This document shows positions 1 to 64,000 of a DNA stretch of 64,000 bases, one piece after another. Source of the stretch: Thioalkalivibrio sp. ALJ24 (GTDB lineage: Bacteria; Pseudomonadota; Gammaproteobacteria; Ectothiorhodospirales; Ectothiorhodospiraceae); the NCBI RefSeq assembly GCF_000377785.1, contig NZ_KB898727.1, positions 124,001-188,000 on the forward strand, in the 5' to 3' direction. Position 1 is the stretch's first letter; every line of letters begins with the position of its first letter. The translations under genes were made by a program, and so were the position numbers. The notes under the pieces were generated by a model. That model ran no database searches. It worked only from the letters and a program-made list of their open reading frames with translations, and was not told the origin of the DNA.

Positions 1-1178
<1,178 letters not shown>

Positions 1179-1189
1179 CCGGCGTCCCC

Positions 1190-1208
1190 GCCCGTCCCGC
1201 GGACGGGC
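1190..1208 (+). terminator. GC-rich hairpin behind rpoD, possible weak terminator
   Basis: A perfect 8-bp stem (GCCCGTCC/GGACGGGC) with a 3-nt loop begins 11 bases after the rpoD stop. No T-run follows, so intrinsic termination is uncertain; it may only protect the mRNA end. Confidence 0.35.
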
Positions 1209-1299
1209 CAGCCCTCCACGATGCGGCGCCCTGCCCCCTCGGGGTAGAATGGCGCCGCTGTCGTTTGCGGCCCCGCACCGCAGACCCACCCGAGCACCC

Positions 1300-1376
1300 G
1301 GGCCTGTAGCTCAGTTGGTTAGAGCAGAGGACTCATAATCCTTTGGTCGTCGGTTCGAGTCCGACCGGGCCCACCA
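1300..1376 (+). tRNA. tRNA with CAT anticodon, most likely tRNA-Ile2 (lysidine type)
   Basis: A 77-nt cloverleaf can be folded by hand: acceptor stem GGGCCTG/CGGGCCC with one T-G pair, D arm GCTC/GAGC, anticodon stem GAGGA/TCCTT around loop CTCATAA (anticodon CAT at 1334-1336), T arm GTCGG/CCGAC with loop TTCGAGT, and an encoded ACCA end. CAT can be Met or Ile2. The C4-G69 and C5-G68 acceptor pairs are the determinants TilS uses to recognise tRNA-Ile2 in E. coli, the variable region TTGGTCG resembles E. coli ileX, and ileX also lies near rpoD, so Ile2 (reading AUA after lysidine modification) is preferred over elongator Met. Confidence 0.93.
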
Positions 1377-1385
1377 CTCGCTTGC
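1364..1385 (+). repeat. Direct repeat, copy 1 (tRNA 3' end plus 9 bp)
   Basis: This 22-bp sequence covers the last 13 bases of the tRNA, including CCA, and the next 9 bases. It recurs exactly at 1494-1515. The repeat extends past the tRNA end, which is the form left by integration or tandem duplication at a tRNA 3' end. Confidence 0.8.
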
Positions 1386-1416
1386 ACTCGCGCCGGGCAC
1401 GTCGGACTATCCCTGT

Positions 1417-1436
1417 CGTGCGCCTGTCGGCGCACG
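1417..1436 (+). repeat. Hairpin between the tRNA-derived repeats
   Basis: An 8-bp perfect stem (CGTGCGCC/GGCGCACG) with loop TGTC. A second hairpin, CGCGAAGC-CAT-GCTTCGCG, lies at 1450-1468. Neither has a T-tract. They fill the 108 bp between the two tRNA-end repeats and could serve as tRNA 3' processing or termination structures, or be scars of a lost element. Confidence 0.5.
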
Positions 1437-1493
1437 CCGTTCCGGCCTCGCGAAGCCATGCTTCGCGTCGCTACGCGACCGGCCTCCACCCAA

Positions 1494-1515
1494 CCGGGCC
1501 CACCACTCGCTTGCG
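1494..1515 (+). repeat. Direct repeat, copy 2 (tRNA 3' end plus 9 bp)
   Basis: Exact second copy of the 22-bp sequence at 1364-1385. It holds only the 3' part of the acceptor stem plus ACCA, so it is not a second tRNA gene. Confidence 0.8.
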
Positions 1516-1542
1516 CGCCTGCCGCCCATTGAGGATCTCCCG

Positions 1543-2883
1543 ATGCCCAACACTGCCGCCCAGCCGCTCAGAAGTTACCGTCACACCCTCACGACGCTTG
1601 CCCTTTTCGCCACGACCGTCTGGGCTGTCCCGGCCCTGGCCGGGGACGATCCGGTCGCCTTCTTCGAGGAATACTGGGGGACGGAGGTCGACTTCAGCGA
1701 CCGGGACGCGCTCGAGCGCTTCTACAGCGCCGAGGCCCTGAGCGAACTGGAGGGGTTCACCGATGGCGAAAAGGCGATGCTCAAGGAGCTGGGCGCCCAG
1801 CTGGACCTGTTCAAGACCTCCACCGAGATCGCCGAGATCGATGTCGTCGATGCCGATGACGAGCAGGCGCGGATCGAGGCCGACCTTCGCGTCACCGACG
1901 AGGACGCCCGCCGGGAGATGGCCTCCGGACTCGATGCCGATATCCGGCTGAGCCGTCAGGACGGGGAGTGGCGCATCAACGAAGAGCACTTCCACATGCG
2001 GAGCCCGGTACGCGGTGGCGCCGGTGACCAGGAGTGCGCCGACGGGATGGTAGTGGGCGACCCGGATGCCCCGAACCACCTTACCATCACCGATGGCGAC
2101 CGGAGCTGGGAGCTCCGCTTTGAAAAGGCCTCATTGGTCGCCTGGGAGACCCGCACCCGCCTGGACCTGGCCCGGGTCGACACCACCCCGTGGCGGCTGG
2201 TTTTCCCGGAGCCCAACCTCGACGAGTCGGAACAGAAAGTCCGGATCAGCGTCCCCACGCCCGCCGAACCGCATTGTTTCGATCTGCCGGAGGGGATGCG
2301 TGGACCGGACGGAGACATCGTCGGCCGCCTGGTATTCGATGAGCCCCCGGCACAGGGGCAGACCGAGTACAGCGCCCGCATCGACATCCCCACCGACCAG
2401 GAAGACTTCGGGGTACGGGGGATCATCGAGCGGGGCCTGCTGGTCGAGCCCGCTCCGGGCGATGCTGAAGAGGGGTCGTACTACGTCGACGACGGTGAAA
2501 AACGGGAGATCCTTGGGGGCCTGGTCTTCCACCGCCCTGCGGATGATGTGGTGCGGGTTATCGGCACATACCCTCTGGGAAGTGGCCCCGGCGGGAGTGT
2601 TTTCCGCGCGGGCGTGGGGTCATTCGACGGGTCACCCGGGGTCTACACCAGCACCCAGCGCAGGCATTTTGACGGCGAGTTCCAGGATGTAACCGAGATC
2701 ACCCTGGTGCACGCCTTCTCCGAAGATCGGGTAGAGATGGAACGCCGACGGTTGCCCGCGGACGAAATGCCGGATGGCGAACCGACCCTTGAGGAAGCCG
2801 GCGATCTGGGCGAGGCTCACTGGTACCTGGTCAGAGACGAGCTGATCACCGATCCGGAACTCGAGCGCGTCAGCACCCCCTGA
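1543..2883 (+). CDS. Exported protein of unknown function
   Basis: No family recognised. The 446-residue product starts with a signal peptide: basic residues, then a hydrophobic stretch ending VPALA before GDDPVAFF, so it is probably periplasmic or secreted. The first 150 mature residues are acidic, with FFEEYWGTEVDFSDRDALE-type sequence that could form a small helical or NTF2-like unit; the rest looks beta-rich with many D, E and G. No cysteine-based lipobox is present. GAGG about 10 bases before the ATG supports the start. It follows the tRNA and is followed on the same strand by a 61-residue ORF. Confidence 0.75.
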   Translation: MPNTAAQPLRSYRHTLTTLALFATTVWAVPALAGDDPVAFFEEYWGTEVDFSDRDALERFYSAEALSELEGFTDGEKAMLKELGAQLDLFKTSTEIAEIDVVDADDEQARIEADLRVTDEDARREMASGLDADIRLSRQDGEWRINEEHFHMRSPVRGGAGDQECADGMVVGDPDAPNHLTITDGDRSWELRFEKASLVAWETRTRLDLARVDTTPWRLVFPEPNLDESEQKVRISVPTPAEPHCFDLPEGMRGPDGDIVGRLVFDEPPAQGQTEYSARIDIPTDQEDFGVRGIIERGLLVEPAPGDAEEGSYYVDDGEKREILGGLVFHRPADDVVRVIGTYPLGSGPGGSVFRAGVGSFDGSPGVYTSTQRRHFDGEFQDVTEITLVHAFSEDRVEMERRRLPADEMPDGEPTLEEAGDLGEAHWYLVRDELITDPELERVSTP

Positions 2884-2908
2884 CGCCACCGCAGAGGTAC
2901 GAAACCAC

Positions 2909-3094
2909 ATGATGCGACTGATCTTCACCCTGCTGCGCATGCGCCGTCTGATGCGGCTCTACCGCATGTTTGCCGGCGGCGGAAGGAACAACCGATCCCG
3001 GCAGCACCCGCGCCGCGAGTCCGACTCGCGGGGCGCTTCGCAACAGAATACTCCGGGCACACGCAACCGGGATCCGGACGACGAGTGGTCATGA
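2909..3094 (+). CDS. Small basic protein of unknown function
   Basis: A 61-residue ORF 25 bases after the exported protein, with AGAGG about 12 bases before its ATG. The first 20 residues (MMRLIFTLLRMRRLMRLYRM) form an amphipathic, Arg-rich, hydrophobic helix; the rest is polar and disordered. No family recognised. It may be membrane-associated or simply an ORF kept open by high GC content. Confidence 0.4.
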   Translation: MMRLIFTLLRMRRLMRLYRMFAGGGRNNRSRQHPRRESDSRGASQQNTPGTRNRDPDDEWS

Positions 3095-3146
3095 CCCGGC
3101 TCCGGCAACCCCGCCCCGGGTTGCCTCTCGCACCGGACCGTAGCGC

Positions 3147-3566
3147 TCAGGCCGCCTCGGCGTTGATGACACCCCGCTGGAGGTCAATGGTGATCCGCTT
3201 GCCCTCGATGACCGTGGCGCAGGCCAGCAGGAAGATCTCCACGAACTCGTTGCGCTCTTCCTCCGGCATCTCGGTGGAGGCATTGAAGGTGCCGAACATG
3301 GTGTCGTGGGCCCCGGCCGAGTAGAGGATCAGCCGCTGCATGGCGTCCTGGTCGTCCGGCGATGGCGCGGCGGTGTCCAGGGTCGGCTCGCCCACCTTCT
3401 CCTTGATGGTGGAGTAGAGGTGGAACAGGTACTCCGCCGCACTCTGGCGTCCCCGCCGGTCCTGCAGGGTGAAGTTGGCGGAGACCTCCTGGCCACTGCG
3501 GGCGCGCAGGACGATGTATTTCGACTCGGGCTGATCGTCGGCGTACGGATTCAGGATATCGGCCAC
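3147..3566 (-). CDS. Conserved-looking protein of unknown function
   Basis: 139 residues, starting at a GTG with GGAG 7 bases upstream. No signal peptide or membrane segment. The middle (SAAEYLFHLYSTIKEKVG, then AMQRLILYSAGAHDTMFG) is predicted helical; the end reads ITIDLQRGVINAEAA. The family is not recognised. It lies downstream of recD on the same strand with a 124-bp gap, so it could share the recCBD transcript. Confidence 0.7.
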   Translation of the reverse strand: MADILNPYADDQPESKYIVLRARSGQEVSANFTLQDRRGRQSAAEYLFHLYSTIKEKVGEPTLDTAAPSPDDQDAMQRLILYSAGAHDTMFGTFNASTEMPEEERNEFVEIFLLACATVIEGKRITIDLQRGVINAEAA

Positions 3567-3690
3567 GGTATCTCCGGATCGGGATGGGCAAACGAGCCCG
3601 GAGGGTACGAGACACCCCGGGAGATTTCCACGGCGGCCGCGCCCGCCGAGGGGTTATCAACCCCGATACCCGGGCGATGTGCGGACAGCT

Positions 3691-5766
3691 TCACCCGGCG
3701 GGGATGCCCGGCGCCTCGAGCCAGCGGTGCAGGCCGCCGCCGCGGCGGATGCGGCGGCCGGCGGCCGTTTCGAGGCGGCCGGGGCGGGGTTCCAGCAGGG
3801 TGAAGCGGCGGCTGGCGCGGGTGATGGCGGTGTAGACCAGCTCGCGGGTCAGAATCGGGCTGTCGGTGTCCGGCAGGATCAGGGCCACGTGGTCGAACTC
3901 GGAGCCCTGCGCCTTGTGCACGGTCAGGGCGAAGGCGGACTCCACGCCCTCCAGGCGGTTGGGCGGGATCCAGCGCACCCGACCGTCGGTGGCGAGGAAG
4001 GCGACCCGCAGCACCCGCGACTCCGACCCGGAGGAGGCTTCGTCGTCCTGCGGCCCGTCCGCGCCCGCGGCCAGCCAGCGCGGCACGGCCAGCGCGATGC
4101 CGATGTCGCCGTTGATCAGGCCCAGGGCGTAGTCGTTGCGGGTGACGATCACCGGCCGCCCCTCGACCCATGTGCCCTCGCCCGCCAGCAGGCCCCGCTC
4201 CCGCAGGGCCGCCGCGATGCGGCGGTTCAGCTGCTCCAGCCCCCGGGGGCCGCGACGCACCGCGCACAGCAGCTGGAAATGTCCGTGCGCCTGCAGCACC
4301 TCGCGCGCCCAGTCCTCCCATGCACCGCGCGCGGCCCCGCCGGCCGGCCGCAGCCGCGCGAGGGCCTCGAGGTAATGGCGATAGCCGGCGGCCTCGCGCT
4401 GCGGGTCGCCGTCCAGCACCCGCGCCAGCCAGCCACGCCCGTCGCCGGCCTCCAGGGTCAGCCGATCCACCGCGCCATCGGGCGTGGGCAGGCGCACCTC
4501 CCCGGCCCGGCCCTCGTTGACCGCGGTGGCCAGCTGGCCGATGCCGCTCTCGGCATCGAAGCGATGGCTGTGGCGCAGCATCACCACGTGCTGGTCCAGC
4601 GCCCGGCCGGCGCCGTCCTGCAGCGCGGCGGGGATCTCCGCGCCGGCATGTGCCTTCAGCCAGGCCACGGTCTCCGGGGTGTAATGCCCGTCGGCTGCGC
4701 GGGCACAGAGTTCGCCCATCACCGCGCCGGCCTCCACCGAGGCCAGCTGGTCGCGATCGCCCAGCAGGATCAGGCGCGCGTGACGCGGCACCGCCTCCAC
4801 CAGCGCGGCCATCAGTTCCAGATCGATCATCGACGCCTCGTCCACCACCAGCACGTCCACCGGCAGCGGGTTCGCCGCATCATGGCGGAAGCCGCGCGCC
4901 CCGGGGCGCGCCCCCAGCAGCCGGTGCAGGGTCACCACCCCGGCGGGGATGTGGCTGCGCAGGCGCTCGCCGTCGGGCAGGGCCTCGAGGTTCAGGCGGT
5001 CCAGCGCCCCGCCCACCGAGGCATTGAGCCGCGCGGCGGCCTTGCCGGTGGGCGCGGCCAGACGGATGCGCAAAGCCTCGTCGTCGCCCTGCAGGCCCTG
5101 CAGCAGCGCCAGCAGGCGCAGCACGGTGGTGGTCTTGCCGGTACCGGGACCGCCGGTGATCACGCCGAAGCCGCTGCCGGCGGCCAGGGCACAGGCGATG
5201 CGCTGCCAGTCCGGACCGCCCCCCGGTGGCGCGGCGGGAAACAGCCGGTCCAGCCATTGCCGGGTGCGGGCGGGATCCAGGGCCTCGCGCCAGGCGGGTG
5301 CGTCCTCCAGCCGCGCGCGCACCGCCTCGCCCACCCGGCGCTCGGCCTCCCAGTAGCGGCGCAGATAGAGCTGCCCCCGGGCACGCACCAGCGGGCTGGC
5401 GCCCGGCGCGTCGTCGGCGCACAGCCGCGCGTCCGCCAGCGCCTGTTCCAGTTCCGCCCGGGTGGTTCCGCGCAGGGCCTCGGAGGGCAGCACCGCGGTG
5501 GCCGCCTCGCCCTCGGGCGGCAGCGCCAGGGTGCGGTCGGGGGCCTCCAGCAGCGCGTCCAGATCGAGACACACATGCCCGCGCCCGGCCTGATGGCTGG
5601 CCAGCGCCGCCAGCAGCAGGGCCAGCGGATCCAGCTCCGGGAGTTCCTCGTGCAGCAGGCGCACCAGCGCGCGGTCCACGCCGCGCAGCCAGCCGGCCTG
5701 TTCCCATTCGGCCAGCCGCGCGAGCACGCCGGCGGCGTCCGGCCGCGCCGCGGCGGGCGCGCTCAT
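3691..5766 (-). CDS. recD: Exodeoxyribonuclease V subunit alpha
   Basis: RecD is the 5'-3' helicase motor of RecBCD, which processes double-strand breaks for recombination and degrades foreign linear DNA. The 691-residue product has Walker A GGPGTGKTTT near residue 203, Walker B DEASMID near 307, and the late SF1B motifs VHKAQGSEFDH near 614 and YTAITRASRRFTLLE near 645. The frame continues upstream, but the start taken is the ATG that overlaps the recB stop (ATGA, bases 5763-5766), giving normal length. The first 150 residues before Walker A match the RecB-interacting N-terminal domain. Confidence 0.95.
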   Translation of the reverse strand: MSAPAAARPDAAGVLARLAEWEQAGWLRGVDRALVRLLHEELPELDPLALLLAALASHQAGRGHVCLDLDALLEAPDRTLALPPEGEAATAVLPSEALRGTTRAELEQALADARLCADDAPGASPLVRARGQLYLRRYWEAERRVGEAVRARLEDAPAWREALDPARTRQWLDRLFPAAPPGGGPDWQRIACALAAGSGFGVITGGPGTGKTTTVLRLLALLQGLQGDDEALRIRLAAPTGKAAARLNASVGGALDRLNLEALPDGERLRSHIPAGVVTLHRLLGARPGARGFRHDAANPLPVDVLVVDEASMIDLELMAALVEAVPRHARLILLGDRDQLASVEAGAVMGELCARAADGHYTPETVAWLKAHAGAEIPAALQDGAGRALDQHVVMLRHSHRFDAESGIGQLATAVNEGRAGEVRLPTPDGAVDRLTLEAGDGRGWLARVLDGDPQREAAGYRHYLEALARLRPAGGAARGAWEDWAREVLQAHGHFQLLCAVRRGPRGLEQLNRRIAAALRERGLLAGEGTWVEGRPVIVTRNDYALGLINGDIGIALAVPRWLAAGADGPQDDEASSGSESRVLRVAFLATDGRVRWIPPNRLEGVESAFALTVHKAQGSEFDHVALILPDTDSPILTRELVYTAITRASRRFTLLEPRPGRLETAAGRRIRRGGGLHRWLEAPGIPAG

Positions 5767-8700
5767 GCCCCGGCCTCCGTGGAGCGCACCGCCGGGCGAT
5801 CCGGACCTTCGGCGAAGGCGCGGTCCAGCCACTCGATCAGCTCGCGCGGCGGGCGCTGATGGAACACGCCCCGCCCCGGCGCATCCACCCCGCGCAGGAA
5901 CAGATAGACCCCGCCGCCCATGTGCGCGTCGAAGTCGTAGCCGGGCAGGCGGGCCTTCAGCAGACGGTGCAGCGCCAGGGTGTAGAGCACCAGCTGCAGG
6001 TCGTAGCGGTGATCCAGCACCGCCGCGTTCAGCTGCGCCGTGGTGTAGGCCTCCGGCCCGGCACCCAGGCGGTTGGACTTGTAGTCGGCCACGTAATAAC
6101 GCTCCCCGTGCCGGAACACCAGATCGACGAAGCCCTTGAGCATCCCGTTGATCCACTTGCGCCCGGCCGGCGGGCGCGCCTCCCCGGGCAGGACATCACG
6201 GCGCACCGCCGCATCCAGGGTGTCGCTGTGCACCCAGCGGGTCTCGAACAGGAACTCGAGCTCGGCCTGATAGCGATCCAGCCCCGCCAGCGAGAACCCC
6301 CCGGTGCCGTCCAGCGGGAACTCGGCCGCCAGCAGGTCGTGCATCCAGCCCTCCAGCACCGGCACCCAGTCGTCCCAGCCGCGGGCACCACAGCGCCGCA
6401 CGACCTCGGCATGCAGACGCGCGCGATCGCCGGCCACCCGCGCAAAGCCCTGTTCGCCGGCCCACTCCAGCAGGCCGTGCAGGAAGGTGCCGGGCTCCGG
6501 GCCGTGCGGGAAATCGTGGTGCCCGCCGGCCGGGGCCGTGGTCACCGTCCCGGACTCACCATCGCTGTCCGCGTCGAGGTCACGCCCACCGGCATCCTCG
6601 CGCAGGATGTCCTCCTCGGCGGTATCCGGCGCAGCGGGGCCGGCATCGGCGGGCGCGGCACTGTCGTCCGCCCCCGGCTCCTCGCGCCGTACGATGGCGC
6701 TGTAACTGGCCACCCACCAGGGCTCGCGCACCCGGCGTCGCGGGACCCGCGCGGGCCCGGTGACCGGCGCGGCCTCGCCCGCGCGGCAGCGTTCGGCCGC
6801 CGGCGGCGGCAGCGGCTCCACCCGCACATGGCCTTCGTCGTCGCGCAGTTCCTCCATGCGCGTGGCCAGTGCCGGCGGCTCCACCCCCTCCGGACCGAAC
6901 AGCAGGTAGCCGACGGCCGTGCGGTGCAGATCGCTATCCTTGCGGTTGCCGTGGCGCACGGGCGCGATCGCCATCCAGCAGGCGTGGCGGGCGCGGGTCA
7001 TGCCCACGTACAGCAGACGCAGGTCCTCGGCGCGCTGCTCGCGCTGCTGGCGTTCCTTCGCCGCGTCGTCCATGTGAAATCGCCACTGCGGGGTCGCACC
7101 CGGCGAGCGGTCCAGGAACGGTACGTCCTTGCTGGTCACCTCGCGGAAACCGCAGACGAACGGCAGGAACACCAGCGGGTACTCCAGGCCCTTGGACTTG
7201 TGCAGGGTGACCACCTTGACCAGGTCCTCGTCGCTCTCCAGGCGCAGGATCTGCTCGTCGCCGGGCGCGAAATCCGCATCGCGATGCTCGGCCAGGTGGC
7301 GGATCAGCGCCTGCTCGCCGTCCAGCTCGGCGTCCGCCTCCTGCAGCAGCTCGCTCAGGTGCAGCAGGTTGGTCAGCGCGCGCTCGCCGCCCTCGTCCGC
7401 GAGCAGGGCGCGCGGCACGTCGAAATCGTGCAACAGGGCGCGCAGCATCGGCAGCACCCCGCGCGCCTGCCACAGCCGGCGATAGGCGCGGAACTGCTCC
7501 ACCCGCGCCTCCCAGCGCAGCTCGTCCAAGGTCAGCCGGTGCAGTTCCGCCAGCGGCAGTCCCAGGGTCGGCGTCGCCAGGGCCGCGCGCAGCAGCCGCT
7601 CGCTGGTGGGCTCGGCACAGGCACGCAGCCAGCGCAGTAGATCCCCGGCCTCGGCCGTGGTGTAGACCGAATCCCCGCCCGAGAGGTACACGCTGCGCAC
7701 GCCCCGCTCGCGCAGCGCGCGTTCGATCTCGGCGGCCTCCTTGCGATCACGCACCAGCACGGCCATGTCGCGCGGGCGCAGGCGGCGGAAGCGGGCCTCG
7801 CCCGCGTCCCCGCCCTCGACGAAGCCGGTGTGACCATCCTCGCCGCCGTTCAGCAGCTCCACCATGCGGCTGGCGCAGGCCGCCGCGGCACTCGCCCGCC
7901 AGTCGCGGATGCCCACCGGTTCGTCGCCGCCGGCCTGCCACAGGGTCAGCGCGGACAGCGCGGTGCCGTGTTCCGTCAGGGTCTCGGAGCGGCCGCGGGC
8001 GGTGACCGGATGAAACGGCAGCTCCCCGCCCCCGAAACCGAACGCGCCGTCGGGCCAGGCCTCGGCACGAGCGAACAGGTGGTTGACGCCGGCCACCAGG
8101 GATTCCACCGAGCGGAAATTCTTCGGCAGGGTGTAATGCCGCCCGGCGGTGGCGTGGCGGGCACGCAGGTAGCTGTGGATGTCGGCCCCGCGGAAGCGGT
8201 AGATCGCCTGCTTGGGGTCCCCGATCAGCAGCAGCCCGGTGACGTCCGGGTTCTCCTCGATGCGGTACACCTTGTCGAAGATCCGGTACTGGTCCGGATC
8301 GGTGTCCTGGAACTCGTCGATCAGGGCCACCGGGAAGCGCTCGCGCAGGGTACGCGCCAGGGCCTCGCCGTCGGGACCGTACAGGGCGTCGCGCAGGCGG
8401 GTGAGCAGGTCGTTGAAGCCGATCTGCGCGCGCTGCTGCTGGGCACGGCGAAAGCGCCGGTCGATCGCGGCCGCCGCGGCCTTGAGCAGGCGCTCGCTCT
8501 CGTCGGCACAGACCTCGGCGTGGTCGTTCAGCGCGATGAACGCCGGATGCAGGTCGGCGGGCAGGGACTGGCCCTTCTTGCGAAACCCCTCCTGCGCCAT
8601 GCCGGCCGCGCTCATGCGCTCCAGCAACGGAGTGCTGCCGCCGATACGCGGCTGCAGCAGCCCCGGGGTATCCGCCCATTCGCGCATCGCCTCCAGCAGC

Positions 8701-9551
8701 TGGTCGGGCTTCTGGTATTTGTTTCCGTTGAGCACGTCACGATGCAGCTGGCGGAACTGCGCCTCCACGGCCTCGCGGTCCTCGTTCCAGCGCTGCTTCA
8801 TCGCGGCCAGCCGCTGCAGGCGATCGCCCAGCCAGGCGTTCAGCCCGTCCGGGGTGGTCAGCGCCTCGGTGGCCGGCGGCAGCGGTTCCACCCGCCCCAG
8901 CAGCGCGCGCACCTTGCCCAGCAAGGCCTCGGGGCTGGCACCCCAGGCCCCGCGCAGAAAAAGCAGGGCATCGACGCTCTGCGGATACATGAAACTGCGC
9001 CAGAAGTCCCGCGCCGCCTCGGCCAGCAGTTCGCGCTGGTCGGCCGCCAGCTCCTGACGGAACGGGCTGCCGGAGGCGAAGGCGTGTTCGCGCAGCACCC
9101 GCTGGCACCAGGAGTGGATGGTGGATACCGCGGATTCGTCCATCCACTCGGCGGCCACCTCCAGGCGCCGCGCCGCGCCCGCGCGTTCGTCCGGGTCCGG
9201 CCACCGGGCGCGCAGATCGAGGTGGACGGGTTCGGCGCCGGCGACCTGCTCCGGGTCCTCGGCACGGAACACCCGCGCGGCGGTGGCCAGGCCGTCGCGG
9301 ATGCGCTCGCGCAGTTCCTGGGTCGCCGCCTCGGTGAAGGTCATCACCAGGATCTGCGGCGGCGTCAGCGCCCCGCAGCCCTCGGGCAGCGGGCCGTGTC
9401 CCAGCACCAGACGCAGGTACAGCGCGGCGATGGTGTAGGTCTTGCCGGTACCGGCGCTGGCCTCGATCAGCCGCGAGCCGTGCAGGGGCAGCGCCAGCGG
9501 ATCCAGCTCGCGCACGTCCTCACGGGTGTCCGTCCCGGGCGCGTGGGTCAT
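5763..9551 (-). CDS. recB: Exodeoxyribonuclease V subunit beta
   Basis: RecB is the 3'-5' helicase and nuclease subunit of RecBCD. The 1262-residue product shows Walker A SAGTGKTYT near residue 30, the UvrD-type motif LIDEFQDTDPDQ near 410, VVTLHKSKGLEYPLV near 780, and the C-terminal RecB-nuclease signature ADYKSN near 1155, whose Asp and Lys are catalytic. A low-complexity acidic linker before the nuclease domain (about residues 950-1000) fits the tether known from E. coli RecB. The start ATG overlaps the recC stop by 4 bp. Length is somewhat above E. coli RecB (1180). Confidence 0.96.
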   Translation of the reverse strand: MTHAPGTDTREDVRELDPLALPLHGSRLIEASAGTGKTYTIAALYLRLVLGHGPLPEGCGALTPPQILVMTFTEAATQELRERIRDGLATAARVFRAEDPEQVAGAEPVHLDLRARWPDPDERAGAARRLEVAAEWMDESAVSTIHSWCQRVLREHAFASGSPFRQELAADQRELLAEAARDFWRSFMYPQSVDALLFLRGAWGASPEALLGKVRALLGRVEPLPPATEALTTPDGLNAWLGDRLQRLAAMKQRWNEDREAVEAQFRQLHRDVLNGNKYQKPDQLLEAMREWADTPGLLQPRIGGSTPLLERMSAAGMAQEGFRKKGQSLPADLHPAFIALNDHAEVCADESERLLKAAAAAIDRRFRRAQQQRAQIGFNDLLTRLRDALYGPDGEALARTLRERFPVALIDEFQDTDPDQYRIFDKVYRIEENPDVTGLLLIGDPKQAIYRFRGADIHSYLRARHATAGRHYTLPKNFRSVESLVAGVNHLFARAEAWPDGAFGFGGGELPFHPVTARGRSETLTEHGTALSALTLWQAGGDEPVGIRDWRASAAAACASRMVELLNGGEDGHTGFVEGGDAGEARFRRLRPRDMAVLVRDRKEAAEIERALRERGVRSVYLSGGDSVYTTAEAGDLLRWLRACAEPTSERLLRAALATPTLGLPLAELHRLTLDELRWEARVEQFRAYRRLWQARGVLPMLRALLHDFDVPRALLADEGGERALTNLLHLSELLQEADAELDGEQALIRHLAEHRDADFAPGDEQILRLESDEDLVKVVTLHKSKGLEYPLVFLPFVCGFREVTSKDVPFLDRSPGATPQWRFHMDDAAKERQQREQRAEDLRLLYVGMTRARHACWMAIAPVRHGNRKDSDLHRTAVGYLLFGPEGVEPPALATRMEELRDDEGHVRVEPLPPPAAERCRAGEAAPVTGPARVPRRRVREPWWVASYSAIVRREEPGADDSAAPADAGPAAPDTAEEDILREDAGGRDLDADSDGESGTVTTAPAGGHHDFPHGPEPGTFLHGLLEWAGEQGFARVAGDRARLHAEVVRRCGARGWDDWVPVLEGWMHDLLAAEFPLDGTGGFSLAGLDRYQAELEFLFETRWVHSDTLDAAVRRDVLPGEARPPAGRKWINGMLKGFVDLVFRHGERYYVADYKSNRLGAGPEAYTTAQLNAAVLDHRYDLQLVLYTLALHRLLKARLPGYDFDAHMGGGVYLFLRGVDAPGRGVFHQRPPRELIEWLDRAFAEGPDRPAVRSTEAGA

Positions 9552-12500
9552 GCCGTCTCCTCCCCGGTGTTCAGACTGTCGAACAGCGGGCGATACAGGC
9601 GCGTGCTCCAGTGCGCCATCGCCGGGTCCGCCAGCAAGGCCTGCGGATCCGGCCAGGCCCGCGCCAGCGCCGGGCGCCGGGCCAGTTCGCCGGCCTCGTG
9701 GTAGCCGTCCCCTTCCAGCACGCGCAGCGCGGCCGCGTGCGCATCCCGGTCTTCATCCTCGGCCCGCAGCCAGGCCCCGGCCGCCGCGGCCGCCAGCGGC
9801 AGCGGGCGTTCCAGCGCGGCGGCCCAGCCTTCCAGCAGGGTCTCCAGATGCGCGCGGGCGGTGGCCCGGTCGAGGGCCACGAAACGGCACTCGGTATCCA
9901 GGCCCACCAGTCGGGTCTCGACATCGGCGCGCGCGGCGCAGGCGACCAGGTGACGCACCCAGGTGCCGACCAGCTTGTCGATGCGCCAGGCCTTCTTGTC
10001 CTTCAGCCGGCTGACCGTGGATTCCAGCTGCAGGGCCGCCTCCTGCGGAGCGCCCTCCGGCGGGATCCGCAGCGCGGCCGGCAGGGCCTCCAGCTGCCAG
10101 CCGACCGCCGCCACGCGCACCGCCGGCAGCGCCGGGGCCCGCCGCGGGAAGGCCTGCAAAGGTTCGGCGATGCGCTCCAGCAGTCGCTCGGCGTCCCCGA
10201 TCAGTTCCGTGCGCTGCAGCTCGCCGGCCGCCCCCAGTGGCAGGTGCCCGGCGCGCAGCAGGCGACGGGATTCCGCCTCCAGGGTCGGGCGACGCCGCTG
10301 CAGCCAGGCCTGCGCGTCCTCGTCCGCCCCGATCTCGCCGTCCTCCAGGGCCGTGGCCACCAGCCGCTGGCGCAGCTGCCAGCCCTCCAGCCCCGCCACG
10401 CCGAACGGCTCCAGGTCCTCGGTCGCGCCCGGGTCCTCGTCGAAATGCACGCCCAGGCGCCGGGCGAAGAACACCTCGACCGGGTCCTTCAGCAGCCGCA
10501 CCAGAGTCTCCGGCCCGAGCACGGCGTCCTCCGCCTCCGGTGCGGGAGGTGGCAGGGTCTCGTCCTCCGTCGGCGCGTCCGCTGGCGCCGCGCCCGCCGC
10601 CGGGGCGGCGTGCACCGCCTCCCATTCGGCGGAATAGGTGAAATGCCGCGCCGGCGCGGACACCGGATCCGGATCCTCCGCGGGGAAGTTGACCGGCGCG
10701 AAGGGCTGCAGCGGGTGTTCGATGGTCAGCTGCTCCAGCAGGGGCGTCTCGCCCGCGGGCTGCCAGCCGGCCGCCAGATGATCGCGCAGCTGGGCCACCA
10801 GCACCGACGGCGGACGCGGTTCGTTGTCGCGCACGCTGCGCCCCACCCAGCTGACATGCAGATGGTCGCGGGCGGACAGCAGGGCCTCGAGGAACAGGTA
10901 GCGGTCGTCTTCGCGCCGCGAGCGGTCGCCGGGGCGGTAGTCGCGGGTCATCAGGTCGAAGTCGACCGGCGTCGGGCGCCGGGGGTAGTCGCCGTCGTTC
11001 ATCCCCAGCAGGCAGACCGCCCGGAACGGGATCGCGCGCATCGGCATCAGGGTGCCAAAGTTCACCGCCCCGGCGAGGAAGCGCTGCCCTACCCCGGCCT
11101 CCTCCTGGCTCGCCAGCCACTGCTCGCGCACCGCGGTCAGCGGCAGGGCCTCGGTCAGGCCGGCGGCCTCACAGTCCTCGCGCCACTGCTCCAGGGCATC
11201 CTCCAGATGCCGCAGGCTCAGCAGCTCGTCCTCGTCGTCGCCCTGGAAGAAGTCCTGCAACAGGCCGTGCAGACAGGCGGCCCAGTCCTCCGGGCTCTGC
11301 GCGCGGCGCAGGGCCTCCCAGGCCTGCGAGAGCGCCTCGATCAGGTGGTCCAGCGGCCCCAGCAGCGTGGCCGCCAGTCCGCCGCTCTCGGCAAACGGTT
11401 CGATCGCCTGCCAGGCCTCGCCGTCGCCCACCGCATAGCCCAGCAGCATGCGCCGCAGGCCGAAGCGCCAGGTGTTCTGCTCCAGCCCCCCGGGCAGGCC
11501 CAGGCCGGCACGCTGGCGGGCATCCAGTCCCCAGCGCACGCCGGAGGCCTCGGCCCAGCGGTGCAGGGCCGCCAGATCGTCCTCGCCCAGGCCGAAGCGC
11601 CGCCGCACCGCGGGCACGTCCAGCAGGTCGAGCACCTCGCTCACGCCCATGCGGCTCTCGGGCAGGGCCAGCAGGCGCTCCAGCGCGATCAGCACCGGGT
11701 CGCGCCCGCGCGGCCCCTGGTCGGCCAGGGTGTAGGGGATGTGCCCCGGCTCGTCGGGCCCGCGCTGGCCGAACACCGCGTCGATGTACGGGGCATACAC
11801 GTTGATGTCCGGCACCATCACGATCACGTCGCGCGGGCGCAGCTCGGGGTCGGCGTCGAACAGCGCCAGCAGGCGATCATGCAGGATCTCCACCTCGCGC
11901 AGCGGGCTGTGCGCGACATGGAAGCGTACCGAGGCATCCGCCGGATCCACCGGCGGCCAGGTCTCGCGAGTCTCGCCGAGCGGGCGCAGCGCACGGATGT
12001 CCTCCTGCAGCTGGTGCAGCAGGCAGGCCTCGCCGTGCGGCTCGAAGAAGTCGATGCGCTCCCAGTCCAGCCCCTCCAGCACGTGGCGACGGCGCGCCGG
12101 GTCATCGTGCTCGTCGAGCAGGGCGATGTAGTCGCGCCCCTGGCGCCCCCAGGCGGCCAGCAGTGGATGGGCGTGACTGTGCAGCGTGGTCTCGTCCAGC
12201 ACCTCGGGCATGTCCGGGCGCCGCGCCTGACGCCGGCGGCGGGCGCGCAGCAGGTCGCGGTCGGCCACGATGTCGGCCCAGTAGTGCTCGCAGGGGTTGT
12301 GCACGCAGACCAGGATCTGACACACGCCCGCCAGCCCCTCCAGCGCCTCCAGGATCTGCCCCGGCATGGAGGAGATGCCGAACACGATCAGCCGCCGCGG
12401 CACCCCGGCGGGGCGCTGCTCGAGATCCGCCACCGCCCGCATGTAGCGCTCGTGCACCGCGGAGCGGCTGACCCCTGCCTGTTCGTCGCCCACGTCGTCC

Positions 12501-13108
12501 AGCAGGGCCCGCCACAGCTCGGCCTGCCAGCGCTGCTCCGGGGCCAGTTCGGGCTCCTGGCCGCGCGCGCCGCGCAGCACGTCACGGCCGTCGGCCCAGT
12601 CCGCCAGCCAGTCGGCACGGTACACCTGATACTGGTCGAACAGATCGGCCAGGCGCTCGGCCAGCTGGTAACGCTTGCGCAGGTCGCCGCCCGCTTCCGG
12701 GCCGTCGTCACGCAGGAATTCGGCCAGCGGGGCAAAGGCCGGGCGCTGCAGCAGCACCGGCAGCAGGCGCATCAGCCGCCAAAGCAGCGGGCGCTTGGCG
12801 AACGGGGATTCCAGCGGCACCGCCTCCGCGCCCAGCACCGCGCGATAGGCCGACCAGATGAAGCGCGAGGGGAGCTGCATGTCCAGCGCCGCGGCGATCC
12901 CGCAGCCGGGCGGGTCCGCGTCCGGATCGGCCGCCAGCGCGTGCCGCAGCCACTGCGCCATGCCGTTGCTCTGCACCAGCACGGTCTCGTTCTCCAGCGG
13001 CGCCGGCGGCGCCCGCCGCACCCACTCGACCACCAGCGAGCGCAGCGACTCCAGACGGTTGCCGTGCAGCACCACCATCCCTGGCTGCAGTTCCTCGCTT
13101 GCCTCCAC
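9548..13108 (-). CDS. recC: Exodeoxyribonuclease V subunit gamma
   Basis: RecC holds RecB and RecD together, splits the duplex and reads Chi. The 1186-residue product begins with the RecC hallmark VVLHGNRLESL and VLVQSNGMAQWLRHALA, and later has HSPLREVEILHDRLL, DVIVMVPDINVYAPYI and CLLGMNDGDYPRR. As usual for RecC, no helicase Walker A is seen. The start taken is a GTG with AGGAG 6 bases upstream; an internal ATG ten codons later is an alternative. It is first in a recC-recB-recD unit without the ptrA gene found in this operon in E. coli. Confidence 0.95.
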   Translation of the reverse strand: MEASEELQPGMVVLHGNRLESLRSLVVEWVRRAPPAPLENETVLVQSNGMAQWLRHALAADPDADPPGCGIAAALDMQLPSRFIWSAYRAVLGAEAVPLESPFAKRPLLWRLMRLLPVLLQRPAFAPLAEFLRDDGPEAGGDLRKRYQLAERLADLFDQYQVYRADWLADWADGRDVLRGARGQEPELAPEQRWQAELWRALLDDVGDEQAGVSRSAVHERYMRAVADLEQRPAGVPRRLIVFGISSMPGQILEALEGLAGVCQILVCVHNPCEHYWADIVADRDLLRARRRRQARRPDMPEVLDETTLHSHAHPLLAAWGRQGRDYIALLDEHDDPARRRHVLEGLDWERIDFFEPHGEACLLHQLQEDIRALRPLGETRETWPPVDPADASVRFHVAHSPLREVEILHDRLLALFDADPELRPRDVIVMVPDINVYAPYIDAVFGQRGPDEPGHIPYTLADQGPRGRDPVLIALERLLALPESRMGVSEVLDLLDVPAVRRRFGLGEDDLAALHRWAEASGVRWGLDARQRAGLGLPGGLEQNTWRFGLRRMLLGYAVGDGEAWQAIEPFAESGGLAATLLGPLDHLIEALSQAWEALRRAQSPEDWAACLHGLLQDFFQGDDEDELLSLRHLEDALEQWREDCEAAGLTEALPLTAVREQWLASQEEAGVGQRFLAGAVNFGTLMPMRAIPFRAVCLLGMNDGDYPRRPTPVDFDLMTRDYRPGDRSRREDDRYLFLEALLSARDHLHVSWVGRSVRDNEPRPPSVLVAQLRDHLAAGWQPAGETPLLEQLTIEHPLQPFAPVNFPAEDPDPVSAPARHFTYSAEWEAVHAAPAAGAAPADAPTEDETLPPPAPEAEDAVLGPETLVRLLKDPVEVFFARRLGVHFDEDPGATEDLEPFGVAGLEGWQLRQRLVATALEDGEIGADEDAQAWLQRRRPTLEAESRRLLRAGHLPLGAAGELQRTELIGDAERLLERIAEPLQAFPRRAPALPAVRVAAVGWQLEALPAALRIPPEGAPQEAALQLESTVSRLKDKKAWRIDKLVGTWVRHLVACAARADVETRLVGLDTECRFVALDRATARAHLETLLEGWAAALERPLPLAAAAAGAWLRAEDEDRDAHAAALRVLEGDGYHEAGELARRPALARAWPDPQALLADPAMAHWSTRLYRPLFDSLNTGEETA

Positions 13109-13167
13109 GCCCGCTCCTGATCGACTCCCGGGTCCAATCCGGCCGGTGGCCGGGCACGGCCAAGGTC

Positions 13168-13911
13168 TCAGAAGCGGGCGAGACTGTCCAGCGGGCTGGC
13201 GCTGTCGCGCAGGCGCATCCAGCAGGCGATGCTGGCACGCCAGCGGCGGGTGGGCAGTACCGCATGCGGCACGGTCTGGCTCAGGAACAGCGCCGCCGTC
13301 CCGGCCTCCGGCTGCACACGTTCCAGCTCGCGACCATCGGGGGCATAAAAGGCCAGCTCGCCGCCGTCGCGCCCGCGCCAGTGACGGTTGAGATACAGCA
13401 CCAGCGACAGGCGGCGGCGATTACCCGCGCGAAACGCATCCACGTGGCGGGCATAGCCGGTCCCGGGCGGATACAGGGCGAAATGGGCCTCGGTCTCGAA
13501 CAGTCCCGGGATCAGGTCGCGGGCCAGCTGCCGCCGGATCTCCTCCAGCCGCTGCAGCAGCGCCTGCTGTGCCGGCGTCGCGCCGTCCAGCCAGCGGATC
13601 CGGTCGCCCCGCTCGGCGGGATCATGACGCCGCTCCTGCCCGCGCCCCACGCGAGCCGAGCGCAGGTGACGCCCGTTGCGCAGCGCGTAGACCTCCCGGC
13701 GCAGGGCATCGGCCAGCCCGTCGTCGATGAACCCGGGCCAGACCACCCGTTCGTCACGCGCGAGCCGGTCCAGCCAGTCACCAACAGGCACAGACTCACT
13801 GGCCACAGTGGTACGGGGACCCCGGTAGCCCGGCACGAACATGGATGGCGATACCGCGGTCGCGGGCGGAAGGAACTGCGATGCGTGCGCATCAGCCGTT
13901 TGATAATGCAT
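13168..13911 (-). CDS. 2OG-Fe(II) oxygenase (prolyl 4-hydroxylase-like)
   Basis: Predicted 2-oxoglutarate- and Fe(II)-dependent oxygenase with a double-stranded beta-helix core. The metal triad is visible: HVD in YARHVDAF near residues 153-155 and a distal His in TVPHAVLP near 215, followed about ten residues later by the 2OG-binding Arg (RASIACWMR). SLVLYLNRHWRGRDGGELAFY is typical of the SM-20/PhyH-like subfamily. The first 60 residues look unstructured. The substrate cannot be told from sequence; related proteins hydroxylate proteins or small molecules. It lies just upstream of recC on the same strand, with a 59-bp gap. Confidence 0.85.
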   Translation of the reverse strand: MHYQTADAHASQFLPPATAVSPSMFVPGYRGPRTTVASESVPVGDWLDRLARDERVVWPGFIDDGLADALRREVYALRNGRHLRSARVGRGQERRHDPAERGDRIRWLDGATPAQQALLQRLEEIRRQLARDLIPGLFETEAHFALYPPGTGYARHVDAFRAGNRRRLSLVLYLNRHWRGRDGGELAFYAPDGRELERVQPEAGTAALFLSQTVPHAVLPTRRWRASIACWMRLRDSASPLDSLARF

Positions 13912-14000
13912 GGAAGGGAGCTTTCTCTTGCGGGTGCACGGCGGGGATGCGGCGCACTACCGAGGCAATATACCCCCGGTCCCGCACAACCGGAAGCGGA

Positions 14001-14774
14001 TCACGCGTCTGAGCGCCCGGCAACGAGAAAACCGCCCTCGATCAGGCGCTGGCGCAGGGCCGCCCGGGCCTCGGTGACCCGGGCGGCGGGGCCGCGCAGG
14101 CCCAGTTCGACCTGCGGGGCACCATCCCGCATGCGCGGCAGGCAGGAGATGCGCAGGTCGGGAAAATCGGTCTCCATCGCCTCCAGCAGCGGGACCAGCC
14201 GGCTCTCGGTCACGCCTTCCAGGGTCAGCCCTTCTTCCACCGCCCCGGCCGAGGCATCCCGCCCGGGGAAGCGCCGATCGAGCACCCAGCGGGCCATCGG
14301 CTCGGCCATGTCCGGGAAGCCCGGTACGCAGTGGTGGCGGGCGCAGGAGAAGCCCGGGATGCCATTGACCGGGTTGGGGATCAGCTCGGCCCCTTGCGGC
14401 AGGTCGGCCATGCGCACGCGATGCGGCCGCGCCTCGTCGCCGAAGCGCCGCTCCAGCAGTTCGATGAATTCGGGATGGGGCCGCAATGACAGTCCGAGGG
14501 CCTCGGCCAGGCAGGCCCGGGTGCGGTCATCCGGGGTCGCGCCGATGCCGCCGAAGCTGAACACCTCGGCCCCGGTGTCCGCGGTCTCGCGGAAGGTCCG
14601 CGTCAGGCGCGCGGGGTCATCCCCGACGATGCGCAGCCAGGCGAGTTCCAGGCCCTTCTCCGCCAGCGCGGCGGTGAGGTTGGCCTGGTGGCGGTCGCGC
14701 CGCTTCCCGCTGAGGATCTCGTCGCCGATGATGACCGCGCCAATCTCGATGGTCTGTCCGTCATGGGGCTCCAT
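14001..14774 (-). CDS. MoaB/CinA-type molybdopterin-binding domain protein
   Basis: A 257-residue protein with the MoCF/CinA N-terminal fold: IGAVIIGDEILSGKRRDRH at the start, FSFGGIGATPDDRTRACLAE near residue 80 (in CinA usually GGLGPTxDD) and a conserved Asn-Pro segment (ELIPNPVNGIPGF). It lacks the C-terminal PncC deamidase domain of full CinA. Such proteins are annotated as competence/damage-inducible CinA-like or nucleotide-pyrophosphatase related; the exact reaction is unsure. The ATG at 14774 has AGGGGAG 12 bases upstream and is preferred to a GTG at 14804. It lies 42 bp after hemH, probably in one operon. Confidence 0.85.
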   Translation of the reverse strand: MEPHDGQTIEIGAVIIGDEILSGKRRDRHQANLTAALAEKGLELAWLRIVGDDPARLTRTFRETADTGAEVFSFGGIGATPDDRTRACLAEALGLSLRPHPEFIELLERRFGDEARPHRVRMADLPQGAELIPNPVNGIPGFSCARHHCVPGFPDMAEPMARWVLDRRFPGRDASAGAVEEGLTLEGVTESRLVPLLEAMETDFPDLRISCLPRMRDGAPQVELGLRGPAARVTEARAALRQRLIEGGFLVAGRSDA

Positions 14775-14816
14775 GCCGCCCGCTTCTCCCCTCTGCCCGG
14801 CCACCGGCCGGCCCGT

Positions 14817-15911
14817 TCAGTTCTCCGCACCCAGTGCCAGGGCACGCTCGCGGGCCGCCGCCCGCTGTTCCGGGGCATTGTCCGGATCCCCCAGCCACGG
14901 CGCCAGATGCCGTCCGGCGAGGTCGGCCAGAAACTGCAGATGGTCGTCGCGATCGTTGAGCGCGGGGATGTAGTGGAAGCGCTCGCCGCCGGCCTCGAGA
15001 AAAATCTCGCGGTTCTCGTCGGCGATCTCCTCCAGGGTCTCCAGGCAGTCGGCGGAGAAACCGGGGCAGATCACGTCCACCGAACGCACGCCCTGCCCCG
15101 GGAGCGCCTCCATGGTCTTGTCGGTGTACGGCTGCAGCCACTCCTCGCGGCCGAAGCGCGACTGGAAGGTGACCTGCCACTGGTCGTCCTCGAGCCCCAG
15201 GGCCTGCGCCAGCTTGTGCCCGGTGGCATGGCACAGGCAGTGATAGGGGTCGCCATTGAGCAGATAGCGTTTGGGCACACCGTGGAAGGACATCACCAGC
15301 CGTTCGGGCTGACCGTGCTCCTGCCAGTGCTCGCGGACGCTGTTCGCCAGCGCACGGATGTAACCTTCCTCGGCGTCATAACTGGCCACGAACTGCAGAT
15401 CCGGTACCCAGCGCCAGCCCTTCAGCACCTCCGCTACCGCGTCGAAGGTCGAGCCCGTGGTCGAGCCGGAATACTGCGGATACAGCGGCAGCACCACCAC
15501 CCGACGCACGCCCTGACGCCGCAGTTCGTCCAGCCCCTCCTCGATCGACGGGTTGCCGTAGCGCATGCCCAGCGCCACCGGGACCTCCTCGCCGGTCGCC
15601 TTCTCCAGGCGCGCCCGCACGCCGGCCACCTGGCGCCGACCGATGGCCAGCAGCGGCGACCCCTCGTCGGTCCACACGGTGGCGTATTTCGCCGCGCTGC
15701 GCCGCGGGCGCACGTTCAGGATGATGCCGTTGAGGATAAGCCACCAGATCGGTCGCGGCACCTCGACCACCCGCGGATCCCACAGGAACTGCTTGAGATA
15801 GCGTCGCAGCGCGGCCGGGGTCGGCGCGTCGGGCGTGCCCAGGTTGGTAAGCAGCACGCCGGCATCGCGTGCCTGACCATGACGATAATCCGACTCTCCG
15901 AAGTACTTCAT
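14817..15911 (-). CDS. hemH: Ferrochelatase
   Basis: Inserts Fe2+ into protoporphyrin IX, the last step of heme synthesis, at the inner face of the cytoplasmic membrane. The 364-residue product has the family N-terminus GVLLTNLGTPDAPTPAALRR, the substrate-pocket region VVVLPLYPQYSGSTTGS, the catalytic-His signature SFHGVPKRYL near residue 207, and a conserved C-terminal CPGFSADCLETLEEI segment. AGGAG lies 6 bases before the ATG. Heme supply fits a chemolithotroph that uses c-type cytochromes such as the FccA encoded in this window. Confidence 0.96.
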   Translation of the reverse strand: MKYFGESDYRHGQARDAGVLLTNLGTPDAPTPAALRRYLKQFLWDPRVVEVPRPIWWLILNGIILNVRPRRSAAKYATVWTDEGSPLLAIGRRQVAGVRARLEKATGEEVPVALGMRYGNPSIEEGLDELRRQGVRRVVVLPLYPQYSGSTTGSTFDAVAEVLKGWRWVPDLQFVASYDAEEGYIRALANSVREHWQEHGQPERLVMSFHGVPKRYLLNGDPYHCLCHATGHKLAQALGLEDDQWQVTFQSRFGREEWLQPYTDKTMEALPGQGVRSVDVICPGFSADCLETLEEIADENREIFLEAGGERFHYIPALNDRDDHLQFLADLAGRHLAPWLGDPDNAPEQRAAARERALALGAEN

Positions 15912-15982
15912 GTGGCTCCTTGCTGGCTGAATCCGGCGATCCGTGGGAGTACCGGCCGCCGCAAAGGTTCAGCCGGACGGCA

Positions 15983-16582
15983 TCAGGATAGCGCGTCGTA
16001 ATGATCGAGGCGCCCCCGCAACGGACTGCTGCGGGGAAAGTGGGCCTGCAGGAATTCCATCTGGTCGGCCAGCACCCGACGACCCTTGAGATAGATGTAC
16101 TCGGCGTGCGTGGGGGTGAACGGGATCGCCAGCAGCTGCATGCCGGCCTGTTCCGGTGTGCGCCCGGCCTTGTGGTTGTTGCAGCGCTTGCAGGCAGTGA
16201 CCACGTTCTTCCACACATCCCGGCCCTGCTGGCTGACCGGGGTCACATGGTCACGGGACAGCTCGCGGGCCGGGAGCCGCCGCCCGCAGTACAGGCACAG
16301 ATGAGCGTCGCGCCGGAAAAGCGTGGGATTGTTGAGAGGGGGGACGTAGTGATCGCCCTGGCGGGCACGGGTGCCGTGGGTGGCGATGATGGAATTGACC
16401 TCCACCGCCGACTGGCGCCCCGAACGCGCGTTGATACCGCCGCGCATGGGATAAAGCGGCCGCCCGCAGGCGTAGGCCACCTGCTCGCAGTAATAAAGCC
16501 GCACGGCCTGTTCCAGGCCGATCCACTCCAGCGGCATCCCGGAGGCATCCGTGCGCAGGACCTGATGCTCGGTCGCCAACAT
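15983..16582 (-). CDS. HNH endonuclease family protein
   Basis: A 199-residue HNH protein. Two zinc-binding pairs frame the catalytic core: CLYCG near residue 96 and CKRCNNHK near 127, with LSRDHVTPVSQQGRDVW between them holding the DH dyad and LYYCEQ..YACGRPLYP upstream. Small HNH proteins of this kind are widespread on proteobacterial chromosomes outside phages; their role is unclear. The start taken is the ATG with GAGGG about 10 bases upstream; the longer frame to 16726 adds 48 residues with no conserved look. Its neighbours are housekeeping genes, so nothing marks it as part of a mobile element. Confidence 0.88.
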   Translation of the reverse strand: MLATEHQVLRTDASGMPLEWIGLEQAVRLYYCEQVAYACGRPLYPMRGGINARSGRQSAVEVNSIIATHGTRARQGDHYVPPLNNPTLFRRDAHLCLYCGRRLPARELSRDHVTPVSQQGRDVWKNVVTACKRCNNHKAGRTPEQAGMQLLAIPFTPTHAEYIYLKGRRVLADQMEFLQAHFPRSSPLRGRLDHYDALS

Positions 16583-16934
16583 GACCTCGCCCACCCTCAA
16601 GGAAACACGGGTTTCCCCACGCGAATCACGGGTTTGGCGCGGCCCGCCCCGTGAGCAAACCGGTGCTTCCTCGGCACGTTTCTGCACAATAAACGGCGTC
16701 GCGACGCAATACAACGTCATCCGCATGAACGCTGGCGGATCCCGCTGATTCTCCGCTCCTGTTTATGCGGGACGGCGATTCCGCTACACTCGCGAGCTTG
16801 ATTTTCGCCGCGGGGCGCTGTCGGCCCCGCGTCATCCGGTTTTCCACCACCCGCGAGCGCGGCCGTGCCTCCCTTCGCATATTCCGGGGTCTTCCGGGGG
16901 GATTGCGGGAACGCACGGCCCGGGGAGAAAGCGC
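16583..16934. other. Intergenic region between the HNH gene and pntAA
   Basis: About 350 bp between divergent genes. Apart from the candidate pntAA promoter at 16762-16790 no conserved structure or ORF with coding character is visible. The ORFs on the minus strand here are basic, low-complexity translations without a ribosome-binding site. Confidence 0.6.
16762..16790 (+). promoter_or_regulatory. Candidate sigma-70 promoter for pntAA-pntAB-pntB
   Basis: TTTATG (-35-like, 3 of 6) and TACACT (-10-like, 4 of 6) are separated by exactly 17 bp in the gap before pntAA. This would give a 5' leader of about 138 nt. Spacing is the strongest argument; the match is modest. Confidence 0.35.
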
Positions 16935-18065
16935 ATGGCAATCAGACTTACCGTACCCAAGGAGAGTGCCAGCGGCGAACGCCGTGTCGCACTGGATCCG
17001 CTGGTCACCGGCAAATTCGGCCAGCTGGGCGTGAGCGTTCAGGTCGAGAAGGGCGCCGGCGAAGCCGCCGGTTTCCCCGATTCGGCCTACGAGGGCGCCA
17101 CCCTGCTGGACACCGAGGCCGCCTATTCACAGTCGGACATCATGGTCCGCGTGGCGCCGCCCACGGTCGAAGAGGTCAACCGGCTGCCGGAAGGCTCGAC
17201 GCTGGTGGGGCTGTTCCACGCCCACCGTCATCCCGAGGTCGTCCGGGCCATGCAGGAGCGGCGCATCCAGAGCTTCGCGATGGAGCTGATCCCGCGCATC
17301 TCGCGCGCGCAGAGCATGGACGCCCTGTCCTCGCAGGCGGCCGTGGTCGGCTACAAGGGCGCCATCCAGGGGGCCGATCTCGCCTGCCGCTTCTTCCCGA
17401 TGCTGACCACCGCGGCCGGCACCATCCGGCCCGCCAAGGTGATCGTGATCGGCGCCGGCGTGGCCGGCCTGCAGGCGATCGCCACGGCCAAGCGCCTGGG
17501 CGCGATCGTCGAGGCCTATGACGTGCGCTCGGCGACCAAGGAGCAGGTGGAATCGCTGGGCGCGAAGTTCCTCGACCTGGGCGTATCGGCCGAGGGCGAA
17601 GGCGGTTACGCGCGCGAGCTGACCGCCGAGGAAAAGAAGCAGCAGCAGGAAGCACTGGGCGAATTCATCGCGCAGGCCGACGTGCTGATCACCACCGCGG
17701 CGATCCCGGGTCGCGAGTCACCGAAGCTGGTGCCCGAAGACATGGTCAAGGGCATGAAATCCGGCGCGGTTATCGTCGACCTGGCCTCGGAGGGCGGTGG
17801 CAACTGCGTGCTGACGCAGCCCGGCGAGACCATTACCCAGCATGGCGTGATCATCCACGGCCCGCTGAACGTGCCGTCGCAGGTTCCGCTGCATGCTTCG
17901 GAGATGTATGCCAAGAACCTGCTGAACTTCCTGACCCCGATGCTTCCCGAGGGCGAATTCCAGCCCGACTGGGAAGACGAGGTCATCGCCCAGAGCGTGC
18001 TCACGCGTGACGGCGAGATCGTGCACGCCGCCACCCGTGATGCCATCCAGGGAGCTTCCTCATGA
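16935..18065 (+). CDS. pntAA: NAD(P) transhydrogenase subunit alpha, NAD-binding part
   Basis: Domain I of the proton-translocating Re/Si-specific transhydrogenase, which moves hydride between NADH and NADP+ using the proton gradient. The 376-residue product carries the alanine-dehydrogenase/PNT N-terminal domain (RLTVPKESASGERRVALDP) and the Rossmann motif VIVIGAGVAGLQAIATAKRL near residues 168-187. It has no membrane helices, so it is the split two-gene form of the alpha subunit. GGGGAGA precedes the ATG. Its stop overlaps the pntAB start by 4 bp. Confidence 0.95.
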   Translation: MAIRLTVPKESASGERRVALDPLVTGKFGQLGVSVQVEKGAGEAAGFPDSAYEGATLLDTEAAYSQSDIMVRVAPPTVEEVNRLPEGSTLVGLFHAHRHPEVVRAMQERRIQSFAMELIPRISRAQSMDALSSQAAVVGYKGAIQGADLACRFFPMLTTAAGTIRPAKVIVIGAGVAGLQAIATAKRLGAIVEAYDVRSATKEQVESLGAKFLDLGVSAEGEGGYARELTAEEKKQQQEALGEFIAQADVLITTAAIPGRESPKLVPEDMVKGMKSGAVIVDLASEGGGNCVLTQPGETITQHGVIIHGPLNVPSQVPLHASEMYAKNLLNFLTPMLPEGEFQPDWEDEVIAQSVLTRDGEIVHAATRDAIQGASS

Positions 18066-18370
18066 TCGAGATCTCAGGTTTCGTAGCGCTGTATATCTTC
18101 ATGCTCGCGGCCTTCACCGGCTACGAGGTGATCTCCAAGGTGCCGGTCATCCTGCATACCCCGCTGATGTCCGGTTCCAACTTCGTCCACGGCATCGTCC
18201 TGGTCGGGACCATGGTCGCACTGGGCCACGCCCAGACGCCGCTGGAGCAGGCGATCGGCTTTATCGCCGTGATCCTGGCCGCCGGTAACGCGGCCGGCGG
18301 CTACGTGGTCACCGAACGCATGCTGGAGATGTTCAAGTCCAGCAAGGACGATAAGGGAGACAAGGCATGA
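18062..18370 (+). CDS. pntAB: NAD(P) transhydrogenase subunit alpha part 2, membrane
   Basis: The 102-residue membrane piece of the split alpha subunit, equal to the C-terminal helices of E. coli PntA. Three hydrophobic segments are visible (about residues 3-23, 38-57 and 64-83), with the typical SGFVALYIFMLAAFTGYEVI-like start and a charged tail SSKDDKGDKA. ATGA overlaps join it to pntAA in front and pntB behind, so the three are translationally coupled. Confidence 0.94.
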   Translation: MIEISGFVALYIFMLAAFTGYEVISKVPVILHTPLMSGSNFVHGIVLVGTMVALGHAQTPLEQAIGFIAVILAAGNAAGGYVVTERMLEMFKSSKDDKGDKA

Positions 18371-19755
18371 GTCTGATCATCAACCTCGCCTACTTCGTGG
18401 CGGCGGTGCTGTTCATCGTCGGCCTCAAGCAGATGTCGTCGCCGACCACCGCCCGGCCCGGCATCATCTGGGCCGGTGTCGGCATGCTGCTGGCCACCCT
18501 CATCACCTTCGTGCACCCGGAGATCTCCGGCGGCGTGAACTACACCCTGATCGTTCTGGGTATCGCCATCGGTGGCGCGCTGGCCTGGTGGAGCGGCAAG
18601 AAGGTCCAGATGACCGACATGCCGCAGATGATCGCGCTGTACAACGGCATGGGCGGCGGCGCTGCGGCCGGCATCGGTGCGATCTACCTGCTGCAGGCCA
18701 CCCCCGAAACGGTCACCACCACCGGCCTCGCCATCGCGGTGATCGGCTCGGTGATCGGCTCGGTAGCCTTCTCCGGCTCGCTGGTGGCCTACGCCAAGCT
18801 GCAGGGCCTGATGAAGAAGACCCTGAACTTCCCCGGACAGCAGCTGCTGAACCTGGTGATCATCGCCCTGGTGGTGATCCTCGGCTTCATGATGGCCCTG
18901 GGCGACGGCACCATCGGCGGCGGCACGCTGCTGGCGTTCTTCGTCCTTTCGCTGGCCTTCGGCGTGCTGATGACCCTGCCGATCGGCGGCGCCGACATGC
19001 CGGTGGTCATCTCGCTGTACAACGCCCTGACCGGTCTGGCGGTTGGCTTCAAGGGCATCGTGCTGGACAACCCGGCCCTGATGATCGCCGGTATCGTGGT
19101 CGGCGCGGCCGGCTCGCTGCTCACGCAGCTGATGGCCCAGGCGATGAACCGGCCGCTGAAGAACATCCTCTTCAGTCAGTTCGGTGGCGGTTCCGCCGCC
19201 GCGGAAGAGGAGATCGAAGGCACGATGAAGGAGATCCAGGCCAACGACGCCGGGATCATGATGGCCTACTCCAGCAAGGTGATCATCGTGCCCGGCTACG
19301 GCATGGCGGTGGCCCAGGCCCAGCACAAGATATGGGAGCTGACCGAGCTGCTGCAGAAGCGCGGCGTGGACGTGAAGTTCGCGATCCACCCGGTGGCCGG
19401 CCGCATGCCCGGGCACATGAACGTGCTGCTGGCCGAAGCCGGCGTGCCCTACGACATCATCTACGACCTCGACGAGATCAACGACGAGTTCAAGACCGCC
19501 GATGTCGCGATGGTGATCGGGGCGAACGACGTGGTGAATCCGGTCGCCCGGACCAACCCCGATTCGCCGATCTACGGCATGCCCATCCTCAACGCCGACG
19601 AGGCGCACAACGTCATCTGCGTCAAGCGCGGCAAGGGGTCCGGTTTCTCCGGCATCGAGAACCACCTGTTCTATGCCGAGAACAACCGCATGCTGTACGG
19701 CGACGGCCAGAAGGTCGCCGCGGAGCTGGTCGCCAGCGTCAAGGCGCTCGGCTGA
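18367..19755 (+). CDS. pntB: NAD(P) transhydrogenase subunit beta
   Basis: The 462-residue beta subunit supplies most of the proton channel and the NADP(H)-binding domain III. The first ~270 residues hold eight or nine hydrophobic helices; the C-terminal third begins near residue 300 with the NADP site VIIVPGYGMAVAQAQ and continues with HPVAGRMPGHMNVLLAEA and VVNPVARTNP. The gene ends the operon at a clear intrinsic terminator. The enzyme can make NADPH for CO2 fixation and biosynthesis. Confidence 0.95.
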   Translation: MSLIINLAYFVAAVLFIVGLKQMSSPTTARPGIIWAGVGMLLATLITFVHPEISGGVNYTLIVLGIAIGGALAWWSGKKVQMTDMPQMIALYNGMGGGAAAGIGAIYLLQATPETVTTTGLAIAVIGSVIGSVAFSGSLVAYAKLQGLMKKTLNFPGQQLLNLVIIALVVILGFMMALGDGTIGGGTLLAFFVLSLAFGVLMTLPIGGADMPVVISLYNALTGLAVGFKGIVLDNPALMIAGIVVGAAGSLLTQLMAQAMNRPLKNILFSQFGGGSAAAEEEIEGTMKEIQANDAGIMMAYSSKVIIVPGYGMAVAQAQHKIWELTELLQKRGVDVKFAIHPVAGRMPGHMNVLLAEAGVPYDIIYDLDEINDEFKTADVAMVIGANDVVNPVARTNPDSPIYGMPILNADEAHNVICVKRGKGSGFSGIENHLFYAENNRMLYGDGQKVAAELVASVKALG

Positions 19756-19806
19756 GTCCAGACGGCCCGGGGACCCGCCCGGGCCGCTGCTCCGCACCCC
19801 CGAAGA

Positions 19807-19832
19807 CCCGGCCCCGGTGGCCGGGTTTTTTT
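19807..19832 (+). terminator. Intrinsic terminator of the pnt operon
   Basis: Perfect 7-bp stem CCCGGCC/GGCCGGG with a 5-nt loop, followed by seven T residues (19826-19832), 52 bases after the pntB stop. Confidence 0.92.
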
Positions 19833-20142
19833 GTGGCTGTAACGCCCCGGGGGCTTGCAACTTGTACACAAGGCATGCAGGGGACGGACCGGCGAGGCGG
19901 AGAATATCCACTTGCGAAAATCAGCGCGCAAAACGTATTACATAAATAGCACAACTACCTGTTTTTAAGTGTTTTTCGAAAAGACTGGGCATTTTGTAGC
20001 CAATCTGTCATCGTCCGCGACACTACAAGGGTTTAGAAAGTTTCCCACCCTTTCTTCCACAGAGTTATCCACAGGTTCTGTGGACAACCACCAAAGCGCG
20101 CAACGGATTCGTGTGGGGCCCCGCCTCACGTACACTGCCCCC
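19833..20142. other. AT-rich intergenic region before priA
   Basis: About 310 bp without a gene. Bases 19937-20040 are strikingly AT-rich for this genome, with runs such as ATTACATAAATAG and TTTTTAAGTGTTTTT. DnaA-box-like sequences lie at 19862-19870 (TTGTACACA), 20065-20073 and 20079-20087. TACACT at 20131-20136 could be a -10 element placing the priA transcript start at or next to its ATG. Confidence 0.7.
20065..20087 (+). promoter_or_regulatory. Inverted pair of DnaA boxes
   Basis: TTATCCACA (20065-20073) is a perfect DnaA box. TGTGGACAA (20079-20087) is its inverse with one mismatch (TTGTCCACA on the minus strand). Together they form a near-palindrome with 10-bp arms and a 3-bp centre. 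The position, just below an AT-rich stretch and before priA, suggests DnaA-ATP binding for replication control or for priA regulation. Confidence 0.55.
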
Positions 20143-22368
20143 ATGTCCGACACCCCCTCGCCCATCGTCCGGGTCGCGATCGACCGCCCGCTGGACCGGC
20201 TGTTCGACTACCGTCTGCCGGCCGGCGTCGAGGCGGTGCCCGGGATGCGGGTGCGGGTCCCGTTCGGACCCACGCGCCTGACCGGCGTAGTGATGGAGGA
20301 CGGGGCCGACAGCGAGTTCGATCCGGCGCGCCTGCGGGCGGTCGCCGAAGTCCTCGACCCCACCCCCCTGCTGCCACCCAGCCTGCGCGAACTGCTGGCC
20401 TTCGGCAGCCGCTACTATCACCACCCGATCGGCGAGGTCGTGCTCGGCGCCCTGCCACCAGCCCTGCGCCGGGGTCGCCCGCTGCCCGAGGCAGCGACTC
20501 CGGAACCCCTGTGGGCCCTGACCGCGGACGGCCGCGCCGCCCTGCAGGCCGGTGCCATCCGGGGAGCACGCCAGCGCGCCATCCTCGCGACGCTGGCGGA
20601 CCCGGCCGCCGCCCCCGGCGGCCGCCTCGACCGGCCGACCCTTTCCGGCATCCTCGGGCGCCGGCCCGCCCCGCGCGAAATGGAGCGCCTGGCCGAACAC
20701 GGCTGGCTGGAATGCCGGACCCCGGACGATGCACCCCCGGACCCGGCGGATACCGATGCCGCAGCCGACCGCCCCCTGACCCCGGAACAGCAGGCTGCGG
20801 TGGACGCCCTCACGCCCGGCGAGGCCCGGCCGTTGCTGCTGGAAGGGGTGACCGGATCCGGCAAGACCGAGGTCTATCTGCGCATGGCGCAGCGGGTGGT
20901 CGCGCGCGGCGAACAGGTGCTGGTGCTGATCCCCGAGATCGCCCTGACCCCGCAGCTGGCCGCGCGCATCCAGGCACGTTTTCCCGGGCAGGTCGCGCTG
21001 CTGCATTCCGGGCTGGCCGAAGGCGAGCGCCTGCGGGCCTGGGCCAGCGCCGCGCGTGGCGACGCCCGGGTGGTGGTCGGCACCCGCTCGGCCCTGTTCA
21101 CGCCCCTGCCCGAACCCGGCCTGATCGTGGTCGACGAGGAGCACGACGCCGCGTTCAAGCAGCAGGACGGCTTTCGCTACAACGCCCGCGACCTCGCGAT
21201 CAAGCGCGGCCAGGTGGAGGGCATCCCGGTGGTGCTGGGTTCGGCCACCCCCACCCTGGAGACCCTGGAGGCCGCGCGTCAGGGCCGCTACACCCACTGT
21301 CCGCTGCGCACCCGCCCCGATGGCACCGCCCCGCCCCGCGTCGAGACCGTGGACACCCGCGTCCACACCCCGGACGAAGGCCTGACGCCGCCGCTGCTGG
21401 ACGCCATGCAGGCCACCCTGGCCGGCGGCCAGCAGTGCTTCGTGCTGCTCAACCGTCGCGGCTATGCCCGAACCCTGGCCTGCGACCACTGCGGCTGGGT
21501 CGCCGACTGCCGCCACTGCGACGCCCGCCTGACCATCCATGCCGGCCAGCCGCGGGCGGTCTGTCATCTGTGCGGGCACCACGAACCGGTGCCCGCCCGC
21601 TGCCCCGACTGCGGCGCCGAGCTGGCCCGCCGCGGGCTCGGCACCCAGCGCCTGGAACAGGCCCTCGCGCGGCACTTCCCGCAGACCCCGCTGATCCGGC
21701 TGGACCGCGACAGCATCCGCCACAAGGGCGCGCTGGAGGAGGCGCTGGAACGCATCCGCTCGCTGGACGGGGCGATCGTGGTCGGCACCCAGATGCTGGC
21801 CAAGGGCCACGACTTCCCGCGCGTGGGACTGGTGGGCGTGGTGGACGTCGACCAGGGCCTGTATTCGGTCGATCTGCGCGCCACCGAACACACCCTGCAG
21901 CTGATCGTGCAGGCGGCCGGGCGTGCCGGGCGCGGCGAGAGCGGCGGGCGGGTGCTGCTGCAGACCGGACACCCGGAACATCCCCTGATCCGCGGCCTGG
22001 ACGCCGACGACTACACCGCGATGGTGCGCCCGCTGCTGGACGAGCGCGCGGACAGCGGCTTCCCCCCGTTCGGCCATCTGGCCCTGGTGCGCGTGGAGGC
22101 CGCCGACGCCGCCACCGCCGAGGCCCGCGCCGGCGAACTGGCCGTGCCACTGCGCCAGGCGGCCGCCCCCGGGGTACGGGTCCTCGGCCCGGCCCCGGCC
22201 CCGCGCCACCGCGTGAACCGCCGCTACCGCGAACAGATCCTGCTCCAGTCGGGCGACCGCCGCGCCCTGCACGCGACCCTGCATCAGGCGCGCCGGGCGT
22301 GGGAAGGGATGAACCTGCCGCGCGAGCTGCGCATCGCCCTGGACGTGGATCCGGTCAGCCTCGCCTGA
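20143..22368 (+). CDS. priA: Primosomal replication restart helicase PriA
   Basis: PriA recognises stalled or recombined forks and reloads DnaB. The 741-residue product has the N-terminal DNA-binding domain, Walker A GVTGSGKTEVYL near residue 235, the DEEH box near 331, and the zinc cluster of eight Cys (CDHCGWVADCRHC, then CHLCGHH and CPDCG) at about 446-490. The frame stays open upstream to 19969, but that part is AT-rich intergenic DNA, and the ATG at 20143 matches family starts (SPIVRVAIDRPLDRLFDY). No good Shine-Dalgarno is seen. Confidence 0.96.
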   Translation: MSDTPSPIVRVAIDRPLDRLFDYRLPAGVEAVPGMRVRVPFGPTRLTGVVMEDGADSEFDPARLRAVAEVLDPTPLLPPSLRELLAFGSRYYHHPIGEVVLGALPPALRRGRPLPEAATPEPLWALTADGRAALQAGAIRGARQRAILATLADPAAAPGGRLDRPTLSGILGRRPAPREMERLAEHGWLECRTPDDAPPDPADTDAAADRPLTPEQQAAVDALTPGEARPLLLEGVTGSGKTEVYLRMAQRVVARGEQVLVLIPEIALTPQLAARIQARFPGQVALLHSGLAEGERLRAWASAARGDARVVVGTRSALFTPLPEPGLIVVDEEHDAAFKQQDGFRYNARDLAIKRGQVEGIPVVLGSATPTLETLEAARQGRYTHCPLRTRPDGTAPPRVETVDTRVHTPDEGLTPPLLDAMQATLAGGQQCFVLLNRRGYARTLACDHCGWVADCRHCDARLTIHAGQPRAVCHLCGHHEPVPARCPDCGAELARRGLGTQRLEQALARHFPQTPLIRLDRDSIRHKGALEEALERIRSLDGAIVVGTQMLAKGHDFPRVGLVGVVDVDQGLYSVDLRATEHTLQLIVQAAGRAGRGESGGRVLLQTGHPEHPLIRGLDADDYTAMVRPLLDERADSGFPPFGHLALVRVEAADAATAEARAGELAVPLRQAAAPGVRVLGPAPAPRHRVNRRYREQILLQSGDRRALHATLHQARRAWEGMNLPRELRIALDVDPVSLA

Positions 22369-22451
22369 AACCGTTCGCGCCGCCACGCGGGGCGGCATGT
22401 CGGACGCCAAGGGGTTAGAATACGCGTTTTGCCAGCACGGACCCGCGACCC

Positions 22452-24215
22452 TTGAAAGACACCCTGACCCAGGCCCTGGAAACCGCCCTCGCAACCCTCG
22501 TCGCCGACGGCCGCGTACCGGCCGATCATGGCGTGTCAGTGGAGGTCAGCCGCGCGCGCGACCGCGAGCACGGCGACTTCGCCAGCAACCTCGCGATGCA
22601 GCTGGCCAAACCCGCGCGCAGCAAGCCGCGCGATCTGGCCGAGGCGCTGACCGCCGCCCTGCCCGAGGTCCCCGGGCTGGCCAGCACCGAGATTGCCGGT
22701 CCCGGGTTCATCAACTTCCGCCTGGCCGCCGATGCGCGCACGCAGGTGCTGGGCCGGATCGCCGAGCAGGCCGGCGATTTTGGCCGCTCGAACGCCGGGG
22801 GCGGGAGTCGGGTGCAGGTGGAGTTCGTCTCTGCCAACCCCACCGGGCCGCTGCACGTGGGGCATGGCCGCGGGGCGGCGTTTGGCGCGACGGTCGCCGA
22901 CCTGCTGGATTTCTCCGGCTACGACGTCACCCGCGAGTACTACGTTAATGACGCCGGCCGGCAGATGAACATCCTCGCGGTGAGCGTGTGGATGCGCTAT
23001 CTGGAGCGTCACGGCGTAGAGCTCCCGTTCCCGGCCAACGGCTACCAGGGCGATTACATCTACCCGGTCGCCGATGCCCTGACCCGTCAGATCGGTGAGC
23101 GCGGTGTGCTCCCGGCCGCGGACGTCACCCGCGATCTCCCCCCCGACGAGCCCACGGGCGGCGACAAGGAGGTCTACATCGACGCCCTGGTGGGGCGCGC
23201 GCGGGATCTTCTGGGCGAAGCCCTGTGGGGCGCGTTCTTCGAAGGCGGGCTGAACGCGATCCTCGAGGATATCCGCGACGACCTGCTCGAATTCGGAGTG
23301 GAATACCAGTGCTGGTTCTCGGAACGCAGCCTGGCCGATTCCGGCGCGATCGACGCGGCGGTGGAGGACCTGCAGGCGCGTGGGGCCCTGTATGAGCAGG
23401 ACGGCGCGCTGTGGTTTCGCTCCAGCGACTTTGGTGACGACAAGGACCGGGTGGTGCGCCGCGAGAACGGCGACTACACCTATTTCGCCTCCGATATCGC
23501 CTACCACCGCGAGAAGTTCCAGCGCGGCTTCGACCGCGTGATCAACATCTGGGGCGCCGACCACCACGGCTACGTCCCGCGCGTGCGCGCCGCACTGCAG
23601 GCCCTGGGCCTGGAAGCCGAGCGCCTGGACGTGCTGCTGGTGCAGTTCGCGATCCTCTATCGCGGCGGCGAGCGTCTGCCGATGTCCACCCGCTCCGGGC
23701 AGTTCGTCACCCTGCGCGAGCTGCGCGACGAGGTGGGCTCGGATGCCGCGCGCTTCTTCTACGTGCAGCGCCGCTGCGACCAGCACCTGGACTTCGACCT
23801 CGACCTGGCCAAGTCGCAGTCCAACGACAACCCGATGTACTACATCCAGTACGCCCACGCGCGCATCAGTAGTGTGCTGCGCACTGCCGACGAACGTGGC
23901 CACCGGGCCGCCGCAGCAGAGGCCGACGGTCTCGCCGAACGCCTCGTCGAGTCGCACGAGGACGACCTGCTGGACCGCCTGGACCGCTTCCCCGAGGTGG
24001 TCGCGGCCGCCGCACAGGCCTGCGAGCCGCACCAGATCGCCCAGTACCTGCGCGAACTGGCCGGCGGTTTCCATACCTATTACAACGCCGTGCCGTTCCT
24101 CAATGCCGGAGACGACGAGCTGATCGCCGCCCGCCTGGCGCTGGTGACCGGTATCAAGCAGGTGCTGGGCAACGGCCTGCGCCTGCTGGGCGTGCACGCG
24201 CCGGAGCAGATGTAG
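22452..24215 (+). CDS. argS: Arginyl-tRNA synthetase
   Basis: Class I synthetase charging tRNA-Arg. The 587-residue product has the HIGH signature as SANPTGPLHVGHGRG near residues 127-141 and the KMSKS-equivalent loop as LPMSTRSG near 408. The N-terminal Add-1 domain and the C-terminal anticodon domain are complete. Translation begins at a TTG (MKDTLTQALE), which gives the family's normal N-terminus. TAGAAT at 22416-22421 is a plausible -10 element without a clear -35. Confidence 0.96.
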   Translation: MKDTLTQALETALATLVADGRVPADHGVSVEVSRARDREHGDFASNLAMQLAKPARSKPRDLAEALTAALPEVPGLASTEIAGPGFINFRLAADARTQVLGRIAEQAGDFGRSNAGGGSRVQVEFVSANPTGPLHVGHGRGAAFGATVADLLDFSGYDVTREYYVNDAGRQMNILAVSVWMRYLERHGVELPFPANGYQGDYIYPVADALTRQIGERGVLPAADVTRDLPPDEPTGGDKEVYIDALVGRARDLLGEALWGAFFEGGLNAILEDIRDDLLEFGVEYQCWFSERSLADSGAIDAAVEDLQARGALYEQDGALWFRSSDFGDDKDRVVRRENGDYTYFASDIAYHREKFQRGFDRVINIWGADHHGYVPRVRAALQALGLEAERLDVLLVQFAILYRGGERLPMSTRSGQFVTLRELRDEVGSDAARFFYVQRRCDQHLDFDLDLAKSQSNDNPMYYIQYAHARISSVLRTADERGHRAAAAEADGLAERLVESHEDDLLDRLDRFPEVVAAAAQACEPHQIAQYLRELAGGFHTYYNAVPFLNAGDDELIAARLALVTGIKQVLGNGLRLLGVHAPEQM

Positions 24216-24218
24216 CCC

Positions 24219-24812
24219 ATGGCCCAGGCCCGCAAGGTACGCCGCAAGCCGGCGCAGAAGAAGCAACGGGGCCCGCTGCCCGGCTGGGTCTGGCTGCTGG
24301 CCGGCCTGCTGATCGGACTGGGCGTGGCCGCGGTCATGTATCTGCAGGGGGCCGACCGGCCCGACAGCCTCGGCGACTGGCTGAGCGAACGCGACCGCCC
24401 GGAGGTCGAGTCGCCGGCGGAAGAGCCCGCCGCCGACCCGCCGCCCGAGGAACAGGAAACCCGTTTTCGCTACTACGAGCTGCTGCCCGAAGACGAGGTC
24501 CCGGTGCCCGATCCGCCGGCCGCCGAGGAAGACGAACCCGCGCCGCTGGCGCCGGAAACCGCCACCCCGGACGATGGCGAGCCCGTGCTGCTGCAGACCG
24601 GCTCGTTCCGGCGCGCCGAACAGGCCGACGAGATGCGCGCCCGCCTGACCCTGCTGGGCCTGTCCCCGGAGATCAGCGAGACCGACGTCGACGGCGAGAC
24701 CTGGTATCGCGTCTACCTCGGCCCCTACACCGATCCGGACCGCACGCGCGAGGTGCTGGAACGCCTGCAATCGGAAGGCATCGAGGCCCTGCGCCTGCGC
24801 GACCGGGGCTGA
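24219..24812 (+). CDS. SPOR-domain membrane protein (FtsN-like architecture)
   Basis: 197 residues: a short basic cytoplasmic tail (KVRRKPAQKKQR), one membrane helix (about 23-44, WVWLLAGLLIGLGVAAVMYL), a proline- and acid-rich periplasmic linker, and a C-terminal SPOR domain from about residue 120 (VLLQTGSFRRAEQADEMRAR ... YRVYLGPYTD). SPOR domains bind denuded glycan strands at the division septum. Topology and position right behind argS match the SPOR protein often found there in gammaproteobacteria. Calling it FtsN itself would go beyond the sequence. Confidence 0.88.
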   Translation: MAQARKVRRKPAQKKQRGPLPGWVWLLAGLLIGLGVAAVMYLQGADRPDSLGDWLSERDRPEVESPAEEPAADPPPEEQETRFRYYELLPEDEVPVPDPPAAEEDEPAPLAPETATPDDGEPVLLQTGSFRRAEQADEMRARLTLLGLSPEISETDVDGETWYRVYLGPYTDPDRTREVLERLQSEGIEALRLRDRG

Positions 24813-24814
24813 AT

Positions 24815-27800
24815 ATGGGATCCGGGGAGAGCGCCGCGCCAGATCTCGACGCGCTGTCCGCCGAGGTCGACCGCGTCCAGCGCATCGCCGAACGCCGTGA
24901 CCTGCAGGACCTGCTGCGCCGTGCGCGGCGCCGGCGCGACCGCGGCCAGCCCTGCGACCGCCTCGCCCGCAACCTGCGAGAGCGCCTGACGGCCGAGCAG
25001 CAGCGCGAAGCAGCCACCGAGGCCCGCCGCCCCGAGCCTGTCTACACCGGCGACCTCCCCGTCCATGCCGAACGCGAACGGATCATCGAGGCGATCCGCA
25101 CCCACTCCGTGATCGTGCTCTCCGGCGAGACCGGCTCCGGCAAGACCACGCAGCTGCCCAAGCTGTGCCTGGAGGCCGGACGCGGGCGCGGCGGCCTGAT
25201 CGGCCACACCCAGCCACGGCGCATCGCCGCACGCTCGGTGGCCGCGCGCATCGCCGAGGAGCTGGGCACCCCGCTGGGCGAGGAGTCCGGCGCCGCGGTG
25301 GGCTGCAAGGTCCGCTTCTCCGACCGCACCGGGCCGGACAACTTCGTCCGCCTGATGACCGACGGCATGCTGCTGGCCGAGATGGCCCACGACCCCGAGC
25401 TGCTGGCCTACGACACCGTCATCGTCGACGAGGCCCACGAGCGCAGCCTCAACATCGACTTCCTGATGGGGGTCCTGCAGCGCCTGGTGCGCAAACGTCC
25501 GGAGCTTCGGGTAATCATCACCTCGGCCACCCTGGACCCGGAACGCCTGTCGCGGTTCTTCGACGACGCCCCGATGATCGACGTGCCCGGACGTACCTAT
25601 CCGGTGGAGCTGCGCTACCGCCCGCTGGAACCGGATGCCGCAGACGACGACGAAGACGATGACGGCGGCGAACGCGACCTGTTCACCGGCATCCGCGACG
25701 CGGTGCGCGAATGCCGCCGCGCCGGCCCCGGCGACATCCTGGTGTTCCTGCCGGGCGAACGCGAGATCCGCGATGCCCACCGCGCCCTGCGTGGCGAGGA
25801 ATCCGCGCCCGACACCGAGGTCCTGCCGCTTTACGCGCGGCTGTCGGCGCGCGAGCAGTCACGGGTATTCCAGGCGCACTCGGGCCGGCGCATCGTGCTC
25901 GCCACCAACGTCGCCGAGACCGCGCTGACCGTACCCGGCATCCGCTACGTGATCGACTCCGGGCTGGCCCGGGTGTCGCGCTATTCGTGGCGCACGCAGG
26001 TGCAGCGGCTGAGCCTCGAACCGGTGTCACAGGCCGCCTGCGACCAGCGTGCCGGACGCTGCGGCCGCCTCGGGCCGGGGGTCTGTATCCGCCTGTTCTC
26101 CGAGGAGGACTACCAGCAGCGCCCGGCCTTCACCGACCCGGAGATCCAGCGCTCCAACCTCGCCTCGGTGATCCTGCAGATGGCCGCGCTGAAACTGGGC
26201 GACCCGCGGCGCTTCCCGTTCGTCGACCCGCCGGATTCGCGCCTGATCAAGGACGGCTATCGCCTGCTGGAGGAACTGGGGGCGGTGGATGCCGGCCATC
26301 GCCTGCAGGAGCGCGGCCGCCAGCTCTCGCGCATGCCGGTGGATCCGCGCCACGGGGCGATGCTGCTGGCCGGCGCCGAGCATGGCTGTGTGACCGAGAC
26401 CGCCACCATCGCCGCGTTCCTGTCCCTGCAGGACCCGCGCGAGCGCCCCGCCGACGCCACGCAGGCGGCCGACACCGCGCATGCCGAGTTTCGCGTCGAG
26501 GGCTCCGACTTCATGGGCATGCTGCGGCTGTGGCAGGCCTGGCACGACGCGCGCGAGGCACGCGGTTCGAACGCCCTGAAGCGCTGGTGCCGCGAACACT
26601 TCCTCAACTTCATGCGCATGCGCGAATGGCAGGAGCTGCGCAGCCAGCTGCTGCGCCTGGCGCGCGACATGGAACTGCACCCGGGCCGCGCGACGGCCGA
26701 ACCCGAGTCCGTGCATCGCGCCCTGCTGAGCGGGCTGGTCAGCCAGATCGGGCAGAAGACCGAACGCGGCGACTACCTCGGCGCGCGCAACCGCCGCTTC
26801 CAGATCCATCCGGGCTCGGTGCTGGCGAAGAAAAAGCCCAACTGGGTGGTCAGCGCGGAGATCGCCGAGACCACCCGGGTATATGCCCGCGAGAACGCGC
26901 GCATCGAACCCGACTGGCTGCTGGAGGTGGCCCCGCACCTGCTGCGCCATCATATCTTCGAGCCCCATTTCCAGCGCCGGAGCGGGCGGGTGGGCGCCTA
27001 CGACCGCATCACCCTCTACGGCCTGGTGGTCGCGGCGAAAAAGCCGGTGGACTTCGCCCGCCACGACCCCGAGGAGGCCCGGCGCATCTTCATCCGCGAG
27101 GGACTGGTCGGCGGCCAGCTGCGCACCCGTTCGCGCGGCGTGCGCGCCAACCGCGAGGCGGTGGCCGCGATCACCGAGGAGGAGGCCCGCGGCCGGCGCC
27201 GCGACCTGCTGGCCGAGGAGGACCGGCTGTTCGAGTTCTACGCCGCGCGCATCCCGGACGACGTGCGTGACGGCCCGTCGTTCGAGCGCTGGGTGCGCAA
27301 ACGCGAGCAGAAGGACCCCGACTGCCTGTGCATCGACCCCGCCGAGCTGCGCAACGAACCGGAAGAATCCCTGCCGCAGGGCGCCTACCCCGACCACCTC
27401 GAGCTGGAAGGCCTGCGCCTGCCGCTGCACTACCGCTTCGAACCCGGGAAGGAAGACGACGGGGTGACCGTGGACGTCCCTGTGGCGGTACTCAACGCGG
27501 TGCCCGACTGGCTGGGCGACTGGCTGGTGCCGGGGCTGCTGGAGGAGCGGGTCACGGCGCTGCTGAAGAGCCTGCCCAAGAGCCTGCGGCGCCAGTTCGT
27601 GCCGGCTCCGGACTTCGCCCGCGCCGCACTGGCCCGACTGGAGCACTGCCAGGGCCCGCTGCTACCGGCGCTGGCCGAGGAGCTGGAGCGCATGACCGGC
27701 ACCGCCATCCCGCCCGATGCCTGGCGCCCGGACACGCTCGAACCGCACCTGATCCTGCGCTTTCGCATCCTCGACCCGGAGGGGAACGAGCTGACCGCCG

Positions 27801-28759
27801 GGCGCGATCTGCCGGCGCTCAAGGCCGAACTCGGCGGCACTGCGGAGGCCACCTTCGACCCCGGTACGACGGACGGCCCCCAGCGCGAGGGCATCACCGA
27901 ATGGGACTTCGGCGCATTGCCGGAGAGCGTGGAACACGAACACCAGGGCGCCCGCATGCGCGCCTTCCCGGTGCTGGTGGACTGTGGCGACAGCGTGTCA
28001 CTGGAGCTGGAACCCGACCCCGCCGCAGCCGAGCGCCGCCATCGCGCCGGGCTGCGCCGGCTGTTCCTGCTCGCCCTGCGCCCGGCGGTGCGCGATCTCA
28101 AGCGCCAGCTGCCGGACATGGACCGCGCCAGCCTGCACTACGCCACGCTCGGCCAGGGCGACACCCTGCGCGACCAGATCCTGGAAGCGGCGGCCGACCG
28201 GGTGTTCCTCGCCGACGCCCCGGAACACTGGCCACGCGATGCCGAAGCGTTCGCCGAGCGCCTGGAAGCCGGGCGCGGCGAACTGGGTCCGGCCGCCACC
28301 GAACTGGCCCGCCTGGCGGCCGACATCCTCGCCCGCTGGCACGACCTGCGCTCCCGGCTGCACGGCGATCTCCCGCTGTCCTGGATCGAGGCGGCACGCG
28401 ACATCCGCGATCAGCTCGATGCCCTGGTCCCGCCGGACTTCCTGCTGAGCACCCCACCCGACGTGCTGCCCGAGTTCCCGCGCTACCTGCAGGGCATCGA
28501 GCGGCGCCTGGAGCGTCTGAACCGGGCCCCGGACAAGGACCGCGCCGGCCGGGTGGCGGTGGAACCGCTGTGGCAGAAGGCCCGCGACCTGCTGGAGCGT
28601 CGCCCCGATGACCCCGATGTCCTGGCCTTTCGCTACCGCATCGAGGAGTTCCGCGTATCGCAGTTCGCCCAGGAACTGGGCACCCGCGAGAAGGTTTCGG
28701 CGCAGCGTCTGGAACGCGAATACGACACGCTGATCAAACGTCTCGCCGGATCCTTGTAG
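24815..28759 (+). CDS. hrpA: ATP-dependent RNA helicase HrpA
   Basis: DEAH-box RNA helicase, involved in mRNA processing and ribosome rescue in E. coli. The 1314-residue product has Walker A SGETGSGKTTQLPK near residue 100, DEAHERSLNIDF near 206, SATLD in motif III, motif VI QRAGRCGRLGPGVC near 410, then the helicase-associated domains and the DUF3418 C-terminal half typical of HrpA. Full family length (E. coli 1300). It starts 2 bases after the SPOR gene stop. Confidence 0.96.
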   Translation: MGSGESAAPDLDALSAEVDRVQRIAERRDLQDLLRRARRRRDRGQPCDRLARNLRERLTAEQQREAATEARRPEPVYTGDLPVHAERERIIEAIRTHSVIVLSGETGSGKTTQLPKLCLEAGRGRGGLIGHTQPRRIAARSVAARIAEELGTPLGEESGAAVGCKVRFSDRTGPDNFVRLMTDGMLLAEMAHDPELLAYDTVIVDEAHERSLNIDFLMGVLQRLVRKRPELRVIITSATLDPERLSRFFDDAPMIDVPGRTYPVELRYRPLEPDAADDDEDDDGGERDLFTGIRDAVRECRRAGPGDILVFLPGEREIRDAHRALRGEESAPDTEVLPLYARLSAREQSRVFQAHSGRRIVLATNVAETALTVPGIRYVIDSGLARVSRYSWRTQVQRLSLEPVSQAACDQRAGRCGRLGPGVCIRLFSEEDYQQRPAFTDPEIQRSNLASVILQMAALKLGDPRRFPFVDPPDSRLIKDGYRLLEELGAVDAGHRLQERGRQLSRMPVDPRHGAMLLAGAEHGCVTETATIAAFLSLQDPRERPADATQAADTAHAEFRVEGSDFMGMLRLWQAWHDAREARGSNALKRWCREHFLNFMRMREWQELRSQLLRLARDMELHPGRATAEPESVHRALLSGLVSQIGQKTERGDYLGARNRRFQIHPGSVLAKKKPNWVVSAEIAETTRVYARENARIEPDWLLEVAPHLLRHHIFEPHFQRRSGRVGAYDRITLYGLVVAAKKPVDFARHDPEEARRIFIREGLVGGQLRTRSRGVRANREAVAAITEEEARGRRRDLLAEEDRLFEFYAARIPDDVRDGPSFERWVRKREQKDPDCLCIDPAELRNEPEESLPQGAYPDHLELEGLRLPLHYRFEPGKEDDGVTVDVPVAVLNAVPDWLGDWLVPGLLEERVTALLKSLPKSLRRQFVPAPDFARAALARLEHCQGPLLPALAEELERMTGTAIPPDAWRPDTLEPHLILRFRILDPEGNELTAGRDLPALKAELGGTAEATFDPGTTDGPQREGITEWDFGALPESVEHEHQGARMRAFPVLVDCGDSVSLELEPDPAAAERRHRAGLRRLFLLALRPAVRDLKRQLPDMDRASLHYATLGQGDTLRDQILEAAADRVFLADAPEHWPRDAEAFAERLEAGRGELGPAATELARLAADILARWHDLRSRLHGDLPLSWIEAARDIRDQLDALVPPDFLLSTPPDVLPEFPRYLQGIERRLERLNRAPDKDRAGRVAVEPLWQKARDLLERRPDDPDVLAFRYRIEEFRVSQFAQELGTREKVSAQRLEREYDTLIKRLAGSL

Positions 28760-28777
28760 GCAACGGGAGGACTGCAA

Positions 28778-30034
28778 ATGCACGTGGTGGTCATCGGAGG
28801 CGGCGTGATGGGGGTCACCACCGCGTGGTATCTGCGCGAGGCCGGATTCGAGGTCACCCTGCTGGATGCCGCGCCGGAACCGGCGGCCGGTGCGAGCCAC
28901 GCCAACGGCGGCATGCTGCACGCCAGCCACGCCGAGCCCTGGAACACCCCGGGCGTGGGCCTCGATCTGCTGCGCTATCTGGGGCGCGAGGACTCCCCGC
29001 TGCTGATGCGCCCGCGCGCCCTGCCCGGGCTGGCCGGCTGGGGCCTGCGGTTTCTGTGGCACAGCCGGCATTCAGCCTTCGAGCGGCACGCCCTGGTCAA
29101 CGCCCGCCTGGCCGCGTTCTCCCTGCGCGAGACCCGGCGCCTGAGCCGGGAGCTGGCCGACGAGGGCCTGGCGTTCGACTTCCGCGAATCCGGCATCCTC
29201 AAGATCTTCCGCGATCCGGACAGCCTCGCCCGCAACCGAAGCGCGGCCGAGGCGATGCAGACCGAGGGCGTGCATTTCGAGGCCTGGGACACCGAACAGG
29301 TGATCGACCGCGAACCCGCGCTGGCCGGCGTGCGCGACGAACTCTGCGGCGGTCTGTACTTCCCCGATGATGCGGTCGGGGATGCCCGGCGTTTCACCGC
29401 CGGCCTGCTGGAAATCGCACGCCGGCACGGACTGCGCTACCGGCCCGCGACGCGGGTGCGACGGCTGCGCACGTTCCAGGGGCGAATCGACGCGATCGAG
29501 ACCTATGAGGGCCCGGTCGCGGCCGATGCCTGTGTGGTCGCGAGCGGCTACGAGGCCCCGGCCCTGCTGCGCCCGCTCGGGCTGCATCTGCCAGTGGCCC
29601 CGGTGAAGGGCTACTCCCTGACCCTGCCGATGGACGCCGAACTTCGGCTGGACCTGCCGCTGATCGACGACGCCAGCAAGGTGGTGATGACCCCGCTGGG
29701 CGACCGGCTGCGACTGGCGGGCACCGCCGAATTCGCCGGCCGCGACGCGCGCATGGAGGACCGCCGCGCGGCCAACGTGCTGGCCCAGTGCCGACGCACG
29801 CTGCCCGGCCTGCCGGCGCAGTTCGACCACGAGACCATGGCCCCGTGGGCCGGGCTGCGTCCGATGAGCGACCGCGGCACCCCCATTCTGGGGCCTACCG
29901 CAGTGCCGGGCCTGCATCTGAACACCGGTGCGGGTCACCTCGGCTGGACCTTCGCCTGCGGCGCGGCGGCACAGGTGCGCGACGGACTCGCCGGGATGGC
30001 GCCGGAGGACTCGCTGGCCGCGTTCCGGCTTTAG
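28778..30034 (+). CDS. FAD-dependent D-amino acid dehydrogenase-like oxidoreductase
   Basis: 418-residue DAO-family flavoprotein. The N-terminus has the FAD-binding Rossmann motif VVIGGGVMGVTTAWYLREAG followed by the DadA-type ASHANGGMLHASHAEPWNTP and, at the end, a second flavin contact around GLRPMSDRGTPILGPT and LNTGAGHLGWTFACG. It probably oxidises a D-amino acid or related amine at the membrane and passes electrons to quinone. DadA is the closest match in layout, but substrate choice cannot be read from sequence. GGGAGG lies 8 bases before the ATG. Its stop overlaps that of the convergent sensor kinase gene. Confidence 0.87.
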   Translation: MHVVVIGGGVMGVTTAWYLREAGFEVTLLDAAPEPAAGASHANGGMLHASHAEPWNTPGVGLDLLRYLGREDSPLLMRPRALPGLAGWGLRFLWHSRHSAFERHALVNARLAAFSLRETRRLSRELADEGLAFDFRESGILKIFRDPDSLARNRSAAEAMQTEGVHFEAWDTEQVIDREPALAGVRDELCGGLYFPDDAVGDARRFTAGLLEIARRHGLRYRPATRVRRLRTFQGRIDAIETYEGPVAADACVVASGYEAPALLRPLGLHLPVAPVKGYSLTLPMDAELRLDLPLIDDASKVVMTPLGDRLRLAGTAEFAGRDARMEDRRAANVLAQCRRTLPGLPAQFDHETMAPWAGLRPMSDRGTPILGPTAVPGLHLNTGAGHLGWTFACGAAAQVRDGLAGMAPEDSLAAFRL

Positions 30035-31371
30035 GGAAACACCAGCCGCAGGCGGGCCCCGCCCAGCTCCGGGGCGCGCTCGATCTCCAGGCGACCACCA
30101 TGGTCGGTCACCAGGGTATGGATGATGCTGAGCCCCAGCCCCTGGCCGGTCGCCTGGCCATCCGTCCCCTCCCGGGTGTCGGCCCGCTGGCCGCGCTCCA
30201 GCACCCGAGCGCGATCCGCCCTGGCGATCCCGGGACCGTCGTCGTCCACCATGAGGACGGTTTCTCCGGCATCGCAGCGGGTGGTGATGAGCACGCGCGA
30301 ACGGGCATGGCGCACCGCGTTGTCCAGCAGATTGCCCAGCAGTTCGAGCATCGCGCCCGAGTCCATGCGCAGGGCACAGCCCTCAGCCAGATCGCTCTCC
30401 AGCGACACCCCCTTGTGCTCCGCCAGACGCCGCAGGGCGCGGCAGGTGCGCTCGATCACCGGCGCCAGCGGCTCCGGGGTCTGGAACGGGACCGGCCCCA
30501 CCCGCTGAGCCTGGTTGAGCTGGTGCTGGACCATGGCCTGCAGGCGGTCGACCTGGCGCCGCAGATCCTCGTGATCGGGGGCGTGCCCTTCCAGGTTCAG
30601 GCGCAGCGAGGCGATCGGCGTCTTGAGACTGTGGGCGAGATCCGCCAGTGCGTTCTGCTGGCGCACCAGACGCTCGCGTTCAAAGTCGATCAGGTCGTTG
30701 ATGGAACCGGTCAGCGCACCGATTTCGCGCGGGTAGGGCCCCTCCAGATGCACCCGGTCACCGTGGCGCAGGGCATCCAGCTCCGCCCGTACCCGGCGCA
30801 GTGGCCGCAGCCCCCAGAACCACAACGCCAGGATCAGCGCCACGATCAACGACAGGGTCATGGTCAGCAGGCCCTGCCACAGCGAGTAGCGGTAGCTTTC
30901 CACCTGCTCGTCGAACGCACTGCGGTCCTCCAGCATCTGGAAGATCAGCGGTACGGATTCGCCGTCCAGCTGCCAGCGCACCGTCATGGTGTAGACAAAG
31001 TACTCGTCGCGCGACCAGTCGCTCAGCTCGGTGGCCACCGCGGACGGCGAGCGCCAGACGGTGTCACCGGTGGGGCCGATAATGCGCGCGTACAACCCGC
31101 TGCCGGGCAGCTGCAGACGGCTTTCCGGCAGCATCTGCGGCACCCGGATGTCGTCGGCGGCCAGCACCTCGGCCATGCCCATCAGCAGCAGGACCTGCGC
31201 CTCCAGCCGAGTCTCGGCGGCGTCGGCGGCGTTGTCGCGGAAGGCCGTCTCCAGCACCCAGGCGGTGAGCAACGAAAACAACAGCACCACCGCCACCGCC
31301 ACCAGCCCGATGCGCAGGAGCAGCGGCGCCCGGGCGGCTCGATCGGCCAGGGAACGATCGGCAGGGGACAT
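30031..31371 (-). CDS. Two-component sensor histidine kinase (PhoQ-like)
   Basis: 446 residues: TM1 at about 20-42, a periplasmic sensor of about 125 residues, TM2 near 172-192, a HAMP linker (RVRAELDALRHGDRV), the H-box DLAHSLKTPIASLRL with His near 242, N-box NLLDNAVRHA and G-boxes DDDGPGIA and GQGLGLSIIHTL. This resembles the PhoQ/QseC type. It is the third gene of a PepSY-regulator-kinase operon, 21 bp after the regulator. The inducing signal is unknown; PhoQ relatives sense divalent cations or peptides. Confidence 0.92.
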   Translation of the reverse strand: MSPADRSLADRAARAPLLLRIGLVAVAVVLLFSLLTAWVLETAFRDNAADAAETRLEAQVLLLMGMAEVLAADDIRVPQMLPESRLQLPGSGLYARIIGPTGDTVWRSPSAVATELSDWSRDEYFVYTMTVRWQLDGESVPLIFQMLEDRSAFDEQVESYRYSLWQGLLTMTLSLIVALILALWFWGLRPLRRVRAELDALRHGDRVHLEGPYPREIGALTGSINDLIDFERERLVRQQNALADLAHSLKTPIASLRLNLEGHAPDHEDLRRQVDRLQAMVQHQLNQAQRVGPVPFQTPEPLAPVIERTCRALRRLAEHKGVSLESDLAEGCALRMDSGAMLELLGNLLDNAVRHARSRVLITTRCDAGETVLMVDDDGPGIARADRARVLERGQRADTREGTDGQATGQGLGLSIIHTLVTDHGGRLEIERAPELGGARLRLVFP

Positions 31372-31392
31372 GGAAGCGCGTAACGCTCCCGC

Positions 31393-32094
31393 TCAGGCGT
31401 CGGCCGAAGCGGCGTCGGGCTGCAGGGCGAAGCGATAGCCGCGACCGCGCAGGGTCTCGATCACCCCCAGCTCGCCGGCCGGGTCCAGCTTGCGGCGCAA
31501 CCGGCCGATCAGGACCTCGATCACGTTGCTCTCGCGGTCGTCGTCGTGCTCGTAGAGATAGTCGGCCAGCGCATCCTTGCTCAGCACACGGCCGGGCTGG
31601 CGCGCCAGATGCAGCAGCAGGCGGTACTCGAAGGTGGTCAGGCTGACGCCCTCGCCGTGCAGCCACACCGCATCCGACGCGGTATCGATCACCAGCGGAC
31701 CAAAACGCAGCGCCTCGTGGCCCGACTGCAGGCTGCGCCGCGCCAGCGCGCGCAGGCGCGCCACCAGTTCTTCGACATGAAACGGTTTGGTGAGGTAGTC
31801 GTCGGCGCCGGCTTCCAGGCCCTCGACCTTGTCCTGCCAGCGATCCCGCGCGGTGAGTACCAGGATCGGCAGGCGCGATTTCTGCTCGCGGGTGCGGCGG
31901 ATCACGTCGAGACCGTCCATGCCCGGCAGGCCGAGATCGACCACCGCGATGTCACAGTTGTATTCGGTCAGCAGATAGAGGCCGGTGTCGCCATCGGCGG
32001 CGGTATCCACCCGGCACCCGGCCTCCTGCAGTTCGTCGGCCAGCTGACCGCGCAGGTCGGGGTCATCTTCCACCAGCACGATCCGCAGATTCAT
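31393..32094 (-). CDS. OmpR-family response regulator
   Basis: 233 residues. Receiver domain with the acidic pair VEDDPD near residue 8, phospho-acceptor Asp in VVDLGLPGMDG near 51, Thr in VLTARD near 79 and Lys in LTKPF near 101; then a winged-helix DNA-binding domain (FEYRLLLHLARQPGRVLSK ... VIEVLIGRLRRKLD). PhoP-like overall. The frame continues upstream to 32265 over the PepSY gene, but MNLRIVLVEDDP is the natural start and its ATG overlaps the PepSY stop by 4 bp. Confidence 0.93.
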   Translation of the reverse strand: MNLRIVLVEDDPDLRGQLADELQEAGCRVDTAADGDTGLYLLTEYNCDIAVVDLGLPGMDGLDVIRRTREQKSRLPILVLTARDRWQDKVEGLEAGADDYLTKPFHVEELVARLRALARRSLQSGHEALRFGPLVIDTASDAVWLHGEGVSLTTFEYRLLLHLARQPGRVLSKDALADYLYEHDDDRESNVIEVLIGRLRRKLDPAGELGVIETLRGRGYRFALQPDAASADA

Positions 32095-32369
32095 CGGTGC
32101 ACCTCCGTACCCTGTTCGATCCGCAGCGTACGGACCTCCCGGTCCTCGGTCAGGATGCGCACCACGAAGATCCGCTCGCTGCCGTCGCCCTCCAGCTCGC
32201 GGGCGGAGAGTACCCGCCCCGGGTACAGCGCCTCGACCCGCTCGACGGCCTCGTCCAGGGTCCACACGGTGCCGTTCTCCGCCGTGCCGGCATCCGCCCA
32301 GGCACCCGCGGGGCCTGCCAGAAGCGCCGCGAGCAGCGCCGCTCGGATTGCGGACAGCCTGAACGACAT
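32091..32369 (-). CDS. Periplasmic PepSY-domain protein
   Basis: 92 residues with a signal peptide ending AGAWADA, followed by one PepSY unit (LDEAVERVEALYPGRVLSAREL, then RIFVVRILTEDREVRTLRI). PepSY proteins encoded with PhoPQ-type systems are thought to modulate the sensor or periplasmic proteases. ATGA coupling to the response regulator makes a joint role likely. The ATG is preceded by AGGTCC, a fair ribosome site. Confidence 0.88.
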   Translation of the reverse strand: MSFRLSAIRAALLAALLAGPAGAWADAGTAENGTVWTLDEAVERVEALYPGRVLSARELEGDGSERIFVVRILTEDREVRTLRIEQGTEVHR

Positions 32370-32447
32370 GAAGGACCTCCCGGATCGACGGTTGCAGCGC
32401 GAAGGGTATCGCCCTAGCCTGAACAGGATCTGAAACCGGCCCGTTTA

Positions 32448-32798
32448 ATGAGTGCGAGCATCATGTCCGAACCGTCCGAACTGCCCGCCGCAGCGCCCGA
32501 CGAGGGCGAACCCCGCGTCCCCCTGGAACAGGAGGCCGGTCCCATCCGCTGGGGCGAACTGATGCCGCATTTCGCGCGCGGGGTGGTCATCCGCGTGGCG
32601 CCGGAGCTGGACCTGATCGAGGTCGCCCGGGCCTTCCGTGACGACGCCACCCACGAGGTCAGCGCATGGCTGGCGAGCGGCCAGGTCGCGCGCGCCTCCG
32701 ACGAGGATGCCCGCCGCTGGACCGAAAGCGACCCGGTGTTCACTGCCATCGTGGCGGCACCCTGGGTACTTGCCCAGGAGCGCACCACGGCGCATTAG
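32448..32798 (+). CDS. DUF2288 family protein
   Basis: 116 residues, soluble, acidic. The pattern IRWGELMPHFARGVVIRVAP, then VARAFRDDATHEVSAWLASG and a C-terminal WTESDPVFTAIVAAPWVLAQE fits the small DUF2288 family of gammaproteobacteria and cyanobacteria, whose function is unknown. An ATG five codons in (32463) is an equally good start; neither has a strong Shine-Dalgarno. Confidence 0.8.
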   Translation: MSASIMSEPSELPAAAPDEGEPRVPLEQEAGPIRWGELMPHFARGVVIRVAPELDLIEVARAFRDDATHEVSAWLASGQVARASDEDARRWTESDPVFTAIVAAPWVLAQERTTAH

Positions 32799-32805
32799 GG
32801 CCGGG

Positions 32806-33117
32806 TCAGCCGCCGAGTTCCTCGGGGTCGAATTTCACGGCGATGCCGTCGTCGTGCACCCGCACGACCTGCGCCCGCACCCGCGGCGGTTCATCACCGT
32901 CTCCCAGCAGACCGAACACCTGCAGCATCAGCTCATCGTCCGACTGCAGCTCCAGCAGCCCGCGCAGATCGGGTTTCTGACCCTCCTCCCAGCGCAGGAA
33001 GGCGCCACCACCGGAGATGTCGTTGGTGGTCAGCGTGACCGTTTCCCCCTGCTCCATGGACACCACGACGTTCACCGTCATGGGTATCCGCGGATGACGC
33101 CTTCGTTCCTCGTTCAT
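32806..33117 (-). CDS. PilZ-domain protein (c-di-GMP binding)
   Basis: 103-residue single-domain PilZ protein. Both c-di-GMP ligand motifs are present: RRRHPR at residues 5-10 (RxxxR) and NDISGGGAFL near 32-41 (D/NxSxxG), which predicts real binding rather than a degenerate domain. Stand-alone PilZ proteins act as effectors for motility, pili or exopolysaccharide; a type IV pilus cluster lies 6 kb away, but no direct link is visible. It is divergent from fccA. Confidence 0.88.
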   Translation of the reverse strand: MNEERRRHPRIPMTVNVVVSMEQGETVTLTTNDISGGGAFLRWEEGQKPDLRGLLELQSDDELMLQVFGLLGDGDEPPRVRAQVVRVHDDGIAVKFDPEELGG

Positions 33118-33349
33118 GTTCCCTCTGCCCCGGGTTTCTTAGAAAATGCTAATCGAAAACGGTTTTTTTTTATGCTATACCGACGAGGTAATGATCGACC
33201 CAATCACAGATCATGCGCAAGGTCGGGCCCGAACCCGACCGAATCAATCAAGAACCCGGGGCGCACACCGGGCCACAAGGAGGAAGGCAGCGGATCACGG
33301 CTGCCGTCGCTTAAAGAGCAAACCTTCACAAACGGAGGAGTCCGTACCC
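33118..33349 (+). promoter_or_regulatory. fccAB upstream region with AT-rich promoter zone and structured leader
   Basis: The part at 33140-33185 is AT-rich (an 8-9-T run and TATGCT/TATACC as possible -10 elements). It is followed by about 165 nt before the fccA ATG with three stems: CCCGG/CCGGG (33257-33274), GGTCGGG/CCCGACC (33223-33242) and GGCAGC/GCTGCC (33288-33307). AGGAGGAAGG at about 33280 and GGAGGAG at 33334 are purine-rich. A translated leader in frame with fccA is open but lacks a signal peptide, so the later ATG is preferred. Confidence 0.45.
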
Positions 33350-33661
33350 ATGAAGAAATCGCGTCTTACTTTCGCGGGGCTGGTCGGGGCCGTGGCCCTG
33401 ACCGTGCCCTTCGCCCAGGCTTCGGCCGACGACGAAATCACCCGCGGGCAACTGATGGCCGACACCTGCATCAACTGCCACAGCGCCGCATCCGCCGAGG
33501 CCGGGGGGGCCCCGGATCTCAGCCGCTATCCCTCCGACCTCATCGTCAGCCAGATGAAGGCGTTTCGCGATGGCGATCGCCCGGCAACGGTCATGGACCG
33601 TCATGCCAGCGGCTACACCGACGAGGAAATTGAAGCCATGGCCGCCTACTTCGGCCAGTAA
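33350..33661 (+). CDS. fccA: Sulfide dehydrogenase cytochrome subunit, monoheme c-type
   Basis: 103-residue periplasmic cytochrome. A Sec signal peptide (MKKSRLTFAGLVGAV..., cleavage after AQASA) precedes one heme-binding motif CINCH at residues 40-44; Met82 in ATVMDRHASGYT is the likely sixth ligand, followed by EEIEAMAAYFGQ. It would take electrons from the flavoprotein encoded 31 bp downstream. Only one CxxCH is present, as in the short FccA forms; the Allochromatium subunit is diheme. GGAGGAG lies 10 bases before the ATG. Confidence 0.9.
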   Translation: MKKSRLTFAGLVGAVALTVPFAQASADDEITRGQLMADTCINCHSAASAEAGGAPDLSRYPSDLIVSQMKAFRDGDRPATVMDRHASGYTDEEIEAMAAYFGQ

Positions 33662-33692
33662 CGGCGTATAACGAGACAGAGGGAGCCAGATC

Positions 33693-34988
33693 ATGCAGGA
33701 ATTTTCCCGCCGTAATTTCATCAAGGTCGTGGGGGCCGGCAGCGCCGTGGCCCTGACCGGCATCGGCTGCGCGCCGCAGAAGACGCGCAACAATGGCAAG
33801 GCCCATGTCGTCGTGGTCGGCGGCGGCTCGGGCGGTGCGACCGCTGCCAAGTACCTCAAGAAATACTCGCCGGACGTGGAGGTCACCCTGGTCGAGCCGA
33901 GCGCCACCTACTACACCTGTTACGGCAGCAACTGGGTGCTGGGCGGCATCGTCGACATGGACTTCATCGAGCAGACCTACGGCGCGCTGGAAAGCCGCCA
34001 CGGGGTCAAGGTCGTACAGGACCGGGTCACCGCGGTGGATGCCGAAGACCGGTCCGTGCGTCTCGGGAATGGTGACACTCTGCGTTATGACCGGCTGGTG
34101 ATGTCGCCCGGCATCGACTTCCGCTATGACGCAGTCGACGGCATCAGCGAGGATGACGCCGAGCGCATCCCGCACGCCTGGAAGGCCGGCGACCAGACCC
34201 GCATCCTGCGCCAGCAGCTCGAAGAGATGCCGAACGGCGGCACCTTCGTGATGGTGGCCCCGCCCAATCCGTTCCGCTGCCCGCCCGGGCCGTACGAGCG
34301 TGTGTCGCTGATCGCCAACTACTTCAAGCAGGAAAAGCCGCGTTCCAAGATCATCATCCTGGACGCCAAGGACGGCTTCTCCAAGCAGGGCCTGTTCGAG
34401 GAAGGTTGGGAGCAGGAATACGGCGACATGATCGAATGGCGCGCGGCCTCCGACGGCGGACTGGTCGAAGCAGTCGACGTGCGCAACATGACGGCCATCG
34501 CCGACGCCGGCTTCGAGGAAGTCCAGGCCGACGTGATGAACTTCATCCCGCGGCAGCATGCCAACCGGATCGCCCACGACGCGGGCCTGACCAACGGTGA
34601 AGGCTGGTGCCCGGTACACCAGGACACCTTCAGGTCGGAGATGGACGACAACATCTACGTGCTGGGCGACGCCTCGGTGGCCGGTGCGATGCCCAAATCC
34701 GGGCATTCCGCCAACACCCAGGGCAAGGTCGTCGCGGCGGCCATCGCCCACGAACTGACGGATCGCGAACCGGTCAGTCCGACCGCCGTGAACACCTGCT
34801 ACAGCCTGGTCACCCCGGATTACGGCATCAGCGTGGCCGCGGTGTACCGGTTCAAGGATGGCGAGATGCAGGGCGTCGAAGGCGCCGGCGGCCTCAGCCC
34901 GACCGGTGCGGATTCCCGCACCCGTGAGCAGGAGGCGCAGTACACCCGCGGCTGGTACGCCGGCATTACCGCGGACATCTGGGGCTGA
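33693..34988 (+). CDS. fccB: Sulfide dehydrogenase (flavocytochrome c) flavoprotein subunit
   Basis: Periplasmic FAD protein oxidising sulfide to sulfur and passing electrons to the cytochrome. The 431-residue product starts with a twin-arginine signal (RRNFIKVVGAGSAVALTG), then the FAD motif VVVGGGSGGATAAKYL. TCYGSNWVLGG near residue 75 matches the site of covalent FAD attachment (Cys42) in Allochromatium; Cys near 195 (FRCPPGPYER) and near 368 (NTCYSLVTP) match its redox disulfide. The Tat signal suits a flavoprotein folded before export. A strong terminator follows. Confidence 0.95.
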   Translation: MQEFSRRNFIKVVGAGSAVALTGIGCAPQKTRNNGKAHVVVVGGGSGGATAAKYLKKYSPDVEVTLVEPSATYYTCYGSNWVLGGIVDMDFIEQTYGALESRHGVKVVQDRVTAVDAEDRSVRLGNGDTLRYDRLVMSPGIDFRYDAVDGISEDDAERIPHAWKAGDQTRILRQQLEEMPNGGTFVMVAPPNPFRCPPGPYERVSLIANYFKQEKPRSKIIILDAKDGFSKQGLFEEGWEQEYGDMIEWRAASDGGLVEAVDVRNMTAIADAGFEEVQADVMNFIPRQHANRIAHDAGLTNGEGWCPVHQDTFRSEMDDNIYVLGDASVAGAMPKSGHSANTQGKVVAAAIAHELTDREPVSPTAVNTCYSLVTPDYGISVAAVYRFKDGEMQGVEGAGGLSPTGADSRTREQEAQYTRGWYAGITADIWG

Positions 34989-35032
34989 GCAACCCCTTCC
35001 GCCTCATCACACGAACGGGATGGACCCTGTTG

Positions 35033-35060
35033 ACGGCGCCCTCCGGGGCGCCGTTTTTTT
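35033..35060 (+). terminator. Intrinsic terminator of fccAB
   Basis: Perfect 9-bp stem ACGGCGCCC/GGGCGCCGT with loop TCCG and a seven-T run (35054-35060), 44 bases after the fccB stop. Confidence 0.93.
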
Positions 35061-35090
35061 GCATCCCCCCTCGCCTCGGCGCCGCCTCCC

Positions 35091-35291
35091 TCAGGCGTTC
35101 AGATCGGGGATCAGCCGACTGCGCAGCCGCTGGATGCTGTCCTTGAGCTGCAGCTTGCGCTTCTTCAGCCGTCGGATCTCGAGAAAATCCGGCGACGGAC
35201 GCGCCTGCATCGCCTCGATCGCCCCGTCCAGGGCCCGATGCTCCGCCTCCAGTTCCGTCAGTCTTGCGCGTATCTCGCTGTCGTATTCCAC
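35091..35291 (-). CDS. YdcH/DUF465 family small coiled-coil protein
   Basis: 66 residues, almost entirely helical: IRARLTELEAEHRALDGAIE, then FLEIRRLKKRKLQLKDSIQ, which is the LxxEHxxLD...LKKxKLxLKD pattern of the YdcH (DUF465) family. Function is unknown in the family. The start taken is a GTG with GGGGAG 5 bases upstream; the longer ATG frame to 35336 lacks a ribosome site and adds a non-conserved stretch. It is divergent from the hydrolase gene. Confidence 0.82.
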   Translation of the reverse strand: MEYDSEIRARLTELEAEHRALDGAIEAMQARPSPDFLEIRRLKKRKLQLKDSIQRLRSRLIPDLNA

Positions 35292-35395
35292 GTCCGCTCC
35301 CCGGGATCCAACTGGATCCAACGCCTCGCGTATCATCCCAGACCGGCCCGATCAGGGCCACAGGCCCGCTCACCCGCAAGCCCGGAGACTGCAAC

Positions 35396-36166
35396 ATGGC
35401 CGTACGCAACACGTCGCTGTCCATCCCCACGCCGCGCGGGATCCGGCTGAGCGGCGTACTGGTGGAACCCGACGGTCCGCTGCGCGGCAAGGCCTGCATC
35501 GCGCACTGCTTCGCCTGCTCCAAGGATTTCCCCGCCACCGTGCGCCTGGCCCGCGCGCTGGCCGAAGAGGGCTACGCCACCCTGCGCTTCGACTTCGCCG
35601 GACTGGGCGAATCCGAGGGCGCGTTCGAGGATTCCACCGTGCAGACCGGCTACGAGGACCTGGAAGCAGCACTGGATACCCTCGCCGCGCACCGCCCGGA
35701 CACCGAGCCCACCCTGCTGCTGGGCCACAGCTTCGGCGGGGCCCTGGCCATCCTGGTCGCCCCCGAGCGCCCGGAGGTCGACGGCGTGATCACCATTGCC
35801 GCCCCAAGCCGCCCCGGGCACGTGCGTCACCTGTTCCAGGACCATGCCGAGGAGATCGCGCGCGAGGGCCACGCCCGGCTGATCATCGGCGGACGCCCGG
35901 TCACCATCGGCCGAGCGCTGCTGGAGTCCATTGAGGAGCCCACGCTGGAGAACCCGCTGGCCCGGCTCAACCGACCAATCCTGCTGCTGCACGCCCCCGG
36001 GGATACCGTGGTCAACGTGGACCATGCCGGGCACATCTTTCGCATGGCGCAGCACCCGCGCAGCTTTGTCGCCCTCAACCGCGTCGACCACCTGCTGTCG
36101 CGCCCGGAACACACCCGCTACGTCGCCGGCCTGATCCGCGCCTGGTCCGCCAACCTGACCGATTGA
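35396..36166 (+). CDS. Alpha/beta hydrolase
   Basis: 256-residue alpha/beta hydrolase of the kind often found N-terminal to OsmC in fusion proteins (RGIRLSGVLVEPDG, HCFACSKDFPATVRLARALA, YATLRFDFAGLGESEG). Nucleophile elbow GHSFGGAL puts Ser near residue 115; acid Asp in APGDTVV near 202 and His in VDHLLSRP near 232 complete the triad. No signal peptide. Substrate unknown. GGAG lies 10 bases before the ATG; upstream in-frame codons are not conserved. Confidence 0.87.
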   Translation: MAVRNTSLSIPTPRGIRLSGVLVEPDGPLRGKACIAHCFACSKDFPATVRLARALAEEGYATLRFDFAGLGESEGAFEDSTVQTGYEDLEAALDTLAAHRPDTEPTLLLGHSFGGALAILVAPERPEVDGVITIAAPSRPGHVRHLFQDHAEEIAREGHARLIIGGRPVTIGRALLESIEEPTLENPLARLNRPILLLHAPGDTVVNVDHAGHIFRMAQHPRSFVALNRVDHLLSRPEHTRYVAGLIRAWSANLTD

Positions 36167-36168
36167 CC

Positions 36169-36909
36169 CTACCAGTAACTCTCGGTGGTGAGATGCCCCG
36201 GCTTGCGCCGGCGGTTCTTCTGCAGACCGCGTTCGCGCAGCAGGGCCTGGGTATCGGAGACCATGTCGGGGTTGCCGCAGAGCATCACCTGGGAGTGCTC
36301 CGGCGAAAAATCGATTCCCGCCTGCGCCTCCAGCGCACCCTCCGAGAGCGCCGTGGTGATGCGCCCCTGAATGGCTCCGGGGTGCGCCTCGCGGCTGACA
36401 AAGGGGATGTACTGAAACCGCTGCGCATCGCGCTCCGAAAAGCCCGCAATGGTGTCCTGGTAGGTAAGCTCCTCGGCGTGGCGCACCGCATGCACCAGAC
36501 GGATGTTCTCGAAGCGCTCCCAGGGCTCGTCGGTCTTCAGGATGGACAGGAACGGCCCGATTCCGGTCCCGGTCGACAGCAGCCACAGATCACGCCCGTC
36601 AGGCAGCTCGCTCAGGGTGAAAAACCCCGTGGCGCGCGGCATCAGTTCCACTGTGTCGCCGGGTTCGAGCTGCACCAGGCGGTTGGACAGCGGTCCGTCC
36701 GGCACGGTGATCATGTAGAAATCCAGTGGGCGCTCGTCCGGGGCGTTCACGTACGAATACGGCCGCCCCACCAGTTCGCCGTCGATCTCCATGCGCAGGC
36801 GGTTGAACTGCCCGGCCGCAAAGGGCTCCACGTCCGCATCGATGCGCAGCGAGAACAGGCGGTCGGTCCACTGCTTGCGTTCCTGCACGGTGCCGGTCAC
36901 CCAGCCCAT
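36169..36909 (-). CDS. fpr: Ferredoxin--NADP(+) reductase
   Basis: Transfers electrons between NADPH and ferredoxin or flavodoxin. The 246-residue product has the FAD motif RPYSYVNAP near residue 49, the NADP-binding TGTGIGPFLSIL near 112, MLCGNPDMV near 209 and the C-terminal aromatic cap TTESYW typical of bacterial Fpr. It ends 2 bases after the convergent hydrolase stop, so the two genes run tail to tail. Confidence 0.95.
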   Translation of the reverse strand: MGWVTGTVQERKQWTDRLFSLRIDADVEPFAAGQFNRLRMEIDGELVGRPYSYVNAPDERPLDFYMITVPDGPLSNRLVQLEPGDTVELMPRATGFFTLSELPDGRDLWLLSTGTGIGPFLSILKTDEPWERFENIRLVHAVRHAEELTYQDTIAGFSERDAQRFQYIPFVSREAHPGAIQGRITTALSEGALEAQAGIDFSPEHSQVMLCGNPDMVSDTQALLRERGLQKNRRRKPGHLTTESYW

Positions 36910-36963
36910 ATTCCTGACTCCTGTACTTGGTTAAGGGCAAGCATGCGGGCGGCGCCCGGGCAT

Positions 36964-36993
36964 TTCAAGCATCCCCGGGACGGCCCCTATAAT
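36964..36993 (+). promoter_or_regulatory. Candidate sigma-70 promoter for the thioredoxin-fold gene
   Basis: A perfect -10 box TATAAT (36988-36993) lies 18 bp after TTCAAG (36964-36969, 3 of 6 to TTGACA). The transcript would start about 33 bases before the ATG at 37033, leaving room for the AGGAG ribosome site. Confidence 0.5.
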
Positions 36994-37032
36994 ATCGTCC
37001 ATCTCTGAAAACCACAGACAGGAGTACAACCG

Positions 37033-37614
37033 ATGGCACGCACCCCCTCGCAGATGATCGAGCTGGGCACCGAAGCCCCCAACTTCCAGCTGCCCGATGT
37101 CGTCTCCGGCGAGACCATCAGCCTGGACAGCTTCCCCGACGCCAAGGGCTACATGATCGCGTTCATCTGCAACCACTGCCCCTTCGTGCAGCTCATCCGC
37201 CACGAATTCGCGCGCTACGGACGTGAATACACCGAAAAGGGCATCGCGGTGATCGCCATCAACTCCAACGACATCGAGGCCGTCCCGGAAGACGCCCCGG
37301 ACGCGATGCGCGACGACGCCCGCCGTTTTGGCTACAATTTCCCGTACTGCCTCGACGAAGACCAGTCCGTGGCCAAGGCCTACCAGGCCGCCTGCACCCC
37401 GGATCTGTACCTGTTCGACGCCGACCGCAAGCTCTACTACCGCGGCCAGTTCGACAGCACCCGCCCCGGCAGCGACCAGCCCGTGACCGGCGAAGACCTG
37501 CGCAACGCCACCGAGGCCCTGCTCGCCGGCCAGCCCGCACCCGAGCCCCAGCACCCCAGCCTCGGCTGCAACATCAAGTGGAAGCCCGGCAACGAACCCG
37601 CCTATTTCGCCTGA
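37033..37614 (+). CDS. Thioredoxin-fold redoxin (AhpC/TSA-like)
   Basis: 193 residues, cytoplasmic, with a redoxin fold: APNFQLPDVVSGETISLDSF start, then the CxxC motif CNHCPF near residues 46-49 and VIAINSNDIEAVPEDAPD. This CNHCP form, with the DAPDAMR and CTPDLYLFD blocks, defines a widespread redoxin subgroup whose substrate is not settled; peroxidase or disulfide reductase roles are possible. AGGAG precedes the ATG. Confidence 0.88.
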   Translation: MARTPSQMIELGTEAPNFQLPDVVSGETISLDSFPDAKGYMIAFICNHCPFVQLIRHEFARYGREYTEKGIAVIAINSNDIEAVPEDAPDAMRDDARRFGYNFPYCLDEDQSVAKAYQAACTPDLYLFDADRKLYYRGQFDSTRPGSDQPVTGEDLRNATEALLAGQPAPEPQHPSLGCNIKWKPGNEPAYFA

Positions 37615-37635
37615 AACCCGTCGACGAACGCCGCG

Positions 37636-37700
37636 ATCGGCGAGAGGGCTCGCCTCCTACGGCCAGGGCGGTCTCGTAGGAGCGCAGCCCCCTGCGCGAT
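37636..37700. repeat. REP/BIME-type palindromic repeat, copy A
   Basis: Two facing arms: GGCGAG-AGGG-CTCGCC followed by TCCTAC, then GTAGGAG and GCGCAG-CCCC-CTGCGC ending in GAT. Each arm folds on itself and the CTCCTAC/GTAGGAG parts can pair with each other. It sits between the convergent ends of the redoxin gene and vapC and recurs, nearly identical, at 38600-38665. Confidence 0.8.
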
Positions 37701-37844
37701 CCGGCGCTATCCGGAGCAGTCCGGAAGCACGCCCCCGCGCGGACTGCGCGCGCGACCGGCCTCATGGTCGCGGCTGGGAGGAGGCCGTCTTACGCTGCGG
37801 TTCCAGCCAGAAGACACGTTCCGACGCATGGGCCAGGCCACCAA

Positions 37845-38243
37845 TTACTCGAACCAGTCGGTGACCTGCAGGTCGGGAATGCGTTGAAACTCACCGGTGT
37901 TGTGGGTAACAAGCGTGGCGGCGCGTACGAGGGCCGACGCAGCAATCAGTGTGTCCATCGGGGCGATGGGAACACCTTTCCCCTCAAAGACCGCGCGGAT
38001 GCGAGCCGCCTGATCGGCTGCTTCACGGTCGAACGGAATCACCGTCACCACGTCGAGCAACTCGTCCAGCTGACGCTGACGCTTATGCGGCTCGGAGGAT
38101 TTGTTGATACCCGTCTGGATCTCGAAGACCACGATGGTCGGGACAAGAATATCGCCGGGAGCGGTCGCCAGCAGGCGCTGGGCCACCTTGCCCTGCCCCT
38201 TGAAGAAATAGATCAGGGTATTGGTGTCCAGCGCATATTTCAC
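37845..38243 (-). CDS. vapC: VapC-type PIN-domain toxin
   Basis: 132-residue PIN ribonuclease. Acidic active-site residues are visible: DTNTLIYFF (Asp6), FEIQTG (Glu near 42), APMDTLIAASAL (Asp near 97) and a later Asn/Asp in VTHNTGEFQRI. The order and spacing match VapC toxins that cleave tRNA or rRNA. The start overlaps the antitoxin stop by 4 bp. The pair lies between two copies of a palindromic repeat. Confidence 0.9.
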   Translation of the reverse strand: MKYALDTNTLIYFFKGQGKVAQRLLATAPGDILVPTIVVFEIQTGINKSSEPHKRQRQLDELLDVVTVIPFDREAADQAARIRAVFEGKGVPIAPMDTLIAASALVRAATLVTHNTGEFQRIPDLQVTDWFE

Positions 38244-38467
38244 AGCTCTTCCCGCGCGCTGTCCGACCCGGAGACCCGCAGCTCATCCAGGCTCGGGAAA
38301 TCCGCCCACTGGCCCGGCAAGGCCCGAACGTTCTCGGGCCATTCGTTCCGGGTATTGTCTTCCACCAGCCGGGCCACATATCGGCTCACCGGGAGACCCG
38401 CAGCCCGCGCCGCCTGCTTGAGGCGCTGTTCGTGTTCCTGATCGAGATAGATGGTGACCTGGCCCAT
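38240..38467 (-). CDS. Ribbon-helix-helix antitoxin paired with VapC
   Basis: 75 residues. The N-terminus MGQVTIYLDQEHEQRLKQAA reads as a beta strand plus helix of a CopG/RHH DNA-binding domain (QVTIYL then LPVSRYVARLVED), and the acidic, flexible C-terminus (LPGQWADFPSLDELRVSGSD) would bind the toxin. GGGAGG lies 5 bases before this ATG; the longer frame to 38548 runs through the operator and is not used. It is expected to repress its own operon through the palindrome at 38489-38504. Confidence 0.88.
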   Translation of the reverse strand: MGQVTIYLDQEHEQRLKQAARAAGLPVSRYVARLVEDNTRNEWPENVRALPGQWADFPSLDELRVSGSDSAREEL

Positions 38468-38488
38468 AAGTCCTCCCGGCATCGGACA

Positions 38489-38504
38489 TATAAGTGCAAG
38501 TATA
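38489..38504 (-). promoter_or_regulatory. Likely antitoxin operator overlapping the -10 box
   Basis: A 16-bp imperfect palindrome TATA-nn-TGCA-nn-TATA (12 of 16 symmetrical) lies 22 bp before the antitoxin ATG. On the minus strand its first six bases are TATACT, a good -10 box, so a bound RHH repressor would block transcription. No clear -35 is seen. Confidence 0.5.
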
Positions 38505-38599
38505 GGTAACCCCCGATATCTTCGCCAGGTTTCTTCCCTGACCCGCAATCCACCGCCGGAGCGCAGGCCCCTGCCCGACGCAGCACCGGGGACAACCCA

Positions 38600-38665
38600 A
38601 TCGGCGAGAGGGCTCGCCTCCTACGGGCCGGGGTTACCTTGTGGGAGCGCAGCCCTCTGCGCGAT
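38600..38665. repeat. REP/BIME-type palindromic repeat, copy B
   Basis: Second copy of the element at 37636-37700. The first 26 bases are identical and the second arm differs by two bases (GTGGGAG and CCCTCTGC). The spacer between arms is not conserved (14 bp here, 13 in copy A), as expected for paired REP units. It lies between the divergent starts of the antitoxin and the next gene. Confidence 0.8.
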
Positions 38666-38735
38666 GCGGCGCGGTTTTGGGCGGGTGCGGCGGGATCGTA
38701 TACTCGCCGGACGTGTACGCAACCAGCGGTGTCGC

Positions 38736-39257
38736 ATGCCCCCGAGCAATATCGTCGAAGGCCCTCGCGTAGCCACCTGGCACTGTCCCTCCTGCCGCGA
38801 ATCCGTGCCGCGACTGCTGCCCAACGGCAGCGCCAACCGCGTGACCCTGCCGCCCGAACGTACCATGCTGCCGGATGACGACATCCGCGCGGCCTGCGAA
38901 CGGGTACAGGGACTACGCGCTCCGGAGGTGTGCTACGCCTGCGACCAGGCCTTCCAGGAACTGCTGGGCACGCTGGTGCGCCCGCCGGCCGAGGAAGGAG
39001 ACGCCCGGGGCGAACCCGGGCTGAACGACACCGGCGTGATCGGTGCCCTGATCCCGCTGGCCGAACGCGGGACCCAGCTGCTCATCTTCAACGTGATCGC
39101 CGGCGAACTGCGCTGCACCGAGATCGAATACCTCACCGATTTCGATCCCGACCGCCTCACCTACCCCGGATCACGCGGGGCGATTGCCCCGCGGATCTGG
39201 GCGCTGTACCAGCAGCACCTCGCCGAACTACACGGCACCCCGTCAGAGCGCGAATGA
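38736..39257 (+). CDS. Zinc-ribbon-like protein of unknown function
   Basis: 173 residues with two CxxC pairs, HCPSC at residues 16-20 and CYACD near 66, which could bind one zinc ion. Between and after them the chain is acidic with no membrane segment (RGTQLLIFNVIAGELRCTEI near 110). Family not recognised. The ATG lies 70 bp behind repeat copy B; no good ribosome site is seen, so the start may differ. It does not resemble the neighbouring toxin-antitoxin pair. Confidence 0.65.
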   Translation: MPPSNIVEGPRVATWHCPSCRESVPRLLPNGSANRVTLPPERTMLPDDDIRAACERVQGLRAPEVCYACDQAFQELLGTLVRPPAEEGDARGEPGLNDTGVIGALIPLAERGTQLLIFNVIAGELRCTEIEYLTDFDPDRLTYPGSRGAIAPRIWALYQQHLAELHGTPSERE

Positions 39258-39477
39258 ACCACGGGATTGTGGCAGTCTCTGTCCGCTCTGATTCCGGTTC
39301 AGGCCGTCTACCCCGATCGCTCCTCCAACGGTGGCTGGCGCTACTGAATCCATAACCCTCCATGGAAACCAATACCCGATCCGTTGCCGACAAAGGAGCA
39401 CAGACACTCACTACCCATGGAGTATCCATTCCTACTACCGGGTAGACGTTTACCGGATGGAGGCCGGCCCGGAATGG

Positions 39478-39897
39478 CTACCAACAGGTGTCTTCAGGTT
39501 TACGGACGCCCTGGTGGTCAATAGTCATGGTGCTGCAGTCACCCGATTTCACATGCCCATCCTGCCCGCTGGCGGTAATCGTGAATGTGTTGTCTCCGAG
39601 ATCATCAAGCTCCAGCTCGTAGTAGCCTTCCGGTGACTCACTTGCGATGGAGCAGTTCTCATAACTCATCTCGGCGGTAAAACAGCGCTCCATCTGCTGG
39701 GCCGCCTGTGTCAGCCCCGCTTTTCCATCCGAGACCTGCGTACGTTCGACGTGGTTGACGTAGGATGGGTAAGCAATCGCAGCCAATATGGCCACGATCG
39801 CAACCACAATCATCAGCTCGATCAGCGTGAAACCGTTTGTTACGAAACCCCGTCGGTTCATCGGAAATCTTCGAAAGTCCAGATTAGGTGGCCTCAT
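39478..39897 (-). CDS. pilE: Type IV minor pilin, PilE-like
   Basis: 139-residue prepilin: positively charged leader, cleavage site TNG before [20 protein letters not shown] with Glu at +5, and a C-terminal domain with two pairs of Cys ([12 protein letters not shown] and GDC...DTCW). The C-terminal layout and place at the end of the fimT-pilVWXY1E cluster identify the minor pilin PilE rather than the major PilA. The start taken has GAGGAAG 8 bases upstream; the ATG at 39861 would give a shorter, more usual leader. Confidence 0.88.
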
Positions 39898-39941
39898 CAC
39901 GCGCTTCCTCGAATTCATTGGACGATTATCAGGACTTGAAG

Positions 39942-42900
39942 TTACCTCAGCTGCTGCCAGTTCATGCGTCCAGCCGCCCGATCACTGTCTCTGCCGTCGA
40001 CAGAATCTTCGCCTTCGCCATCGATCAGCAATTGGGTATCAGAGTCGGGGACATCCACTGTAAGAATACGCTCTCCGGTACCCAAGCTGATCCCACTCGG
40101 TGCCTCCAGTTGGCCATCGACATCGATGCGATCATCGTCATCAAACTGGCCGTCCTGGTCTAGATCAAACACGGGCTGTTGCAGCTGCCCCCCTGTGCGC
40201 AGGTCGAAGTCCATCAAGAAACCACGACGGCCGCTACCGCAGGGATCCTCATCCGGGATGAGGGTTGAGAAACGCACCCGCTGTTCATTTCTTCCCAGCG
40301 TAGACGGGTTGGAGATCACGCGTTCGCCCTCGTCCTGGTCCAGGTCGAGCCTCCAGCCCCGGTATTCGGCCGGATCCACGGGGTCATCGGTTATCACCCG
40401 TAGTTCTCGCGGCCCCGCGTCGGTGTCGATGGTTTGCTGAGACCTGATGGTCTGCTTGAACAGGTCGGAACGCTCCGCCGGATCGTCCGCCGGAGAGCGG
40501 GTATCCCGGACACCGTACAGGGTTTGGACCTGAGAGTCGTCGGCGTCCGGCTCGAAGATATACGATCCGGTACCGAACGCGATCATCGCCGAGTCATGCC
40601 CCAGGGCCTGGCCCACCGGACGCGTGGTGATCGGTTGCGGATTTCCGTCCGGATCGGTGACTCGGGCCAGGCGATCGACCGACCATTGGTTGCTGTTATC
40701 TTCTGACAGATCAAACACCCATAGGTTACCCAGCAGGTCACCCGCGTACGCGCGACTTGTGCGGAATCCCCCGTCTGGCCAGTCCGTCACGAATGGGGCG
40801 GCAAGCCCATTAGGCGAATCGGTATCCCCCGCGCCTGTACCAATCCGCTCCTCGAGTGTGCCGTCCAGCAAGTCCAGGACAAACAGGGATGCCTCGTGCG
40901 AATCACTGTTGTATCCATTGCCAAAGATCACGGCCCAATCCCCCGAACGAACGCGTGCAATCTGAGGAACTCCGATCGAAGACCCCAATTCGTCATGGGT
41001 AAACTCCCAGAGCACATGATCTTCCGGTGAGAAATCCTCCGGCTCGGAAACGTCCAGTGCGAACACCTGTCGGCCACCCGCACCCAAGGACCCCACCAGG
41101 ATCGTCCTCACGTCGCCGTCGTCATCGAGGATCTCGCGAACGGCAATCTGTCCATCGACGAAATATCGGTGATTCTGGGTGTAATCCAGGGCTGTCAGGC
41201 GGGAGAGCGGAGCAAAATCGCCTTCCGTCTCCGGCAACAGCAGGCTGCTCGGAATGTACGCGAAGAGTTCCTCCCCGCTGTTGCCGTCGAAGGCATGCAA
41301 CATGCCGTCGTTTGCACCCACATAGAGTACATCGTCCACGAAGACAGGGTCCGAGTTGACGATGTCACCGAGGAGACGAGGGGCACCGGAGCCGGACCGG
41401 CTGCGCAGCCCTTGCTGATCCTCGCCCCGGATCCAGTCGACTCGATCCGCGCCGCGACCGTCGTGATCGCCCTCGGGATTGCGGTCGAGAGCACTCGACT
41501 GGTCTCCATGAAGAAGATCCCATTGAAACGCAATTCCGCCGCCGTCTCCTGCGGTATCGTCCTCGCCGGCAAAGCGCGTAAAGATGCGCCGGTCATTTGC
41601 CGCCGCCTGCGCCGCAAGGATCGTTTCCGCGTCCCAGCAGTCCGCGCATCCAGGATCTGCCACATTGCCGTCGGAATCGATCGGGCGCCCCGTGAGCATG
41701 CCAGACCAGTCCTCGGAGCGGAAACCCGCACTGAACAGCAAGGTGTCTGACTGCAGGATGGCCGAGCTCGCGGCGGCGGAGGTGCTCGTACCTGCAAGCT
41801 CAAGGGAAATGGCCTCGAAGGCTTGCTCCAGGCTTTCAACCATAGTCCGGGCTTCCCCGGCCGTGAAGAAATTGTCTGGCCGGAGAAAAGAGTCTCCTTT
41901 GCCACGCGGTCCAAACGGGGTCAATTCCTCCCCATTCCGGTGCCACCAGTCCTCCGGCAGAGGCTGGTCGCCCCACTCGTCGGCGTCGAAGTCCTCCGGG
42001 AGGCGCGCCCCGCCGTACTTCGCCGCAAGGGCAAACTGATTGTAAGCCATGCCCTCCAGTGATTGATCTTCGAGCACATCGATCCAGTATGACTGGGCAC
42101 TGGTGCGGCCACCATCAAGATCGGGGCGGATGTCATGCGCATTCGCATGCCAGGCCAAGCCCGCCATGTAGGCCGAATTTTCGCGTCCGGTAAAATTGCA
42201 TTGGTTGCCAATATTTCCGATCCCTTCCATCTGGCCAACGCGGTTGGTCTCCGTAACGACATTCACTGTGTCGTCCGCACTGACCTCGGGCGGGGTGGAC
42301 GGTTCGTCGTTCGAACAAGTGCTGCCGGGGAGGTTCTTGTCGCGGTGGGTGTAGATGTCGCCGATCCCCAGTATCGTGTTGGGCTGACACCAGTGATCGA
42401 CGGGGTCATCCCAGTCGTCGATCACGGGGAAACCGTCCGCCACCTCGTACGCGCTCCAATCCGGATCCGCCATGGAATACAGCTGCGACGGATACGAGCT
42501 GTACGACCGGACGTGCCCCTGATTCTTCAGATAACGCAGACTCGCGTAAGACAGTTCGCTCACCGGGTCAATTTCCTTGTGGTCCCGGTCCGTCATCTGG
42601 CCGAACTTGTTCAGGTAGTTCAGGATGCCGCTATCCTCGATACCGGCGGCTCGGGTCTGGCTGGCCCAGTCGTCGTCCGGATTGCGGATGATCACACCGG
42701 TACGTTCGTCCCACTCGGCGCGCGGATTGTTCACCATCCCGCCTTCGCCGTCGGGCTTCGTCGGACCGATGTACTTCTGTTTGGCACGCAGGACGCCGCC
42801 ATCGCGCAGAATGTCGTGGTCATTGATGTACCCGAACAGGCTGTAACGGATCCGGTCGGAATACTCCTGCAGAGTCCCCTCGGGCTTCCAGCCGCCTGCA

Positions 42901-43670
42901 TACTGCCGGCAGTTATCCTCAAGCAGCCCCGATTCGCACACACTCACACGAACACTGACCTCGTACGCCTGATCCCCAGAAACCTCGGTACCGGGATCAA
43001 ACGCAGCGACATTCTGGTTGACGCGATTGTCTTCGAGACGGAAACGCATCTTGTTGCCCAGACCCTCAATCCGCATGCGCATCCATCCGAAGTCGCCGAA
43101 GGGCGTCGCCCCGTGCATGACGGAGGTATCGAAACCGCTATCAGGCAATCGGCGATTGGGGTAGATGTTGTCGCCCCCCTGGCCGGTGTGACGGGCCTTT
43201 TCGAGCCAGGTTTCGCTCTTTGTGTCGCGCACCCTGTAGCCTCCGGTCAGTGCGGAGCGGAACGGGTCCACCGTCTGGGTCGCTGCCCAGTTCAGGAAAT
43301 TTCCGCTCCACGGTGCAGCGTCGGAGGTGCAGCGACGATCCGAAGTGAACCTGACCGGCGCGAAGTGGCGCTCAGCTTCGTCCTCATCGTAAACGTACTG
43401 GTAGCACTTGTTGGAATCGAAGTAGCCAGCGTACTCCTCACCCTCGGAATAGGTCCCCAGGTTCGCCAGGCTGTTGATCGTGGGCCACTCCACGGACGGA
43501 ACTAGCACCAGACTTCCCGGGACATCCTGCAGCGAAAACAATGGTTGCTGGGCCACATCGAGTTCAGCCGAGGCGGGCGAAGCTAGAATACCCAGGGTCA
43601 AGCACCCCACCAAAACCATGGACGACGGGAATCCGGTTGGGCGGGCAATCTGGTGATGTACAGGATGCAT
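39942..43670 (-). CDS. pilY1: Type IV pilus tip/assembly protein PilY1
   Basis: 1242-residue exported protein with a signal peptide ending SPASA. The C-terminal half holds the PilY1 seven-bladed propeller, opened by [20 protein letters not shown] and [20 protein letters not shown] near residue 770. Near the end [15 protein letters not shown] is an EF-hand-like calcium loop, as PilY1 uses to control retraction. The N-terminal part shows no DxSxS metal site, so it appears to lack the von Willebrand A domain of the Pseudomonas protein. It lies 47 bp after pilX in the minor-pilin operon. Confidence 0.93.
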
Positions 43671-43717
43671 ATCGGGGCCTCAGCTTGAGTCGTTCCAGAG
43701 GTCAGGTAAATTCGCCT

Positions 43718-44287
43718 TCATTCACCCAATTCGGGCGGGCAGGAAACCAGCGGGCTGTTTCGCGGTATGATGTCCGCACGAAGCGTCACTCGAGCGTTTT
43801 CCGTACCGCCGACGCCATGACCGAAGATCGGAAAGATGCGGTCGCATTCGGGTTCCGCGATATCCATGCTTCCCGGCACCCGGCTGTAAGAGGGCGGATT
43901 GACGTAGTAGGCAGCGTCTTCCGCCAGCTCAAGGTCGAGATCGTTCATGTCCAGAGTTCCATGCGCCGGGTCCCCATCCCAGGAGAAAGGCTTCTCCAGG
44001 CGGTCATGGGTTTGTGCGGTTCCGTGGTTGGCGGTCGAACTTTCAAGCCACCCTTCGCCTTGGCGAAGCGCGGCCTCGCTGGCCTGGAAGGCGAGGTTTC
44101 GGTCGTGCCAGTGACCGGACATACGCTCCTGCAACAAGGTGTCCTGCATGCCGGCAATGGCGAGGATGGTCACGACCAGCAGGAGGATCAGGCCGACGAT
44201 CAGGGCAGAGCCCCGCTGCGTGGCGCGGGCGCCCGGTCGCTTGTTGATTAGCGGGTACATTCCAGAAGGTGTACGGTTCATATGCAT
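43718..44287 (-). CDS. pilX: Type IV minor pilin PilX
   Basis: 189 residues. The cytoplasmic leader is followed by RGSALIVGLILLLVVTILAIA with Gly at -1 but no Glu at +5, which is the known peculiarity of PilX, and by MQDTLLQERMSGHWHDRNLAFQASEAALRQGE, the family signature. PilX joins PilV, PilW and PilE in the pilus priming complex. The ATG follows the pilW stop directly (TGAATG). Confidence 0.9.
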   Translation of the reverse strand: MHMNRTPSGMYPLINKRPGARATQRGSALIVGLILLLVVTILAIAGMQDTLLQERMSGHWHDRNLAFQASEAALRQGEGWLESSTANHGTAQTHDRLEKPFSWDGDPAHGTLDMNDLDLELAEDAAYYVNPPSYSRVPGSMDIAEPECDRIFPIFGHGVGGTENARVTLRADIIPRNSPLVSCPPELGE

Positions 44288-45346
44288 TCAGTCCAGGCGG
44301 TTTCGCAGGCCGGTTGTGGACGTGAAGACCTGGTAGAGCCGACGGTCGTCTGCCGTCCATGTGCCGCCATCGACCGCGAGTTCCTGCGGCGCATCCACCA
44401 CGTTCTCGGTGTCGGCACTTTTCGCAATCAGGATGATGCGGATGGCCCGCACGTCTTCCCAGTCGCTGACATTATCCGCAGTCACGAATTGGTTGACCCG
44501 TCGGTCGTCACTTGTATCTACCCCATAGCGAACCCGAAAGTCCTCGACGCCGGTCACCAGCTCTTCGTCGCGCGCAGTCCCCAGGCCAAAATCGAGGCGT
44601 CGCAGGGCTTTCTGGCCCGTGGAGTCGCTCCTGCCCACGTAGTAGAGCCGGGACTCGAAGCGGAACAGTTCCGCATTCTCGTCAAATTGTTTGGAAAGGT
44701 CATTCAGGCCCGGGTTGAGATTGCCGGGGTCCATTGCAGCGGCGCCTCTGGTGATCGTATTGGCATTCGAGTTGGCTGTATTCTGGAAAACATCACAGGC
44801 TTCGGCGTCACTGATTACCACAAGCTGTTCGCGAGCAACCCCGCTGGGACCATCGAGGTTCACCGTAGCTGCATTGGCGGGTGTATTCCCGCTGGGAGAA
44901 ACGTCCATGCTGGAAGCTTTTTTCAACAGCAGGACGTCCGTTCCGCCAACGTAGTTGATCATGTCATCTGAATACTCGCCTGGTGGTTCCTGATGCCAGC
45001 CCATCAAGGCACCTGTCCCGAAGTCGTGGATCTGATCGTCATACTCAGAGTCACTCGAATCGAGTAGAGAATTGATCTCTGCTCCGGGCATGCAGGCGCC
45101 GCGCAGCCCGGTCTGACGGATGTCGCGGGCGAGGATTTCGGTCGCGAAACGCCCGGTCTCCTGGACCTTGCTCATGGCCTCCTGAGTTCGGTACGTCTGG
45201 CTGGTTCCAATGAATACGCTGATCACGGCGCCGATCAGGAGAATGCCGAGCACGAGGGCGATCATCAGTTCCACGAGCGTCAGGCCACGGATGGTGCGTG
45301 GCGATACCGCGCTATCACTGTTGGGAAGGTGTGTGGGCATGGTCAC
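44288..45346 (-). CDS. pilW: Type IV minor pilin PilW
   Basis: 352 residues, prepilin leader ending IRG, then LTLVELMIALVLGILLIGAV with Leu at +1 and Glu at +5. Downstream SQTYRTQEAMSKVQETGRFATEI and the later RAIRIILIAKSAD segment are typical of the large minor pilin PilW. Its ATG overlaps the pilV stop by 4 bp. Part of the tip complex that primes assembly and, with PilY1, caps the pilus. Confidence 0.92.
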   Translation of the reverse strand: MTMPTHLPNSDSAVSPRTIRGLTLVELMIALVLGILLIGAVISVFIGTSQTYRTQEAMSKVQETGRFATEILARDIRQTGLRGACMPGAEINSLLDSSDSEYDDQIHDFGTGALMGWHQEPPGEYSDDMINYVGGTDVLLLKKASSMDVSPSGNTPANAATVNLDGPSGVAREQLVVISDAEACDVFQNTANSNANTITRGAAAMDPGNLNPGLNDLSKQFDENAELFRFESRLYYVGRSDSTGQKALRRLDFGLGTARDEELVTGVEDFRVRYGVDTSDDRRVNQFVTADNVSDWEDVRAIRIILIAKSADTENVVDAPQELAVDGGTWTADDRRLYQVFTSTTGLRNRLD

Positions 45347-45822
45347 AGGCGCGTCCTGATTCTGAAGGTTTCGGGCGATTCCTCGCCTCGGGTGTCATCC
45401 CAGGAGATGGCGATAGTAACGATGCCGGTATTCGAGTCCGTGTCGATGCGCCCCGATGGATCCGGGAGCGTGTTGTCGACATCCGTCATCCAGCGGTTGA
45501 GTTCCACGCGTACGAACGCATCTCCGGTCTCGACCGCCGGAGGACTCTCATACAGCCCGTCATAGTCCTGATCCAACGCTGCCTCGCGGTCGACTCGCAT
45601 TACGTCGAGGATGTCGTAAGCGAGGATCGTGGCTTGCGCGCGCATGTATGCGCTCTGGTTCGCCTTCAGCGCATTACCCTGCAGACTTGCCAGGCCAATG
45701 AGACCGATGGACAGCACCAGTACGGTCACCAGTATCTCGATCAGGGTGACACCAAGCTGCGGGGAACGGCCAGGACCGATGGTGGTCCGGTTTGCCCGAT
45801 TCATGAAGCGCGTTTCACGCAC
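45343..45822 (-). CDS. pilV: Type IV minor pilin PilV
   Basis: 159 residues with a leader ending QLG and VTLIEILVTVLVLSIGLIGLA (Val at +1, Glu at +5), followed by the PilV signature ASLQGNALKANQSAYMRAQA and YDILDVMRVDREAAL. A second ATG at 45804 gives a shorter leader. Translationally coupled to pilW. Confidence 0.92.
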   Translation of the reverse strand: MRETRFMNRANRTTIGPGRSPQLGVTLIEILVTVLVLSIGLIGLASLQGNALKANQSAYMRAQATILAYDILDVMRVDREAALDQDYDGLYESPPAVETGDAFVRVELNRWMTDVDNTLPDPSGRIDTDSNTGIVTIAISWDDTRGEESPETFRIRTRL

Positions 45823-45849
45823 GACGACTCCTCCTTCGAATTCGCTCGT

Positions 45850-46353
45850 TCATGGGCAATTCGTGCGCTCCACGCTGACACGCCCCCCCCGAGAGACTTT
45901 CAGGGTTCGAGCCCGCTCACCCGAGCAGTTCTCGGCATGGACCTCAAACTCGACCTCCGAGGAGGCACTAGACCCCGGTTCCTCGTAGCGCGAGCCAAGG
46001 GCATCAAACGGAACGGACTCGATGCCGCTGGCGTCAATCACCGAAGTTGCATGGGGAGCGTCCCAGATGCGAAGCACATCGTCGCCCGTTGCGTTACACC
46101 CGGAGCCGAGCTCGACTCGCCAGCCCTCTTCCCAATTGTCCGAGCTATCTGCACATACCGTGACGACCTCGCCACGCCGAACCGCTTCACTCCTCGCCAG
46201 ATTGATCGCCGTTGTCAGCTCATTGGCTAGCGTCGTGGCCCGGTTGTTCTGCACAAGCGCCTGAAACCCCGGAACGGCCAGAGTCAGCACGATCGCGAGC
46301 ACCGCGATGGTGACCATCAGTTCCACGAGGGTGAATCCAGAGGTTCGGGTCAT
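45850..46353 (-). CDS. GspH/FimT-family pseudopilin, second copy
   Basis: 167 residues, leader TRTSG then FTLVELMVTIAVLAIVLTLA with Glu at +5; next the FimT/GspH pattern VPGFQALVQNNRATTLANEL and INLARSEAVRRGEVVTVCAD. The globular part has paired Cys (SGCNAT; VHAENCSG and ERTNC). It is a second FimT-like minor pilin next to that at 46507-47061. The start chosen leaves a 6-residue leader; the frame extends to 46434 without a better ribosome site. Confidence 0.88.
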   Translation of the reverse strand: MTRTSGFTLVELMVTIAVLAIVLTLAVPGFQALVQNNRATTLANELTTAINLARSEAVRRGEVVTVCADSSDNWEEGWRVELGSGCNATGDDVLRIWDAPHATSVIDASGIESVPFDALGSRYEEPGSSASSEVEFEVHAENCSGERARTLKVSRGGRVSVERTNCP

Positions 46354-46506
46354 GGCGCGCCAGTCTTTGCGGAGTTTTCTTTGATCCGAGTGTTGAGCAT
46401 GACGCTCGCCTGCTGCAAGGTTCGGTCGCACCAACGGTCAGATTTGTTACGCGAACGGTCGCTCGGCGACCACTGGACCCCCCCCCAAATGAATGCCCCG
46501 AACTTT

Positions 46507-47061
46507 CTACGGCTCCTGATCACAATGAGTGTCTGAGGTACGTGGACGCCCAGAGCTGCTGATGACGATAGTGCGGCCTTCGTTCGATCCCGCGCAGATC
46601 GAGATGGTGCCCATCAGCAGAGCCCCCGAGAGGCGTTCGGATTGGCCGATCGCGTTGTACGAGATGTACCGACTGACCGGTTGGTTACCGGTCACAGTCA
46701 CGCTGGGATCGGTCCACGCAGTGCCTACTCGCAAGATGCTGTCTGGACCGGATGGCTGCCCGGAGCGCGCCGGGTTGGCGTAGAGGAGCCAGCCACCATC
46801 CCAGTCCGCACCGCTGGTGCAAGTCGCGCCATCGGCGGAGGCGCAGAGGCTAACCATCGTGCCTCGCCGAATGGCCTCGCTGCGAACCATGTGCAGCGTG
46901 GTCAGGAATTGATTGGTTGTTGCAGTCAGGCGGGCCTGTTCAACGAGATTTCCGAACGCGGGCGCCCCCAGCTTCAGTAGGGCCGAAATCATCAGCAGCG
47001 TAAACAGCAGTTCGATGAGGGTCAGCCCGCGGGTCCGCGAGCGGCATGCGATTGGGTTCAC
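46507..47061 (-). CDS. fimT: GspH/FimT-family pseudopilin, first copy
   Basis: 184 residues, first gene of the minor-pilin operon. Leader ending RTRG, then LTLIELLFTLLMISALLKLG, with Leu at +1, Glu at +5 and an unusual Lys inside the membrane helix. FLTTLHMVRSEAIRRGTMVSLCAS is the FimT/GspH block. Cys pairs in CASADGATC and near the C-terminus suggest a disulfide-stabilised head. GGAGG lies 6 bases before the ATG. Confidence 0.87.
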   Translation of the reverse strand: MNPIACRSRTRGLTLIELLFTLLMISALLKLGAPAFGNLVEQARLTATTNQFLTTLHMVRSEAIRRGTMVSLCASADGATCTSGADWDGGWLLYANPARSGQPSGPDSILRVGTAWTDPSVTVTGNQPVSRYISYNAIGQSERLSGALLMGTISICAGSNEGRTIVISSSGRPRTSDTHCDQEP

Positions 47062-47225
47062 GTCGGCTCCTCCCTGAGTCCGGACATGGTTGCGGGCGGC
47101 CGGGCCGCCATGGGTGGCAAGCTAGCGCGCCTCATGCTCCGCCACAACCCCTTGCGAGAGAAACGGGAACCCGATGCAGGGCCGGTTGCCTTATGGTGTG
47201 GGCCATGACGCGACCCGGAGGAAGG

Positions 47226-48092
47226 ATGGCAAAGAACGTTCAGCGAATGGATCAGGCGGGTCTGCTGGACCTGCAGCGCAGCGCGGCACGCTCGGCCGGG
47301 GTGGACATCGCGTTCCGCGACAGCGCCCGTTCGGGCGTGCCCACGCCGGAGCTGGTGGTGATCCCGCCGGGGGAACTGGAGATCGGCTCCGATGCCACGG
47401 AGTTCGGGCGCCAGGAGCACGAGGGCCCGCGGCGGCTGGTGACGCTGGAGCGGCCGTTCGCGCTGGGCCGCTTTACGGTCACGCTCGAGGAATGGCGGGC
47501 CTTCGAGGAGGCTACGGACCATGAGCGGTGGGACTGGCTCGTGCGGCCGAAGACGCCACGCACGCCGATGTTCAACATCAAACCGGCGGGGGTGCGCAAG
47601 TATCTGGAGTGGCTGAGCGAGGAGACCGGGCAGCGTTACCGCCTGCCGACCGAGGCCGAGTGGGAGCATGCCTGCCGCGCGGGGACGACCACGCCGTTCG
47701 CGTTCGGCGAGGTGGTGGGCTGCCGCGACGTGCATTTCAATTCGCTGTTCCCGTACGAGGAGCGGCGCCAGCGGCGCAAGTGGTACATCCCGGCGTGCTT
47801 TCCGCTGAACCGGCCGCTGGAGGTGGGCAGTTTCCAGCCGAACCTGTGGGGGCTGTACGACATGCACGGGAACGTGCAGGAGTTCACGGCGACGCCCTGG
47901 CACGACAACCACGCGAGCCTGCCGCGCGACGGGGTCTACGGGCCGGAGCCGGACAACGAGTGGCTGGTGACCAAGGGCGGCTCGTGGTTCGACCCGGCGG
48001 TACTCACGCGCAGCGCCGCCCGCCGGCGCCGCAACGCGGACGAGATGGACACCAACCTGGGATTTCGCGTGCTGCGGGAGCTGGAGGGCTGA
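47226..48092 (+). CDS. SUMF1/FGE-fold protein lacking the catalytic cysteines
   Basis: 288 residues with the formylglycine-generating-enzyme (SUMF1) fold: LVVIPPGELEIGSD start, RFTVTLEEWRAFEEATDHER, YRLPTEAEWEHACRAGTTTP near residue 140, GLYDMHGNVQEFTATPWHD near 215, KGGSWFDPAVLTRSAARRRR and NLGFRVLRELEG at the end. The Cys pair that oxidises sulfatases in true FGE is absent in the last core block, and no sulfatase gene is nearby. It therefore more likely acts as a binding domain or another oxygenase-related member. No signal peptide. GGAGG is 4 bases before the ATG. Confidence 0.85.
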   Translation: MAKNVQRMDQAGLLDLQRSAARSAGVDIAFRDSARSGVPTPELVVIPPGELEIGSDATEFGRQEHEGPRRLVTLERPFALGRFTVTLEEWRAFEEATDHERWDWLVRPKTPRTPMFNIKPAGVRKYLEWLSEETGQRYRLPTEAEWEHACRAGTTTPFAFGEVVGCRDVHFNSLFPYEERRQRRKWYIPACFPLNRPLEVGSFQPNLWGLYDMHGNVQEFTATPWHDNHASLPRDGVYGPEPDNEWLVTKGGSWFDPAVLTRSAARRRRNADEMDTNLGFRVLRELEG

Positions 48093-48131
48093 AGCCCTGC
48101 TGCTTCGCGCCCCTGACCCCGATCAGGACCA

Positions 48132-48674
48132 TCAGAGCCAGCGGGCGAGCCAGAGCCGGAAGCGCAGTTCCAGCGGCGGGGCGTAGCCCTGCTTGCGGAA
48201 GACGACGTCGCCGTCGGTGTTGATGATGAAGCTGGCGGGGACGCCCTGGACACCGTAGCGCGCGGCGATCCGGCCCTGCGGGTCGTTGACGGTGGTCAGT
48301 TCACGCTCGCGTTCGTTGAGGTGCGCGATGACCTCTTCGCGCTCGCCGGACTGCATGGCGACGGTCAGTACCGGATGGCTGTCCGACAGGCGTACGATCT
48401 CGCCTTCCTCCAGCCGGCAGATGGCGCACCAGCTGGCCCAGAAATGCAACAGCACGGGTTCGTCGCCCACGTAGTCGGCGAGGGCCACGGGCGAGCCGTC
48501 GAGCAGTTCGGCCTCGAACTCGGGCGCCGGGCCTTCCACCATGTCGCGGGCCATCCAGGCGCGCACCAGCAGGAAGATGGCCAGCGCGATGGCGATCTGG
48601 ATGCCCCAGCCGAGCGCACGGCGGCGCGCGGTGGGCTTCGGGCGTTTGGGTTTGTCGGGCTGGGTATCGGTCAA
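48132..48674 (-). CDS. Membrane-anchored thioredoxin-fold protein (TlpA/DsbE-like)
   Basis: 180 residues. A basic cytoplasmic tail ([12 protein letters not shown]) and one membrane helix (about residues 20-38, [16 protein letters not shown]) place a thioredoxin domain in the periplasm. The redox motif WASWCAIC lies near residue 85, with cis-Pro in [14 protein letters not shown] near 148. The WCxxC form and topology are like the ScsD/TlpA/DsbE reductants. Translation must begin at a TTG that overlaps the stop of the upstream gene (TTGA), since no ATG or GTG fits. Confidence 0.85.
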
Positions 48675-49102
48675 CGGATCATCTCGGCCTGGCCGGGTCG
48701 GGCACGGGTGCCGCGCTGCTTGGGGCCCTTGCGCACGGCAATGCGTACCAGTTCGTCCTCGTCGTCCATCAGTTGTTCCCGCTGGTCTTCGCTCAGCAGC
48801 GGGTTGCGGGCCACGAAGTAGCGCAGGTTGGGGTCGCGGTCGTTCACGCAGGCGGCCACCTGCTCCGGGGTGAGGTCGGGCCGCTTGGCGCAGTTCAGGC
48901 GCACGGTCTGGTTGGGGTCCGCCAGCAACAGCGCGATTTCCTCGGGCTGCAGATCGAGACGGCGGGAGAAATACGCCTTGACCTGGGCATGCTGGTCGCG
49001 CACCAGAAACGGGCGCCAGCACGGGTCGAGGTCGGCAGCCAGCGCCATCTCCATGCGCTGGTCGAAGGACAATTGTCGGTACTGTTGCTCAAGCTCGGTC
49101 AT
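48671..49102 (-). CDS. LRV-repeat (leucine-rich repeat variant) protein
   Basis: 143 residues. After a helical start ([20 protein letters not shown]) comes a series of about 24-residue units: [20 protein letters not shown], then [20 protein letters not shown], then [15 protein letters not shown]. This is the DPxxxVRxxxAxRPDLT pattern of the LRV family of solenoid repeats. In Azotobacter LRV a 4Fe-4S cluster is carried by N-terminal Cys; here only scattered Cys are present and no such motif is seen. It is coupled to the thioredoxin gene and divergent from nadA. Confidence 0.75.
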
Positions 49103-49174
49103 GACAGGGCCGGAACGACACCGGAAAGGGGCCTGTCGTATTATAAGCAGACTGTACTGACGGCGAGGATTCCC

Positions 49175-50257
49175 ATGACCGCACCGGTGGCCGACAAACC
49201 GCTGTTTCACGTGCCGTCCACGGCGCACGTGACCGCGGGACTGCACCATCTCGGCGAGACCGAGCGCGCGGAGCTGGTGGAACGCATCAAGCGCCTGCTG
49301 CGCGAGCGCGACGCGGTGCTGGTGGCGCATTATTACGTGGACGAATCCCTGCAGCGCCTGGCCGACGAGACCGGTGGCTGCGTGGCGGATTCGCTGGAGA
49401 TGGCGCGCTTCGGCAAGGACCATCCGGCGAGCACTCTGGTGGTGGCCGGGGTGCGTTTCATGGGCGAGACGGCCAAGATCCTCAGCCCGGAAAAACGCGT
49501 GCTGATGCCCACGCTGGAGGCCGAGTGCTCGCTGGACCTGGGCTGCCCGGCCGACGAGTTCGCGAAGTTCCGCGCGCAGCACCCGGACCATACCGTGGTG
49601 GTGTATTCGAACACCTCGGTGGACGTGAAGGCACAGGCGGACTACGTGGTCACCTCCAGCATCGCGGTGCCACTGGTGGAGCACCTGCGCGACCAGGGGA
49701 AGAAGGTCCTGTGGGCGCCCGACAAGCACCTGGGCGACTACATCCGCCGCACCACCGGCGCCGATATGGTGCTGTGGGACGGCTCCTGCGTGGTGCACGA
49801 CGAGTTCCGCTCGTGGGCGCTGGAAGACCTGCGCAGCCGCCATCCGGACGCGGCCGTGCTGGTGCACCCGGAGTCGCCGCGCGAGGTGATCCATCAGGCC
49901 GACGTGGTGGGCTCCACCAGCCAGCTGATCGCCGCGGTGAAGGACCGCGACGAGCCGGAGTTCATCGTGGCGACCGACAAGGGCATCTTCTACAAGATGC
50001 GCGAGGCGGCCCCGGACAAGACCCTGATCGAGGCCCCCACCGGCGGCGAGAGCGCGACCTGCACCAGCTGCGCCCACTGCCCGTGGATGGCGATGAACGA
50101 TCTGGTCTCGCTGGCCAATACGCTGGAAGACACCGCCGAACCGGCCACCAACGAGATCTTCATCGACGAGGACGCCCGCCTGAAGGCCCTGACCGCGACG
50201 CAGCGCATGCTCGACTTCGCCGCCGAGCACCGCAAGGCCACCGCCGGCGACGCCTGA
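49175..50257 (+). CDS. nadA: Quinolinate synthase A
   Basis: 4Fe-4S enzyme condensing iminoaspartate with dihydroxyacetone phosphate to quinolinate in NAD synthesis. The 360-residue product has [20 protein letters not shown] near residue 45, [12 protein letters not shown] near 89 and the three cluster Cys: in [10 protein letters not shown] near 111, [10 protein letters not shown] near 200, and the final [10 protein letters not shown] near 297. The frame upstream to 48773 runs antisense over the LRV gene and is not used. GGCGAGG precedes the ATG. Confidence 0.95.
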
Positions 50258-50270
50258 CCGGGAATTCGGG

Positions 50271-50621
50271 ATGATACCGCCTCATGCGACCGATACAACG
50301 CTTGCGGGACGCCCCCCCGCATCATCACCGCTCGAGCGTGACCGCGTCCTGGCGACACTTCGGGCGCATCGCGCCATACTGATCCGCGAGTTTGGCGTAC
50401 GAGAGCTCGCGCTGTTTGGCTCGCTCGCCCGAAACGAAGCCGCCCATGAAAGCGACATCGACATCCTCGTCGATTTCCCCGACCCAGCCTCAGCACAACA
50501 GTATTTCGGGCTGCAGTTCTACCTCGAGGACCTGCTCGGACGCCCCGTAGACCTGGTAACCGAGCGAGCCCTGCGCCCCGAACTACGGCCGTATGTGGAA
50601 CGCGAGGCCATTCATGTCTGA
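50271..50621 (+). CDS. Minimal nucleotidyltransferase (MNT/MntA-like antitoxin)
   Basis: 116 residues with the MNT polymerase-beta core: LALFGSLARNEAAHESDIDILVDF carries GSxxRxE and the DxD metal site near residues 50-65, then VDLVTERALRPELRPYVERE. Such proteins usually pair with a HEPN toxin and silence it by AMPylation. No full HEPN gene is present; only a 24-codon frame starts inside its 3' end (50614). It is therefore an orphan or what remains of a module. A 13-bp gap separates it from nadA. Confidence 0.82.
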   Translation: MIPPHATDTTLAGRPPASSPLERDRVLATLRAHRAILIREFGVRELALFGSLARNEAAHESDIDILVDFPDPASAQQYFGLQFYLEDLLGRPVDLVTERALRPELRPYVEREAIHV

Positions 50622-50674
50622 ATCGTCACCCTCTCGGGCATGGCATCCCGTGATTGGGCTTGAGCAATTCCCCG

Positions 50675-50881
50675 TCAGCGATCGTTGAGCCAGGCGGCCC
50701 ACTGGGAGTGGGTGGAGGCGTCCACGCCGTCGGCCTTCGCTGCCTGCTGCAGGTGGGCCTGCAGATCTTCCATCAGTTGCGAGTCCATCAGCTCCGGCTG
50801 CAGGGTCAGCTGGGCATGCAGCGTGGTGTACACCAGCTTCAGCTCGCTCAGGGCATACTGCGACCAGTCGAATTCGGCCAT
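50675..50881 (-). CDS. Small conserved-looking protein of unknown function
   Basis: 68 residues: FDWSQYALSELKLVYTTLHA, LMDSQLMEDLQAHLQQAAKA and HSQWAAWLNDR, nearly all helical and soluble. GGAG lies 10 bases before the ATG. The longer frame to 51502 lies antisense to the next gene and is not used. No family can be named with confidence. Confidence 0.7.
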   Translation of the reverse strand: MAEFDWSQYALSELKLVYTTLHAQLTLQPELMDSQLMEDLQAHLQQAAKADGVDASTHSQWAAWLNDR

Positions 50882-50966
50882 CAGAGGTTCTCCGCGATGA
50901 ATGATGATCCCGGCATCCTGCGGCCCTGCGCGGGCCGTCGCCAAATGAACCTGCAGGGGCGCGGAG

Positions 50967-51362
50967 ATGTTTAAGCGCCGGGCGCACCTACTGGTGGCCG
51001 CCGCCGGGAACGACGGCCGCGCCGCCCGCGTAGCCGAGCTGGCCGAGCTGGCCGAGCAGGACGGGGACGTGGCCGAGTGGCTGGAGGTTCGCCCGCGCCC
51101 GGCCATGGGCGAACTCGCGCGCGAGGACCTGGAGTGGGCGGACCTGCTGGTGGCGGTGGACGCCGAGGCCGCGAAGGACATGCCGGCCGGTCGCCCGCCC
51201 GGCTGCCGCCCGAAATACTGGCAACTCCCGCCGGCCAGCGTGCTGCAGGACGACCCGGCCACGTTCGACGAAGCCACCCACTCGGCACTCGCCTGCATGG
51301 CCGGAGGCATGCGCATGCTCGCCCGCATGGACGCCGAAGACCAGCCCGACCCCTCTTCCTGA
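50967..51362 (+). CDS. Degenerate low-molecular-weight phosphatase-like protein
   Basis: 131 residues. LLVAAAGNDGRAARVAELAE at residues 8-27 lines up with the LMW-PTP loop (VCxGNxCRS...AE), and WADLLVAVDAEAAKDMPAG, then RPKYWQLPPA, matches the family's ADLVxxMDxxx...W.LPD region. The nucleophilic Cys of CX5R is Ala and the second Cys is Gly, while the Arg stays, so a phosphatase or arsenate reductase reaction is not expected. It may be a binding protein or decayed gene. The reading frame is intact. Confidence 0.6.
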   Translation: MFKRRAHLLVAAAGNDGRAARVAELAELAEQDGDVAEWLEVRPRPAMGELAREDLEWADLLVAVDAEAAKDMPAGRPPGCRPKYWQLPPASVLQDDPATFDEATHSALACMAGGMRMLARMDAEDQPDPSS

Positions 51363-51401
51363 CCCCCTCGCACCCGGCGGGCGCCGGGGCGGAGACGGGC
51401 G

Positions 51402-53225
<1,824 letters not shown>

Positions 53226-53298
53226 GAAATACGAACTCTGGGTACTGGCAAAAGGGCCGTCACTATACAGATTTATACTGAGTAGTGCTTGGCTTTCG

Positions 53299-53327
53299 TT
53301 GTCGCGACAGCGTCCCTCACATAGACT
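53299..53327 (+). promoter_or_regulatory. Candidate sigma-70 promoter of the phd/vapC pair
   Basis: TTGTCG (4 of 6) and TAGACT (4 of 6) are 17 bp apart, 32 bp before the antitoxin ATG, in the gap between it and divergent typA. Confidence 0.4.
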
Positions 53328-53358
53328 AACCAGATGACCAGGTTGTACAGGTGCCTTG

Positions 53359-53589
53359 ATGACCACCACCGTGAACGTGCATGAAGCGAAAACTCATTTA
53401 TCGCGTCTGCTGAAAAGGGCACACGACGGCGAGGAGATCATCCTGTCGCGCGCCGGGCGCCCCTATGCACGGCTGGTCCCGCTGGAGGGCACACCGCAGA
53501 AACGGCAGCCCGGCAGGGTTAAGGGCCGTGTGGAGGAATCCTTCTTCGAGCCCCTGCCCGAGGAAGAACTTCGCGCATGGGAAGAGTGA
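53359..53589 (+). CDS. Phd/YefM-family antitoxin
   Basis: 76 residues. TTVNVHEAKTHLSRLLKRAHDG then EEIILSRAGRPYARLVPLEG is the classic Phd/YefM DNA-binding fold, followed by a charged C-terminus (EESFFEPLPEEELRAWEE) that would wrap the toxin. It overlaps the downstream PIN gene. The TTG one codon earlier is a less likely start. Confidence 0.9.
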   Translation: MTTTVNVHEAKTHLSRLLKRAHDGEEIILSRAGRPYARLVPLEGTPQKRQPGRVKGRVEESFFEPLPEEELRAWEE

Positions 53590-53975
53590 TGCGAGTCCTG
53601 CTGGATACGCACGCCCTCTTGTGGTGGATGACCGACGACCCGAAGCTCTCCACCACTGCCAGAAATACCATCCAGGACGAAACACACACCGTGCTGGTGA
53701 GTGCGGCCAGCGCCTGGGAGATCGCGACCAAGTACCGCCTGGGCAAGCTCGCGATCGGAGCGGAGGTGCTCCGCGACTTCGACGAGCTGATCACCGCCGA
53801 CGGGTTCTCCCATCTGGCCGTGAATTACCGACAGGCCATCCATGCCGGGTCCTACCCGCAGGAACACCGGGACCCGTTCGACCGGGTCCTCGCAGCTCAG
53901 GCCGAACTGGAACAGGTCCCGCTGGTCACCGCAGACCCGGCCCTGCAGACATTCCCGATCCGCTGCCTCTGGTAA
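53589..53975 (+). CDS. PIN-domain toxin (VapC-like)
   Basis: 128 residues. MRVLLDTHALLWWMTDDPKL starts the PIN fold (Asp near 6), ASAWEIATKYRLGKLAIG supplies the conserved Glu near 48, HRDPFDRVLAAQAELEQVPL the Asp near 100, and VTADPALQTF the last acidic site. The DTHALLWW and HRDPFDR form belongs to the PIN group usually paired with Phd-type antitoxins. The start codon overlaps the antitoxin stop (TGATG); an ATG 12 bases earlier is possible. Confidence 0.9.
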   Translation: MRVLLDTHALLWWMTDDPKLSTTARNTIQDETHTVLVSAASAWEIATKYRLGKLAIGAEVLRDFDELITADGFSHLAVNYRQAIHAGSYPQEHRDPFDRVLAAQAELEQVPLVTADPALQTFPIRCLW

Positions 53976-53988
53976 GCGCCCGCTCCGA

Positions 53989-54258
53989 TCAGCCCGACGC
54001 CCCGCCCTGCCACGGGTCGAGCTTGTCGTCCGGCGGCGGGACCTGCAGGTGGAAGCCCTGGTCCTGCAGGTTGGCGAGGACCTTCTGCGGGTCTTCCTGC
54101 GCCAGGGTGCGGTCGGGGGTCAGCTCGAACTCCAGCGCGAATTCGAGGCTGCCCAGGGCCTTCATCAGGGTGTCGGGCAGATCGGAGAAGTCGTCCTTCT
54201 CCGGCAGATAGACATAGGTGTCGGCGCGCCGCGTGGCGCGATAGACGTAGCACTGCAT
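53989..54258 (-). CDS. YcgL-domain protein
   Basis: 89 residues with the YcgL pattern MQCYVYRATRRADTYVYLPE, DDFSDLPDTLMKALGSLEFA and DQGFHLQVPPPDDKLDPW. A conserved gammaproteobacterial family of unknown function. It lies 1 base after the speA stop on the same strand, so the two are probably cotranscribed. Confidence 0.9.
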   Translation of the reverse strand: MQCYVYRATRRADTYVYLPEKDDFSDLPDTLMKALGSLEFALEFELTPDRTLAQEDPQKVLANLQDQGFHLQVPPPDDKLDPWQGGASG

Positions 54259-54259
54259 C

Positions 54260-56164
54260 TCAGTCCTCCAGATAGGTGTAGCCGGTCAGGCCGTGCTCCA
54301 GCTCCGCCAGCAGCCGCCCGGCCGCCTCGCCGCGCAGGCCGGCGGCGTCGATGCGGGCGCGGAACGCGCGGCGCAGGTCGTCGGGGGCGAAGTGCACGTA
54401 GGACAGCAGTTCGTCCACGGTGTCGCCGCGCTCGGGGTCGACCAGACGGTAGCCGCCGTCGGAGGTGAGCTCGACGTTGACCGTGTCGGTGTCGCCGAAC
54501 AGGTTGTGCAGATCGCCCAGGATCTCCTGATAGGCCCCCACCAGGAAGATCCCCAGATAATACGGCCGTGCGGGCTCCCACTCGTGCAGGGCCAGCGTGG
54601 TGTGGGTGCCTTCGCGCTCCACGTAGTACTCCACGTGGCCGTCGGAGTCGCAGGTCAGGTCCTGCAGCACCGCCCGGCGCGTGGGTGCCTGATCCAGCCG
54701 GTGCAGCGGCATGATGGGGAAGATCTGGTCGATCGCCCAGGTGTCGGGGATGGACTGGAACACGGAGAAGTTGCAGAAGACCTTGTCCGCCAGCTTGTCG
54801 GTCAGTTCGGCATGGATCTCGGCCGGCAGGGCATCCGGGTCCGCCAGCAGTCGCTGGCACAGGGCGAAGTACAGCGCCTCGGCGCGGGCGCGGTCGGCCA
54901 GCGACAGCAGGCCGCGGGCGAACTGCGCCTGCACCTCGGCCAGGTGCCAGGCGGCGTCGTGAAAGACCTCGGACGGCGGACGCGCGCTGTCCTCCAGCAG
55001 TGCCCGCAGGGTCGCGATCTCGGGCGGCTCGTCGGCGGCCGGCGGCGGCACGGGGCCGTCCCCGGGGGCCGGTTCGCAGTCGATCACGTTGGTGATCAGC
55101 ACCGCGTGATGCGCGGTCAGGGCACGCCCGGACTCGCTGAACACCTCGGGCATCGGCAGGTCGTGCTCGTGGCAGATACGGCTGAGCGGGCGCAGGATGT
55201 TGAGGGCGTATTCCTCCACCGAGTAGTTGATGGAGCATTCGTTGCGCGAGCGCGAGCCCTCGTAGTCGATGCCCAGGCCCCCGCCCACGTCGACCACGCG
55301 GATGCCGGCCCCGGCCTCGTGCAGCGCGGCGAAGTAACTGGCCGCCTCGCCCATGCCGTTCTGGATGTCGCGGATGTTGGCGATCTGCGACCCCATGTGG
55401 AAATGCAGCAGCTGCAGGCGGTCGAGCCAGTCGAGCCCGCGCAGGCGCTCGAGGATTGCCAGCACGTCCGCCGCGGAAAGGCCGAACTTGGCCTTCTCGC
55501 CACCGGTGTTCTGCCACTTGCCCTTGCCGATGGACGCCAGGCGCACGCGCAGCCCCAGCAGCGGCGATATGTCCATGGCTTCGGCCTGGCGGATCACCTC
55601 CTCGAGCTCCGAGGGCTTCTCGATGACGATGTACACCCGGTGGCCGAGCTGCCGCCCGATCAGGGCCAGGCGCACGTATTCGCGATCCTTGTAGCCGTTG
55701 CAGATGATGACCGAGCCCGGGCGCGACTGCGCCAGCACCGCGATCAGCTCCGGCTTGGAACCGGCCTCCAGCCCCACCTGCGGCCGGTGGCCTTCGGCAT
55801 CCGCGTGGTCGCCGGTGGCGAGGATGCGCTCGACCACCGAGCGCTGCTGATTGACCTTGATCGGATAGATCGCGGTGAAGTCGCCGTGGTAATCCAGCTC
55901 CTCGGCCGCCCGGGCGAAGGCACGCGACAGGCGCCGCACGCGACCGTCGAGCACGTCCTGAAAGCGCACCAGCACCGGCGGGCCCACGTGCTCCTCGCGC
56001 AGGCGGCAGGCCAGCGCGTGCAGATCCACGCCGGGGTGTTCCGGCCAGTCCGGCCGGCGCATGCAGACATGCCCGGACGCATTGATCTCGAAGAAATCCC
56101 CGTTCCAGTGATCGATGCCGTAGGTACGGCGCGCATCATCCAGGGTCCAGGACGTGGCAGACAT
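54260..56164 (-). CDS. speA: Biosynthetic arginine decarboxylase
   Basis: PLP enzyme decarboxylating arginine to agmatine for putrescine and spermidine. The 634-residue product has the PLP-Lys region IYPIKVNQQRSVVERILATG near residue 105, GLEAGSKPELIAVLA near 138, IICNGYKDREYVRLAL near 157 and the conserved VDVGGGLGIDYEG near 300, then the catalytic Cys-containing C-terminal domain. Length fits SpeA. Start at the ATG giving MSATSWTLDDARRTYGID; a frame to 56221 adds residues over the speE promoter region. Divergent from speE, so one intergenic region serves both polyamine genes. Confidence 0.95.
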   Translation of the reverse strand: MSATSWTLDDARRTYGIDHWNGDFFEINASGHVCMRRPDWPEHPGVDLHALACRLREEHVGPPVLVRFQDVLDGRVRRLSRAFARAAEELDYHGDFTAIYPIKVNQQRSVVERILATGDHADAEGHRPQVGLEAGSKPELIAVLAQSRPGSVIICNGYKDREYVRLALIGRQLGHRVYIVIEKPSELEEVIRQAEAMDISPLLGLRVRLASIGKGKWQNTGGEKAKFGLSAADVLAILERLRGLDWLDRLQLLHFHMGSQIANIRDIQNGMGEAASYFAALHEAGAGIRVVDVGGGLGIDYEGSRSRNECSINYSVEEYALNILRPLSRICHEHDLPMPEVFSESGRALTAHHAVLITNVIDCEPAPGDGPVPPPAADEPPEIATLRALLEDSARPPSEVFHDAAWHLAEVQAQFARGLLSLADRARAEALYFALCQRLLADPDALPAEIHAELTDKLADKVFCNFSVFQSIPDTWAIDQIFPIMPLHRLDQAPTRRAVLQDLTCDSDGHVEYYVEREGTHTTLALHEWEPARPYYLGIFLVGAYQEILGDLHNLFGDTDTVNVELTSDGGYRLVDPERGDTVDELLSYVHFAPDDLRRAFRARIDAAGLRGEAAGRLLAELEHGLTGYTYLED

Positions 56165-56267
56165 GGCGGTTCCGCGGTTGGGGAGGGTCGGAGTTGCCCG
56201 CAGGATACAGGGCACTATCATGGCGGCGCATCCTACCGTTCACCCATGCACAAGGGGAGCCCGCCCG

Positions 56268-57119
56268 ATGGCACTCGACGACCACTGGTTCAGCGAACCC
56301 GACAAGGACATCGCGATGTCCCTGCGCATCACGAAAAAGCTCCACGAGGAGCAGACGCCCTACCAGAAGATCGAGATCTTCGAGACCACGGGCTTCGGCA
56401 ACCTGATGGTGATCGACGGCTTCGTGATGCTCACCGGCCGCGACAACTTCATCTACCACGAGATGATGTCGCACCCGGTCCTGTATTCGCACAACGCCCC
56501 GAAGAACGTGGTGATCATCGGCGGCGGCGACTGCGGCACCCTGCGCGAGGTGCTCAAGCACGACGAGGTGGAAAAGGCAACGCAGGTGGATATCGACGAA
56601 CGCGTGACCCGCCTGTCCGAGCAGTATTTCCCCGAACTGTGCGACGCCAACGACGACCCGCGCGCCGAACTCCTGTTCGATGACGGCATCCAGTTCATCA
56701 AGGACGCGGAACCCGGCTCCATCGACGTGATCATCGTCGACTCCACCGACCCGGTCGGCCCGGCCGAAGGGCTGTTCTCCGCGGATTTCTACCGCGACTG
56801 CGTGAAGGCGCTGGGCTCCGATGGCCTGCTGGTGCAGCAGAGCGAATCCCCGCTGCTGCATACCGACAGCATCCTGCGGCCGATGCACGACAGCATGCGC
56901 ATGGCGGGTTTCATCGACGCCCTGACCATGCATTTCCCGCAGCCCACCTACCCGTCCGGCTGGTGGACCTGCACCATCGCCTCCAAGGACGCCCCGGTCG
57001 CCTTCCTGCGCGAGGAAGCCGCCGAGGAGATCCCGTTCGTCACGCATTATTACAATGCGGCCATCCACCGCGCCGCCGGCGCCACCCCGGAGTTCTTCCG
57101 CCGCAAGCTGTTCGCCTGA
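56268..57119 (+). CDS. speE: Spermidine synthase
   Basis: Transfers aminopropyl from decarboxylated SAM to putrescine. The 283-residue product has the N-terminal strand domain (WFSEPDKDIAMSLRITKKLH), the SAM-site VVIIGGGDCGTLREVLKHDE near residue 80, the catalytic DSTDPVGPAEGLFSADFY near 158 and TYPSGWWTCTIASK near 226. GGGGAG precedes the ATG by 9 bases; the frame open to 56154 lies in the shared promoter region. Confidence 0.95.
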   Translation: MALDDHWFSEPDKDIAMSLRITKKLHEEQTPYQKIEIFETTGFGNLMVIDGFVMLTGRDNFIYHEMMSHPVLYSHNAPKNVVIIGGGDCGTLREVLKHDEVEKATQVDIDERVTRLSEQYFPELCDANDDPRAELLFDDGIQFIKDAEPGSIDVIIVDSTDPVGPAEGLFSADFYRDCVKALGSDGLLVQQSESPLLHTDSILRPMHDSMRMAGFIDALTMHFPQPTYPSGWWTCTIASKDAPVAFLREEAAEEIPFVTHYYNAAIHRAAGATPEFFRRKLFA

Positions 57120-57140
57120 TCCGGCCGCGCCGGTCCGCCA

Positions 57141-57164
57141 CCCCGGCGCCGGGCCGGCGCGGGG
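57141..57164 (+). terminator. GC hairpin behind speE, possible weak terminator
   Basis: CCCCG and CGCC pair with GGCGCGGGG around a short loop, with one bulged G, 22 bases after the speE stop. No T-run follows. Confidence 0.35.
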
Positions 57165-57304
57165 TGTCGGCTTCAGCCGGGAGTAACGCCTCTGCACGCC
57201 TTCCGGCATCCGCCCGGCATCAGCAGACACCGCCTCGAAACCTCCCGCGCTCGCACACTTTCAGGGCAGCCTGATCCATCTTGATGCATGCCCCCGAAAC
57301 GGGC

Positions 57305-57321
57305 TGCACCACGACGAAACA
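57305..57321 (+). promoter_or_regulatory. Weak NtrC-type site upstream of hupE
   Basis: TGCACC plus ACGAC plus GAAACA: the left half matches the NtrC dyad (TGCACC-N5-GGTGCA) fully, the right half in 3 of 6. It lies 64 bp before the sigma-54 promoter. GGCACC at 57352-57357 is another half-site. Confidence 0.3.
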
Positions 57322-57385
57322 TTCGCTCCGCAGACCGGCACTCCCTGGCCCGGCACCACGCTCCGCAACGCTTTCGGGACGACCA

Positions 57386-57401
57386 TGGCATGGCTCCTGC
57401 T
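57386..57401 (+). promoter_or_regulatory. Sigma-54 promoter for hupE-ureDABCEFG
   Basis: TGGCATGGCTCCTGCT matches the -24/-12 consensus TGGCAC-R-N4-TTGCW except for one T at position 6 and C at position 12; the invariant GG and GC are 10 bp apart. It ends 60 bases before the hupE ATG. Confidence 0.65.
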
Positions 57402-57461
57402 TGCACGGATTACGGCCGGCGCATTCCTGCGCGCCGCACCGAGATTCAAGCGAGGGGAACC

Positions 57462-58061
57462 ATGCTGCACCGACGCTGCATCGCATTCGTTGTTCTGTTT
57501 CTTGCGCCCGTGATGGCACTGGCCCATCCCCACCACGGGCACCACGTCCACGAACATGCGGGCTTCACTGCGGGTTTTCTGCACCCGTTCACCGGCCTCG
57601 ATCACCTGCTGGTCCTGCTTGGAATCGGGTTCTGGATGGCCCGCTCGCAGCAACTCCCGGGCACCCTGACCGCCGGCGCGGCGGTTCTGGCCACTCTGGC
57701 GCTCGCCTTCGCTGCGGGGATGGCGCAAGGACCGCTGCCGACCGTCGAATTCGGCATCCTCGCCTCGCTTTTGCTGACCGGCGTGCTGGTCTTTCTGGGC
57801 ACGCGTCTCCCGCTGGTGGTGACCGCCGCGATCGCGGCCGGCTTCGCCGCGCTGCAGGGCTTCGCTCACGGTGCCGAAATGGCGGCCGACCTGTCCGCAC
57901 TGAGATTCGCCGCCGGCTTCCTGCTGGCCAGCGCCCTGCTGCTGACCGCCGGCGCACTGGCCGCCTCCCGGATACGCGATACGGGTCTCGAGCGTCCGGT
58001 GGGACAGGCGGCCGGAGGGGCCATGGTTGCCGCCAGCGTCTATCTGTTGCTGGTGGTCTAG
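57462..58061 (+). CDS. HupE/UreJ nickel or cobalt permease
   Basis: 199 residues. Signal-like first helix ending MALA, then a His-rich periplasmic stretch HPHHGHHVHEH and the family motif HPFTGLDHLLVLLGIGFWMA near residue 41, followed by about five further helices and the second motif GFAALQGFAHGAEMA near 127. Both motifs hold the His/Asp residues proposed to bind metal. At the head of the urease genes it most likely imports Ni2+ for UreC. GAGGGGA lies 5 bases before the ATG; the frame open to 57288 has no conserved start. Confidence 0.92.
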   Translation: MLHRRCIAFVVLFLAPVMALAHPHHGHHVHEHAGFTAGFLHPFTGLDHLLVLLGIGFWMARSQQLPGTLTAGAAVLATLALAFAAGMAQGPLPTVEFGILASLLLTGVLVFLGTRLPLVVTAAIAAGFAALQGFAHGAEMAADLSALRFAAGFLLASALLLTAGALAASRIRDTGLERPVGQAAGGAMVAASVYLLLVV

Positions 58062-58065
58062 CGGC

Positions 58066-58935
58066 GTGGACATCACCCCCGTGGAAATGGCCGGCGCCAC
58101 CGAGACCGTCCCGGAGACCCGGGACGGATGGCTCGGGCGCCTGGAGCTGGGCTTCGCCTCGCGTGGCGGACGGACCCGGCTGGCCCGCCGTCGTCACGAG
58201 GGCCCTCTGCTGGTGCAGCGAAGCTTCTTTCCCGAAGGCGACGTCTGCCACTGCTATGTGATCCACCCTCCCGGGGGCGTCGCCGGCGGCGATCGCCTGC
58301 AGCTGGAAGTGGCGCTGGACGTCGGCAGCCGGGCGCTGCTCACGACCCCTGCCGCGGCCAAGTTCTACCGGACGCGGGCGGACAGCGCCCGCCAGGAACA
58401 AGGCTTCACGGTGGGGCCCGACGCGAGCCTGGAGTTCCTGCCGACGGAAACCATCCTGCACGGTCGCTCCCGCGTGACGCTGCACAACCACTTCCGCCTG
58501 GGACCCGGCGCCCGCCTTTGCAGCTGGGATGTCCTGTGCCTGGGCCGCCCCGCGCACGGCGACCACTACGAGGGCGGAGCCTGCACCCAGGATCTGTGGA
58601 TCGAGCGCGACGGCCGACCGCTGGTACATGACCGCCTCGACCTGGCCCACGGCGATCCGCTGCTGAGCCGCCCCTGGGGCCTCGACGGCTTCCCCGTGGT
58701 GGGCCAGCTGGTGGCCACCCCGGCCCCCGAGGGACTCGAACCGGCACTGCGCGAGCATCTCGGAACGCCCGACGCCCTGCGCCTGGGCATCTCGCGGATC
58801 GGGGATGTCCTGTTCCTGCGTTGCCTGGGCCATGGCGCGGAGGCCGTGCGCGCGCTGCTGCAGCGGGCCTGGGCCTTCCTGCGCGAGCCGGTCATCGGGC
58901 GGCCCCCGTGCACCCCCCGTATCTGGAACACCTGA
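58066..58935 (+). CDS. ureD: Urease accessory protein UreD
   Basis: 289-residue scaffold for urease activation. Family blocks: [52 protein letters not shown] near residue 75, [12 protein letters not shown] near 98 and [15 protein letters not shown] near 126. The likely start is a GTG 4 bases after the hupE stop; an ATG seven codons later is the alternative. UreD with UreF and UreG loads carbamylated Lys and nickel into UreC. Confidence 0.93.
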
Positions 58936-58949
58936 CCACCGGAAGATCC

Positions 58950-59252
58950 ATGGAACTGACCCCACGCGAGAAAGACAAGCTGCTGCTGTTCACGGCCGCC
59001 CTGCTGGCGGAACGCCGCCAGGCGCGCGGGCTGAAGCTCAACTACCCGGAGGCCATGGCGCTGATCTCGGCGGCCATCCTCGAGGGGGCCCGAGACGGCC
59101 GTTCGGTCGCGGAGCTGATGAGCCTGGGCGGCGAGGTGCTGACCCGTGACGACGTACTCGAAGGCGTCCCGGAGATGATCCCGGAGGTGCAGGTCGAGGC
59201 GACCTTCCCGGATGGCGTCAAGCTGGTCACCGTTCACGAACCCATCCGTTAA
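58950..59252 (+). CDS. ureA: Urease subunit gamma
   Basis: 100-residue structural subunit. [40 protein letters not shown] and [20 protein letters not shown] match UreA end to end at full length. GGAAG lies 6 bases before the ATG, 14 bp after ureD. Confidence 0.96.
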
Positions 59253-59265
59253 GAGGAAGTGCCCG

Positions 59266-59582
59266 ATGATCCCCGGTGAACTCCTGCCCGCGGACGGCGA
59301 CATCACCCTGAACGCCGGCCGCGACACCGTCACCCTGGAGGTGGCCAACAGCGGCGACCGGCCCGTCCAGGTCGGTTCTCACTATCACTTCTTCGAGACC
59401 AACAACGCCCTGCGCTTCGACCGCGAGCGCGCGCGGGGCTTCCGCCTGGACATACCGGCGGGAACGGCCGTGCGTTTTGAACCGGGGCAGACCCGCAGCG
59501 TGCAGCTGGTGGCCTACGCCGGGGAGCGCCGGGTGTTCGGATTCCAGGGCCGCATCGGTGGCCCGCTGGACGGAGATTCGCA

Positions 59583-59586
<4 letters not shown>
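59266..59586 (+). CDS. ureB: Urease subunit beta
   Basis: 106-residue structural subunit: [35 protein letters not shown] and [20 protein letters not shown] are the UreB core. AGAGGAAG precedes the ATG; its stop overlaps the ureC start by 4 bp. UreA and UreB are separate genes, as in most proteobacteria. Confidence 0.96.
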
Positions 59587-61289
<1,703 letters not shown>

Positions 61290-61296
61290 GGTCCTC

Positions 61297-61761
61297 ATGA
61301 TTCGCCTGATCGAACGCGCCGAGAGCGCCCCGACCACCGTGACCGGAACCCTGCATCTGCCGGTCGAGACCCGGATGAAGAGCCGCTTCCGGGCCACCCT
61401 CGACACCGGCGACGAGGTCGGCGTATTCCTCGAGCGGGGCGGCATGCTGCGCGACGGGTCCGCGCTGCGCGCGGAAAGCGGCGAGTGGGTCACGGTGCGT
61501 GCCGCACCGGAACCGGTCAGCACCGTGTACTGCGAAGACCCCCTGCTGCTCGCGCGGGCGGCCTACCACCTGGGCAACCGCCATATTGCCCTGCAGATTG
61601 GTCCGGGCCGGCTGCGTTACCTGCACGACCACGTGCTGGACGACATGCTGCGCGGCATCGGGCTCGATCCGGTCTTCGAGCACGCCGCGTTCGAGCCGGA
61701 GGCCGGCGCCTACGGGCACGGACACGCCCACGGCGGTCACGGCCATGGCCACTCGCACTGA
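61297..61761 (+). CDS. ureE: Urease accessory protein UreE, nickel chaperone
   Basis: 154-residue metallochaperone delivering nickel to UreG and UreC. N-terminal TLHLPVETRMKSRFRATLDT domain, then AYHLGNRHIALQIGPGRLRY with the conserved nickel His near residue 96, and a C-terminal His-rich tail (HGHAHGGHGHGHSH) for nickel storage. The tail overlaps the start of ureF by 17 bases. Confidence 0.95.
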   Translation: MIRLIERAESAPTTVTGTLHLPVETRMKSRFRATLDTGDEVGVFLERGGMLRDGSALRAESGEWVTVRAAPEPVSTVYCEDPLLLARAAYHLGNRHIALQIGPGRLRYLHDHVLDDMLRGIGLDPVFEHAAFEPEAGAYGHGHAHGGHGHGHSH

Positions 61762-62461
61762 CCCGGAGCTGGATGATCCGGGGTCAACCGACCCGGGGCT
61801 GGCACGGCGGCGTCTCTGGCAACTGGTGAGCCCCACGCTGCCGGTGGGGACCTACAGCTATTCCGGCGGCATGGAATGGGCCATCGAGGCGGGCTGGATC
61901 ACGGACGAGGACGCGGTGGCCGACTGGATGCAGGGCCAGATCCGCCACAGCCTGAGCCGGGTCGACATCCCCCTGCTCGCACGCCTGCACCGGGCCTGGC
62001 TGGAGGACGACGACGAGGCCGTCGAACGGTTCAGTGCGTGGCTGGGCGCCAGTCGCGAGACCCGCGAACTGCGCGCCGAAGACCGTCACCTCGGGCAGGC
62101 GCTGGCGCGTCTGCTATCCGAGCTCGATCTGAACGAAGCCGACCGTTGGCAGGGTCATCCCGACGCCACCTGGGCCACGCTGTTCGCACTGGCGCTGGCG
62201 CGCTGGTCCATCCCGGTCGAGGAAGGGGCCGAGGCGATCCTCTGGTCCTGGTGCGAGAACCAGGTGGCGGCCGCGATCAAGCTGGTCCCGCTGGGACAGA
62301 CCGCCGGCCAGCGCCTGCTCCACCGCCTGGCTTCGACCATCGGCGAGGCGGCACGGGAGGGGCTTGCGCGGGACGACTCGGCGATCGGCGGCACGGCCCC
62401 CGGTGTCGCCATCGCCAGCACCCTGCACGAAACCCAGTATTCACGCCTGTTCCGCAGTTAG
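61745..62461 (+). CDS. ureF: Urease accessory protein UreF
   Basis: 238-residue all-helical protein that gates UreG during activation. RLWQLVSPTLPVGTYSYSGG then MEWAIEAGWITDED is the UreF start signature and WSWCENQVAAAIKLVPLGQT near residue 165 the conserved middle. The ATG lies inside the ureE 3' end in another frame; the longer frame to 61499 runs out of phase through ureE and is not used. Confidence 0.94.
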   Translation: MATRTDPELDDPGSTDPGLARRRLWQLVSPTLPVGTYSYSGGMEWAIEAGWITDEDAVADWMQGQIRHSLSRVDIPLLARLHRAWLEDDDEAVERFSAWLGASRETRELRAEDRHLGQALARLLSELDLNEADRWQGHPDATWATLFALALARWSIPVEEGAEAILWSWCENQVAAAIKLVPLGQTAGQRLLHRLASTIGEAAREGLARDDSAIGGTAPGVAIASTLHETQYSRLFRS

Positions 62462-62482
62462 CGAAATTCCCAGGAGGCACCC

Positions 62483-63112
<630 letters not shown>

Positions 63113-63174
63113 TCGGCGACCGCCCACGGACGATGCACAAAGGTACGGCAACCTCCGCCCCATCGCGAGACAGA

Positions 63175-63191
63175 TGCACCATTTGCATGCA
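63175..63191 (+). promoter_or_regulatory. NtrC-type enhancer site upstream of urtA
   Basis: TGCACC-ATTTG-CATGCA agrees with the 17-bp NtrC dyad TGCACY-N5-GGTGCA at 10 of 12 defined positions and has a T at the W position. It lies 65 bp before the sigma-54 promoter at 63257. TGCACA at 63134 is a weaker half-site one step upstream. Confidence 0.55.
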
Positions 63192-63256
63192 GACCGCCCT
63201 CCCCTCCGGGCCGGAGATGACTGCGAACACCGGGCGCAACGCGCCTTTTCCGCTCA

Positions 63257-63272
63257 TGGCACATGGCTTGCT
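63257..63272 (+). promoter_or_regulatory. Sigma-54 promoter of the urt operon
   Basis: TGGCACATGGCTTGCT fits the -24/-12 consensus TGGCACRNNNNTTGCW at every defined position. It ends 83 bases before the urtA ATG. Confidence 0.85.
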
Positions 63273-63355
63273 GCCCCGGGATTGTCCGGCGCCGATGTTA
63301 CGGAGTGCCGGCCTTTCATCTGGAAACGATCCCTAGCGGAGAACGGAGACTGTCG

Positions 63356-64000
63356 ATGCATCCCAACAAGATTCCCCCACCTGAGACTTCGCTTGCGGGC
63401 CGGGCGGCCCGCACCGCCACCGGCGTCGCACTGGCTTTAGGTCTGGCGACCGCCGGAGCCGCCACCGCACAGGCCGACGAAGACCCGATCAAGGTGGGTA
63501 TCCTCCACTCGCTGTCGGGCACAATGGCCATCAGCGAGACGTCCCTGCGGGACGTGGCCCTGATGACCATCGAGGACATCAACGAAAACGGCGGCCTGCT
63601 GGGCCGCGAACTCGAACCGGTGGTAATGGACCCGGGCTCGGACTGGCCCACCTACGCGGAACACGCCCGCGAGATGATCGAGCGCGAGAACGTGGACGTC
63701 ATCTTCGGCTCCTGGACCTCGGTTTCCCGTGAAGCGGTCCTGCCGGTGCTCGAGGAACTCAACGGGCTGATGTTCTATCCGGTCCAGTACGAGGGCGAGG
63801 AATCCTCGCGCAACATCTTCTACACCGGCGCCGCGCCGAACCAGCAGACCCTGCCCGGCGTGGAATACCTGATGAGCGAAGAAGGCGGTGGCGCCGAGCG
63901 CTTCTTCCTGGTCGGCACCGACTACGTCTTCCCGCGGACCACCAACCGCATCGTGCGGGCCTATCTGAATGCCCACGGCATTTCCGATGACGCCATCGAG
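63356..64000 (+). CDS. urtA: Urea ABC transporter substrate-binding protein, 3' partial
   Basis: The first 215 residues of a periplasmic urea-binding protein; the gene runs off the window. A signal peptide ([20 protein letters not shown], cleavage near AQA) is followed by [60 protein letters not shown] and [20 protein letters not shown], which are UrtA rather than LivJ features. CGGAG lies 8 bases before the ATG. Position behind ureG supports urea as ligand. Confidence 0.94.

Follow-up and report, generated by a model that had tools for sequence, protein, structure and literature searches.

We identified a 226-bp element upstream of priA in Thioalkalivibrio sp. ALJ24 that, judging from its sequence, is probably (roughly 80%) a DARS-type, DnaA-reactivating site. 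The element lies in a 64-kb stretch of DNA, the window, which corresponds to positions 124001–188000 of contig C4 of a 2.8-Mb genome in 20 contigs. A preliminary sequence-only reading had offered an origin, a DnaA-titration or reactivation site, or DnaA control of priA, and it was borne out in part: the reactivation reading was best supported, by the exact geometry of the core, by flank sites at fixed places and by recurrence across the class, while the origin failed. We infer the function of the element from work in E. coli together with its sequence.

Architecture of the element upstream of priA

The element (19862–20087, minus strand) occupies the gap between its upstream neighbor pntB (18367–19755, plus strand; NAD(P) transhydrogenase subunit beta, the top model, which scored under its cut-off) and its downstream neighbor priA (20143–22368, plus strand; primosomal protein N'), and is read from DnaA box I on the right to a distal box on the left. 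Box I (20079–20087, minus strand; TTGTCCACA) is the box closest to priA and is opposed to the two plus-strand boxes, box II (20065–20073), a perfect TTATCCACA, and box III (20053–20061), a weak TCTTCCACA with two mismatches to TTATCCACA. The minus-strand sequence at the right-hand end of the element runs TTGTCCACA, 5 bp, TGTGGATAA, 3 bp, TGTGGAAGA, a three-box array at 20087–20053 with offsets of 0, 14 and 26 and with box I reversed relative to boxes II and III. Past this core we located a sequence that fits the Fis consensus GnnYAnnnnnTRnnC perfectly (19987–20001, unstranded) at +86 from box I, an IHF-like site with one mismatch to WATCARNNNNTTR (19952–19964, minus strand) at +123, and a distal DnaA box, TTGTACACA (19862–19870, plus strand), at +217 in the orientation of boxes II and III. 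The lowest-GC 60 bp of the element (19936–19995, unstranded; 30% GC) takes in the whole IHF-like site and overlaps the Fis site in part.

The perfect box, the inverted one-mismatch box 5 bp from it and the further one-mismatch box that the sequence-only reading had placed over these 226 bp were all located, and the weak two-mismatch box III, which it had not counted, completes the DARS geometry. Its description of the AT-rich run as rare here held as well: the 60-bp minimum of 0.30 GC (from 19936) was reached by a fraction of 2 × 10−5 of all 60-bp segments of the window, and the GC content was 46% in the element versus 68% in the window.

What is unusual about the boxes is their arrangement, not their number. 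The perfect box TTATCCACA at 20065–20073 was the sole TTWTNCACA of the window, and a single perfect box is unremarkable, because 0.35 were expected in 64 kb and at least one was present in 28 of 100 shuffles. Counting single boxes was therefore uninformative, and the whole genome held 7 occurrences of TTATNCACA compared with 12 of the reversed control. When boxes with no more than one mismatch were counted, position 5 being left free, the boxes at 20079–20087, 20065–20073 and 19862–19870 formed the only trio of the window contained within 300 bp.

Conservation in Thioalkalivibrio and its family

Conservation of the pnt–priA gap, which the sequence-only reading had proposed as a check, came out favorably: the pntB–priA gaps of the genus carried the exact core in 24 of 25 cases, and the last (L027) carried it with one mismatch. 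We aligned the 24 congener gaps, leaving L027, which lacks an exact core, and L028–L032 outside the alignment. Boxes I and II were almost invariant, the GTGG of box III (minus strand) was identical in 24/24, and each of the 24 had a Fis match, perfect or with one mismatch, at +75–95. At the place of the distal box, TTATGCACA was present in 9 of the 24, and most others had a TGTACA- or TACCCACA-type sequence there. At the pntB-side end of the gap, most of L005–L017 carried a conserved TGTACAG...TGTACAG dyad, possibly a repressor site, plus TACCCACA in place of the distal DnaA box. An IHF site at about +60, noticed by eye in some congeners, was dropped, as it was not kept in others; the supported place is about +120.

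Exact cores were found in 42/47 genomes of the family, with zero matches to the reversed control in each. Four of the five misses (G002, G003, G008 and G009) contained cores with a single mismatch, in which box I was in most cases CTATCCACA, and the fifth (G046) had no core with up to two mismatches. In L031 and L032, two genomes from a different genus of the family, the priA gap had no core with up to four substitutions. G010 carried a one-mismatch core about 7 kb from dnaA, beside a helicase-like ORF (by eye) and outside the dnaA–dnaN gap.

A further core lay on a plasmid of Thioalkalivibrio sp. K90mix (predicted conjugative; NC_013930.1), where the three boxes were accompanied by a perfect Fis palindrome at +73 (L255 3478–3507, G016:C2:199977–200006), near a carbon storage regulator gene. 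The second contig of genome G016 (240,256 bases) was 100% identical to the plasmid record over 3,401 bases, and the strain was taken as K90mix. A plasmid-borne DARS could shift the initiation timing of its host.

Distribution and flanking sites of the core across the class

Among 369 class genomes, the exact core was present in 192, again with zero reversed-control matches in each, and was not matched in the remaining 177. When 0–24 bases were allowed between box II and box I, the gap was exactly 6 in 146 of the 150 matches listed (hand count); a match due to a short palindrome alone was ruled out, because the gap between the boxes is fixed. A scan by named species returned at least 117 stretches, of which 6 were titled with other groups and 7 just proteobacterium or Proteobacteria; the other 104 of these at least 117 we take, by their names, to be gamma- or betaproteobacterial. 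One of the stretches titled otherwise, L156, is probably misbinned, since it has both flank sites and its flanks group with those of gammaproteobacteria. None of the five named matches beyond both classes (L162, L163, L167, L221 and L249) had both flank sites, with a one-mismatch Fis site at +86 in L162 and an IHF-like match at +116 in L167, and these five may be due to chance. In an Alcaligenaceae MAG (L201 2482–3109), three cores stood in tandem about 300 bp apart.

We then compared the flanks of 177 core loci, which are not independent, as 30 came from the family search (11 of them Thioalkalivibrio priA loci also in the alignment) and related species recur. Loci with short flanks were excluded, 8/177 for the binned counts and 10/177 for the fixed places. 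Perfect Fis consensus matches fell in the +80–89 bin in 56/169 loci (1.7 expected from local shuffles), and perfect IHF consensus matches in the +120–129 bin in 23/169 (0.5 expected). With up to one mismatch, Fis lay at +85–87 in 115/167 loci compared with 2–12 in control windows of the same sequences, IHF at +118–123 in 87/167 compared with 0–4, and both sites together in 63/167.

The sites were also counted by neighboring gene (Fis at 75–95, IHF at 105–135, one mismatch), with matched controls for the pooled 167 loci alone. The priA loci outside Thioalkalivibrio had Fis in 20/27 and IHF in 23/27 (2 of 29 loci excluded), the rimO/gltA loci 19/21 and 17/21 (3 of 24 excluded), the xseA loci 14/17 and 10/17, the Thioalkalivibrio metG loci 7/8 and 4/8, and the other loci 59/78 and 47/78 (2 of 80 excluded), whereas the Enterobacterales uvrB loci had Fis in 2/8 and IHF in 6/8.

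Of the 177 core loci, 40 had a PriA match within 1.5 kb, 29 of these among the 147 loci from beyond the family search; the corresponding totals were 8 for MetG, 8 for UvrB, 7 for Mrp and 5 for BioD. DnaA, DnaN, MnmG, MioC, MutH and RppH were matched within 1.5 kb of 0/177, the MnmG query being a 378-residue part and the flanks of L074–L133 about 1.5 kb or less. Further recurrent neighbors were rimO, gltA and xseA (models over cut-off, one representative each), together with TolR- and Uup-like genes (under cut-off). Cores recur ahead of replication and repair genes, namely priA and xseA, uvrB in Enterobacterales and mutH in E. coli, which may reflect shared ancestry.

Co-occurrence with Fis and further copies in the ALJ24 genome

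In a set of 94 class genomes, 79 had a Fis match (1e-5), and the core was found in 50 of these 79 and in 0 of the 15 without a Fis match (Fisher P = 2.5 × 10−6, cross-tabulated by hand). Genome size, completeness and ancestry may confound this association, because 10/15 of the Fis-lacking genomes are 2.0 Mb or smaller and 4/15 are under 90% complete. The ALJ24 genome encodes Fis (a match), IHF alpha (over cut-off) and Hda (over cut-off).

ALJ24 carries a second core between metG and mrp/apbC (C1:315045). A third, degenerate core at C4:281725 was found by allowing two mismatches, upstream of an ORF that resembles RimO by eye. This RimO-side element (L037 3515–3726; C4:281514–281725) has a decayed box I and has kept a one-mismatch Fis site at +85 and the distal TTATTCACA; it looks like a DARS being lost, and full cores lie next to rimO in some relatives. 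The third genomic TTATCCACA (C7:118322) had no other box with up to one mismatch within 1.5 kb.

Alternative explanations for the DnaA boxes

DnaA boxes next to AT-rich DNA would suit an origin, present or former, so we assessed GC skew in 20 sampled 20-kb stretches of the K90mix chromosome, a complete congener in which the DnaA match starts at base 475 and priA occupies 252,934–255,114. The skew was 0.0006 in the stretch at dnaA, positive in 10 stretches from 140 kb to 1.24 Mb and negative in 9 from 1.36 to 2.62 Mb (the final one just −0.006). Directly past priA it was near zero (only 0.003 at 256–276 kb), as an origin there might show, but it was already positive before priA at 253 kb (0.034 at 140 kb, 0.053 at 230 kb) and changed sign at 1.24–1.36 Mb of 2.74 Mb, opposite dnaA. 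These signs place the switch points near dnaA and at about 1.3 Mb, not at priA, and the 64-kb window itself showed no clean switch at 20 kb. The skew and dnaA location that the sequence-only reading had named as checks thus went against its origin: in K90mix the skew switches near dnaA and not at priA, and in ALJ24 the full DnaA gene is on contig C6, not on the contig of the element. Sites resembling parS lay about 3–4.5 kb from the DnaA match in 5/8 genomes, and at one mismatch none was found in ALJ24 and two other genomes of the 8. The ALJ24 dnaA–dnaN gap (250 bp, 52% GC) has boxes of its own, six box-like sites with at most two mismatches, one of them without mismatch, and is likely oriC. 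The core geometry was absent from the 18-kb dnaA locus of ALJ24 and from the E. coli oriC locus, and 0/177 core loci adjoined dnaA, dnaN or mnmG in the flanks examined. On congener skew, parS and gene context, an origin at priA was rejected, with next to no chance of being correct.

The boxes might instead control priA transcription, with DnaA bound about 56–90 bp ahead of the start codon tuning priA over the cell cycle. The core was upstream of priA in 38 of 39 loci with a PriA start within 1.5 kb (one start, L140, extrapolated from residue 212; another, L166, 509 bp distant), box I pointed toward priA in 39/39, and E. coli DARS1 and DARS2 likewise sit in promoter regions, of uvrB and mutH (PMC5835720). 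By eye in the alignment, however, the core is separated from priA by a likely −10 box and so need not contact the promoter, and the same module with its flank sites is also found at genes unrelated to priA. Control of priA, which the sequence-only reading had raised, is thus conceivable as a side effect and does not hold as the general function, because the module also adjoins metG/mrp, rimO, gltA, xseA and uvrB; as the explanation of the element we consider it unlikely. DnaA boxes outside the origin are able to titrate DnaA. Such titration away from the origin, the subject of PMC12371093, could make the element a passive sink, or it could be a datA-like site promoting ATP hydrolysis on DnaA. 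Titration needs no fixed opposed spacing, yet one gap recurred in 146/150 matches listed; the element has just four boxes, and their arrangement is that of DARS, with datA known here by description. This part of the sequence-only reading survives with a slim probability and leaves the fixed geometry unexplained.

The DARS-type reading accounts for that geometry. The element has three DnaA boxes with box I facing against II and III; the window, the metG–mrp copy and E. coli DARS1 and DARS2 all have box starts separated by 14 and 12 bp; and the site is intergenic (pntB–priA gap) and lies between origin and terminus, since the K90mix priA site is some 255 kb away from dnaA and half of that chromosome measures about 1.37 Mb.

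Discussion

By analogy with E. coli, a DARS-type element here would act on DnaA in its ADP form. ADP-DnaA would bind boxes I, II and III, and the facing boxes I and II would place two DnaA AAA+ domains head to head, loosening the ADP. Fis, bound at +86, together with IHF, bound near +120, may bend the flank against the core and so time the reaction. The freed apo-DnaA would then take up ATP and could start a new round at oriC, sited elsewhere beside dnaA. The ADP release, the head-to-head contact and the roles of Fis and IHF are carried over from E. coli work, and binding and DnaA reactivation by the element in Thioalkalivibrio are predictions from its sequence.

The module bears on the reach of the ATP/ADP-DnaA switch outside E. 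coli. DARS-type control looks wider than E. coli suggests, because roughly half of the sampled relatives carry the module, often together with the two flank sites at their fixed places. As a fixed, searchable module with favored Fis and IHF places, it offers a direct route to DARS sites in many genera, and it suggests that the E. coli DARS layout is not the sole one. We tentatively propose, as a possibility less probable than its opposite, that the layout core–Fis(+86)–IHF(+120)–distal box is both ancestral and the most frequent one among Gamma- and Betaproteobacteria, that E. coli DARS1 and DARS2 are derived from it, and that the module has stayed ahead of genes for replication and repair, priA foremost, in which case DnaA recharging and fork-restart supply may be tied.

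Conservation of DARS has been described before. One review describes sequences like DARS1 and DARS2 as conserved across many species of proteobacteria (PMC10380432), another reports DARS-like sequences in the same locations in V. cholerae (PMC6090056), and two further papers describe conservation of the DARS2 flank in species close to E. coli, Vibrio and Shewanella among them (PMC8682772; PMC4245941). The open-licence literature yielded no paper on the priA site or the Fis-then-IHF order.

In E. coli MG1655, we located the DARS1 boxes in the bioD–uvrB gap at 2108(+), 2122(−) and 2134(−) of stretch L072, and the DARS2 boxes in the rppH–mutH gap at 1636(+), 1650(−) and 1662(−) of stretch L073; DARS2 deletion primers printed in PMC4585315 flank the latter array. 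The review PMC5742627 likewise gives DARS1 and DARS2 equal spacing, with box I opposed to II and III. With DARS2, upstream of mutH, the element has in common an identical core geometry, matches for both Fis and IHF, and a distal DnaA box some 210 bp away from box I. In DARS2, however, the order is core–IHF(+93, +109)–Fis(+145, perfect)–box(+211, opposite orientation), whereas the Thioalkalivibrio element reads core–Fis(+86)–IHF(+123)–box(+217), so both matches are there in reversed order; the neighbor genes also differ, the element adjoining priA and not mutH. DARS1 has the identical core geometry but, in the 260 bp examined, neither a perfect Fis nor an IHF match, and Fis only with one mismatch, at +145 and +219. 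A Fis-consensus match thus falls at exactly +145 in both E. coli sites (one mismatch in DARS1, perfect in DARS2), which may be chance. Because the Fis and IHF positions in DARS2 and DARS1 differ from those found here, the layout of the element is a variant. Likened by description, datA also has a DnaA-box cluster away from the origin and an IHF site (PMC5742627). The DARS of the ColE1 origin, likened by description and not by sequence, has three DnaA boxes, two of which need the right orientation (PMC5835720), but it sits on a plasmid origin.
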